From the NCBI GenBank assembly GCA_030605085.1, contig JAUWBH010000030.1, positions 1 to 42,479 of the forward strand: DNA of 42,479 nucleotides. Reading direction: 5' to 3'. How positions within the stretch are numbered: position 1 is the stretch's first letter; each line of letters begins with the position of its first letter. A program made the translations under genes and the position numbers. The DNA comes from Promethearchaeota archaeon. Lineage in GTDB: Archaea; Asgardarchaeota; Lokiarchaeia; Sigynarchaeales; SOKP01. Below the pieces are notes generated by a model. The model saw only the letters and a program-made list of their open reading frames with translations, did not search any database and was not told the origin of the DNA. Below are positions 1 through 42,479 of this stretch, in pieces.

Positions 1-1
1 T

Positions 2-148
2 AGAATCCCAAGACAACTTACAAATTATGACAATCTGATGGCTAGTATTAGAAAAATATTATATTATCCTAAAATTTCGGACGAGTTCAAAATATATCCC
101 GGTCATGGTGGTTATTCTACAATAGGCAAAGAAAGGTTGAATTACTAA
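2..148 (+). CDS. MBL-fold metallo-hydrolase, C-terminal fragment
   Basis: The window opens inside this gene; only the last 48 codons are present, ending in TAA at 146-148. The tail carries PGHGGYSTIGKER, which matches the final metal-binding histidine motif of glyoxalase II-like metallo-beta-lactamase-fold hydrolases (PGHGxxSTIGxE). By family knowledge these are cytosolic dinuclear metal thioesterases or related hydrolases; the substrate cannot be told from the tail. The frame is clean and AT-rich like the host, and a T-rich stretch follows. Confidence 0.7.
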   Translation, partial: RIPRQLTNYDNLMASIRKILYYPKISDEFKIYPGHGGYSTIGKERLNY

Positions 149-374
149 GATTTTGATATTTTCAAATTTTGTTTATTTTTGTCACAATGGAAAGGTAAAT
201 TCAGAGTCTGATTTCGATGAAAATTCACTATAAAAAAAGTTCCCAAACTGAAAAATATAAAATAGGTTTATCAATTTGTAAACTTATAAATTAATTCAAA
301 TAATAGATGAATATAATGAGAAAAACGAATAGAGTTTTTCGCTGTTTCATTCTTAGACATTCGAGGAGGGGAAA
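149..374. other. AT-rich spacer before the GC-rich epimerase
   Basis: No gene is seen here. T-runs after 150 could end the MBL-fold transcript. A perfect 7-bp inverted repeat (320-326 with 334-340, 7-nt loop) lies just before the GC-rich gene. A strong purine-rich ribosome-binding site, GAGGAGGGG, sits directly before the ATG at 375. Base composition changes from AT-rich to GC-rich between about 330 and 375, so the junction of a possible transfer lies here. Confidence 0.5.
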
Positions 375-1457
375 ATGCCTGCAGTAACATCTTCGGATGG
401 TCCGGTTGCGGTAACCGGTGCCTCGGGTTATGTCGGTTCCCATGTGGTAATCGCGTTGATGAAGCGCGGATACACCGTACACGCTTGTGTGACCGACCTG
501 AACAACCCAGACAAGACTGAGCACCTACTGGCGCTCAATGGGGGCGACTACCCCGGTCATTTGGAGCTTTTTTCCGTTAATCTGCTCGAGGCGGGTAGTT
601 ATGACATACCGTTCACGGATTGTAGTGCTGTGCTCCATGCTGGTACACCTATGGGTTATGGTGGCGCCAATAACCCCCGACAGGTCTACGATGGTGCGGT
701 GAACGGCACCAAGAATGTCCTCAATTCGGTAAAGAAAGTGGGTACGGTAAAACGGTTCATTTACACAAGCTCCTTTGCTGCTATCTATCACCCAATGTCG
801 TCCGGCTATGTCTACACCGAGAAAGACTGGGCTTCGGACAATCGTGAAAGCGATCCGAACTGGACCCCAAACAGAATCGACAAGGATGGCGAGATGGCTT
901 ATGCAATGGCCAAGGTCGAGACTGAACATATGGCGAACCATTTTGCCGAGAAGGACGGTCGTTTCGACGTCATTTCTGTATGTCCTATCAACGTTCTAGG
1001 ACCACTCCTCTCCCGGGTGCACGAGCGGGTGTATTCTTGGCAGTGGTGGCTCGGTCGTATGCTGGCTGGGAAGACCTGCCAGCGTTCCTGGAAAATATTG
1101 TGGAACATCGTCGATGTGCGCGACATTGGCGAATCACAGGCGCTAATGATCGAAAGCGAAGTCTGTAAGAACGGGTGGCGCTATCAGCTGAGTGCCACGG
1201 ACGAATCCGGTGAACTTGACGTGTTACAACTTCAAGCGCACCTGAAGAAATTGTTCCCACAAATCGATGTGGGCGGTCCACCGGACGAAATTAACCCGAT
1301 CATCGAGAAGTATGGCAAGGTCTACCAATCGCCGCTCGCCCATTGTGATAGGGTACGCGAGGAACTCGGTCTCGAGACTTATGCCATCGAGGATACATTG
1401 CGCGAAACCGGGCAAACCATGATCGATCTCGGTCTGGTGGAGCCGGCTTTGAAGTAG
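375..1457 (+). CDS. NAD-dependent epimerase/dehydratase (dihydroflavonol reductase / 3-beta-HSD-like)
   Basis: A 360-residue extended short-chain dehydrogenase/reductase. The N-terminal Rossmann motif is VTGASGYVGSHV (residues ~13-24) and the catalytic Tyr-x-x-x-Lys is YAMAK (~176-180), preceded by the TSSFAA serine segment. Extended SDRs of this type use NAD(P)H to reduce or epimerise alcohol/keto groups on small molecules such as sterols, aldehydes or sugars; the substrate is unknown. The gene is markedly GC-rich (33 of 60 bases in the line starting at 421) while flanking DNA is AT-rich, and it has an unusually strong Shine-Dalgarno site. Both points suggest recent acquisition from a bacterium. 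It is convergent with the STAND gene and shows no operon partner. Confidence 0.85.
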   Translation: MPAVTSSDGPVAVTGASGYVGSHVVIALMKRGYTVHACVTDLNNPDKTEHLLALNGGDYPGHLELFSVNLLEAGSYDIPFTDCSAVLHAGTPMGYGGANNPRQVYDGAVNGTKNVLNSVKKVGTVKRFIYTSSFAAIYHPMSSGYVYTEKDWASDNRESDPNWTPNRIDKDGEMAYAMAKVETEHMANHFAEKDGRFDVISVCPINVLGPLLSRVHERVYSWQWWLGRMLAGKTCQRSWKILWNIVDVRDIGESQALMIESEVCKNGWRYQLSATDESGELDVLQLQAHLKKLFPQIDVGGPPDEINPIIEKYGKVYQSPLAHCDRVREELGLETYAIEDTLRETGQTMIDLGLVEPALK

Positions 1458-1485
1458 GTTTGGCTTTCAACTAGTGATGTTGGCG

Positions 1486-4400
1486 TTAAAATTCAATTCC
1501 ATTTGGACGAATGATATAAATTGTACCAAATTGATCTCCAGCTACGATTAAAATCTCCCTATTATTCACTGCGATGGAAAAGGCAGGTCCTAAAATTGGA
1601 AAGATTGCCAATTCGGCACAAGTTTCGATATCCCAGACCCTCAATGTAAAATCTGACGAAACGGAAAGGATCTTCTTTCCATTAGGTGTAAATGCACAAT
1701 CATTCACCCAATTCGAATGTCCTATAAATGTTTGAATTATAGCACCGGTCTCAACATCCCATAATTTCAATGTTTTGTCATAGGAAGCGGAAAGTATTTT
1801 CTTTCCATCCGGTGAAAACACACAAGCCCGCACGCCATCAATATGCCCTTTGAAGGTTTTTAGTTCCTTACCAGTTTTTACATCCCAGAGCTTTAATGTC
1901 ATATCAGGAGGACCAGTAAAAGGCATTCCAGAAGCGGAAATGAACTTTTGAGAAGAACCTGAGATAATTTTTTTTCCATCTGGTGAAAATATACAAGTTT
2001 TTACAATTCCAGAGTGCCCTTTGAATGTCCTGATTTCATTACCTGTTTTTACATCCCAGAGTTTCAAAGTCATATCATCTGAAGCAGATAGTACCTTTTT
2101 CCCATCGGGTGAAAACGCACAACCTTTCAGACCATCAGAATGCCCTCTAAATGTCATTAAATCTTCACCAGTTTCTACATTCCATAACTTCAATGTTTCA
2201 TCGCGTGATGCTGAAAGTACTCTCATTCCGTCAGGTGAAAATGCACAATCCCACAAACCTATAGAATGGCCTTTAAAGGTTTTAAGTTCCTCACCAGTTT
2301 TTACGTTCCAGAGTTTCAATGTCTTATCATTTGAAGCCGAAAGTATCTTTTTTCCATCAGGTGAAAATGCGAGTGCCATTACACTCGAAAAAATTCCTTT
2401 AGATATCTTGATTTCGGCACCAGGTATAACCTCCCATAGCTTCAAATTATTGTCAGAAGAAGCGGAAAGTATTTTCTTTCCATCAGGTGAAAATGCACAA
2501 GCATTCACCACATGAGAATGTCCTAGGAATTGATTGAGTTCTTTACCAGTTTTAACTTCCCATAACTTTAGTGTATTATCAAAAGAAGCAGAAATTATCT
2601 TTTTTCCGTCAGGGGAAAACGCACATGAATTCACTATATCAGAATGTCCTTGAATTCTTTTTATCTCAACCCCAGATTCAGTGTTCCAGAGCCTCAACTC
2701 ACCTTCATAGAGTTTTCCGCAAGAGGAAAGAACTATTTTCCCATCAGGTGAAAATGCACAACCCTTTACACCCGAAGAATGTCCTATAAATGTTAGAATT
2801 ATAGCACCGGTCTCAACATCCCATAATTTCAATGTTTTATCATTGGAAGCGGAAAGAACTTTCTTCCCATCAGGTGAAAATGCACAATCATGCACCCAAT
2901 GGGAATGTCCTTTGAAAGTTAGAATTTCAGAACCGGTTTCGGCGTCCCATAGCTTCAATGATTTGTCATCTGAAGCGGATAGAACCTTTTTTCCATCAGG
3001 CGAGAATGTGCAAGCATTTATCCCAAATAAATGATCTTTGAAAGTTAAAATTTCAGCACCAGTCTCAACATCCCACAGTTTCATTGTATGGTCATTTCCA
3101 CCAGAAAGAATGTTTTTTCCATCAGGGGAAAACGCACAAGCAGTTACCTCAAAAGAATGCCCTACAAATGTCTTTTTATCCTCCCCAGTTCCGACATCCC
3201 AGAGCTTCAATAACCCATCATTAGAAGCGGAAAGGATTTTCGTGCAGTCTGGCGAAAATGCACAATCATTTACCCAATCAGAATGCCCTTCGAATGTCAT
3301 AAGGCAAGGATCCTGACTTTGTGGCTTATTTAACCAATCAAACCATGGTCTTGAGTAAGTTCCTGATTTCAGAATTTTAATCCCTGCTTTATAAACCGCA
3401 GATGAGTTCGGTTGGTTAATAGCCAGTTGAACACTTAGTCGAGGATAATTTTTAAGAACATGAGATTGATTTCTTATTAAGTATGCGAATTCTTCGATTC
3501 GAGTGAGATTTGACCATAAAGCATCGTCAAGTGAAAGTGAATTGTCATAATCAGTAATAAGATCCGTTATCATTTCAGCAAGGCATTTGGCTTCAATGAA
3601 AGTGAAATCGGTAAGGATTTCTTCCAATCTTGATCTTAAATCTCTCACTTTCATTAAATTATAAACAAGTTCCGATAATTTTCGATAATTCGGAGTTTTC
3701 CTCCCGTTTCTTTGATAATAGAAATCAACACTATCGAAATAATTTGCTAAAACTCGGTGGCAGTCTTCAGCAACTTTGAATAATGAGATTTTTTCTATTA
3801 CATCGTTAAATTGGCGATGAAAAAACACTAATGTGGATGTGTGATCTACGCCTCTCGTTGTAAGATACGGCTCAAGATCAGACCGAAGTCTCGACCACAC
3901 GATCCATGGGAGGCGGGGTTCAGGTAATTTGTGATATTTGCTTTGCTCTTCTTTATACCAGTTGAAATAATCGGTATCAGAAGTCAAGACATCGAGAATT
4001 TCGTCTTCAGTTAATCCATTTCTCGCAGCAACGATATAAGATAGTACTTTTTCGACAGTTTTTTTTGTATGATTCTTGTAAAGCCGTTTGAAAAGAATTT
4101 GAATTAATCCCTCTATGTCTAATGGCAGCGTGGTATGGCTAACATAGTCGTAAGAATTCCAAGTACGCGCTTCTTCAAAAGCAAGCTTAAGGTAAAGCGG
4201 AGACCCAGATTGAGAAAATTTTTCTAATAGTCCCTTTTGTTGTTCGGCTTGAAGCTTTCTAAGGGCATTTTTAAGAAGTGTATTTAAAGCTTCATTACCC
4301 TCATTTTGAGATAAGGGTTCAAGCTTGTATAAAGATTTAGGGAGTTTTTTCTTTAGAATTTCCATTATATCTTCCGCATCGGTTGCAACCGAAACAATTA

Positions 4401-5784
4401 TTTTTACATTTTCAGGAAGTACTTTTGGCAGCCAGCCGAGACTGCGTCCCAGATCATTTTTTGATAGTTGATCTAAAGCATCAAGAATTAGAACAGCTTT
4501 ACTACCACCTTCTACGAGTTTTAACTTTTCGTTAAATGATTTAACGAGTTTGTTATATTCAAAAGGAATTTCTTCTTCTATACCTCCATATTTATTGGTG
4601 ATTTGTTCACAGATAGTCCTAAGGATCCCAATCGAACTTGAAGAGGAGACGGATGTACTGAAAAAACGCAATATGAATTCTGCGTTAATTTCTTTTTCCT
4701 TTAATAGCTCGTAGGCTTTTGCCATTAAGGCAGACTTTCCCGACCCTGGCTCTCCGAAAACCACAAATGGAGCTCTATCGTCGCTTTCTACGTAATTAAC
4801 AATTTCTTTCAAAATGGACTCTCTGCCGACAAAAACTTTTGTACGAGACTTTCCAAATTCTATGTGAACGTTAATTTCTTCGTCAAGGGCGGAAACTTCG
4901 CTCATTTCTTCTAACTCTTTTAGAATTGTCTTTGAGAGAAATTCGTAAACGTCTTTACAAAATCTTTCCAAATATTCGTTTTTCTGCTCTAAATTTCCAA
5001 GATCAACTTTATATTGATGAATATTCGATGGTAAGCGTTGAACTAATTCGGATTTCAAGTTTGAGAGATACTTTCGATTTTCACTCTCAGGTTCAATAAA
5101 AGCATCTGATTTAACACCCTCAGGTAATCCTTTTGTTTTTCTAAAAAAACAATGAACATGGGTTTCGGCGTCAGGTGCTTCGAGAGCTCCCAGTACTATT
5201 TCTTGATGAGTTGCTGAAGCGAAATATTTCACCATTTCGTTTTTTGGTAATTTAGATTTTCTTGCTACTTCTAAAAGTGTTTCTCGAATTTCTTTTTCTA
5301 TAGGTTTCCAATCGTCGTAATTTGAGTATTTTTCTCCCCGTGGTTGAAGTTCATATACTGAGGTAATAATGCCATTATCGAGTTTAACGAGCTCGTTTTC
5401 GTCGTGTTTATACCACTCTTCCACAAGAGTTTTTTCATTCTCAGAAAGATGAGTAGATATCACCTCATACTCGGTTTTAGGAATTTTAGATGGCGGAGGC
5501 GTCCATCCATACCTTTCTCCCAGTAATATTAGAAAGTTAGGACGAGGTGTGATATTTTGACATCGATTAATTTCTTCAAGGCAGGTTTGCATTGTTAATT
5601 GCTGGAGCCCAACTTCAGCTGGAATGCCCCATCTAAGATCAATAGGTTGAAATCGTGTGTTATAAGCAGCACATAACTCTTTTAATTTTGGAAATACTTT
5701 TTTTTGTAAGGCGTTTCTTTCCTCAATAAGGTCACTGAATGTAGAACTAAAAAAAACTCTAAATATTTTTGAAGTTTTAGTCAT
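1486..5784 (-). CDS. STAND NTPase with DUF4062 N-terminus and double WD40 propeller (TEP1/NPHP3/NWD1-like)
   Basis: 1432 residues. Residues ~7-100 match the DUF4062 domain (RVFFSSTFSDL..ER, then DLRWGI, then CLEEI), as in eukaryotic TEP1, NPHP3 and NWD1. A NACHT/STAND NTPase follows: P-loop GEPGSGKS (~344-351), Walker B VLILDALDQL (~431-440) and the STAND marker GSP (~527-529). A helical winged region runs to ~828. Thirteen clear WD40 repeats plus a degenerate fourteenth then run from ~829 to the end, enough for two seven-bladed propellers; one repeat has a ~15-residue insertion. STAND proteins are signalling ATPases that oligomerise when the repeat sensor binds a ligand, often in immunity or cell death. 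A sensor/defence role here is inference. The ATG at 5784 gives the full DUF4062 start. The gene stands alone, next to the remnant zone. Confidence 0.9.
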   Translation of the reverse strand: MTKTSKIFRVFFSSTFSDLIEERNALQKKVFPKLKELCAAYNTRFQPIDLRWGIPAEVGLQQLTMQTCLEEINRCQNITPRPNFLILLGERYGWTPPPSKIPKTEYEVISTHLSENEKTLVEEWYKHDENELVKLDNGIITSVYELQPRGEKYSNYDDWKPIEKEIRETLLEVARKSKLPKNEMVKYFASATHQEIVLGALEAPDAETHVHCFFRKTKGLPEGVKSDAFIEPESENRKYLSNLKSELVQRLPSNIHQYKVDLGNLEQKNEYLERFCKDVYEFLSKTILKELEEMSEVSALDEEINVHIEFGKSRTKVFVGRESILKEIVNYVESDDRAPFVVFGEPGSGKSALMAKAYELLKEKEINAEFILRFFSTSVSSSSSIGILRTICEQITNKYGGIEEEIPFEYNKLVKSFNEKLKLVEGGSKAVLILDALDQLSKNDLGRSLGWLPKVLPENVKIIVSVATDAEDIMEILKKKLPKSLYKLEPLSQNEGNEALNTLLKNALRKLQAEQQKGLLEKFSQSGSPLYLKLAFEEARTWNSYDYVSHTTLPLDIEGLIQILFKRLYKNHTKKTVEKVLSYIVAARNGLTEDEILDVLTSDTDYFNWYKEEQSKYHKLPEPRLPWIVWSRLRSDLEPYLTTRGVDHTSTLVFFHRQFNDVIEKISLFKVAEDCHRVLANYFDSVDFYYQRNGRKTPNYRKLSELVYNLMKVRDLRSRLEEILTDFTFIEAKCLAEMITDLITDYDNSLSLDDALWSNLTRIEEFAYLIRNQSHVLKNYPRLSVQLAINQPNSSAVYKAGIKILKSGTYSRPWFDWLNKPQSQDPCLMTFEGHSDWVNDCAFSPDCTKILSASNDGLLKLWDVGTGEDKKTFVGHSFEVTACAFSPDGKNILSGGNDHTMKLWDVETGAEILTFKDHLFGINACTFSPDGKKVLSASDDKSLKLWDAETGSEILTFKGHSHWVHDCAFSPDGKKVLSASNDKTLKLWDVETGAIILTFIGHSSGVKGCAFSPDGKIVLSSCGKLYEGELRLWNTESGVEIKRIQGHSDIVNSCAFSPDGKKIISASFDNTLKLWEVKTGKELNQFLGHSHVVNACAFSPDGKKILSASSDNNLKLWEVIPGAEIKISKGIFSSVMALAFSPDGKKILSASNDKTLKLWNVKTGEELKTFKGHSIGLWDCAFSPDGMRVLSASRDETLKLWNVETGEDLMTFRGHSDGLKGCAFSPDGKKVLSASDDMTLKLWDVKTGNEIRTFKGHSGIVKTCIFSPDGKKIISGSSQKFISASGMPFTGPPDMTLKLWDVKTGKELKTFKGHIDGVRACVFSPDGKKILSASYDKTLKLWDVETGAIIQTFIGHSNWVNDCAFTPNGKKILSVSSDFTLRVWDIETCAELAIFPILGPAFSIAVNNREILIVAGDQFGTIYIIRPNGIEF

Positions 5785-5978
5785 TTTAATTCATTAAAAT
5801 GGATTCTATAAATAATTACTATAATATAAACTTCATTTATTTTAAATATTTCTTAAGTGGAGGTCTATTAAATGTATTTATATAAGTGCCGTTCGTCCTG
5901 GTAAAAAAACACCTGTGATTCCGAATCATTGTATAACCAATCTTCAAAAATCCATATATGCTAAAAATCTGTTTTTAA
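5785..5978. other. Intergenic region upstream of the STAND gene
   Basis: AT-rich, including the promoter side of the minus-strand STAND gene (TATA-like A/T blocks at about 5805-5850 read on the minus strand). No gene, tRNA or strong hairpin was seen. Together with the remnants that follow, this stretch lacks any intact gene up to 6573. Confidence 0.35.
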
Positions 5979-6116
5979 GCGAAATCTTTAGAATTTTTGA
6001 AAAATGTAATTGAACTGGATAAAAAGTATATGGATTTAGCAAAAACTGATGACGATTTTAATAATATAAGAGAATCAAAAGAATTTAAAGAATTAATATT
6101 ATCATCAATCTTATAA
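5979..6116 (+). pseudogene. Remnant of a TPR-repeat protein C-terminus
   Basis: Opened by a stop at 5976-5978, this frame encodes 45 residues containing EFLKNVIELDKKY, then LAKTDDDFNNI, then EFKEL. This is the characteristic tail of tetratricopeptide-repeat proteins, where the last helix pair ends in A-(K/R)-x-D-x-D-F-x-x-I-R-x-x-x-E-F-x-x-L. There is no start codon and no upstream TPR frame, so I read it as the 3' stub of a decayed gene. The minus-strand 65-codon ORF over the same bases (5975-6172) is low-complexity and is probably not a gene. Confidence 0.5.
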
Positions 6117-6171
6117 TGAACCAATCTTTGAGACTTTTGTTTTTCTTTTTTAGAGAAATATTTATTTGTCA

Positions 6172-6269
6172 TTATTATACAATAATTTTACATATTCCTT
6201 TGAACCGATTGAAATTGAACTTCGATATGTTACCAAAAGAAAAAAGAGATGCTATTTTAAAAAAATAAA
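6172..6269 (+). pseudogene. Possible small coding remnant before the WD40 fragment
   Basis: A short open frame ends at TAA 6267-6269 and reads KLNFDMLPKEKRDAILKK at its tail, charged and protein-like in an otherwise AT-rich stretch. No start or family can be assigned. It sits between the TPR remnant and the GC-rich WD40 fragment and is most simply another stub of a decayed gene. It could equally be a chance frame. Confidence 0.2.
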
Positions 6270-6294
6270 GACTAAATGTCTTTATTTAGTCTTT
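6267..6294 (+). repeat. Perfect 10-bp inverted repeat at the edge of the WD40 fragment
   Basis: AAAGACTAAA (6267-6276) and TTTAGTCTTT (6285-6294) are exact reverse complements with an 8-nt loop, followed by a short T-run. It lies at the sharp change from AT-rich DNA to the GC-rich WD40 fragment. It could be a terminator for the upstream remnant or a scar at a rearrangement junction. Confidence 0.5.
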
Positions 6295-6301
6295 TGGTAT
6301 T

Positions 6302-6568
6302 GTGCTGGCGTGCGCCTTTTTGCCAGACGGTACGAGGATGGTGTCCGCATCAGAAGACGAGACATTAAAGCTCTGGGACGCCGAAACGGGCGCCGAGATC
6401 AGAACCCTTAGGGGGCATTCTGGTTCGGTGGACGCGTGCGCCTTTTCGCCAGACGGTACAAGGGTGCTGTCCGCTTCGTCGGACCATACATTAAAGCTCT
6501 GGGACGCCGAAACCGGCGCCGAGATCAGAACCCTTACGGGGCATTCTCTCTATTGGAATCAGCAATAA
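6302..6568 (+). pseudogene. GC-rich WD40-repeat fragment
   Basis: Encodes two successive WD40 units of 42 residues (126-bp period, starting at 6311 and 6437), each with a CAF-(L/S)-PDGTR segment, an LKLWDAETGAEIRTL strand and a closing GHS. The two DNA copies are nearly identical. The only start is GTG at 6302 inside the first repeat, and the frame stops soon after the second repeat, so no propeller could form. It is far richer in G and C than its flanks and differs in codon choice from the WD40 repeats of the STAND protein. That points to a different, probably foreign, WD40 gene reduced to a piece. Confidence 0.7.
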
Positions 6569-6573
6569 AAACG

Positions 6574-7761
6574 TTAAATAACTTTTTCTTGACGCAATTT
6601 TTTTATATCTTGGTCGCTAAATCCCAATTCAGTGAGAATCTCCTGAGTATGCTGACCTAGGATAGGTGGAGCTGTTTCGACTTCTCCTGGCGTATCAGAT
6701 AACTTAACTGGTACACCTGTTACCTTAACCTTACCTACCTTTGGATGATCTAATTCTTTTAACATTTGCCGATGCAACACTTGAGGATCTGTAAAAATTT
6801 TATCCATGGTATAGATAGGACCACATGGAACACCCGCATCAGTCAGGATTTTGAGCCATTCTTCTCCATTTTTAGTAATAATGAGGTCACTAATAATCTT
6901 TACAATTTCTTCCCGATTTTCAACCCGTTTGGCATTAGTGGCAAATTTAGGATCATCTATTAACTTTTCCAAACCAATAGCCTTGCAGAGCTTTTTCCAA
7001 AATTGATCATTACCAGCAGCAATATTAACATAGACATCTTTTGCCTTAAAAGCCTGATAAGGAACAATGACTGGATGACCAGAACCTACTGGTTGTGGTA
7101 TTTCCCCCGAAGCAAAGTAAGCACCCGCCTGATAAGTAAGCCATGCAACCTGACTATCCAATAATGAAACATCTATCATTTGCCCTCTGCCTGTTTTTTC
7201 CCTGTTATAGAGAGCTACTACTATTCCATATGCTGCAAACATTCCTCCAGAAATATCAGCAATTGCTACACCCACCTTGATAGGGGGCCCTCCTGGTTCA
7301 CCAGTAATACTCATTATTCCCCCCATTCCTTGCAACACCTGATCGTATCCAGATAGCATCCGATAGGGGCCATCCTGCCCAAATCCAGAGATACTGCAAT
7401 AAATGATCTGTGAGTTCATTTCTTTCACACGCTGGAATCCCAAACCTAATCTTTCCATGGCTCCAGGTCGGAAATTCTCCACCAAAACATCAGACTGTTT
7501 AATCAGTCTATGAATAATTTCTGTGGATCTCTCACTTTTCATATTTAAAGTAAGACTTTTTTTATTGCGATTGACACTCATAAAATAAGCACTTTCTCCT
7601 TCTACAAAAGGAGGTCCATACGATCTAGAGTCGTCACCTCTTCCAGGCATCTCTAATTTGATTACCTCTGCCCCCATATCTGCCAACATCATAGTACAAT
7701 AGGGACCTGCCAAGGCTCTTGATAAATCCAAGACCTTAATTCCTTCTAACGCTTTTACCAT
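6574..7761 (-). CDS. CaiB/BaiF family class III CoA-transferase
   Basis: 395 residues, the usual length of the family. The start VLDLSRALAGPYCTMMLADMGAEVIK is the family's N-terminal block, with ENFRPGAMERLGLG (~95-108) and a VGVAIADISGG block. The Asp in that block is residue 169, the number of the catalytic aspartate that forms the acyl-anhydride in formyl-CoA transferase, as I recall it. The enzyme would move CoA between carboxylic acids through an Asp-acyl intermediate as an interlocked dimer in the cytosol. Family members act on formate, carnitine, succinate or aromatic acids; the substrate is unknown. No acyl-CoA gene is adjacent, though an acyl-CoA synthetase lies at 22688. Confidence 0.9.
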   Translation of the reverse strand: MVKALEGIKVLDLSRALAGPYCTMMLADMGAEVIKLEMPGRGDDSRSYGPPFVEGESAYFMSVNRNKKSLTLNMKSERSTEIIHRLIKQSDVLVENFRPGAMERLGLGFQRVKEMNSQIIYCSISGFGQDGPYRMLSGYDQVLQGMGGIMSITGEPGGPPIKVGVAIADISGGMFAAYGIVVALYNREKTGRGQMIDVSLLDSQVAWLTYQAGAYFASGEIPQPVGSGHPVIVPYQAFKAKDVYVNIAAGNDQFWKKLCKAIGLEKLIDDPKFATNAKRVENREEIVKIISDLIITKNGEEWLKILTDAGVPCGPIYTMDKIFTDPQVLHRQMLKELDHPKVGKVKVTGVPVKLSDTPGEVETAPPILGQHTQEILTELGFSDQDIKKLRQEKVI

Positions 7762-8125
7762 ATCATACTTCCCTCTATAACATATATTATCAAAATTTCT
7801 CCGAAATTATTGTTTGTAATAAATGTATAATTATTTGTAATACGATTTAATATTAAGTCTTTTATAAGAGGCGTGAAAAAAGAGTAATCTAAAAGAAGTC
7901 ATCGATTATTTTATGTATAAACAAAAAATTAGTGATGTGATTTTAAGAAATAAATGAAAAAAAGTGTTAATAATCATAAAAGGTTATAAAAAAAAGGAAC
8001 ATAAAAAGCAATCTCTCGAAATTTCAGATGTTTTAAATTCAGTAAAATAATTTTTAAAATACATCGATAATTCTTAATAAAAAACAAAAAAAATAAAAAT
8101 AAAATTTAGATAAAAGGTAAATATC
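7762..8125. other. Intergenic region with repeat copy 1 and symporter leader
   Basis: 364 bp between divergent genes. It contains the first copy of the ~110-bp direct repeat (7810-7921). The ~200 bp after the repeat are A-rich with only very short open frames, none convincing. The symporter ATG at 8126 is preceded by an AAAAGG-type purine tract. Confidence 0.5.
7810..7921 (+). repeat. Direct repeat copy 1, upstream of GPH symporter
   Basis: Closely matches 10712-10818. The shared parts include TTGTTTGTAATAAATG at the left, a central 26-base identical block containing AATATTAAGTCTTTTATAAG, then CGTGAAAAAAGAGTAATC and AATCTAAAA, ending near CATCGAT. Copy 1 has a short insertion (GTAATACG) not in copy 2. 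The TCTTTTATAAG part resembles an archaeal BRE/TATA element, so a shared promoter plus conserved 5' leader is one reading. The distance to the downstream ATG is ~205 bp here and ~48 bp for copy 2. Confidence 0.8.
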
Positions 8126-9547
8126 ATGAATGAAGACATTACTGAAGATAGTGACTACATCGAGAAGGCATTTAAAAGACCCGATAAAAAGACAGAAATA
8201 CTTTTCTCGTTATCCGCTTTTTTCGGCATTTTAATGTTCGGAATTTGGGGGCAAATTCAATTCTTTGCCGTTGCGGTGCTTTTGATACCGATACTATGGA
8301 TACCGATAATGTATCTTACTTATTCAATCGTAGACGGGTTCAACGATCCTATCCTTGGTTACCTTACAGATCGAACTAAAAGATTTACAAAAAAATATGG
8401 AAAGCGCTATCCGTGGATTATAATTGGAGCCATTTTTGGGCCGATACCTCTCCTTTTAATTTTTATTCCGATCTCTACCTCTATAATTTTTGTCGCTATA
8501 TGGATCACTGTTATGATGTGTCTTTACGAGACATTTGCGACTTTACGAGAAGTAAGCCACGCATCACTTTTTCCTGATTTATTTAGATATGATGATCAAA
8601 GGGCTAGTGTCAGCGGAATTACAATGATCATAACTGTTATAGCTCAAATCCTTGGAGCCATTACTATACCACTAATTATCGCAGGTTTAGGAGGTGTTAC
8701 TAATCCAAACGCTTTTTTGGGGGCTGCGATTTTCGTAACAATTATTGCCTATATATTAATAATACCTTACAGCAGGGGTGTACGAGAAACAAAAGAAATG
8801 AGGGAATTACGTTTAAAATTAGACGAAGAAATAAAAGAGAGAACTCCTATTCTTGAAGTATTGGGTCGAGTCTTTAAAGATAGAAATTGGATGGCGATAA
8901 CAATTGCATTTCTGTGCTGGGCAACAGGAGCGTTATGTTTTGCGGCAGGAATGAGCTTTTTCGTATTACATGGACTAGGATTAGGCATAGAAGTTATGGT
9001 ACTGCCGTCATTATTAGCTCTCGCATTTGCTATGATATCAGTCCCTATGTGGGTTAAATTGCCGAAAAAAATTGGCATAAAAAAATCATATATAGTTGCT
9101 CTTGCCTCTGCCGCAATCGTCTATATTGCGTTCTTTTTTGTAACAGATTATACGGGAGTTGTTATCGTATTTGGTCTTGCGGGTATAATGTATAGTGCCT
9201 GCTGGGGAATAATATTTAATATTGTACAGGCTGAATCTATCGATAACGCTGCTGCAAAGACTGGTAAACGAGAAGAGGGAAGCTACATTGGAATTTTGCG
9301 GGTTTTTTCAGCATTTTCCTATTTTTTTCAAATTCTCATCTTTGTAATTATATGGGGATTTTTTGGCTACGAGCCCGCAAAAGGTCCTAACCAAACTTCT
9401 TTTGCCAAATTTGGGTTAAAATTCGCTATGTCAATAGTACCGTTTGTAATTACGATAATAGGGATGGTTATATTCGTCATTATGTACACTATAACTAAGG
9501 ACGATGTTTTAGCAAATAAACAAAAATTATTAGAGCTGGGGATTTAA
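8126..9547 (+). CDS. GPH-family (MelB-like) MFS cation symporter
   Basis: 473 residues with about 12 hydrophobic segments. The segment DGFNDPILGYLTDRT (~70-84), followed by a basic KKYGKRYPW stretch, is the signature of the glycoside-pentoside-hexuronide:cation symporter family, in which the aspartates take part in cation and sugar binding. A charged central loop (~210-245) separates the two six-helix halves. It should import a small sugar-like or organic solute with Na+ or H+ across the cytoplasmic membrane. It shares the upstream repeat with the cyclase-family hydrolase at 10866, which suggests common control and perhaps linked substrates (inference). A palindrome and T-run at its stop look like a terminator. 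Confidence 0.85.
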   Translation: MNEDITEDSDYIEKAFKRPDKKTEILFSLSAFFGILMFGIWGQIQFFAVAVLLIPILWIPIMYLTYSIVDGFNDPILGYLTDRTKRFTKKYGKRYPWIIIGAIFGPIPLLLIFIPISTSIIFVAIWITVMMCLYETFATLREVSHASLFPDLFRYDDQRASVSGITMIITVIAQILGAITIPLIIAGLGGVTNPNAFLGAAIFVTIIAYILIIPYSRGVRETKEMRELRLKLDEEIKERTPILEVLGRVFKDRNWMAITIAFLCWATGALCFAAGMSFFVLHGLGLGIEVMVLPSLLALAFAMISVPMWVKLPKKIGIKKSYIVALASAAIVYIAFFFVTDYTGVVIVFGLAGIMYSACWGIIFNIVQAESIDNAAAKTGKREEGSYIGILRVFSAFSYFFQILIFVIIWGFFGYEPAKGPNQTSFAKFGLKFAMSIVPFVITIIGMVIFVIMYTITKDDVLANKQKLLELGI

Positions 9548-9577
9548 ACCGGTTTAAATCAAATCTTTTTTTTTTTA
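9541..9577 (+). terminator. Perfect 20-bp palindrome plus T-run ending the symporter gene
   Basis: GATTTAAACCGGTTTAAATC (9541-9560) is an exact palindrome across the stop codon, followed by an 11-T run at 9566-9576. The T-run alone suits archaeal intrinsic termination. The palindrome is longer than needed and could also bind a dimeric protein. Confidence 0.6.
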
Positions 9578-9819
9578 TTTTAACTAGAGAAATATCGTTA
9601 CTATAAATCTGAATAGTCTTAGATATCTTCTCTACTTTATAGTAAGTCGGCAAGGGGCGATTAGAACTGCCCAATATTGCAACAGTCGAAGTATTTATTT
9701 TTTAATATTTCTGGTAAATAACAATATTTTAATATAGAAGTTATTTATTATAATTTTAATATTGTTTTAAAAGACTAATATATGACAAAAGAATTTTAAC
9801 TTTGCGAGGTTAGAAATCT
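9548..9819. other. Intergenic region with terminator and candidate structured RNA
   Basis: 272 bp. It holds the terminator T-run, then a locally GC-richer stretch with several nested and interleaved helices (9584-9690), then an AT-rich leader to the zinc-ribbon gene. An in-frame stop precedes the TTG start at 9820, and GAGGT at 9806-9810 is a plausible ribosome-binding site. Confidence 0.5.
9584..9690 (+). ncRNA. Candidate structured RNA (interleaved helices)
   Basis: Three helices can be read directly. Helix A pairs 9585-9596 with 9622-9634 (12 bp, one bulged C at 9627). Helix B pairs 9598-9607 with 9636-9645 (10 bp, perfect). A and B interleave, so they form either a pseudoknot or two competing states. 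Helix C is a two-step hairpin: 9650-9653 with 9677-9680, and 9655-9658 with 9669-9672. The stretch 9645-9690 is richer in G and C than the AT-rich flanks, a known sign of RNA genes in AT-rich genomes. It lies after a terminator and ~130 bp before the zinc-ribbon gene. No known RNA family was recognised. Confidence 0.3.
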
Positions 9820-10695
9820 TTGACAAGTGTTCAAATAGTTTGCCCCTCGTGTAAAAAAAAAGGAAATATTGAAATTTCAGAGGAGAGTATGAAAAATGTG
9901 TCGCGCGGACTTCTCACAATTAATATTGCGGTCGATACAATCTGTAAACATTCATTTCTTGTATATGTAGATAAAAATCTATGGATTAGAGATTATTTCA
10001 TTGCGGATTTTCAAATTGAAATCCCGGAGATGGCCCCAATTGAAGAAAATAAAGCTAAAGAAATTATTTCAAAAGATGCATTGAATTTAGAGGCAATTAA
10101 GCTTAATTTATCCGCGATTTTAATAACATATGTTCTTAAATCAATTTTACATAAGAAGAAAATAGCGATAATCTCAGATTTATCCTTTTTAAACGATCAT
10201 ATCCATAATTTCTTCAAGCAATTAACTCACGGTTTTTTTGATACAGATATATCAATAATTTCAAAAAATGAGTATATAAGTAATAAAAAGAGCTATAAGG
10301 AATATATAATTCTTGAGGGTAAAAAGGTTATTAGAGATGATGAGAAACTCATCAATCCTAAAAAACTAAAAGTAGAAAAACAAATGGTTAGCAATTTTTT
10401 TATGGAACATGATCCAACAGTCAGCTATATTGGACTCAAGAACGAAATTCGAAAAATGTTTGTATTATCAAAATCCATAGTCGATTTTGCCAGCAAATTT
10501 AAAGAAGATTTAACAATAGATTCTGATTTAATTATTAATCATTTAGAAAAGGAATTTAATTTCAAAATACATAAATCTTACTTAGATTTTCTATTGGAGA
10601 TTGTTAAAATTAATTTTGGTGTTAAAAACATAAGAGATATCGGGATTAAAGATTATCTGAAATATTCCACGACGGGCTTTAAACCAAAACTATAA
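9820..10695 (+). CDS. Asgard-type zinc-ribbon protein of unknown function
   Basis: 291 residues. It starts with a half zinc-ribbon CPSC (residues ~9-12), and a second metal-binding half near residue 42 reads CKHSF. It is followed by a strand-rich domain (LVYVDKNLWIRDYFIADFQ) and a mainly helical C-terminal region. I recall similar CPSCKKxGxI...DYFIADF proteins as a recurring uncharacterised family in Lokiarchaeal genomes, but I cannot give it a function. The start is TTG at 9820 with GAGGT ~10 bases upstream; no ATG gives the ribbon. There are no membrane segments. It precedes repeat copy 2. Confidence 0.65.
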   Translation: MTSVQIVCPSCKKKGNIEISEESMKNVSRGLLTINIAVDTICKHSFLVYVDKNLWIRDYFIADFQIEIPEMAPIEENKAKEIISKDALNLEAIKLNLSAILITYVLKSILHKKKIAIISDLSFLNDHIHNFFKQLTHGFFDTDISIISKNEYISNKKSYKEYIILEGKKVIRDDEKLINPKKLKVEKQMVSNFFMEHDPTVSYIGLKNEIRKMFVLSKSIVDFASKFKEDLTIDSDLIINHLEKEFNFKIHKSYLDFLLEIVKINFGVKNIRDIGIKDYLKYSTTGFKPKL

Positions 10696-10711
10696 AATTA
10701 TTGTCAGAAGG

Positions 10712-10818
10712 TTGTTTGTAATAAATGCATAATTATTTAAATTTAATATTAAGTCTTTTATAAGAGTCGTGAAAAAAGAGTAATCTAAAAAAAATCATCG
10801 ATAATTTCATGGTATAAC
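10712..10818 (+). repeat. Direct repeat copy 2, upstream of cyclase-family gene
   Basis: Second copy of the element at 7810-7921, starting 17 bases after the zinc-ribbon stop codon and ending ~48 bases before the ATG at 10866. The central AATATTAAGTCTTTTATAAG block and CGTGAAAAAAGAGTAATC are unchanged; changes lie mostly in the flanks. Conservation limited to an intergenic segment in front of two same-strand genes favours a regulatory unit (promoter plus leader) over an accidental duplication. Confidence 0.8.
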
Positions 10819-10865
10819 AAATTAAACAATTAAAATTTTTAATTTAAACAAATTAAAATTATATT

Positions 10866-11660
10866 ATGAAATTTATAGATTTATCTGTGCCTATTTACAA
10901 CGAAGCTTTAGGCGAACTGCCAATAATGGCCCCTCAAATTGAATATAGCGATCACGATGCTGGTGCTGAATCAATGGGTTTTATATTTCCAAAAGTAAAA
11001 CCGGAGCACTTACCGGATGGAAAGGGTTGGGCAACCGAAAATGTTACTTTAGGTACGCATAGTGGGACGCACATGGATGCCCCGTGGCATTATGCGCCAA
11101 TTCAAGATAGAGAAATTGGAGAAAAAAAGGCGATGACAATTGACGAGATTCCTTTAGAATGGTGTATTGGTCGGCTTATTGTGTTAGATTTAAAAGACAA
11201 AGAAGATGGATTCATAATGACACCCGGAGATATAGATCAAAAGCTAGATGACATAGGACATAAACTACGGGAGGGAGATATAGTATGCCTTAATACTAAC
11301 GCAGCAAAATCTTTTGGAACCCCAAAATATATGTATATAGGAGCAGGAGTAGGAAAAGAAGGGACTTTACATTTAGTAAGACAAGGAGTTCATGTCGTAG
11401 GGACAGATGCGTGGTCTTGGGATCCACCTCTTCCGTTAACGGCTAAAAAATGGAAAGCAACAATAAAAGCAAAGAATCCAGATCCTTCTATAATATGGGA
11501 GGGCCATTTTGCCGGAAGAGAACTGGGCTACTTTCAAATGGAAAAATTAACGAATTTAGATAAAGTTCCACCTGTCGGAGCAACAATCTATTGCTTTCCG
11601 ATAAAAATTGCTAAAGCTAGTGCTGGATGGGTTCGCGCAGTAGCCACTATACCTGATTAA
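10866..11660 (+). CDS. Cyclase family / kynurenine formamidase-like metal-dependent hydrolase
   Basis: 264 residues. The motif HSGTHMDAPWHY (~61-72) is the HxGTHxDxPxH metal-binding signature of the cyclase/arylformamidase (KynB) superfamily. These are Zn or Mn hydrolases that open amide or lactone bonds. The N-terminal IDLSVPIYNEALGE and the later WSWDPP segment fit longer microbial members that act on cyclic or formyl substrates rather than true KynB (~210 residues). A cytosolic enzyme is expected; the substrate is unknown. The repeat shared with the GPH symporter at 8126 suggests a joint uptake/hydrolysis function. It is convergent with the membrane gene at 11713. Confidence 0.85.
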   Translation: MKFIDLSVPIYNEALGELPIMAPQIEYSDHDAGAESMGFIFPKVKPEHLPDGKGWATENVTLGTHSGTHMDAPWHYAPIQDREIGEKKAMTIDEIPLEWCIGRLIVLDLKDKEDGFIMTPGDIDQKLDDIGHKLREGDIVCLNTNAAKSFGTPKYMYIGAGVGKEGTLHLVRQGVHVVGTDAWSWDPPLPLTAKKWKATIKAKNPDPSIIWEGHFAGRELGYFQMEKLTNLDKVPPVGATIYCFPIKIAKASAGWVRAVATIPD

Positions 11661-11671
11661 CCATCTGGTTA
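11658..11671. terminator. Short hairpin between convergent genes
   Basis: TAACCA and TGGTTA pair across a 2-nt loop right at the cyclase stop codon; A- and T-runs at 11693-11715 follow. Likely part of the termination zone for the two convergent genes. Confidence 0.4.
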
Positions 11672-11712
11672 GTTGATAAAGAAAAAATATTAATAAAAAA
11701 AAGAATTTTTTT

Positions 11713-13941
11713 TTAATCCTTTTTGAAAATTTCCTCCACTAGTCTATGAGATTCCCGAAAAGGAGTTAAATATCCGTTCCAGTTATTTAAAACTTCACCG
11801 TGTTTTTCCTCAAATTTATCAACGAATTCTTTTAATTGATCTCTAATATCTGAATTTTGGGACCCCTTTATAAATAGAGCACCAAAAACAAATTCACCAT
11901 AGTCTATTAATATAGAAATATCCCCGTGATCTATGGTTTTTAGCCACTGGGTTGAGCGCGTTGTCTCTTTGATAAACGAACTTATCGCCGTGAACATACC
12001 GCTGATTAATCCAGCGTCTTGAAGCCCTCCTTGGATAAATTCATAATCGTAAACGCCTCGACCGTCATCGTAAATCACGTAAAGTCCTTGTTTTTCTATT
12101 TTTTCAAGGATAAAGCTGAATTCTGGTTTCCATATATTAATTTGCTTACTTTTGTAGAGGTATTTTAAGGTAAAATACAATTTTTTTTTCTGTTTTTCTT
12201 CCGTTGGGATTATAGCGTTTAATAATTTATCTTCTTTTAAAATTTTTAAAAGACTTTGTACTTCTTCTTTTTCTTGTTCAAGACTTTCTACGATAATACC
12301 CTCGTTTTTTGTGATCAAGTATCGGTTTTTACCTTCCATGTAATCTTCGTACTTAATAAAATCGTTAACTGTAGAAAATATAGCTTTTTCCACATTTTTA
12401 TCGTCGAAAGGAATGTTTTTAACCTTGAAATCTTTTCCATAGTGATATATCATTATGGTCCAAATTATAATATTGAAGATATATCGAGTATATATGTAAG
12501 GAGCCGCTATTATTCCTAAGACTGAAAGTCTACCTCCAGGAAATAGATTAGCATCGAAAGCAGCAGTTCGAAAAACATAGAATCTAAAACCGAAAACATC
12601 TGTATAACTTGCTTGTCCCGTCAACCAGTACTCTTCTGGAGTAAGATTTATAAGAGGGTTTGCTCCAATTATTATAAATAATATCGAAAATAAAATAACT
12701 GTAGTTAGGAAAGTGCTGATCCCGATACTCTTATCTTTTACGTGTTTCAGACAATAAGCCATTAGTAGCGAAGTGATTATTATTGGAATAACTATTAACA
12801 TTACAAACGAATACATATTCATCATGTCAAATCTAAACGAGTTTTGCAAAGTAGGATTAGGAAAGTCGTATTTTGCTGAATTTATGATGTTTCTTGGTGT
12901 ATCTCCGAATAAGTTAAATAATGGAATTCCCACAAATAGATTTAACATTAAAAAGATAAAGACTCCAAAGCAACCCAAAATAATTCCATAGTACCAATTT
13001 GTTTTATCTATGTTTTTTATTTTTATTTCTTTGTTTTTCCACCAATCTACCAATTTAATAAAAATTAAAATGGAAACAGGTTCAAATATATCAAGAAATA
13101 GCACGAAAATTATACTTGCAAGAACAAAGTAAGCAAAAAAGTAAATCATGATATAAATCGAAGTGCCATATTGAACCCAAGATAGTATAAGCGATATAAG
13201 AGAGATTGGTGCTCCTACTGTATATAAACTTTTGTACATTTGATCTCTGAATTCTTCTCCAATATATCTACCCTTGAACGCTATTTTTGAACTTAATAAC
13301 AATTCTATAGAAAAGATAAAAATAGCAAAATATACAAAAAGTATTTCTAAAAACCATCCTAAGGACGTAAATCCCTCAGCTAAAGATAATTTTTTAAGAT
13401 TTAGTAAATCTAATATCACTTGCAATAGGTAAAGCAACATAGGCGAAAACAATATCATCAGTTTTAATATTTTCTTCTCACGCTTCCAATTATTTCTAAG
13501 AACCTCGTTTCGAATTTTTCTGAAAGGACTTTCCGTATATTCGTAAGTTAATTGTTTTAAATTTTCTCGAAATCCTTCTCCTTTTCTTAACCGAATTCTT
13601 AGAAACACCAGAGATATGAAAGGTGCTATAAAGAATATGAACGGTAAAGTGACTAAAGGATAATGTGCAAATAGGGCAATTATCGATCCCATGTGAGCTG
13701 CTATATATTTGACGCCTAACAGCCAATTTCCTTCTTGAGCGGCTAATCTTTTAGGTTCTTCACCAATTTGAAAAAGTATCGGTAAAATCCAATAAATTAA
13801 GTAAAACACGAAAATACCAATTACAATTCTGAAATATAGTTTTCCGATATATTTCTTCCAGATGAAAAACAGCGGAATTATTAAAATTATTAAGGGTATA
13901 CCGTTTAAAAGAATTGTGAAAAAAATATCTGCAGCGTTCAT
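11713..13941 (-). CDS. Polytopic membrane protein with C-terminal longin/roadblock-like cytosolic domain
   Basis: 742 residues. Residues ~1-520 hold about 11-12 hydrophobic helices, in groups separated by charged loops. The last ~130 residues are soluble: a strand pair (LYVIYDDGRGVYDYEF), the helix DAGLISGMFTAISSFIKE, then strands ISILIDYGEFVFGALFIKG and a charged helix. That order, and the DxxLhSGhhxAIxxFhxE-like helix, resembles longin/roadblock (profilin-like fold) domains common in Asgard archaea, which in eukaryotes bind small GTPases. Coupling a membrane transporter-like body to GTPase signalling is inference. The ATG at 13941 is preceded on the minus strand by AGGAGT about 9 nt away. 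It is divergent from the HDAC-like gene. Confidence 0.65.
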   Translation of the reverse strand: MNAADIFFTILLNGIPLIILIIPLFFIWKKYIGKLYFRIVIGIFVFYLIYWILPILFQIGEEPKRLAAQEGNWLLGVKYIAAHMGSIIALFAHYPLVTLPFIFFIAPFISLVFLRIRLRKGEGFRENLKQLTYEYTESPFRKIRNEVLRNNWKREKKILKLMILFSPMLLYLLQVILDLLNLKKLSLAEGFTSLGWFLEILFVYFAIFIFSIELLLSSKIAFKGRYIGEEFRDQMYKSLYTVGAPISLISLILSWVQYGTSIYIMIYFFAYFVLASIIFVLFLDIFEPVSILIFIKLVDWWKNKEIKIKNIDKTNWYYGIILGCFGVFIFLMLNLFVGIPLFNLFGDTPRNIINSAKYDFPNPTLQNSFRFDMMNMYSFVMLIVIPIIITSLLMAYCLKHVKDKSIGISTFLTTVILFSILFIIIGANPLINLTPEEYWLTGQASYTDVFGFRFYVFRTAAFDANLFPGGRLSVLGIIAAPYIYTRYIFNIIIWTIMIYHYGKDFKVKNIPFDDKNVEKAIFSTVNDFIKYEDYMEGKNRYLITKNEGIIVESLEQEKEEVQSLLKILKEDKLLNAIIPTEEKQKKKLYFTLKYLYKSKQINIWKPEFSFILEKIEKQGLYVIYDDGRGVYDYEFIQGGLQDAGLISGMFTAISSFIKETTRSTQWLKTIDHGDISILIDYGEFVFGALFIKGSQNSDIRDQLKEFVDKFEEKHGEVLNNWNGYLTPFRESHRLVEEIFKKD

Positions 13942-13995
13942 TATAATTATACTCCTATTTTTTAATTATAAAGATTAATATTTTTAATATAATAG

Positions 13996-14014
13996 AAATA
14001 GGTTGAACCTATTT
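13996..14014. promoter_or_regulatory. Perfect 19-bp palindrome in the HDAC-like promoter
   Basis: AAATAGGTT-G-AACCTATTT: 9-bp arms about a single central base, 11 bases before the ATG at 14026 and just after a TATA-like AATATAATA. The position over the expected transcription start, between two divergent genes, suits a dimeric repressor site. Confidence 0.5.
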
Positions 14015-14025
14015 AATTTTTAATT

Positions 14026-15126
14026 ATGATAGAAAAAAATATAAAAATTGGAATTGTCGTCGACGACGATTTCGCCTCGAAAAATTCCCCACCATACCCG
14101 AAACCATCGTTTCTTTCCTTCGAAACTCCATTGAGAATCAAATCTATCTTGGATTATTTTAATAACCGGATAAATTTATTTGAAGATGAAAGAATTGTAA
14201 AAATTAATCCAAAAATTATAGAAGACTCTGTAATTGAACTGGCCCATTCAAAATATTACATTGAATCAATTAAGTGGCTTTCTAAATGTGGGAGCGGGCT
14301 TCTTAGCGACGAGGTTTTTGTTACTAAGGATACGTTTTCATTAGCTAAACTAGCCGTCGGAGGAGTCATCAAAGCCATTGAAAGCGTATTAAATAAAGAA
14401 ATAAATCAATCTTTCGCCCTCGTAAGACCTCCTGGACACCATTCGTTAAGAGAAATGGGCTCTGGGCTTTGTATCTTTAATAATATTGCGAATGGAATTC
14501 TTTATTTGCGAAAGGTGTTAAAATATAAGAAAAAAATCGCTATTATTGATATTGACGATCATTTTGGAGGGAGCCTTTGTCAATACTTTTATAGCGATCC
14601 GAGCGTGCTTTATTTCTCAATTCACGAATTTGATTTTATTGAAGGCGATATTGGATTCATCAAAGAGTTAGGAGAAGGTGGTGGTTTAGGTAAAAATATT
14701 AATTTTCCTATTCCTACGGGTATGGGAGATGAGGAATTTTTAGAATTTATGGAAGTGCTTACGCCCGTCCTTAGAGAATATAATCCAGATCTAATTATCA
14801 TTGCAGCGGGATTTGACATGCATTACTCCGATCCAATTGGAAACTGTAATTTAACTTCTATTTCTTACTTCAAATTTACGAAAGAGATTTTAAATATCGC
14901 AAACGAATTATGTAAGGGAAAGTTGGTGTATGTTTTGGAAGGAGGGTATAGCTTAATAGCATTACCATATTGTGTTCACGCGATTATTAAAGGACTCCTT
15001 GGCGAAAATTACGAACAACCGGAGTTTGAAAATCTTGATTTTTCGAACGATTCAATGATAGAAGAAATAAATAAGATAAAAACTGCCTTAAAAAATCAAT
15101 TAAATAATTACTGGAAACTCCCATAA
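14026..15126 (+). CDS. Histone deacetylase-fold amidohydrolase (HDAC / acetylpolyamine amidohydrolase superfamily)
   Basis: 366 residues. RPPGHHS supplies the catalytic His pair (~138-139), IIDIDDHFGG gives zinc ligands Asp177 and His179, AAGFDMHYSDP gives the third ligand Asp264, and EGGYS supplies the transition-state Tyr308. The usual DxHHGxG is DDHFGG here, so the second histidine is Phe180; the three ligands remain. The enzyme should remove acetyl or related acyl groups from lysine or polyamine amines in the cytosol. A polyamine cluster lies 15 kb downstream, so an acetylpolyamine role is possible, but lysine deacetylation is equally open. It ends facing the profilin gene. Confidence 0.88.
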   Translation: MIEKNIKIGIVVDDDFASKNSPPYPKPSFLSFETPLRIKSILDYFNNRINLFEDERIVKINPKIIEDSVIELAHSKYYIESIKWLSKCGSGLLSDEVFVTKDTFSLAKLAVGGVIKAIESVLNKEINQSFALVRPPGHHSLREMGSGLCIFNNIANGILYLRKVLKYKKKIAIIDIDDHFGGSLCQYFYSDPSVLYFSIHEFDFIEGDIGFIKELGEGGGLGKNINFPIPTGMGDEEFLEFMEVLTPVLREYNPDLIIIAAGFDMHYSDPIGNCNLTSISYFKFTKEILNIANELCKGKLVYVLEGGYSLIALPYCVHAIIKGLLGENYEQPEFENLDFSNDSMIEEINKIKTALKNQLNNYWKLP

Positions 15127-15149
15127 GAAAAAAAATTTGAAATGCTTTT

Positions 15150-15551
15150 TTATACGTATTTACTGATTTTAAGAGCATACGATTGAACGGTAAAAAGCGC
15201 GTCTCGTGCTCCAACTTGAGGATTTATGTAGCAAATTAAGGCACCATCACCTCCAATTGGAATTGGTGCGATTATTACATGTCCTTTACCAGTAATACTA
15301 GTGCCAATCTTTCTTTCTTCGGTGTTTTCTACGATCATATATTTTACTCCTTGGATCGTAATACTTGACATCCCCTTTTCACCAAGTGCTAATTTTTTTC
15401 GCAACATCTCGTTTAATGTTGGTAAATCGTTCGAAATATCCCAATTCTCGGTTTGAGTAATCAACGCACCGTTTTGACTTATTATCGCAACCGCAAAGAT
15501 ATTGCGTTCTTCGTTTAATAATGCATCAATAATACCTTCAATTTCAGACAT
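15150..15551 (-). CDS. Asgard profilin
   Basis: 133 residues, the length of profilins. The order is N-terminal helix, strand pair AVAIISQNGALITQT, helix, strand pair with IQGVKYMIVE, a GKGHVII strand, GALICYI, then a long C-terminal helix. This follows plant and animal profilins closely: their AIVGHDGSVWAQS, GGIKYMVI, GGITIKK, ALVFGIY and closing helix line up in the same order. Profilin binds actin monomers and controls filament growth; Asgard profilins are known to work on eukaryotic actin. The alternative is a roadblock/LC7 protein, which shares the fold, but the G-(I/V)-KYM-V/I motif favours profilin. No actin gene is in the window. Confidence 0.8.
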   Translation of the reverse strand: MSEIEGIIDALLNEERNIFAVAIISQNGALITQTENWDISNDLPTLNEMLRKKLALGEKGMSSITIQGVKYMIVENTEERKIGTSITGKGHVIIAPIPIGGDGALICYINPQVGARDALFTVQSYALKISKYV

Positions 15552-16112
15552 TTTATCCCATATATTTTATATCATTTTATTATATAGTATTACAACAAAA
15601 ATTTATATTTAAATGCTTCTTAGAAGTTCAAATCAAAAATTTATATTTCCTTTATAATCTTGTATCGAACGAGCTTTTATGTCAAAACGACTAATCGTTG
15701 TTATCGTATAACGCTAAAGATACATCGTGTTTATTTAGAAACGCTAAAGTCCTTAGATTTTTTCCAGAATTATCAAATTTAAATTTTTTAGTTTCTCTTA
15801 TTTGAACATTCATATTTTTTTTTCATCTTATTTCTGTCTAAATGGGGAAAAGAAAACGCATTTTGATAACTGAAAAAGGTATCACGTCTGTCTTTTCAAG
15901 TTTCTTAACCAACCGACGATCAAATAAAAAAAATCTCGGAAGAAGGGATTTGAATATTTAGCAGATTTAAAATTGATAAGCTATAAATTTTCTATTTTTT
16001 TTAATGCTTATCTCAAGGTTTAAATCGCAAATATTTTATTATTTACTGTTCATAATAGTAATATTATAAAAAAAAATTAAATTAAAAACTCTTTAAAAGT
16101 TTAAAAAAATCG
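15552..16112. other. Intergenic region with one short ORF
   Basis: 561 bp between divergent genes. It contains a possible 39-codon ORF at 15842-15961 and a 10-base direct repeat AACGCTAAAG near 15711 and 15761. No tRNA-like cloverleaf or strong hairpin was seen. Confidence 0.4.
15842..15961 (+). CDS. Possible 39-residue basic small protein
   Basis: ATG at 15842 opens a 39-codon frame beginning MGKRKRILITEKG with a strongly basic tail (TNRRSNKKNLGRRD). It has no recognisable domain and no clear ribosome-binding site. Basic composition and use of CGC, ACG and TCT codons make it slightly more gene-like than chance, but it could be noncoding. Confidence 0.2.
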   Translation: MGKRKRILITEKGITSVFSSFLTNRRSNKKNLGRRDLNI

Positions 16113-16664
16113 GTGAAATACATGGGTATGAGATTAATGAAAAAAGGTATTAAAATGATGAAGAGAGAGAAAAAAATATTTCTAGTCTTTACGTTTATAT
16201 ATACTATACTTATATTCTTAACGAGTTTGTTCATTCATACTACATTTGAAGGAGGAACTGCTCTTGGTTATTACTTTATTTTTATCTTTTTCTTTACAAG
16301 TCTAATTCTCTCGATTCTTTACGCATGGATATTAGTCTCTAGAAATAGGCGCGTATACGCTACTCTTAAATGCATTGGATACACTAACCGGAATATTAAC
16401 TCTATGATTACCGGAATTATCTTATACACCACAATTTTAGGTTTTATTCTTGCTTTGGAGCTTTTGTTTCATTATGCGGCTATTGTTGCATATTTACATG
16501 GCGCGAACTTATTATTAGCTGTACCTTCTATTCTAGTAGGTCTTTTACCGTTAGTTATAACGTTCGGAATGTTTCTCGTTGTACAACTAGTTGCAATTCT
16601 TTTAGCAAATAGAAGAGTATTAAAAGTGAGGCCGATGTTGGCCCTGAAGAGGGTAGGTGAATAA
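16113..16664 (+). CDS. Half-size FtsX-like ABC transporter permease
   Basis: 183 residues: a basic N-terminus, one membrane helix (~22-42), and three further helices ending in NRRVLKVRPMLALKRVGE. The 'RxhxVyAtLkxIGyTxrxI' stretch between helices and the 'P..ALk..' tail are typical of the FtsX/MacB permease core. The large extracytoplasmic domain is nearly absent; only a short loop follows helix 1. It likely forms a homodimer with the ATPase whose start follows 6 bases after its stop. The start is GTG at 16113; ATGs at 16122 and 16128 are alternatives. Cargo is unknown; LolCDE/MacB relatives extrude lipids or peptides or work mechanically on envelope proteins. Confidence 0.75.
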   Translation: MKYMGMRLMKKGIKMMKREKKIFLVFTFIYTILIFLTSLFIHTTFEGGTALGYYFIFIFFFTSLILSILYAWILVSRNRRVYATLKCIGYTNRNINSMITGIILYTTILGFILALELLFHYAAIVAYLHGANLLLAVPSILVGLLPLVITFGMFLVVQLVAILLANRRVLKVRPMLALKRVGE

Positions 16665-16669
16665 ATAAG

Positions 16670-17353
16670 ATGTCAGCAGGTAGAGATTTAATCATACAAG
16701 CTATTGACGTAAATAAAGAATACAGAAGGGCAGGGAAAATAGTTCCCGCTTTAGTGGATGTTAATGTTTCAATTAAATCAGGGGATTTCGTAATCATCCA
16801 AGGACCGACGGGATGTGGAAAAACCACGCTCCTTAATGTTCTAAGCGGTTTGGACCTAACTGACAGCGGAAGAATAATATTCGACGGTGAAAATATTACT
16901 CGTTCAACGGAAAAAAGACTAGCTACTATTAGACGTCAAAAAGTAGGGATGATATTTCAAGATTTTAATCTAATAAAAACATTGACTGCCCAAGAAAATG
17001 TAGAATCGTTGTTATGGCCCACTGTCTTAAGGGACAGAGAAATTGAAGATAGAGCCATTGCCGCTATGCGAGATGTAAACATGTTAGCGCGGAAGGATCA
17101 TTTTCCCGCAGAGATGAGTGGGGGAGAAAAACAAAGGGTAGCGATAGCTAGAGCGATTGTAGGTAGACCGAGGGTGGTATTTGGAGACGAAATCACGGGT
17201 AACTTAGATCCTGAGTCAGAAAAAGATGTGATGGAGCTATTACAGAAAATAAATCAAGATTACGATACTACAATGATTGTTGTTACACATCGCGAAACAG
17301 TCGCAAAATACGGGGGCACTATTATCAAAATGGATAAAGGTCGAATAGTATAG
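16670..17353 (+). CDS. ABC transporter ATPase, LolD/MacB type
   Basis: 227 residues, the family's usual size. Walker A is GPTGCGKTTLL (~45-55), the Q-loop is IFQDFNLI, the signature MSGGEKQRVAIARAI and the H-loop VVTHRE. Walker B reads VVFGDEITGNLD instead of the usual LLADEPTGNLD: the catalytic Glu is kept but the following Pro is Ile. The extended TGNLD is the LolD/MacB/FtsE mark. It partners the FtsX-like permease directly upstream (6-bp gap), so they form one transcription unit. The ATG at 16670 keeps the full nucleotide-binding domain. Confidence 0.92.
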   Translation: MSAGRDLIIQAIDVNKEYRRAGKIVPALVDVNVSIKSGDFVIIQGPTGCGKTTLLNVLSGLDLTDSGRIIFDGENITRSTEKRLATIRRQKVGMIFQDFNLIKTLTAQENVESLLWPTVLRDREIEDRAIAAMRDVNMLARKDHFPAEMSGGEKQRVAIARAIVGRPRVVFGDEITGNLDPESEKDVMELLQKINQDYDTTMIVVTHRETVAKYGGTIIKMDKGRIV

Positions 17354-17889
17354 TAAGTTGATCTTTAGAGATCTGTAATAAAAAAAAGGAAAAATTACTA
17401 TTTTTTTTTTGTTTTTTTAGATGATTTTAAATTTGGAATTTATAAAAAATTACTAATTAATAATTTATAAAGCAAATATAATGAGATAGTACCGTATTGT
17501 CAGCAAATAGTATAATTTAAATTTCATTCATGTTAATATTATAACTTAATTCCAATAAATAATCAAAATAAACTGAGATTTATTATTTGAGGTTTAACGG
17601 TTTAAAATTTCTAGTATAATAGAACGTAAATTTTTAAAAGCATAAATTTGTATGTGTAAAGTTAAGTAAAAAATCAAAATTCTTTTTAAATTTATACGGA
17701 AGTAGCGAATAATTATTAAGAAAATATGAGAAAAAAATTAATGTAATACATAGAGTACGATATTAATTTTTTGTAAAGTAAAAATATAAATTTATAGAGA
17801 ATATTGAAATTATAGTGAATTTATGTGAATTTATGAGATAATAAAAAAAAGTGAGGTAATTAGCTATCGGGAAATTAAAAATTATTGGA
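17354..17889. other. AT-rich intergenic region
   Basis: 536 bp with no gene seen. A short GATCT/AGATC hairpin (17360-17373) and T-runs at 17400-17420 probably terminate the ABC unit. A perfect 11-bp inverted repeat (17732-17742 with 17762-17772, 19-nt loop) lies ~120 bp before the next gene. Confidence 0.45.
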
Positions 17890-18630
17890 ATGGGAATCTT
17901 TGGGACAATTTTAATGATTCCTATGGCTTGGATAAGTTTTCGATTCTTAAACTTAACAGGCGGATTAACTAGTGGGTTAATTGGAAGTACATCGGGGATA
18001 GAAGGTGCTTTTGGTCAAGAAGGGGAGGCAATCATGTTTTTTATAGGATCAATCATAGGATTTTTTTTAATTTGTTTATTTCCTACTCATTGGGTGCTTA
18101 TTTATCACACTGAAAACTGGTTATTAGTGTTAGCCGTAACTCTTCCATGGATTTTGTCTAGTGCGATAGTTTCATTTTTATTCGCTAAAAAACCTCGGGA
18201 TGGTTTGTATTCGGGCATTGTTATCGGTTTATTCTGTTTCTTTATAATGTCAATTATTTATTTTGTCCTTGTTGGAATATTAAATCAATTCGGGTTAAAT
18301 GGAGCCATGATTATCAATGCTGTTTCAGGAGGTTTAACCGATATGCCATATCTTCTCGCAACATTCACTGCTACAATGGAAGGAGGAGTTATAGGGGGCG
18401 TCTTTGGAGCGTTAATTGGAAGCTTAAAGTATAAGCCTGAAGGATACACTAAAAAGAAGAAAAAGTCGAAAAAAGAATTAGACGAGATGGTAGAACCGAC
18501 CTTTGATACTTTTGCTTCTGTTGTTTCAAATGGGCCCAGTACGGATTTCTGTGACAATTGTGGCGCTAAGTTAATTCCAGGAGATGAGTTTTGTACTAAC
18601 TGTGGTACAAAAATGAGGATTCCTGCATAA
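17890..18630 (+). CDS. Membrane protein with C-terminal zinc ribbon
   Basis: 246 residues as called from ATG 17890, with about five hydrophobic segments (long ones near 55-75, 85-100, 108-135 and 155-178), then a lysine-rich linker (KKKKKSKKELDE). A double zinc knuckle ends it: CDNCGAK then CTNCGTK. Tail zinc ribbons of this kind are common on archaeal membrane proteins with unknown roles. The frame is open upstream to a stop at 17857-17859 and reads KLKIIG just before the ATG, a typical membrane-protein N-terminus. GAGGT at 17853-17857 is better spaced for a start near 17863-17868 than for 17890, so the true start could be a non-standard codon. Confidence 0.65.
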   Translation: MGIFGTILMIPMAWISFRFLNLTGGLTSGLIGSTSGIEGAFGQEGEAIMFFIGSIIGFFLICLFPTHWVLIYHTENWLLVLAVTLPWILSSAIVSFLFAKKPRDGLYSGIVIGLFCFFIMSIIYFVLVGILNQFGLNGAMIINAVSGGLTDMPYLLATFTATMEGGVIGGVFGALIGSLKYKPEGYTKKKKKSKKELDEMVEPTFDTFASVVSNGPSTDFCDNCGAKLIPGDEFCTNCGTKMRIPA

Positions 18631-18853
18631 AAGAAGAGAGAATCTCTAGGAACTAACGTTAATTAATTTCTTTATTCTTTTATTTTAATTTTTTTTTAAA
18701 ACTCTGTTTTATTCTATTTATACTTGTTTTAGTTTTCTTATAAAAAATTCAAAAATATTTTGCTTAAAAATACTACTAAATTTTTAAATTTTAAAAATAT
18801 ATTTTATTAAAAAATATTAAAATATATAACAATTAAACGGAATAAAGAGTATC

Positions 18854-19387
18854 ATGCCTAGAGAAGTTAAAGGAATTATTATTTCAAGATTATTTGTCTT
18901 AATTTTTATCATATTAGTTCCAATAATTATGTTTTTAATCTTTATTTTAGCAGATTTTAAATTGTGGTTCTCTGACAATCCAACATTGAATTTGATTATT
19001 ATAAAAATACTTTGCCCAACAGTTTTTAGTATTGCGTGGTTGTTTTTTCTTATATTATTTGCAACAAGAGTTTCGAAAACTATAGAATCAATGGATAAGA
19101 TTGCTGGAGTTATTCCAATAAGATTAAAATTATTTTTTGGTGCGAATGCGCTATTTGTACTATTTATTTTCGTTTTCCCAATAATTACACCTGTTATTGC
19201 TGTTTTGAGTTTTTCAAGTATGGCATGGAGGTTAACCACTTTTAGAAAAGAAAGTTGGGAAGAGGAAAAAGTTTCATTGTTTACTAAAGTGCTTATGGTT
19301 TTATTCTCAATACTCCCTATAGCATGTTCTATTATTATTTTACCACAATATATAATATTGGCAATATTCCTATGGGAAGAAGTGTGA
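18854..19387 (+). CDS. Small integral membrane protein
   Basis: 177 residues with four or five hydrophobic helices (about 8-32, 48-68, 92-118, 140-165) and a short basic/acidic loop (TTFRKESWEEEKV). No family was recognised. Its TGA is followed at once by the ATG of the next membrane gene, so the two are translated as a coupled pair. The start is the ATG at 18854. Confidence 0.6.
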   Translation: MPREVKGIIISRLFVLIFIILVPIIMFLIFILADFKLWFSDNPTLNLIIIKILCPTVFSIAWLFFLILFATRVSKTIESMDKIAGVIPIRLKLFFGANALFVLFIFVFPIITPVIAVLSFSSMAWRLTTFRKESWEEEKVSLFTKVLMVLFSILPIACSIIILPQYIILAIFLWEEV

Positions 19388-19882
19388 ATGCCAATTTTGC
19401 CGTTTCTTTTTATCATATCTTACAGTTTGTACACAGCGCTAGCCATAGGCTCCTTGTTAATCTTGATTTCAAATAGAGGCATTAGCGAATACGAGCAAAT
19501 ATTAGCCGAACCCAGTAAAAATATAATTTACATTAGAATTTTCGAATTCTTCTTATTTGTATTGTTACTATTTTTAGAGGGCTTCTTTTTTCTTACGAAT
19601 AGATTGGAGATAGTAGATTTATTTCATTATATCGGATTTGGTCTAGGTATTTTCGTATCTATTGTGAATTTTATTAGTGGTAAAAGACAAAATATTGATT
19701 TTAAAAAATATTTTCTCGGATATATTTTAGCTGCGATATTCATGGGCGCTAATATATTCGTAAATCCTCTTAACAGAGAATTGTCGTACATAATACAAAT
19801 GGTGAGTTTAATCGTTTCAGCGGCATTTTTTATTTTCGTGTTCTTCTACACCTTCATAAAATTGGACGAATCGGAATTTTAG
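19388..19882 (+). CDS. Small integral membrane protein, coupled to the upstream gene
   Basis: 164 residues with about five hydrophobic segments. A soluble loop after helix 1 (SNRGISEYEQILAEPSKN) and a cluster of basic residues (SGKRQNIDFKKYF) divide it. The start codon abuts the stop of the previous gene, so the two products probably act as subunits of one membrane complex (inference). No family was recognised. Confidence 0.6.
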   Translation: MPILPFLFIISYSLYTALAIGSLLILISNRGISEYEQILAEPSKNIIYIRIFEFFLFVLLLFLEGFFFLTNRLEIVDLFHYIGFGLGIFVSIVNFISGKRQNIDFKKYFLGYILAAIFMGANIFVNPLNRELSYIIQMVSLIVSAAFFIFVFFYTFIKLDESEF

Positions 19883-20262
19883 AACAACCTGAAAAAAAAT
19901 AAGAAGTAGAATTAAAAAAACATTAAGGAAGGACTGTTCTATTCAAATTTTTAATCTTTTTTTTCTAAAAAGTAATAGGCCCATATTGATATTTTTACAT
20001 CATATTGAATTTTGAGAAGAACTTAATTTGTATAAAAGAATTCAACAGATTAGCAAAACTTACCAATCGTCGGTAATATTCACACAAAGACTTCTAAAAA
20101 ATTAAAGATTCTACTGTATTAGAAACTAAATTTTTAAAAAGCTAAACACGATTATGATTTTAGAATCAAAATTTAACTAAAAACAATTTTAAAATAAATT
20201 TAACCAAAAACTATTTTTAGAAAATATATAATTAAAAATTTGAAATATGGTGATTAGAAAAT
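19883..20262. other. Intergenic region upstream of the surface protein
   Basis: 380 bp without a gene. T-rich at 19950-19965 (likely terminator). Two 22-base direct copies (20169-20190 and 20196-20217, 20 of 22 identical, period 27) lie 46-94 bp before the surface-protein ATG and may be tandem regulator sites. Confidence 0.4.
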
Positions 20263-22377
20263 ATGGAAATTAATGTTAAGGCATTAATGATCGTAGCTTT
20301 ATTCTTAACGTCTATAGCAATGATGTCATCATTAGCTTATGCCGAAGAAGAGGACGATGGTGGCGGTGGCGATAAAGAAGATGTCTATGAGAATTATCAG
20401 AAAAATTTCGGTTCATCATTTGGCGAATTTGGATACGGAGGCGAAGTATTTGAACGCGTATTTACCATGCTACTCTACGAAGGTTTAGAACTTGAAGATA
20501 AAGCGATTACCGAAGGAGTTTATGTCTTAAGCGCCGAAGATGACGAAGATTACGATGGAGAATGGGATTTTGAAGAAGAAGATGACGAAACAGAGGTCTA
20601 TACGCTTCCATGGATTGATGAAGATGAAGATGATATAAATGATTATAATATGACAATAGGAAGTGTTGATGTTGTTGATGAAGAGGGATATATTTATTGC
20701 CTTGTTGAAAAAGATGGCGGGTTTGATTACGAGTTGACAGTTGGTGCGGCGTTAACCCTCTTAATTTGGGATTACGATAAATCTTTTATAGAAGCAGCTC
20801 AGAAGGTAATAGATGTCATTGCTAAAGTTGACGAAGAAAAAAAAGAAAAAGGTAAAGTCAGCGATGAAACCATAGAAGAAGCAGTTGAGGTTATAACTTG
20901 GCTCATTATCCACATAAATGAAATTTTTACGGGAGACGAATTATTCGTGTTTAACCCTATTACTTGGCAAACTGTAGAAATTGACCCATGGGATGGTAGT
21001 GAAGAAGATCAAGACGCAATGGAAATCACTAAAACATGGTATTATTCAGACGATGAAGAATTAGATGCAGAGGATGATAATGTAATTAATGATGCTGATA
21101 TATTAGACGATTGGAATAAAACTGCTAAAGCTAAAAAAGATTTTTATATGCAATGGTTATTAACGGATGATGGAACGTTGCAAAAAACTACTTGGACAGA
21201 ATTCACATTCGATTTAGCACAACTTTGGGTTAAGAACTTCTATGTCGAGATTGATGTTGGAGAACTATCTAAAGGTGAAGACGCAGAAATGGAAAAGCTG
21301 ATAAATGATTTAGATATTGAATTTCTTTTATTTACGCACCACTTAATTGGACCCTTCTTATACGACGATGAAGATGATAACGATATAATTTCAATGGAAT
21401 ATGTTGATTGGGAAGAAAAAGATTATGACATACCTATTGAGATTGACGAAGATGAGGCTCAAGTCCCCGATACTTCAGAGCTAACTCATCGCCTTTACCT
21501 AGGAGGTTTCGACGATCCTGACGAGGGTTTTGATTTTGACGAACCTGAAGTAGGCGAAAACAACGAAGTCTCATGGGGTTTAAATTTAAAAGATGTTGGA
21601 CTTACTCCTGTCCCTATAGGAGTAGATTTAGACTCTTATTTGACTGGAAATGAGGAAGAGCTTGAATTCATTGAGTTTAAATTAAATTTCATTCCTGAAT
21701 TAAAAGAAAACGAAAAAGGTGAAATAGAAGCATCTTCGGATGTTAAGTTAGAAACCAATTTTGCTCCTTGGAGTGGTAGCGATGACACACACACCAACAT
21801 TACTGGACTTGATCTGTCGCTTATCTACGTCTCAACAATTCTTTACTTCCATCTCGAGATTAAAAATAAGGAAAAAGTAACTGATCCTAAAGAAGACGAT
21901 TACATTGATGAGGGAGATTTTGAAGACTTTGACGACGAAATAAAAGTCGGAAATTATCTCTCTGAAAAAGCTAAAGACGAGCTTGATTTTATAGACCTTG
22001 CCGGCGAAGATTATTTAATTGGGGACGACAAAGATTCTGCCGATAAAGAAGAGCCTACAACAAGCATTATCCCGTTAGGTTTGTGGGAAGGTGAATACGA
22101 AAGACACATGACGGAAATCGACGAGGATGACGGATTAACTATCTACAACACCGATATTGAAGCGGAGGCGGAGTTTAATGTAATGCTTTACGCGGTATGC
22201 TATCCAGAATTTGATGGCAGTAGAGATGGTGTATGGCACGATCCTACGTTCAGCGTCTATATGATATTTACTCCAGAATCAGCAGGTTTCTGGGGTTTAA
22301 TTCTATTGATCGCTGGAGTGGGATTAGCTGGGGTTGCTACGATCTTAATCAAGAGAAGGAAAGACAAGAAGTATTAA
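20263..22377 (+). CDS. Acidic secreted/anchored cell-surface protein
   Basis: 704 residues. A signal peptide (residues ~1-25, hydrophobic core LMIVALFLTSIAMM, cleavage likely after AYA) leads into an extremely Asp/Glu-rich ectodomain with many EDDED-type runs. It ends in one transmembrane helix (FWGLILLIAGVGLAGVATIL) and a basic tail RRKDKK, the type-I layout of archaeal surface or S-layer-like proteins. Acidic clusters may bind divalent cations such as Ca2+, or reflect a saline habitat; this is inference. No enzymatic motif was seen. It has its own promoter region with tandem 22-bp repeats. Confidence 0.7.
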   Translation: MEINVKALMIVALFLTSIAMMSSLAYAEEEDDGGGGDKEDVYENYQKNFGSSFGEFGYGGEVFERVFTMLLYEGLELEDKAITEGVYVLSAEDDEDYDGEWDFEEEDDETEVYTLPWIDEDEDDINDYNMTIGSVDVVDEEGYIYCLVEKDGGFDYELTVGAALTLLIWDYDKSFIEAAQKVIDVIAKVDEEKKEKGKVSDETIEEAVEVITWLIIHINEIFTGDELFVFNPITWQTVEIDPWDGSEEDQDAMEITKTWYYSDDEELDAEDDNVINDADILDDWNKTAKAKKDFYMQWLLTDDGTLQKTTWTEFTFDLAQLWVKNFYVEIDVGELSKGEDAEMEKLINDLDIEFLLFTHHLIGPFLYDDEDDNDIISMEYVDWEEKDYDIPIEIDEDEAQVPDTSELTHRLYLGGFDDPDEGFDFDEPEVGENNEVSWGLNLKDVGLTPVPIGVDLDSYLTGNEEELEFIEFKLNFIPELKENEKGEIEASSDVKLETNFAPWSGSDDTHTNITGLDLSLIYVSTILYFHLEIKNKEKVTDPKEDDYIDEGDFEDFDDEIKVGNYLSEKAKDELDFIDLAGEDYLIGDDKDSADKEEPTTSIIPLGLWEGEYERHMTEIDEDDGLTIYNTDIEAEAEFNVMLYAVCYPEFDGSRDGVWHDPTFSVYMIFTPESAGFWGLILLIAGVGLAGVATILIKRRKDKKY

Positions 22378-22687
22378 ATCTAAAAATTAATATTTTTCAT
22401 TTTTTTTTTATTAACTTTTTTTATTTTTCTGTGTACTATTAAAAATTCCTTAAAATCCGAAATTCTTATAAACTCTTTATTGGTTTTTAATATAAGTTTT
22501 AAAGTTACTGTCGTTTTACTAAAAATTTTCACTAATTTTTACGATAATTAGTTATAAAGTCAATTTCTGTTTAAGATTAATGTTGAATGAGATATATTTT
22601 TAAATTGTATAAAACAATTATAGTTAGCATTTTTAAAAAATTTAATAAATAAGTTTGGTAAAAAACTATAAGGTTGACAATAAAAGA
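22378..22687. other. AT-rich intergenic region
   Basis: 310 bp with no gene or strong hairpin. T-runs at 22399-22410 should terminate the surface-protein transcript. The frame of the acyl-CoA synthetase is open back to a TTG at 22655, but the ATG at 22688 is preferred. Confidence 0.4.
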
Positions 22688-24475
22688 ATGCCAATAAAAA
22701 AAGAAGATAACTACCAAGTGGACGAAAATAAGAGATGGTTTCAGAAATGGTGGCCAAAAGATGTACCTAAAAATACAACCTTCAAAGAAATGACGGTTAA
22801 CGAGATGCTAGGCGATACCGTAAAGAAATACGGGGATCTTAACTTCATGTGGTTTTTAGACACATGGATGACCTTTAATGAATTCCATGCTCATGTTAAA
22901 GCGTTTACTACTGCGTTAGCCACTTTAGGAGTTAAGAAAGGCGATGTTGTGGCATTCCATTTACCTAACTGCTTTCAATATATAATTTCTTATTACGCAA
23001 CAACTAGGATTGGAGCTATTGCTTCAGGTATAAATCCTACATATCATTCAATGGAAATACTACACCAGTTTGATATCATTAAGCCAAAGGTTTTGATTGC
23101 TATTGATTATTTATACGAACCATATATCAAACCGATAATAGACAAGACTAGTATTGAAATAGTGATTTACACAAATACAGCAGATTTAGCCCGTTATAGA
23201 TCTTTTAAAAAAACTATAGGAAAATTTACAAAAAAAATACCTAAAGGAAAAGTGGACCATCCTGGTGCAATTAATTTTATTGATCTTTTAGAAACTGAGC
23301 CAAACGTTCCTAAAGTAGACATTGATGTGAAAACGCATCCAGCAACCTATATAATGACAGGAGGAACGACTGGTTTTCCAAAAGCAGCAGTTTTAACACA
23401 TTTTAATATAGTATCTAACGCTTATCAATGTGTTCTATGGTTGGGTGGTGAAAAAGCCGGATTAGGAAGCGTTGGTATTCTCCCTCTATTTCACAGCTTC
23501 GCTCATACTGCAATTATGAATTTTGCAGTAGCAGGAGGAGGTTGGATTATGTTATTTCCAAAACCTCCGATGGAAGAAGAGTTGTGTGAAACTATTGAAA
23601 AATTACCGTGTCCTGAAGGATTAACTTACGCAGGAGCGGAACTATTATTTAAGAGATTAGCGGAATATAGAGCAATTAAAAAATATCCAAATGTAATGGG
23701 AAAATTAATCCTATGCGTTTCAGGTGCAGGTCCCTTACACAAACCTGTTCGAGATGCTTTCGCAAAAAATACCGGAGGAAATATTGTCGAGGGTTATGGG
23801 TTAACGGAAGCTTCGCCTGTAGTAAGTGCCGGAAATCTATTCGGAGACAGTCCAATTGGGGTAATTGGTATGCCTGTTCCTGGAACAGAATGGGGTATTT
23901 GGCCGACTGAAGATTTTGATAAAGGTCCTATCTGTTTAGGAAATCAAGAGGACACTAATTTTGGCGAGGAATATACGGGGGAAATTTGCGTGCACGGCCC
24001 TCAAGTAATGTTGGAATATCTAAATAATCCGGACGAAACTTCGGAAACAATTAAGGAGTACGATAGTAAATTGTGGCTACTTACTGGAGATATTGGTTTT
24101 ATGAACGAGGATGGCACAATCGAGATCCGAGACCGAAAGAAACAGCTTATTAAATATAAAGGGTATAGTATATATCCAAAAGAAGTGGAAGAACTTTTGT
24201 TGAAACACCCCGAGATTTCTGAAGCTGCCGTTGCAGGATTGCCTCACGATCAGACAGGAGAAATCGTAAAAGCTTGGGTGGAGGTAACACCCGATTCTAC
24301 ATTAACACCTAAGGATATTAAAGAATGGGCGGCTAATAATATGACCCATTACAAGCGTCCTGAATTAGTGGAAATAATTAAGACGGTTCCAAAAAACGTA
24401 ATTGGCAAGGTACAGAGAAGAGTTTTACAGATAAATGACCCCATCTGGAAAGAAAAATACGGAAAAACTCAATAA
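22688..24475 (+). CDS. Long-chain acyl-CoA synthetase (AMP-binding enzyme, FadD-like)
   Basis: 595 residues from the ATG at 22688; a TTG 33 bases upstream is in frame but adds only a weak, basic start. ANL-superfamily motifs are complete: the ATP-binding loop TGGTTGFPKAA, the EGYGLTEASP motif, LTGDIGFMNEDG, the hinge RDRKKQLIKYKGY and the C-terminal catalytic Lys in VIGKVQRR. The enzyme adenylates a carboxylic acid, probably a medium or long fatty acid, and transfers it to CoA in the cytosol. The class III CoA-transferase at 6574 is another acyl-CoA enzyme in the window, but they are not linked. It stands as a single gene. Confidence 0.9.
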   Translation: MPIKKEDNYQVDENKRWFQKWWPKDVPKNTTFKEMTVNEMLGDTVKKYGDLNFMWFLDTWMTFNEFHAHVKAFTTALATLGVKKGDVVAFHLPNCFQYIISYYATTRIGAIASGINPTYHSMEILHQFDIIKPKVLIAIDYLYEPYIKPIIDKTSIEIVIYTNTADLARYRSFKKTIGKFTKKIPKGKVDHPGAINFIDLLETEPNVPKVDIDVKTHPATYIMTGGTTGFPKAAVLTHFNIVSNAYQCVLWLGGEKAGLGSVGILPLFHSFAHTAIMNFAVAGGGWIMLFPKPPMEEELCETIEKLPCPEGLTYAGAELLFKRLAEYRAIKKYPNVMGKLILCVSGAGPLHKPVRDAFAKNTGGNIVEGYGLTEASPVVSAGNLFGDSPIGVIGMPVPGTEWGIWPTEDFDKGPICLGNQEDTNFGEEYTGEICVHGPQVMLEYLNNPDETSETIKEYDSKLWLLTGDIGFMNEDGTIEIRDRKKQLIKYKGYSIYPKEVEELLLKHPEISEAAVAGLPHDQTGEIVKAWVEVTPDSTLTPKDIKEWAANNMTHYKRPELVEIIKTVPKNVIGKVQRRVLQINDPIWKEKYGKTQ

Positions 24476-24606
24476 TCTGCAATTTATTTTTTATTTATTG
24501 AAATTTTTAAAATTCAAATTTATTTAAGAAGTAAATTGTTATTTTTCAGAGAAAAAAATTTAATGATATAAATAAAAAAATTGATTATTGGTTTAAATAC
24601 ATTTAA

Positions 24607-24990
24607 TTAAGTTAAATTTACGGATACAGACACGGCCGCGTTACATACAATAATGTTATCTGAAGTATCTCCTAGCTCTTCTATCATTATTCCCTGAGCA
24701 ACGAGTCCACCTTTTTCAACTTCAATTGATTTATCCCCAAATGGTATAGCCTTCAAAACTTTTTTTCGATCAATATTTTCAGGGAATGGGGCTCCTATTT
24801 TTACGCTTACTTTCATCCTTTGAATATCTTTTGGCTCTTTAAAGCCGCAAATGTCAGATAATCCGCACAGACAATTATTAGAAATAGCGTTTTTAATTGC
24901 TTTAATTGCTGCATTTGTACAGTCGTTATTATGTCCATGTTGGTCGACACCAAATCCAATTTGTACAACAAACCTTTTGTAATTATTCAT
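24607..24990 (-). CDS. Lin0512 family protein
   Basis: 127 residues. It starts with VVQIGFGVDQHGH, continues with CTNAAIKAIKNAI, and ends GGLVAQGIMIEELGD-SDNIIVCNAAVSV. This is the pattern of the Lin0512 family (TIGR02058), small conserved proteins of unknown function with a presumed metal-binding GxDQHGx motif. Cytosolic. A 14-bp inverted repeat 30 bases upstream of its start codon probably regulates it. Confidence 0.75.
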   Translation of the reverse strand: MNNYKRFVVQIGFGVDQHGHNNDCTNAAIKAIKNAISNNCLCGLSDICGFKEPKDIQRMKVSVKIGAPFPENIDRKKVLKAIPFGDKSIEVEKGGLVAQGIMIEELGDTSDNIIVCNAAVSVSVNLT

Positions 24991-25019
24991 CTTTCATACC
25001 GATCTTGGTAAAAATTAGC

Positions 25020-25068
25020 AAATTTTTTGAGCTATTCTTAATATATTTTAACAAAGCTCAAAAAATTT
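25020..25068. promoter_or_regulatory. 14-bp perfect inverted repeat upstream of the Lin0512 gene
   Basis: AAATTTTTTGAGCT (25020-25033) and AGCTCAAAAAATTT (25055-25068) are exact reverse complements separated by 21 nt. It lies 30-78 bases upstream of the minus-strand start at 24990. As DNA it could be a paired operator; as RNA, a long leader hairpin. Confidence 0.5.
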
Positions 25069-25333
25069 ATCATCCTTATAATTAAGAATTTGAAATTTTG
25101 GTGTTTTTTAAGTATCAATGAAATTAATTAATAAAAAAACATTAGCGGAATATTTAGACCAATACATTCATCATTTTAAAATAAATGAAATTATATAATC
25201 AAGTTGAAAAAAATAAAGTAATAACCATATATAAAGAGAATATATGTAATTTTTACAACGGTGTTTTAAAATTTCTTATAAATTATCAGAAGAACAGAAG
25301 TTAAGTATAAAGGAAGTAATAGAATATAATATA
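25069..25333. other. AT-rich intergenic stretch
   Basis: Between the inverted repeat and the next gene only a 26-codon ORF (25118-25198) is seen. A purine tract AAAGGAAG at about 25309-25316 may serve the GTG start at 25334, though the spacing is long. Confidence 0.35.
25118..25198 (+). pseudogene. 26-codon ORF, possible gene-start remnant
   Basis: Reads MKLINKKTLAEYLDQYI and stops after 26 codons. The LAEYLDQYL-like helix resembles the N-terminus of Nif3-type proteins, so it may be the 5' stub of a decayed gene, but it is too short to be sure. Confidence 0.15.
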
Positions 25334-26125
25334 GTGGAAAAAAATATAGGGATTATTCCTTTATTACGGAAAGAGGGTTTAGTAAAACGATTAGAAAGTG
25401 AAATTTTTGATAATATTAAAGATCAGGAACACAATAAAATATACCCTTGCAAAGTCGGTCTAAATGATTATAATATTGATTATGTCGCAAAGATTTGGAT
25501 GATCTTAAAAATTAGAAAGTTTGACATAGATAAAATAGTCGCAATGGGAGAGGATGTTGGAAGTATTTTACATTTAGGGATTTTACCCTACCTCACTGAC
25601 TTCTTTCATCAAATCGAGAAAGTCATATTGAGAGGATTGGATAAAAAGGGGATTAATTTTGACTGTTTTTTTGGTAGAACAATTGAAAATGAGGGCATAA
25701 ATCTAATAAGTACTGTTATAAGGTTGACACATAATCTAAAAGAATCGGGTTTTAACCCTCCTTTTATATTGATGAGCGATTTTAATACTCTTCATCGGGC
25801 TGAAGTCGGTCCTCTGATCCAGACACCAGAAGGTTATTTAATTTCAAAAAAAAGGCAAATTGAAAATATGGATGATATTTTTAAATGGATTGAACTCCTA
25901 AATGACGCAGATAAAGACAACGATCATGAACTCGTTTGTATTCCTAAATCGAAACAAAATAAACCCACTTTTAAACTTATCGAGAAAAGCCCTTTAGAAG
26001 TTACTTTTAGATATAATGGAGGCACGAATGGTAATTTAAATTATGTGATCGATATTTGCTGGTACGGAGCTCTTAAAATTGATGATCCTAATTCAATACA
26101 GCGAATTAAAATAAATTTAAATTGA
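25334..26125 (+). CDS. Conserved-looking protein of unknown function, upstream of the nuclease
   Basis: 263 residues, soluble, mixed alpha/beta. The start is GTG at 25334; no in-frame ATG gives a longer product. No motif of a known family is recognised. Visible features are a charged N-terminal helix region, a central LTHNLKESGFNPPFILMSDF segment and a C-terminal GGTNGNLNYVIDICWYGAL segment. It ends only 33 bp before the likely TTG start of the LAGLIDADG-like/nuclease protein on the same strand, so they may be one transcription unit and could work together (inference). Confidence 0.55.
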   Translation: MEKNIGIIPLLRKEGLVKRLESEIFDNIKDQEHNKIYPCKVGLNDYNIDYVAKIWMILKIRKFDIDKIVAMGEDVGSILHLGILPYLTDFFHQIEKVILRGLDKKGINFDCFFGRTIENEGINLISTVIRLTHNLKESGFNPPFILMSDFNTLHRAEVGPLIQTPEGYLISKKRQIENMDDIFKWIELLNDADKDNDHELVCIPKSKQNKPTFKLIEKSPLEVTFRYNGGTNGNLNYVIDICWYGALKIDDPNSIQRIKINLN

Positions 26126-26158
26126 GAAAATTTAAAAAAAAGTTTTGAGGATATTATT

Positions 26159-26751
26159 TTGTCTATTATTATACTTACTCCTAAAAGTATAATCTCTTCC
26201 AGGCTTGTTTATATTTAATTGATGGTTTTAAAGGTTTTAAAGAATGGAAACAACACCTAGTAAAAAAATTAAGGGAACAAAAAGAAATTACTGAAATTAA
26301 TAATGTTCTATCAGATGAGTCAAAAGAAGAATGGGTAAAAACATTAGAAAACCATATTGATGAGGTTCCAGAAGGGGAGTTTTCGAAAGAAATCAGCACC
26401 GAGCTAAAAAATATAATTGAAATTTATAGCAACCTTAAGAATATTTTTTATAGTAATAAAATTTCAAACGAAAGAAAAGATAAGCTTTTAGCGGAAATAG
26501 GTAAAAAACTCAATCCTAATTATCGACAATCTTTTGAAGATCTAAGAGACTTTCAAGCAATACACGAGGAATATACAACAAAGGGATACGAAAAGAGTTT
26601 AATTATTAAGGGAAAGAGTGTAGCTAAAAAACTTGGAAAAAAATTAGAATCAATTATAAATGAGACTTTTTTACAAGAGGTTTTAAACGAACAAAACTCT
26701 GATATAAAAATATTCAAGGAGATTTTAAGGGAAAATCTATATAAAAGTACA
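26159..26751 (+). other. Frameshifted N-terminal extension of the nuclease gene
   Basis: The reading frame of the downstream gene is open from 26185 to 26752 without a standard start codon. The residues are clearly protein-like: EEWVKTLENHIDEVPEGEF and RQSFEDLRDFQAIHEEY. A TTG at 26159-26161 with GAGG 8 nt upstream (26147-26150) starts a different frame, SIIILTPKSIISSRLVYI, which stops at 26216-26218. Adding one T to the short T-run near 26213-26215 would join the two into LVYILIDGFKGFKEW and give a protein of about 1005 residues. This segment also contains a third copy of the ~100-residue repeat of the main ORF, so it is part of the same protein. The cause could be a real frameshift or a sequencing error. 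Confidence 0.7.
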
Positions 26752-29175
26752 ATGGTTAGCATAAATGAAAAATCTAAGTTAATAAAGATTATTCAAAAGG
26801 AGCAACTTACTGAAGAAGATAAAGAAGAATTAAGACATATACTGAGCAAGCTTCCTTCTAAAGAATTTAAATCGTTATTAGGTAAAGTACCACCAGAAGT
26901 TCTAACTGCCAGTGAAGAAAGATATAAGATACCTAGTCAAGAGAAAGAGTTAATAAAACAAGAGTTTTCAAATGGAATCCCCATCCAACGGTTAAAAGAA
27001 ATAATTAGCACCCATAAAGACGAGTTCGAAGACGATTTCATTGAGAGAATTCAATCTTTTTACGATGATGTGATTACTAATAATCGACAGAGATTATTTT
27101 TAAGTTCTCGTAAGATAGATAAAATAATATCAGGATACAGGCATATGCTTTATGGTGATAACGCACTTTCTAAGAAATCCATTAGAAAATTAGAGCTTCT
27201 CATTGGAAGATCCGTTCCAATTATAGAGGATTGGCGTAAGCCTTATGAAAGACATTTATCATCGGGAGAGAAAATACAAATTTTACCTGAAGGAATTGAA
27301 TTACTCAAGTATGAAATGAAATTGGGAATTCTTATTCAGAGATTATCGAATATTATTGATAATTATAATTTAGAAGATGATTTTATTCAAAATGTTAGGC
27401 GTATTTACGAAGACGCCTTAATCTCTGGTTATGAAAATGTTAAAATTCCCATTGATAAGTTAAATGAGTTTATTAAAAACTATAGAGGTATTATATATTA
27501 TAACAATTCGACATCAAGAGATATTCTTAATAAATTGCAAATGTTGGTTGATAAACCTATTCCACATAAGATCGTTTATGGTATAAAAAAAATGGAACCT
27601 GTATTGTTAATAAAAAACGATCTCCATGCGGAATTTATTGGAACATTTATTATGAAAGGAAATGTCTACTTTAAACCGCATCATCTTACTGTAAGTTTCA
27701 ATAAAGATAGCCATCCTAAGTACATTGCTTATTTAGAATCACTCATTGCTAGTGTTTTTAAGGAAACTCCGATTTTGATTCGTGGTAGTAATGATTTCTT
27801 TTTGTCAGGAGAAGCAGTTTCTCAATATTTCAAATCTCAAGGATTATCAAATACTAATAAAAAAGTTCCATCGTGGATCAAAAAACCACTAACTTGGATT
27901 CGAGAAAATCCAGATGAATGGAGAAAAAAATATTTACCACTCGTAGTAGCTTGTCTAAAAGGCATGATAAATGCTACTGGTTGGATTGGTGTTCAAGAGA
28001 AGTGGAATCGAATACGAATTAGTTTAACGAGAAGCAATAGAACTATTATAGAAGACTTTCGCGATCTATGTACTTCTCTAGACATTAAGACGACCAAAAT
28101 TTCTGAGATCACAGATAAAAGACCAAATAGAAGTTTAATGTATCATATTAGCATTAATGCAGCAGAGCATGTTAGAAGATTTCTTATAGACATCGTTAAG
28201 CCTATGAAATGGGATTTGATAAGAGACGATTTACAGAAAATTTTAAAAAAGAAAGGCACTTCGATTGAAGATGCACTAGAAATATCTCATGAGTTAAGAG
28301 ATTTAAGAAGACAAGTTTTCAAACATCAGCAAAGATACACATTTCAATATCACCCAATCCGAATTAAACAAATTAAAAATCCTACTTTGCGAAAGCGTTT
28401 GCAAGATTATATTGAGAACATATCTTTTAAACTTTATCCTTACAACGCATTTCAAATAAAGACCAATATTAGACCGAGTAGTTTAAAACTTCGTGGTAAT
28501 TATCAAGAAAGAATAAATACGAGTTTTATTAAAGCTCATCTTGTAGATAATTTGTTAATCAACGGTAGTATTAAGAAATACTCTTACGATAGTTTACCGA
28601 GAGGTCCTTATCTTGATCTTTTAAATTTAGTTCGACAAATTTTTACCGATTTTCGAATAAAATATCGTGGCATAACGCCCCCTCATCCACCTATACTTAA
28701 AAGAATTATGATTAAACTCCCTAGCGCGAAAGCCTCTGAAATCCCTGTCTGGTCGATGTTAAAAGGTAATGAATATTGCGTCGGACACATTGATTTATTT
28801 TTAGCTGACGAAGTGATTTCTAGAAACACTTTAAGAAGCACCTTATACATAGCAGATTTAAAAGCAGATGAGACCGATATAATTAGAAGTTTACCTCAAA
28901 TAGTATCCTACGGAGTAATGTTAAAGAATCTGATTTTTAAAACATCTTCAGATTTTAAAGCTTTTGACCTAAAATGTATTATGTTTACTAAAGACGAAGT
29001 ATGGGAGTTTGAACCCGATTCTTTAAAATACGAGCTCATTAATTTTATTAAATACGCCAATTCTATTAGAAACATCCCACTGAAGAGTTTATCTTTTTCA
29101 AAAGGGCTTTCAAGAACGGATCTCTTAAAGGACATTGAAAAAGTTGTTGCTTTCCTTCAATCCTTTTTTATCTAA
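26752..29175 (+). CDS. LAGLIDADG-like domain fused to RecB/Cas4-type PD-(D/E)xK nuclease
   Basis: 807 residues from the first ATG; the true protein probably starts upstream (see 26159-26751). Two tandem ~100-residue helical repeats (~64-163 and ~181-279) share the L(I/L)K-E-x(3)-GI-IQRL-II...EDDFI pattern. Residues ~292-490 look like a two-motif LAGLIDADG fold: AEFIGTFIMKGNVY (~293-306) and LVVACLKGMINATGWIGV (~397-414), the latter after VPSWI. Both lack the catalytic acidic residue (K/N and A in place of D). The C-terminus has GHIDLF (Asp681), IADLK (Asp702, Lys704) and QIVSY (Gln716, Tyr720): the D...DxK...QxxxY set of RecB-family nucleases. I infer a DNase whose LAGLIDADG-like part only binds DNA. 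No helicase lies nearby. Confidence 0.7.
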   Translation: MVSINEKSKLIKIIQKEQLTEEDKEELRHILSKLPSKEFKSLLGKVPPEVLTASEERYKIPSQEKELIKQEFSNGIPIQRLKEIISTHKDEFEDDFIERIQSFYDDVITNNRQRLFLSSRKIDKIISGYRHMLYGDNALSKKSIRKLELLIGRSVPIIEDWRKPYERHLSSGEKIQILPEGIELLKYEMKLGILIQRLSNIIDNYNLEDDFIQNVRRIYEDALISGYENVKIPIDKLNEFIKNYRGIIYYNNSTSRDILNKLQMLVDKPIPHKIVYGIKKMEPVLLIKNDLHAEFIGTFIMKGNVYFKPHHLTVSFNKDSHPKYIAYLESLIASVFKETPILIRGSNDFFLSGEAVSQYFKSQGLSNTNKKVPSWIKKPLTWIRENPDEWRKKYLPLVVACLKGMINATGWIGVQEKWNRIRISLTRSNRTIIEDFRDLCTSLDIKTTKISEITDKRPNRSLMYHISINAAEHVRRFLIDIVKPMKWDLIRDDLQKILKKKGTSIEDALEISHELRDLRRQVFKHQQRYTFQYHPIRIKQIKNPTLRKRLQDYIENISFKLYPYNAFQIKTNIRPSSLKLRGNYQERINTSFIKAHLVDNLLINGSIKKYSYDSLPRGPYLDLLNLVRQIFTDFRIKYRGITPPHPPILKRIMIKLPSAKASEIPVWSMLKGNEYCVGHIDLFLADEVISRNTLRSTLYIADLKADETDIIRSLPQIVSYGVMLKNLIFKTSSDFKAFDLKCIMFTKDEVWEFEPDSLKYELINFIKYANSIRNIPLKSLSFSKGLSRTDLLKDIEKVVAFLQSFFI

Positions 29176-29372
29176 ACCTTTTTTTAATTCTTTTTTTTAG
29201 GATAAATTTTTCCGTGATTCTTTGAAATTATAGAGAATCCTAAAATTCTTTCTTTGGATGTCGAATAATAAATTTTTTAAGATATTTAAAACATATTTGC
29301 ATTATCCAGATAAAACTTATTGTCTTTTCCATATATTTAAAAATTTGAACAATAAAGTCAATCGCAGGTTAC

Positions 29373-31088
29373 ATGAAATTAGTAAATAAAAGAATAATTG
29401 TTAAGCTCTTAAGTTCAGAAGTCCCGTATTTTTCCATAGACGAGTTAGAAGAGATGATTGAAATTCCTCCATTAGAGATTAATTTTTCTTATGCATTTCC
29501 AGTATTTAAATTAGCAAAGCATGAAAAAAAAGATGCTAAATTTATTGCTAAAGATTTGATGAAGAAAATTGTATTACCAGATTATTTAGAAACCATTGAA
29601 GCAAGTGGAACTTATTTAAATTTTAGAGTTAAATCCTGTATTGTCTTAGGGAATGTATTTGAACTTCAAGAAGATTATGGAAAAATTCAAGAAGTTAGCG
29701 ATCAAAAAAAGACAAAACCATTAAGAATTGTGGTCGAATATCCTTCACCTAATACAAATAAGCCCCTTCATTTAGGACATATCCGTAACATGTTAATTGG
29801 GAGTACATTATCAAGTCTATTTCAGTATAAAGGACATTATGTATTTCAAGTTAATTTAAACAACGATAGAGGAATTCATATCTGTAAAAGCATGCTTGCT
29901 TACAAAAAATGGGGGAATAATGGAGACCCTATTAAAAAATCCGATCATTATGTAGGTGATTTTTATGTTAAATATAATCAAGAAGAAGAAAGAGACAAGA
30001 ACTTGCTTCAAGAAGCAAATAAGTTATTGAAACTTTGGGAACAAAAAGATCCAGAGACGCGAAAGCTATGGAAAAAAATGACCAGATGGGCTTTAGATGG
30101 TTTTAGAGAGACTTACAGAAAATTCAATATCTCGTTTGATAAGGAATATTTTGAATCTAATTTATATAAAGAAGGAAAAGACATAATTTTGAAGAATGTA
30201 GAGAAGGGTATCCTAAATAAGACGGAAGAAGGTGCCGTAATTGCCCATTTAAAAGAAAAGTATAAATTATCAGATAAAATATTGTTAAGAAGCAATGGAA
30301 CATCCATATATATTACTCAAGACATCTTTTTGGCTTATTTAAAAAAGAAAGATTTCAATTACGATAGATCAATTTACATAGTTGGCAACGAACAAAATTT
30401 GTATTTTAAGCAATTATTTGCGGTTTTAGACCTCATAGGTTTTAAGGAAGATAAATATCACCTCTCTTACGGAATGATTAGCCTACCAGAAGGAAGAATG
30501 AAGAGTAGGGAAGGTTCTATAGTAGACGCGGACGATATAATTGCTAAAATGCAAAATCTTGCATATCAAGAAGTAAACAAAAGATATCCTGAGCTCTCAG
30601 AAAAAGAAAAGACGAGAAGAGCAAAAATTATAGGAAACGCAGCGCTCAGATTTTTTATTTTGAAATTTAACCCAAAATCAGATTTTGTGTTTAATCCAAA
30701 AGAGAGCATCGCCTTTGAGGGTGAGACGGGATCATATGTGCAATACACATATACAAGAATAGAGTCTATAATAACCAAGTCAAAAGAAACAATTGGATTA
30801 AATGTAAATTTTGAATTATTGATTCACGATAAAGAAATTAAAATAATAAACCAATTAAATATTTTTCCAGAAATAGTTGATCTTGCTGTAGGTACATATG
30901 GGATTCATTTAATCCCTCAATATCTTTTAACCTTATGTCAATTATTTAATTCGTTTTATAGCACTTGTCCAGTAATTTCAGATAATAAGGAATTAGAACG
31001 AGCAAGATTATTACTAATCAGATGCGTTCAAATTGTTATAAAAATAGGACTAAAGATTCTAGGAATAGAAACATTAGATAACATGTAA
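29373..31088 (+). CDS. argS: Arginyl-tRNA synthetase
   Basis: 571 residues, a class I synthetase. The HIGH motif is HLGH (~133-136) in SPNTNKPLHLGHIRN, which is ArgRS-typical. The KMSKS-like loop is GRMKSREGS, followed by DADDII, and the anticodon-binding tail has the family ending RARLLLIRCVQIVIKIGLKILGIE. The N-terminal Add1-like domain (~1-95) is short. It charges tRNA-Arg in the cytosol. It lies 23 bp before an agmatinase-type gene on the same strand, tying translation and arginine breakdown together in location, though not necessarily in function. Confidence 0.93.
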   Translation: MKLVNKRIIVKLLSSEVPYFSIDELEEMIEIPPLEINFSYAFPVFKLAKHEKKDAKFIAKDLMKKIVLPDYLETIEASGTYLNFRVKSCIVLGNVFELQEDYGKIQEVSDQKKTKPLRIVVEYPSPNTNKPLHLGHIRNMLIGSTLSSLFQYKGHYVFQVNLNNDRGIHICKSMLAYKKWGNNGDPIKKSDHYVGDFYVKYNQEEERDKNLLQEANKLLKLWEQKDPETRKLWKKMTRWALDGFRETYRKFNISFDKEYFESNLYKEGKDIILKNVEKGILNKTEEGAVIAHLKEKYKLSDKILLRSNGTSIYITQDIFLAYLKKKDFNYDRSIYIVGNEQNLYFKQLFAVLDLIGFKEDKYHLSYGMISLPEGRMKSREGSIVDADDIIAKMQNLAYQEVNKRYPELSEKEKTRRAKIIGNAALRFFILKFNPKSDFVFNPKESIAFEGETGSYVQYTYTRIESIITKSKETIGLNVNFELLIHDKEIKIINQLNIFPEIVDLAVGTYGIHLIPQYLLTLCQLFNSFYSTCPVISDNKELERARLLLIRCVQIVIKIGLKILGIETLDNM

Positions 31089-31111
31089 ACCATAAGAATT
31101 AATTTTTTATT

Positions 31112-32014
31112 ATGAATTTCTACGATTTTGGAGAAGTCATAGATATAGATACTGAATTTGTAATTTTTGGAATTCCTTGGGATTATTTTACTTCTATTAT
31201 ATCTTCTAATTCCGCAATTGCTCCAAAAAAAATTCGGGATGTTACAGAAAATTTACATTTAATTTCGGAGATGGGTTATGAGATCCCTAAATTGAAAGCT
31301 GTTGATATTGGAGATGTAAAGATAGAACCTAAAAGTATAAGTAAAAACCTTGAAGAGATTGAAAATTTCGTTAATGACATTTATAATCAAAAAAAAACCG
31401 TAGTTTTAGTTATGATTGGTGGAGATCACTTTTGCAGTTATCCTGTTATTAAAACAGTTGGTAATTTTTTAGAAAAAAAAAGTAAATTCGGGATTTTAAT
31501 TTTAGACGCACATTTAGATTTATACAATGAATTTGATAAGGGATTATATTCTCACGCTACAGTTTCTCGTAGAGTTTATGATTTAGATTGTATTGATAAT
31601 AAGAACTTCCTAATCGTAGGAACAAGAGAGATTGATATTCCTGAATTACAAACCGTGAATGAAGAAAAAATAACGTATCTTAATGCGCATTTATTAATTG
31701 ATTTTGGCTTAAAAAGATATATAGAAAAGATAACAAATTTTTTTACTCATTCAAATATCAAAAATCTTTACGTATCGATTGATATCGACGCTCTAGATCC
31801 TTCCATTGCGCCTGGAACGGGTTTAGCAATTCCAGGTGGCTTTTCTTATAGAGAAATGTGGCAAATTTTAAAAGAATTAGCCAAAAACTTTAATATAATT
31901 GCATTTGATTTAGTGGAAGTTGCACCCAACTTAGATCATACTAATAATATGACCTGTATTTTAGCGGCTAAATTAATAATAGAATTTATGTCTTTCATCA
32001 AAATGAATAAATAA
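31112..32014 (+). CDS. Agmatinase/arginase family ureohydrolase
   Basis: 300 residues. All six dinuclear Mn ligands are visible: GGDH (His106), DAHLD (Asp132, His134, Asp136) and SIDIDALDPS (Asp224, Asp226), with the family segment PGTGLAIPGG after it. The enzyme splits a guanidino group to urea. With the pyruvoyl arginine decarboxylase at 32720, agmatine to putrescine plus urea is the likely reaction; arginine to ornithine is the alternative. The gene follows argS by 23 bp and is probably cotranscribed. It is convergent with the YkgJ-like gene. Confidence 0.88.
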   Translation: MNFYDFGEVIDIDTEFVIFGIPWDYFTSIISSNSAIAPKKIRDVTENLHLISEMGYEIPKLKAVDIGDVKIEPKSISKNLEEIENFVNDIYNQKKTVVLVMIGGDHFCSYPVIKTVGNFLEKKSKFGILILDAHLDLYNEFDKGLYSHATVSRRVYDLDCIDNKNFLIVGTREIDIPELQTVNEEKITYLNAHLLIDFGLKRYIEKITNFFTHSNIKNLYVSIDIDALDPSIAPGTGLAIPGGFSYREMWQILKELAKNFNIIAFDLVEVAPNLDHTNNMTCILAAKLIIEFMSFIKMNK

Positions 32015-32037
32015 GAAGTCCGAAATTACTTTTTAAT

Positions 32038-32670
32038 TTAGCATTTATTTTGCCATGCAATTAAATCCCTCTCAATTTTCTTTTTTATGTCCTCAAATTG
32101 AACTTCAAATTGTTGTATATCTTCTAACTCAAATGTTTGATAATTATCAGTTTTTCTCAATTTTCGAATGGCATAATAATCGTAATATCCCTCGTCAAAC
32201 ATTAAGACCGCTTTAGCCCAATCTTTAGGAATAAAAATTTTTGAAAGAGTGGAAATTCCTTCGTTTTTAAAATATTCATAGCTCACGGGATTCTTGCCTA
32301 AAGGGCACGAATTAATGTCGATATCAAATTTCATAATAGGTTCTATCTGGGAAAAAATTATTGGATATATGGCACAAAATACGGGTTTAATTTTTCTAAC
32401 GCCACAGCTACAATCTTTTCGTAAAAAAAGGCATATAGGTTTAAGTTTGATAACATTAATAATTCCATATTCAGTATTAATACCATCCAAGTATTTGTTC
32501 TCAAATTGGTGAAGATCCATATTAAGTTTGTTCGCCATATAATGTTTTTCTCCTGGAAGTAATGGACCAATCTTACAATATTCGCATATTCCTCCACAAT
32601 CAACGCACATTTGGAAAAATTCTCCATGAAATGATTGATGGAACTCATCAAAAGTTTCAAAACTTATCAT
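32038..32670 (-). CDS. YkgJ/UPF0153-like cysteine-cluster protein
   Basis: 210 residues. The N-terminal cluster CVDCGGICEYCKIGPL, followed by C(L)F and a CSCG..KPVFCAIYPI block, matches the putative zinc- or iron-chelating domain of the YkgJ family (CxxCxxxCxxC...PxxCxxYP). The role of the family is not firmly known; some members are proposed to bind Fe-S or zinc and to support protein modification. It follows the arginine decarboxylase gene on the same strand with a 49-bp gap, so the two could be cotranscribed. Confidence 0.7.
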   Translation of the reverse strand: MISFETFDEFHQSFHGEFFQMCVDCGGICEYCKIGPLLPGEKHYMANKLNMDLHQFENKYLDGINTEYGIINVIKLKPICLFLRKDCSCGVRKIKPVFCAIYPIIFSQIEPIMKFDIDINSCPLGKNPVSYEYFKNEGISTLSKIFIPKDWAKAVLMFDEGYYDYYAIRKLRKTDNYQTFELEDIQQFEVQFEDIKKKIERDLIAWQNKC

Positions 32671-32719
32671 TATAATTTCGCTCTTTATTTTATTGAATAA
32701 TTTAATTTAAAAAATATCA

Positions 32720-33268
32720 TTAAACAATAAATACGGCTGCTGCTATAACTGTTAACCACTCATTCTCATCTCTAACTGTCGCATATTCTGTTATATTTTT
32801 GGTCTCAATTATTTTACTGTTAATTTTGAAAATCTCTTGTTTTTCATCATAATTTGCTTCGGAATTAAAGGGAATATTAAGAGTTGTAGCTAACATTTCT
32901 GTCGCTAAATCCTCAGCAAATTCCCCCACTTTTTCCGGTTTTACTCCAAAGGCATGATATTCGGCTAAATACCCGCAAATTCCTTGTTCCGTAGGTTTTG
33001 CAACTCCAATTGATGCGATTGCGATGCGATTATACTCATTACTATTTGCACGACTCAATACTGTATAAATAACTTGTCCATCACGAAGTTGTGCCAATCC
33101 TTTCTTTTTTGAAACTTCAATACAATTAGGGGGTAATATGGAACTTACTTTAATCAAATTATATTTCCCTATACAAGCATCTCTTAAAGCTTGTTCAAAA
33201 GATCCTAATTTAGATCTATGAAATCCCTTCCCTTTTACGAAAAATACTGCTTTCGGAACTGTAGACAT
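32720..33268 (-). CDS. pdaD: Pyruvoyl-dependent arginine decarboxylase
   Basis: 182 residues, matching the archaeal proenzyme. The self-cleavage site is VSSILPPN (Ser42-Ser43): cleavage between the two serines turns the second into the pyruvoyl cofactor and yields beta and alpha chains. Downstream GKGFHRSKLGSFEQAL (N-terminal) and the AEYHAFG and FAEDLATEML segments fit the family. It makes agmatine from arginine, the first step of archaeal polyamine synthesis, which also feeds agmatidine on tRNA-Ile. It is divergent from the deoxyhypusine-synthase-like gene with only 75 bp between start codons, so the two share a promoter region. Confidence 0.92.
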   Translation of the reverse strand: MSTVPKAVFFVKGKGFHRSKLGSFEQALRDACIGKYNLIKVSSILPPNCIEVSKKKGLAQLRDGQVIYTVLSRANSNEYNRIAIASIGVAKPTEQGICGYLAEYHAFGVKPEKVGEFAEDLATEMLATTLNIPFNSEANYDEKQEIFKINSKIIETKNITEYATVRDENEWLTVIAAAVFIV

Positions 33269-33343
33269 TATCTTATAAATTGAATTCTAAACACCTATCT
33301 TATAATAAATATAATTTTATAGCTTAAAATAATTTTTTTAAAT
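33269..33343. promoter_or_regulatory. Shared divergent promoter region for pdaD and DHS-like gene 1
   Basis: 75 bp between the two start codons. It contains two direct ATCTTATAA copies (near 33271 and 33297) and TATA-like A/T blocks in both directions. The spacing leaves little room for independent promoters, so joint regulation of decarboxylase and DHS-like enzyme is likely. Confidence 0.45.
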
Positions 33344-34333
33344 ATGAAAGATCTTACTAAAGAAGATTATTTAATTAAAAAAATTGTACCTTTAGATGTA
33401 AAAAAAATCAAAAATATCGAAGGTCTATTAAAAAGTCTCAAATATTGTGGTTTTCAAGGTAGAAATTTAGGAAACGCTCTTGATATCCTTTATAAAATGG
33501 TTACAAACGAAGATTGTCTAACGATATTAACTTTAAGCGGAGCAATGGTTCCCGCAGGAATGGGGGATTTAATTTGCGTATTAATGGAACATAAATTGAT
33601 CGATGTTTTAGTTTCAACTGGTGCAAATATTATTCATGATTTAATTGATGTATTTTCTAATGTGGGGCATTATATAGGGAGCCCAAATGTAGACGATCAC
33701 AAATTATTTAATTTTCGAATAAATCGAATATATGACGTCTTTCTTCCAGAAGATAACTATAATATCACAGAAGATAAACTATTAGTTTTAATTCAAAAAA
33801 CTTTTAAAGAAAAAGAATTGTGCTTTATGCCTTCTGAACTATTAAAAAAAATTGGAGAACAAATAGAAGATCGCTGCATATTATCCATTGCTGCTAAAAA
33901 TAAGATACCTATTTTTGTCCCTGCTTTTACAGACTCTGAATTCGCTCTAAATCTTTTAAAATATTCTATAAAAGAAGGTTATAATTTTCAATTTGATATT
34001 TTAGGAGATGTTAAAAAATTTGCAGACATAATCAAAAATTCTAAAGAATATGGTACTATAATCATTGGAGGAGGGGTTCCTCGAAATTGGGCTCAACAAA
34101 TCTTTCCATTCCTAAATAAAATCGACAACATCGAAAGAATGGGATATAATTACTCTGTTAGGATCCACACAGCAACCGAATATGACGGCGGACTTTCAGG
34201 ATGTACTATTTCTGAATCAAAATCTTGGGGAAAATATTCGTTGGAATCTAAATATGTAAGTGTTTGGTGCGATGCTACAATAGCGTTACCTCTATTAGTT
34301 ATAGGTTTATTAGAACGATTAAATATTATATAA
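33344..34333 (+). CDS. Deoxyhypusine synthase-like protein, paralogue 1
   Basis: 329 residues with the DHS layout: SGAMVPAGMGDLI and LVSTGANIIHDL near the start, FVPAFTDSE in the middle, IIGGGVPRNWAQQ for NAD binding, and the nucleophile block SWGK. By position against human DHS (from memory), Glu323, Trp327 and Lys329 are kept (ESKSWGK), while His288 and Asp316, which hold spermidine, are not: GGGVPRN replaces GGGVxKHH and Leu sits at 316. True DHS moves the aminobutyl part of spermidine to a lysine of IF5A; this copy may use another amine donor or acceptor. It is followed by paralogue 2 after 55 bp. Confidence 0.85.
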   Translation: MKDLTKEDYLIKKIVPLDVKKIKNIEGLLKSLKYCGFQGRNLGNALDILYKMVTNEDCLTILTLSGAMVPAGMGDLICVLMEHKLIDVLVSTGANIIHDLIDVFSNVGHYIGSPNVDDHKLFNFRINRIYDVFLPEDNYNITEDKLLVLIQKTFKEKELCFMPSELLKKIGEQIEDRCILSIAAKNKIPIFVPAFTDSEFALNLLKYSIKEGYNFQFDILGDVKKFADIIKNSKEYGTIIIGGGVPRNWAQQIFPFLNKIDNIERMGYNYSVRIHTATEYDGGLSGCTISESKSWGKYSLESKYVSVWCDATIALPLLVIGLLERLNII

Positions 34334-34388
34334 TTCAATATATATATTATAATTAAATTAAAAAATATAGTAAACTTAAACGATTTAA

Positions 34389-35339
34389 ATGCCTATTGAT
34401 AATTTTAAAACAAAACTGAAAAAGGTAAATCAGGTAAAAATAACTAATGATACTAATATAACTACACTAATTAATTCACTAAAAGAGACAGGATTTAATG
34501 CCAAGAGATTAGCGTTAGCGTGTGATATTTATAAAAAAATGGTTGGCGATAATGATTGCACTAAATTTTTTGGTTTAGCCGGAGCAATGGTTCCGGTTGG
34601 AATGCAAAGAATAATTCACGATTTTATCGAAGAGGGATTTATAGATGTTTTAGTGACTACTGGGGCGAATTTAACTCACGATCTTGCTGAAACTTTAGGG
34701 TATCATCATTTACAAGGAGAAATTAACGCAAACGATTTTGATGACGCCGAACTACATAGAGAAAAGATAAATCGAATTTACGATGTACTTTTACCAAATA
34801 AAGTATACGAGGGTATTGAAGATTTTATTTCTCAATTAGAAATTCCTAATCCTAATATGTCGGTTAGCTCTTTTTTAAAATTTCTTGGTGAACAAATACC
34901 AGAAAATTCAAATTCAATCCTAAAAATTTGCGCTGAAAAAGAAATTCCAATCTTTTGTCCAGCTTTCACAGACTCTGGTTTGGCGCTCCAATTAGGATTT
35001 CATTATCCTAATTTAAACCTTAATCACTTTAAAGACATGCTTGAAATGGTTAATTTAGCATGGGACGCCAAAAGAGCAGGCGTATGTATTATAGGAGGAG
35101 GTGTTCCAAAAAACTTTATAATGCAATCTTTACAATTTTGCCCGAATTCAGCGACTTACGCAATCCAAATAACTATGGACCGTCCAGAACCAGGCGGATT
35201 AAGTGGAGCCACGCTTAGAGAAGCTATATCTTGGGGCAAAGTAAACGAGAAAGCAAAATTATCTACAGTTATATCAGATGCAACGATTGCGCTTCCAATA
35301 ATACTTTGGTTTCTAAAAAAATCAAAGACAAGGATTTAA
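34389..35339 (+). CDS. Deoxyhypusine synthase-like protein, paralogue 2
   Basis: 316 residues, clearly related to paralogue 1 (shared LAGAMVPVGM, LVTTGANLTHDLAE, PIFCPAFTDSGLA, GGGVPKNF, GGLSGATLREAISWGK). The Lys nucleophile block is kept, but this copy has DRPEPGGLSG where true DHS has EFDGSDSG, so both aspartates of that loop are changed, and the KHH motif is missing. The layout fits the 'DHS-like' branch, whose members are not all hypusine enzymes; some DHS relatives make homospermidine. Probably cotranscribed with paralogue 1. It is convergent with the longin-like gene, with a short hairpin between. Confidence 0.85.
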   Translation: MPIDNFKTKLKKVNQVKITNDTNITTLINSLKETGFNAKRLALACDIYKKMVGDNDCTKFFGLAGAMVPVGMQRIIHDFIEEGFIDVLVTTGANLTHDLAETLGYHHLQGEINANDFDDAELHREKINRIYDVLLPNKVYEGIEDFISQLEIPNPNMSVSSFLKFLGEQIPENSNSILKICAEKEIPIFCPAFTDSGLALQLGFHYPNLNLNHFKDMLEMVNLAWDAKRAGVCIIGGGVPKNFIMQSLQFCPNSATYAIQITMDRPEPGGLSGATLREAISWGKVNEKAKLSTVISDATIALPIILWFLKKSKTRI

Positions 35340-35348
35340 ATAAAAATG

Positions 35349-35367
35349 TTATCTAAAATTAAGATAA
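35349..35367. terminator. Hairpin between convergent DHS-like and longin-like genes
   Basis: TTATCT (35349-35354) pairs with AGATAA (35362-35367) across a 7-nt loop in the 32-bp gap between two converging stop codons. Confidence 0.35.
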
Positions 35368-35371
35368 TGGT

Positions 35372-35842
35372 TTATTCAAAAAATGTTCCCTTTAGTTTTT
35401 CATCTAAAGTAAAAACATCTAATCCAAAAATTTTGTCAAGTGTTTTTTTAAAATCTTTGAATTGAGAGACTTCGGATAGATTCCTTCCTTCAAAATTAGA
35501 TTTAAATTTTTTTGAAACTTTATTTAACGAGGGGATTATAACTTTTGAGAGATGTCTGTCAATCTTTTTCTCTTTATCTAAAATAGCGTAAGAAATCAGG
35601 ATTTCAGGTTCAACACTATCATCTGACTTAATTTTATCTTCAATAAAAGCGATAACAAATTTATTCATTTCAAAATATTCTACCAAACCTGGCTTTGAAA
35701 GCGTATTTTCAGCAAAATTTATAAGTGCCGTTAACAATCCTGATCGAAGATCCATATCGACTTTCTCTTCTGATGTTTTATGATAACTCGCATTTATTAA
35801 TGAAAATCCTCTGAATAATAAACCAGCCTCGCGTATCACCAT
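35372..35842 (-). CDS. Longin/roadblock-like small protein (Asgard)
   Basis: 156 residues. Predicted order: strand pair (AGLLFRGFSLINASYHK), long helix beginning DMDLRSGLLTALINFAENTL, strand pair VEYFEMNKFVIAFIED and EILISYAIL, then two charged helices. The D-x-x-L-x-SG-h-x-x-A-h-x-x-F-hxE helix after an N-terminal hairpin is a hallmark I associate with longin-type domains that are abundant in Asgard genomes and resemble the subunits that bind small GTPases in eukaryotes. The tail of the membrane protein at 11713 has the same pattern. The partner is unknown. Confidence 0.55.
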   Translation of the reverse strand: MVIREAGLLFRGFSLINASYHKTSEEKVDMDLRSGLLTALINFAENTLSKPGLVEYFEMNKFVIAFIEDKIKSDDSVEPEILISYAILDKEKKIDRHLSKVIIPSLNKVSKKFKSNFEGRNLSEVSQFKDFKKTLDKIFGLDVFTLDEKLKGTFFE

Positions 35843-36232
35843 ATTTATGTTGTACCTCTCTAAATTCTAAAAATAATAACCTTACTAATTGAATATTTCA
35901 GTGTCTTTTATATAAAATTTCGTTCTAATAAATTTATTTAATCGTGGAATATATTCATAAAATCTTTATCCTAATATTTAATTATTATGTGGAAACTCTT
36001 AAATCTATCCATATTAAAAAACATAATTCTAATTTAATTATGGATCAACTTTAAAATTTTTTTACAGATATATAAAGATTGTGATAGAAAGCGTCTATAG
36101 TGTAGAGACTTTCTAATTTACAGTAGTATTTTCGAAATAATTACAAAAATAATATTATTTGAATATTTGGTATAATTGTTATTGATTTTTTTGACTATAA
36201 CAATTATAACTTTTGTTTTATTATTTGAGCGT
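35843..36232. other. Divergent intergenic region with hairpins
   Basis: 390 bp. It contains an imperfect hairpin (36086-36114: 6 bp, 2x2 internal loop, 5 bp) and a perfect 12-bp inverted repeat near the M29 start. No gene or tRNA was recognised. Confidence 0.4.
36171..36208. promoter_or_regulatory. 12-bp perfect inverted repeat before the M29 aminopeptidase gene
   Basis: TATAATTGTTAT (36171-36182) pairs exactly with ATAACAATTATA (36197-36208), 14-nt loop, 25 bp before the ATG at 36233. If translation began at the upstream TTG (36176), this element would encode a hydrophobic leader foreign to the family, so it is more likely an operator or leader hairpin. Confidence 0.45.
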
Positions 36233-37417
36233 ATGACAAATATAGATACTGAAAAAATTAAATTTTGTGCAAAGAATATCACAAGATGCGTCAATATTAA
36301 GGAAGGTGAATGCATATATATTAGGGGCGGTGTTTATTGCCAAGAACTTTTAGAAGAAGTTGCTCTAGAAGTTTTAAGAAAGGGAGGTCTTCCTCATATA
36401 AGTTCAACTTCAGATTATTTTTCAGAAACAATTTATAGTGATGAGCAGATAAAAATTGATACATTAGAAAAGACCCCAATTCACTTATTAAAACTAATAG
36501 AACATATCGATGCTGCTATCGTCATAGAGCCATACGAAGATCCTTCTATTCAAAATAAGTTTCCAAGGGATAAGATGTTAGCCTCTTCGAAAGCAGTAGC
36601 ACCAATTCGAGAAGTTCTCTACGGGACAACGGAGAAATACGCTCCTGGGAAGCGTTGGCTTTATGCAGGCTGGCCATCGAAAAAAGCTTCTGAATATTAC
36701 GATATTGAGTATAAGTTACTTGAGCACTTTATAATTGATGGAATGAGCGTTCCAGTTGAAGATCTTGTCAATGTTACTAAAAAATTAGGAAAATTATTTC
36801 AAAACGCTAAAAATGTTCATATTAAAGACGATTTTGGGACAGATTGTTGGGTTTCAATAGAAAATAGGAGGATAAATTTTGATGCAGGATTGATAACAGA
36901 AGAAATGATCGAGGTTGGGGACCTTGGGAGCAATTTACCGGCAGGAGAGGTTTTTTTCGCACCTAACGAAAAACAAGGAGAAGGGAAATTGTTTTGTCCT
37001 CTTACAAAAGACAGATATAGCAATAAAATCTTGAGAAATGTTGAATTGCCTTTCAAAGATGGAAAATTATTGATAGATAAGGTAAATGCTGAAGAAAATT
37101 TGGAGGATCTTATTAAAAGTTTTAAACAATGCGAGGAAGTAGATAAACAGAGAAACCTTCCAGAACTAAGAACATATAACATAGCGGAACTTGGAATTGG
37201 CTGTAATCCCAAAATTACAAAAGCAATTGGTTATATTTTAACTGACGAAAAAATAAATGGAAGTATTCACATTGCTTTCGGCGAGAATAAACAGTATGGA
37301 GGGACATCTTCATCCCAAATGCATTGGGATTTTGTAACAACGCCACAAGTAAATATTATAGTTGAGTACAATGATGGCACTAAAAAGTCAATAATGGAAA
37401 ATGGAAAATTACTTTAA
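36233..37417 (+). CDS. M29-family aminopeptidase (AmpS/PepS-like)
   Basis: 394 residues from the ATG at 36233; a longer frame from TTG 36176 adds a hydrophobic leader not found in this cytosolic family. The metal and catalytic residues of thermophilic M29 metallopeptidases are visible in order: Glu in NLPAGEVFFAP, Glu in AELGIGCNP, His in GSIHIAFG, Tyr in NKQYGG, and His and Asp in MHWDFV. These dimeric enzymes release N-terminal amino acids using two metal ions. It is a stand-alone gene behind a 12-bp inverted repeat, convergent with the radical SAM gene. Confidence 0.85.
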   Translation: MTNIDTEKIKFCAKNITRCVNIKEGECIYIRGGVYCQELLEEVALEVLRKGGLPHISSTSDYFSETIYSDEQIKIDTLEKTPIHLLKLIEHIDAAIVIEPYEDPSIQNKFPRDKMLASSKAVAPIREVLYGTTEKYAPGKRWLYAGWPSKKASEYYDIEYKLLEHFIIDGMSVPVEDLVNVTKKLGKLFQNAKNVHIKDDFGTDCWVSIENRRINFDAGLITEEMIEVGDLGSNLPAGEVFFAPNEKQGEGKLFCPLTKDRYSNKILRNVELPFKDGKLLIDKVNAEENLEDLIKSFKQCEEVDKQRNLPELRTYNIAELGIGCNPKITKAIGYILTDEKINGSIHIAFGENKQYGGTSSSQMHWDFVTTPQVNIIVEYNDGTKKSIMENGKLL

Positions 37418-37445
37418 TGGTATAATTATAACTCATTATACCATT
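37416..37445. terminator. Bidirectional terminator hairpin between convergent genes
   Basis: AATGGTATAAT (37416-37426) pairs exactly with ATTATACCATT (37435-37445), an 11-bp stem with an 8-nt loop. It overlaps the stop codon of the M29 gene and the last codons of the radical SAM gene. Confidence 0.5.
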
Positions 37446-38901
37446 TATTATAAAAATCGTACCACATTTTAATTGAAATGGTTTTAAATAAATTTAATTC
37501 AACTGTAGACAGTCTAAAACTCTTGAGAATTTCTTTATATTGCTCTTTATAGTCAAATAGATGATCTTTGAGTGAGTAATCTCTCGAAGGAGCGGTTGGA
37601 ACAGATTTTTTTAAAGGATTTCCTTTTTTTTTCCACCATTTTTTAATAAATTTCGTACCATATTTTAATTTAAACTCTTTCATATTTTGATAAACATAGA
37701 CATTGGGATAATTTGAAAATAAAGTTGGACTAATCTGAATATTTGGATGAAGGGCGTTCTCATTTATAAAATTTATTGTATCCATAAACGATTCCTTGGT
37801 TTCTCCGGAATATCCTGAAAGCGTGTTCAACCGACAATATGTTTCATTATTGGAATTTTTGTAGGTTTCAACAATTTCTTTTGCTTTATTTAAATATTGA
37901 TCTGGAGCATTCGTTTTATTCATAGCAATAAGCATTCTTTTAGAAGTAGTTTCTAACCCAAATCCAACAACCATACGACTCCTAATAAATTTATTAATCA
38001 AGTTAATATCTATCGTTTCAATCCTACTTTGGCAAGAGAATCGAAAAGTTTCATTGCATTTATTTTTAATTATGTAATCTAAAACCTTTTCTTTAATTTT
38101 TACGCAATTAAAAGACTGATCTCCAAAGGCTAATTTCGGCTCGTTTTCATAATAATTTTGAATAAGCTCACATAAGGATTTAAACTGTATTTTAAAATTT
38201 TCAAACGTTAAAGTTCTAAAAGGATAATTAGTTGCGCAAAATTTACAATTATATGGACAGCCTCTCGAAATAAAAAAATCGAACTTAAAATTATTTTTAT
38301 CGGGATAAGAATCCAAATACATTTCAAAATCTGGAATAGGTAATTTGTTAATATCGATAAATGTATTGGATATTAGGAGTTCTGCTTTATTCCTTTTTCT
38401 TCTTTTATTTAATTTGTTTGCGTGAAATAAATCTATTAATAACTTATCAGCTTCTCCTTTAATAACATAATCAAATTTTGAAGCTCTACCTAAAAAATCC
38501 TCTGGCACAGCAGTTGGATGATATCCCCCGACTAAAATTGTTAATTTCGGAAAGTTTTTTCTTAAAATTTTCCCAATTAACATTGTTTGGTGATATTGCG
38601 CACTTGTGTAACAATTAATACCTACTGCATTAAATTCTTGAATATTTTTATCTTCCAAAATTTTTAGAAATACTTTTTCAAAATGACATTTTCTTATTTT
38701 ATCTATTGAGAATTGGTTATTTTTCTCTTCTTCCACTCTTAAATCAATAATTTGAGTGGAAACATTCTCTCTTTCTTTTAAAAGAGCAGATAGTTGAATT
38801 GTTCCATATGGAATATCGTTATAATATAATAACTTCTGGTAGTTTTCAATATAAAAGAATCCTGGAATAATAAACAATAAGTTTGACTTATTTTCTGTCA
38901 T
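37426..38901 (-). CDS. B12-binding radical SAM protein
   Basis: 491 residues. The N-terminal ~150 residues form a cobalamin-binding-type Rossmann domain (VGINCYTSAQYHQTM, then LTILVGGYHPTAVPE). The radical SAM cluster is CPYNCKFC, Cys215-x3-Cys219-x2-Cys222, followed by a TIM-barrel with GFGLET and LSGYSGET segments. Such enzymes use a 4Fe-4S cluster and SAM, often with B12, to methylate or rearrange unreactive carbons in lipids, tRNA, antibiotics or cofactors. The target is unknown. The C-terminal ~90 residues are basic and aromatic and may bind nucleic acid or another protein. No partner gene is adjacent. Confidence 0.85.
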   Translation of the reverse strand: MTENKSNLLFIIPGFFYIENYQKLLYYNDIPYGTIQLSALLKERENVSTQIIDLRVEEEKNNQFSIDKIRKCHFEKVFLKILEDKNIQEFNAVGINCYTSAQYHQTMLIGKILRKNFPKLTILVGGYHPTAVPEDFLGRASKFDYVIKGEADKLLIDLFHANKLNKRRKRNKAELLISNTFIDINKLPIPDFEMYLDSYPDKNNFKFDFFISRGCPYNCKFCATNYPFRTLTFENFKIQFKSLCELIQNYYENEPKLAFGDQSFNCVKIKEKVLDYIIKNKCNETFRFSCQSRIETIDINLINKFIRSRMVVGFGLETTSKRMLIAMNKTNAPDQYLNKAKEIVETYKNSNNETYCRLNTLSGYSGETKESFMDTINFINENALHPNIQISPTLFSNYPNVYVYQNMKEFKLKYGTKFIKKWWKKKGNPLKKSVPTAPSRDYSLKDHLFDYKEQYKEILKSFRLSTVELNLFKTISIKMWYDFYNKWYNEL

Positions 38902-39110
38902 GTTAACAATTAAAGTTAAATCAATTCTATAAATTAATTAATTCTAAACTTTTATAAAGTAGACCTATTTGTTCCATAAACAAAATTTTCATTTAACATT
39001 TTTGGATATATTAACAAGAGATAAATATTTAAGTCTCAAAGAGAATTATCATTAACTATTATTTAAATATGAATTTCATAAAGAAATTCCCGAATTTTTT
39101 TCACAGCTCA

Positions 39111-39599
39111 TTATAAAGAGTAATTGTCTAAAAATTGTACAATTTCTTCTAGCACTAATTTTTTAAATGTTATTCTGTCTGCTTTAAAGTTATACTTTTT
39201 AACCACTGTTTCTTTCACTGTTGAATAACCAATATATACTAAACCTACAGGTTTTTCTGGACTCCCCCCTTCTGGGCCAGCTATGCCAGTTATTCCAATC
39301 CCAATATCAACATTCGCAGTCTTTCTGATGCCATCTGCCATTTGCTTGGCAACAATTTCAGAAACAGCTCCATGTTCTTCAATAGCGTTAGGATCTACTT
39401 TTAATAAATCGATTTTTGCTTGATTACTATAACTTACGACTCCCCTTTCAAAAATGTTTGAAGAGCCTGAAATATTAGTTATCATGTGCGATATATATCC
39501 GCCTGTACACGATTCCGCAACAGCAACCCAAATTTTCTTTTTTGTAAATTTTTCAATAATGTTCCTTATTTTTTCCAGTATATCCATATTATAGGTCAT
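39111..39599 (-). CDS. pncC: CinA C-terminal domain protein, nicotinamide-nucleotide amidohydrolase
   Basis: 162 residues with the whole CinA-C pattern: VAVAESCTGGYISHMIT, FERGVVSYSNQAK, HGAVSEIVAKQMADG, GIGITGIAGPEGGSPEKPVGLVYIG. Stand-alone CinA-C proteins (PncC) hydrolyse nicotinamide mononucleotide to nicotinate mononucleotide plus ammonia, recycling the pyridine ring of NAD in the cytosol. The fused MocF/CinA N-domain is absent, as in many archaea. Monocistronic. Confidence 0.88.
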   Translation of the reverse strand: MTYNMDILEKIRNIIEKFTKKKIWVAVAESCTGGYISHMITNISGSSNIFERGVVSYSNQAKIDLLKVDPNAIEEHGAVSEIVAKQMADGIRKTANVDIGIGITGIAGPEGGSPEKPVGLVYIGYSTVKETVVKKYNFKADRITFKKLVLEEIVQFLDNYSL

Positions 39600-39744
39600 T
39601 TGTCTTGTTCACTAAAAGATTATAAACTATTTCACTACTATTATTTTAAATAAAAAATACACCTAAAAAAAAAAATATTAATCATTAAAAATATATTAAT
39701 TCTGAATTTATTAAAAATATATAAACAAAATATTAGAAAAAAAA

Positions 39745-40314
39745 ATGAGCGGCAACGAAAACGCATTCGTATTTAAGATTACGGTAATTGGCGATGGGGC
39801 TGTAGGTAAAGTTTTTCGCCATTTGCGTTAAACGCCAATAACAAGCCTCATTAAGAAGTATACTCAAGGAAGTTTTCAAAAAGATTATATCAAAACTTTG
39901 GGGGCTCAGTTTTCTAAGTACGATGAGAAAGTTGGAGGAGATCACGTAAAGTTGTTCTTTTGGGATATAGCGGGGCAAGCAGAGTTCATGTTTATGCGTC
40001 CAACCTTTTACAAGGGTTCAAAAGCAGCAATCATAGTATTTTCTCACGCTAATGATGAAGCTGAAAGTTTTGAGCATGTTAAGGACTGGCACGATGATAT
40101 TAAGAAATTTTGCGGAGAATTACCTATTATCTTATTCGGAAATAAAGTTGATTTAGTAAACGAAAAGGATTTAGATGAAAATAAGGTTAAAAAATTAGTT
40201 AAAGAAAGAAATTTTCTTGGATATTATAAAACCAGCGCTAAAACGGGAAGTGGCGTTTATGAAGCGTTTCAAACAATAATAAGGGAATTACATCAGCAAT
40301 ATAAAGATGACTGA
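39745..40314 (+). pseudogene. Ras/Rab-like small GTPase interrupted in the P-loop
   Basis: The ATG at 39745 opens FKITVIGDGAVGK, the G1 loop up to its lysine. A 30-base insert (39811-39840) with an in-frame TAA (39829-39831) follows, then the frame resumes exactly with TSLIKKYTQGSFQKDY. All later motifs are intact: switch II WDIAGQAEF, G4 GNKVDL, G5 TSAKTG. Without the insert the protein is 179 residues, normal for the family; there is no C-terminal prenylation cysteine, as usual in archaea. Either the gene was inactivated very recently or the insert is removed or bypassed. GTPases of this kind switch between GDP and GTP states to control trafficking-like processes in Asgards (inferred). It is convergent with a thioredoxin-like gene. 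Confidence 0.85.
39811..39840 (+). other. 30-nt stop-containing insert in the GTPase P-loop
   Basis: It lies between the codon for the catalytic Lys (AAA, 39808-39810) and the next codon (ACA, Thr). Its core GCGTTAAACGC (39825-39835) has 5-bp complementary arms around one base. Its length is a multiple of three but it carries TAA. G1-loop GK-T/S sites are common insertion points for inteins and other homing elements, so this may be a scar or minimal mobile or splicing element. Confidence 0.6.
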
Positions 40315-40327
40315 TATTTTTTGTTTA

Positions 40328-40621
40328 TTAAATTTTGACTGAGGAAATAAAGGCATACAGTATGGCGTCGATAATTTCTTCTTCTTGAATATTTACGCTC
40401 AATTTTTTATCCGCAATTACTATTGTTGGAACCGCAGTTATTCGATACTTTTCAATTAGGTTTCTATTTCCACTTTCTTCAATATTTATTTTATCTACAT
40501 GCAATTTTTTTCCAAACATTGAAATGTTAATTTTAATCAATAACTTTTCTACATTTACGCAGGGAGCACAATGATTACTGCTAAAGAAGAGAATTTTAGG
40601 ATATTCTGTTTCTGAGTGCAT
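40328..40621 (-). CDS. Thioredoxin-fold redox protein
   Basis: 97 residues, a minimal thioredoxin/glutaredoxin fold. The redox pair is CAPC (Cys18, Cys21) after the first strand ILFFSSNH, and the cis-proline segment AVPTIVI is present. It should carry out thiol-disulfide exchange in the cytosol. Its C-terminal ~75 residues are closely repeated by the oppositely oriented gene at 40858. It is convergent with the interrupted GTPase gene. Confidence 0.8.
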   Translation of the reverse strand: MHSETEYPKILFFSSNHCAPCVNVEKLLIKINISMFGKKLHVDKINIEESGNRNLIEKYRITAVPTIVIADKKLSVNIQEEEIIDAILYAFISSVKI

Positions 40622-40857
40622 CTATTTTATAAAAAAAATTTTTACATTTATTTCATATTTTCATAAATTCTGTATAATAAAAAACAGATACTGTAATTAT
40701 TCACAAATAAAAATGTTTATGTAAAAGAGGACGATACTATACCTATATAAACAATTGCCAATTATTTTTAAATATAGAATTTTTCACGAAATTTCACATA
40801 ATCTAGATTGTAATTGTCATACAAGAATATTTAAAAATATAAAAAATATATTTAGAA

Positions 40858-41085
40858 ATGTTAAAAAGAATAAATATAAGTATGTTTGGTAAGAAACTCC
40901 ATATTGAAAAAATTGATATTGAAGAGAGGGGGAATCAAAAGGTAACGCAAGAATATCAAGTAACAGCATTACCAACGCTAATCATAGGGATTAAAACTGA
41001 TTATAAACGACTCAGCGTGAACATTCAAGAAGAAGAAATTATTGACGCTATATTATATGGTTTTATTTCTTCAGTCAAAATTTAA
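40858..41085 (+). pseudogene. Truncated thioredoxin-fold paralogue without CxxC
   Basis: 75 residues starting at INISMFGKKLH, which aligns with residue ~29 of the gene at 40328. It keeps ALPTLII and the identical tail VNIQEEEIIDAIL-GFISSVKI, but lacks the first strand and the CxxC. A short insertion (GIKTDY) lies before the last strand. The 5' DNA does not resemble the full copy, so this is either the stub of a duplicated gene or a redox-dead protein translated from the ATG at 40858. The pair is arranged as an inverted duplication 236 bp apart. Confidence 0.65.
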
Positions 41086-41141
41086 AAATATCAAAATAAA
41101 TTATTATAAATAAATGTAAAAAAAAAAACGGGGGAACGATT

Positions 41142-41621
41142 TTGGATCGACAACTTTTATCAAAAATATTAACTCAGATGAAAAACCATTTAAAGAAAGG
41201 ATTAGATATAGGAAATTTAAAGGTAGCAAGTCTTCTCAGTCTCGGACATCAATTAGAGGCAATCCTATATTTTATCGGACACGAATTAGGCAGTGTTATA
41301 AAAGTAGATCCAGTCAAAGATGTGACAAAAATTCCCAAAGGTTTAAAAGAAGTTACCTCTGAATATAACTTAGGAAAAATTCAGATTATGGATAATTCCG
41401 AAGATATCATTCAATTAAGATTGAAGGGTCATTCTTCAAGTAAAGATTTAATGGATAAAGGAATAAAATCCCAGGGGAGTTTTTGTTCGTTTGAAGCGGG
41501 ATTATTAGCTGGAATTGTAGAACGCATGAGCAATATACATTGCTATGCTCAAGAATTAAGTTGTAGCTTACAATCAGGAGAAGATTTTTGTGAGTTTATG
41601 ATTGTTTTTCAAAAAGATTAA
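41142..41621 (+). CDS. V4R (4-vinyl reductase/Bet3-like) domain protein
   Basis: 159 residues, nearly the whole protein being a V4R domain. The tail SFCSFEAGLLAGIVERM, then CYAQELSCSLQSGEDFCEFMI, is the family pattern (C-x-h-x-AGhhxGhh ... ExxCxAxGxxxCxF). V4R proteins bind small hydrophobic ligands, and the fold is that of Bet3, a core subunit of eukaryotic TRAPP, the activator of Rab GTPases. The start is TTG at 41142 with GGGGGAA at 41130-41136; the first ATG would cut off the N-terminal helix. It lies directly before an intact Rab-like GTPase gene (131-bp gap). Confidence 0.8.
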   Translation: MDRQLLSKILTQMKNHLKKGLDIGNLKVASLLSLGHQLEAILYFIGHELGSVIKVDPVKDVTKIPKGLKEVTSEYNLGKIQIMDNSEDIIQLRLKGHSSSKDLMDKGIKSQGSFCSFEAGLLAGIVERMSNIHCYAQELSCSLQSGEDFCEFMIVFQKD

Positions 41622-41752
41622 ATAAAAATTAGACGCGCACTATTTTGGATTTTCATTTTTTTTAACCATCCATTTTTCACGAGAGGAAAATTATTAATAA
41701 TTATAAACTATATTATAATGAAATAGAAAATGATTAAACTAACTGAATAATA

Positions 41753-42286
41753 ATGGCAGACCGAGATTATATAATTAAAATTTGTTTGCTTGGGGAGGCT
41801 AATGTAGGAAAAACTTCTCTTGGTCACCGCTATATAGAAAACAAGTTCCGAAGAGATTATAAAGCTACATTAGGCGTTAATCTCCTCAAGAAAGATCTGA
41901 ATTTGGAAGGTTATGGAAGCGTTAGTTGCCAAGTTTGGGATTTAGGTGGACAAGATTCTTTCGCTAGTCTAAGGAAATTATATTTAGAAGGGGCAAATGG
42001 AGCACTTTTAATTTACGACGCAACAAAAAAAGAGACTTTTACAAAGTTGGACGAATGGGTTGACTCATGGAAAGAATCCAGAGTTGATAAACCACTAGTT
42101 TTAATTGGGAATAAAATTGATTTAAAAGGTAAAGTAAAAATAGAAGAAAGCGAGGGAAAAGAATATGCTGAAAAAAATTCGCAAATAGTTGATTTTATTT
42201 TAACATCTGCTAAAACTGGAGATAATGTCGAAACTGCATTTATTAATTTAATCAAGATAATATTAGATAACTTATCTAAAAAGTGA
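41753..42286 (+). CDS. Rab/Ras-like small GTPase
   Basis: 177 residues. G1 GEANVGKTS (~14-22), switch I region with TLG after DYKA, G3 WDLGGQDSF (DxxGQ kept), G4 GNKIDL, G5 TSAKTG. All nucleotide-binding motifs are intact, and the protein is one compact domain with no prenylation cysteine. Asgard genomes carry many such GTPases, viewed as relatives of eukaryotic Rab/Ras/Rag families. It probably shares a regulatory neighbourhood with the V4R protein upstream and the interrupted GTPase at 39745. The ATG at 41753 is preceded by TAATA rather than a strong ribosome-binding site. Confidence 0.93.
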   Translation: MADRDYIIKICLLGEANVGKTSLGHRYIENKFRRDYKATLGVNLLKKDLNLEGYGSVSCQVWDLGGQDSFASLRKLYLEGANGALLIYDATKKETFTKLDEWVDSWKESRVDKPLVLIGNKIDLKGKVKIEESEGKEYAEKNSQIVDFILTSAKTGDNVETAFINLIKIILDNLSKK

Positions 42287-42479
42287 TCGTTAAAAATAAC
42301 TAATTTTATATTTTATTTCTTTTATCAAGTTAAAATCGGATTAAATGTTAAATTTTTTGTATAATGAAGATTATTCTTTCACTTTTTAAAATATTTATAA
42401 TATATCTCTGGATATCACAGCCAATATTATCTTAATAACACACCGTCTTAAATATGAACTTCGAGACGGTAGTTACTAC
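42287..42479. other. Right-end intergenic stretch
   Basis: 193 AT-rich bases with T-runs near 42352 and no complete gene. The last ~20 bases become less AT-rich (GAACTTCGAGACGGTAG). They may belong to a feature beyond the window. Confidence 0.3.

Follow-up and report, generated by a model that had tools for sequence, protein, structure and literature searches.

A LAGLIDADG-fold protein without catalytic acids, fused to a predicted Cas4/RecB-like nuclease, in an apparent insertion splitting argS of a lokiarchaeon

What does a protein do that has the fold of a homing endonuclease, lacks the acids with which such enzymes cut, and ends in a nuclease domain of another kind? A gene of this description lies at positions 26752..29175 of the forward strand in the window, by which we mean the whole 42,479-nucleotide stretch of archaeal DNA analysed here. 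The original prediction, made from the sequence alone, regarded it as a new arrangement that could belong to a genome-defence or a mobile-element system. We addressed the question through the architecture of the protein, its relatives, the native context of its gene and the context of other nuclease genes in the same phylum.

Domain architecture of the protein

The open reading frame encodes 807 residues counted from a putative start at 26752 and, like all features below unless stated otherwise, lies on the forward strand. It begins with a 45-residue leader (26752..26886) that is about 90% identical to the leader of eight otherwise different proteins. In the predicted model this is followed by a helical region (residues 56-280; 26917..27591), where two HTH-like repeats were recognised by eye and stretches were self-similar in a sequence comparison. 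The remainder consists of a two-unit LAGLIDADG domain without its catalytic aspartates (residues 286-498; 27607..28245) and a Cas4/RecB/MGME1-like PD-(D/E)xK domain (residues 530-799; 28339..29148).

Three lines of evidence identify the two-unit LAGLIDADG fold: a Pfam match (LAGLIDADG_3, residues 398-478, E 1.6e-6), the predicted model, in which the fold anticipated by the original prediction was visible, and Foldseek, which returned an intein as its best match. In an alignment of 46 such domains, the first catalytic Asp is replaced by K302 (27655-27657) and the second by T409 (27976-27978), bearing out the earlier reading that both metal-binding acids are missing; with these substitutions, the protein is best described as having a LAGLIDADG fold and not as a LAGLIDADG nuclease. 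The fold is also found without cutting activity in the bacterial regulator WhiA, where it is kept as a DNA-binding domain alongside an HTH domain. WhiA (PDB 3hyi and 3hyj) was itself a Foldseek match, at E ~2e-3, and resembles the present protein in its non-cutting fold but has no nuclease.

The C-terminal domain aligns with all of the E, H, D, (D/E)xK and Q..Y motifs of Cas4/RecB/MGME1-type nucleases, with E663, H679, D681, D702, K704, Q716 and Y720 as predicted active-site residues. The complete PD-(D/E)xK set proposed earlier is present, and nucleases of the Cas4/RecB/MGME1 type were the closest matches to its putative fold. The same domain occurs in many genomes as a stand-alone gene of 237-245 amino acids with recurring surroundings (10 loci listed), and by this resemblance the predicted cutter is related to a stand-alone nuclease of Lokiarchaea. 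Cas4, RecB, MGME1 and the stand-alone protein all have the same PD-(D/E)xK motifs; here, they are fused behind a putative DNA reader.

Searches against PHROGs, PADLOC and NCBIfam gave no family close to the cut-off (best PADLOC E 0.17). Searching PDB sequences with alignments of the stand-alone nuclease (A4) and with alignment A3 produced no convincing match. One weak hit in that search (E 0.09) was an intein-length entry for V-ATPase subunit A.

Catalytic acids and the nuclease fusion

A homology search in which 7,993 candidates were scored returned 19 proteins including the query. Seven of them (P0002-P0008) share 42-53% identity with it over most of the length, so the fusion, for which a search across related genomes had been proposed, is kept in relatives. 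P0009 is 43% identical to the query over the first two thirds only, and ten more proteins match in part only. Matches to the family profile at E <= 1e-8, most of them covering just one of its two halves, were found in at least 86 of the 227 genomes in the phylum of G001; this count is a lower bound, with at most four candidates scored per genome. Among the matches scored, near-whole-profile similarity was found only in G001, a Lokiarchaeota MAG, and the family alignment (A2) found no locus in viral contigs.

Loss of the acids follows the nuclease domain closely. The 46 aligned LAGLIDADG domains came from fetched loci and returned proteins, a set that excludes one damaged hit (G152:C130), and in all 13 that are joined to this PD-(D/E)xK nuclease Asp is absent at both positions, with K, R, S, A or Q at the first and T, A, S, G or H at the second. 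Among the 32 domains that remain when P0009 is set apart, taken together whatever other nuclease domains they may have, 29 keep both acids and three are truncated, with Asp present at the position covered. P0009 has S and G at the Asp positions and a different C-terminus, common to P0013. Two further loci outside the 13 (L080 and L119), missed by the LAGLIDADG profile and aligned to P0012, also lack the acids and have the nuclease. In a tree of the 42 longer rows, all 14 acid-less domains fell on one side of a single branch (support 95/98), and no independent loss of Asp was found on it. On these alignments, Asp loss and nuclease fusion are tied as one event, and because that event is single the correlation between them is not replicated.

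A homing gene of the ordinary LAGLIDADG kind, decaying after fixation and lying beside argS by chance, could also have lost its acids. Such genes commonly degenerate once fixed, according to the accessible part of PMC13405050, and the frame upstream of 26752 has no start; moreover, the LAGLIDADG part of the window protein is less conserved towards its seven relatives than the nuclease part (identity 0.48 versus 0.57). Decay is at odds with relatives that are full-length at such divergence, with PD-(D/E)xK residues that are almost invariant among them and with the absence of both acids in every aligned member that has the nuclease, and we consider it unlikely. Across all pairs of eight rows, conservation of the LAGLIDADG part comes close to that of the nuclease part (0.60 and 0.65), which speaks for a kept function, and DNA reading would be the obvious candidate. 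P0009, which joins the dead LAGLIDADG half to another C-terminus, fits a putative portable DNA-reading module.

An apparent insertion in argS

The gene seems to sit in a 4,255-bp mobile insertion that splits argS and supplies it with a divergent replacement 5' end. From left to right, the locus comprises a native neighbour that is Lin0512-like by eye (24607..24990, reverse strand), the putative native argS promoter region, stranded left of the insertion (24988..25117), and a remnant corresponding to native argS codons 1-24 (25118..25189). The proposed insertion follows (25190..29444; G+C 0.295 versus 0.322 for the window). It contains an orphan ORF of 263 amino acids (25334..26125), for which neither a Pfam family nor, at E <= 1e-10, a match among 227 genomes was found, then an open frame that lacks a standard start codon and has homology to the leader domain at the N-terminus of other nucleases (26203..26751), then the nuclease gene and finally the replacement codons 1-24 of argS (29373..29444), in which 9 of 24 residues equal the native remnant. 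These codons open the working arginyl-tRNA synthetase gene (29373..31088; 571 amino acids), which appears native from about codon 25 and is up to 70% identical to argS in genomes of the phylum of G001, so that the source looks Lokiarchaea-like.

Gene order, upstream sequence and the coding ends each support this arrangement. Empty sites were found in three relatives (L131, L133 and L159), where the Lin0512-like gene lies directly before argS at a distance of 204-224 bp; in the window the two are 4.4 kb apart. At a fourth locus (L136) the Lin0512-like gene is near argS with another gene between, and at the other 26 of 30 argS loci it was not found within 1.5-kb flanks. When compared with the upstream regions of 23 orthologues, the left upstream region scored above all 100 shuffles in 14 cases and the region before the working argS in 5, and the former outscored the latter in 21 of the 23. 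Over the first 24 codons, identity to 23 argS orthologues is 33% for the replacement end and 42% for the remnant, with 55% among the orthologues themselves; the remnant was closer than the replacement in 20 of 23 and worse in one. Codons 25-60 are normal (62% versus 66% identity), and an uninterrupted, in-frame, orthologue-like start results when the remnant is fused to the argS on the right at codon 25. The two flanks themselves match only weakly, over 24 codons at 26.7 bits and E 0.46, which is under the 35-bit cut that we apply below, and the case for the window rests on orthologues, promoter and gene order, not on that match.

LAGLIDADG enzymes often ride in group I introns or inteins, and the intein found as the best Foldseek match might be taken as a sign that the insertion is a relic of such an element in argS. 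No Rfam family was found in 24500-29600 at E <= 1, and beyond the insertion argS begins anew at a start of its own, with a duplicated, diverged 5' end, which splicing does not need and which therefore argues against an intron or intein. We regard this origin as barely plausible.

Duplicated gene ends at other nuclease loci

Comparable duplications were found around other nuclease genes. Many nuclease copies end at contig edges, among them L001, the closest full-length relative with DNA available, and 50 of 73 nuclease loci had at least 600 bp on each side; for these we compared left and right 2.5-kb flanks at the protein level, with a cut of 35 bits. In total, 12 of the 50 had direct matches over the cut, compared with 0 of 50 inverted and 7 of 2,450 cross-locus pairs; the 50 are partly non-independent, as near-identical copies recur across genomes and L093 is counted twice. 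As a harder control we used 249 other ORFs of at least 300 amino acids, taken from the window and the fetched loci; 10 of them had such a match (Fisher p 2.5e-5). On inspection, eight of the 12 proved to be host-gene ends, three were rejected and one (L114) was left open; setting these eight of 50 against the 10 of 249 controls, which were not inspected, gives p 0.004. The rejected loci pass the bit cut through what appear by eye to be beta-helix repeats (L116) or two HAD-like genes (L100), or through acidic repeats (L066), and are not gene ends. L114 and L103 have short duplications in which ARAGORN found no tRNA gene, and both loci were accordingly kept outside the accepted set.

The accepted host genes and the nucleases beside them are diverse. 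PD-(D/E)xK nucleases accompany an Nre gene (L126) and the 5' end of a gene for a CxxCxxCC protein (L073), both named by Pfam. HNH nucleases, HNH_3 in one instance, accompany two host genes without a Pfam family (both in L093). A nuclease unclassed by Pfam lies beside a pyridine nucleotide-disulphide oxidoreductase gene (Pfam; dihydrolipoamide dehydrogenase by eye) at L086, and LAGLIDADG nucleases with both acids lie beside genes for a metallo-beta-lactamase fold (L112), an FAD-dependent oxidoreductase (L110) and an AAA ATPase (L102), again by Pfam. With L094, where a LAGLIDADG_3 nuclease accompanies uvrC and which was accepted by inspection, and with the window, both below the cut, the cases accepted by inspection number ten. 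Paired ends differ by dS from 0.8 to saturated and by dN of 0.03-0.49. Such synonymous divergence indicates that they are not fresh local duplications, and its excess over protein change points to a diverged donor.

The L086 case, in genome G118, allowed a closer comparison, as an end of suitable length was obtained from 16 of 19 fetched orthologue loci. For the five closest relatives, DNA identity is 87-90% for the remnant and 82-85% for the rest of the gene, compared with 77-78% for the element-borne end, and the remnant was the closer of the two ends in 13 of 16 relatives. Three loci (L210, L214 and L216) are empty sites, at which the sequence found beyond the remnant directly follows the gene; a fourth (L211) has about 1.1 kb at that site, the start of which resembles that of the element. 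In the other 12 of 16 relatives neither flank matched.

These results bear on whether the rearranged argS and the nuclease are connected at all. Recombination with a foreign argS might have replaced the 5' end, with the nuclease arriving separately. The duplicated argS end is short and weak, and other repeats do occur in these genomes, as the 10 of 249 control ORFs show. Against a coincidence, nine more nuclease loci show this arrangement, one of them with empty sites in relatives, and we judge two unconnected events to be highly improbable.

Shared leaders and a neighbouring ATPase

The leader of the 807-residue protein recurs in front of other nucleases. Residues 1-45 are about 90% identical in P0011 and P0013-P0019, and beyond the leader these proteins are mostly unlike each other, with the exceptions of P0014 and P0016, which are alike throughout, and P0013 and P0017, which are alike over the first 180-210 residues. 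The domains behind the leader include PDDEXK_1 in P0011 and LAGLIDADG in P0017; inspection by eye adds HNH (P0014 and P0016) and GIY-YIG (P0015). Searching again, with residues 1-48 as the query, recovered the same nine proteins (9 of 22 candidates) and added none, and the leader alignment (A1) found no locus in genome or viral contigs. With the leader and the upstream open frame together as the query, 23 places were found, spread over 14 of 227 genomes; 21 of these places lie inside open frames of more than 500 codons, and one genome (G116) alone has five copies. In well-aligned pairs from G116 and G111 the leader dS is 0.10-0.46 and the C-termini are for the most part unrelated, although L081 and L082 have one in common. 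Pairs with L083 align across divergent parts (dS > 1). A second leader type is shared, at 67-78% identity, by an HNH_3 protein (L093:1867-4281) and the dead-LAGLIDADG proteins of L007 and L010.

At six loci (L066, L068, L072, L079, L081 and L089) a leader or LAGLIDADG gene is preceded by one for a DUF87/HerA/TrwB-like ATPase, recognised through weak Pfam matches; homologues of this ATPase occur in 38 of 227 genomes. The ATPase gene is followed by an ORF with an acidic N-terminus at 21 of 46 loci, by another ORF at 15 (by eye, the wrong frame had been picked at three of these, L089, L171 and L172) and by none that was found at 10. In a background set that itself includes some ATPase-linked members, 18 of 180 ORFs of at least 300 amino acids have an acidic N-terminus.

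A common N-terminus ahead of variable nuclease ends, with nuclease types assigned partly by eye, is the pattern of polymorphic toxins. The family might accordingly consist of toxin or defence nucleases in which a shared N-terminal module carries interchangeable nuclease ends and a HerA/VirD4-like ATPase serves delivery, the window copy being an orphan cassette. The nine leader-sharing proteins, the upstream ATPases and the enrichment of acidic N-terminus ORFs would all suit such a system. Several features do not: the nuclease ends belong to homing-type classes (Pfam assigns LAGLIDADG and HNH_3, and GIY-YIG and Vsr-like ends were recognised by eye), PADLOC gave no match, no immunity-like gene was recognised by eye beside the listed copies, and duplicated host-gene ends surround the elements. 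We hold a toxin or defence role to be quite unlikely. Genome defence, one of the two functions originally suggested, is not supported, and the neighbours of the gene look like housekeeping genes; the alternative of a mobile element is backed by the argS insertion and the duplicated gene ends.

Discussion

Taken together, we think it probable that the window contains a free-standing homing element that substitutes an end of its own for that of the target gene, here argS, and that combines a dead LAGLIDADG reader with a borrowed Cas4/RecB-like PD-(D/E)xK cutter. The LAGLIDADG domain would read DNA and no longer cut it, leaving cleavage to the C-terminal domain. The element would have entered argS at about codon 24; its predicted target is the uninterrupted argS around codon 24, which the nuclease would cut at the junction. 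Repair of the break would copy the element and its replacement end from an element-bearing copy, and the carried end, being diverged, would no longer be a target and would confer immunity. Since the insertion carries its own upstream region and 24 diverged codons, argS would go on working in a carrier, which would no longer have the original site. Domains of the Cas4/RecB type are mostly end-processing nucleases, so a site-specific double-strand cut by the 807-residue protein is a prediction.

More tentatively, the element may be one member of a target-and-replace homing family of Lokiarchaea, a possibility that we rate as doubtful but worth stating. Exchangeable cutters (LAGLIDADG, HNH, GIY-YIG, Vsr-like or Cas4-like) or a dead LAGLIDADG reader would stand behind common leaders, the ends of essential genes would be replaced by diverged ends, and the whole might act as a natural cleave-and-rescue system in relatives of the archaea that gave rise to eukaryotes. 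The HerA/VirD4-like ATPase of full-length versions may move DNA between cells; this DNA-transfer role is a guess.

Gene-end replacement by homing elements is known from fungal mitochondria, where mORFs carry foreign gene ends (atp6 in Allomyces; atp6, atp9, cox2 and nad3 in Glomus), as the accessible text of PMC3630166 describes. There, too, a free-standing homing-type nuclease lies near a gene end, the insertion supplies a diverged end, and the native end is found beyond the nuclease and is closer to relatives than the inserted one. A native end beyond the nuclease ORF and a diverged second end on the gene are likewise found in the window and at our other loci. The accessible account of mORFs (PMC3630166) concerns mitochondria and describes C-termini, whereas the present cases lie on an archaeal chromosome and include 5' ends (argS and L073) as well as 3' ends; unlike the mORFs described there, they also involve a dead-LAGLIDADG/PD-(D/E)xK nuclease and a leader common to different nucleases. 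For archaea, we found no report of gene-end replacement in the openly licensed literature of PubMed Central.

The protein itself resembles two engineered enzymes in which a LAGLIDADG reader is joined to another nuclease. In I-SceI*-PvuII (Fonfara 2012, as cited in the accessible part of PMC3857828) an inactivated LAGLIDADG enzyme is fused to a restriction nuclease, PvuII, in place of which the natural protein has a Cas4/RecB-type domain. MegaTevs, also man-made, are described in the accessible part of PMC5751168 as having a LAGLIDADG part that cuts as well, unlike that of the 807-residue protein, which lacks both Asp residues. The arrangement can thus be called new for nature but not overall, since such a fusion has been engineered. 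Among mobile elements of Asgard archaea, aloposons and HeimM2 offer a further comparison; a homing-type gene of HeimM2 has a proposed role in site-specific integration. As far as the accessible part of PMC8813620 goes, these elements are inserted at tRNA or rRNA genes and aloposons encode proteins of 3,000-6,000 amino acids, unlike the present element with its 807-residue product, and on this comparison we set an aloposon identity aside.

If the proposed reading is true, nature has built the two-part enzyme that engineers made, an inactive LAGLIDADG reader joined to another cutter. Homing elements on archaeal chromosomes could then occupy an essential gene by supplying a diverged replacement end, and each interrupted gene would provide a ready-made pair of nuclease and predicted target for testing. 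The resulting chimeric gene ends could also mislead phylogenies of Asgard archaeal genes.

Leader and C-terminal domains of the nuclease family

An HNH_3 nuclease and proteins that, like the 807-residue window protein, join a LAGLIDADG fold lacking its catalytic Asp to a PD-(D/E)xK domain have a second N-terminal leader in common (MKAYTNVSRKTV...; L093:1867-4281, L007:433-3213 and L010:382-3078 in related Asgard genomes). Directly upstream of the window gene, positions 26203-26751 form a long open frame with leader-domain homology that contains no ATG, GTG or TTG. In the window protein's group, all nine leader proteins start at the same Met; elsewhere this position is mostly non-Met, though Met by eye in L092 and L094. 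The homologue P0009 shares the Asp-less LAGLIDADG half of the window protein but differs at its C terminus, which combines a weak DUF4379 zinc-finger match with a nuclease-like part (by eye) in common with the homologue P0013, and which is perhaps a swapped cutter.

Candidate insertion sites

Short direct duplications that do not look clearly coding flank small LAGLIDADG open reading frames with both acids at L103 (3707-3745/4679-4717) and L114 (3677-3754/4946-5023); ARAGORN found no tRNA at either pair. In genome G112, about 1.1 kb of different DNA (L211) occupies the site that in G118 holds the nuclease insertion L086, and its start resembles that element; this DNA is perhaps a decayed or different occupant.

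Other candidate systems

The window also encodes, on the minus strand (1486-5784), a 1,432-residue protein in which, by eye, numerous repeats of WD40 type accompany an NTPase part. Very long genes with an acidic N terminus (up to 2,437 residues) often follow a HerA/DUF87/TrwB-like ATPase (21 of the 46 loci inspected; ATPase loci L066, L068, L072, L079, L081, L089 and L169-L208). Membrane parts accompany the ATPase in some loci by eye. ATPase and long gene together look like a two-gene Lokiarchaea system, so far undescribed. A stand-alone Lokiarchaea PD-(D/E)xK gene of 237-245 residues (L022, L024, L026, L029, L030, L032-L035 and L067) lies in recurring gene surroundings, and NCBIfam models gave no match for two of its members; it is a nuclease as yet without a name.
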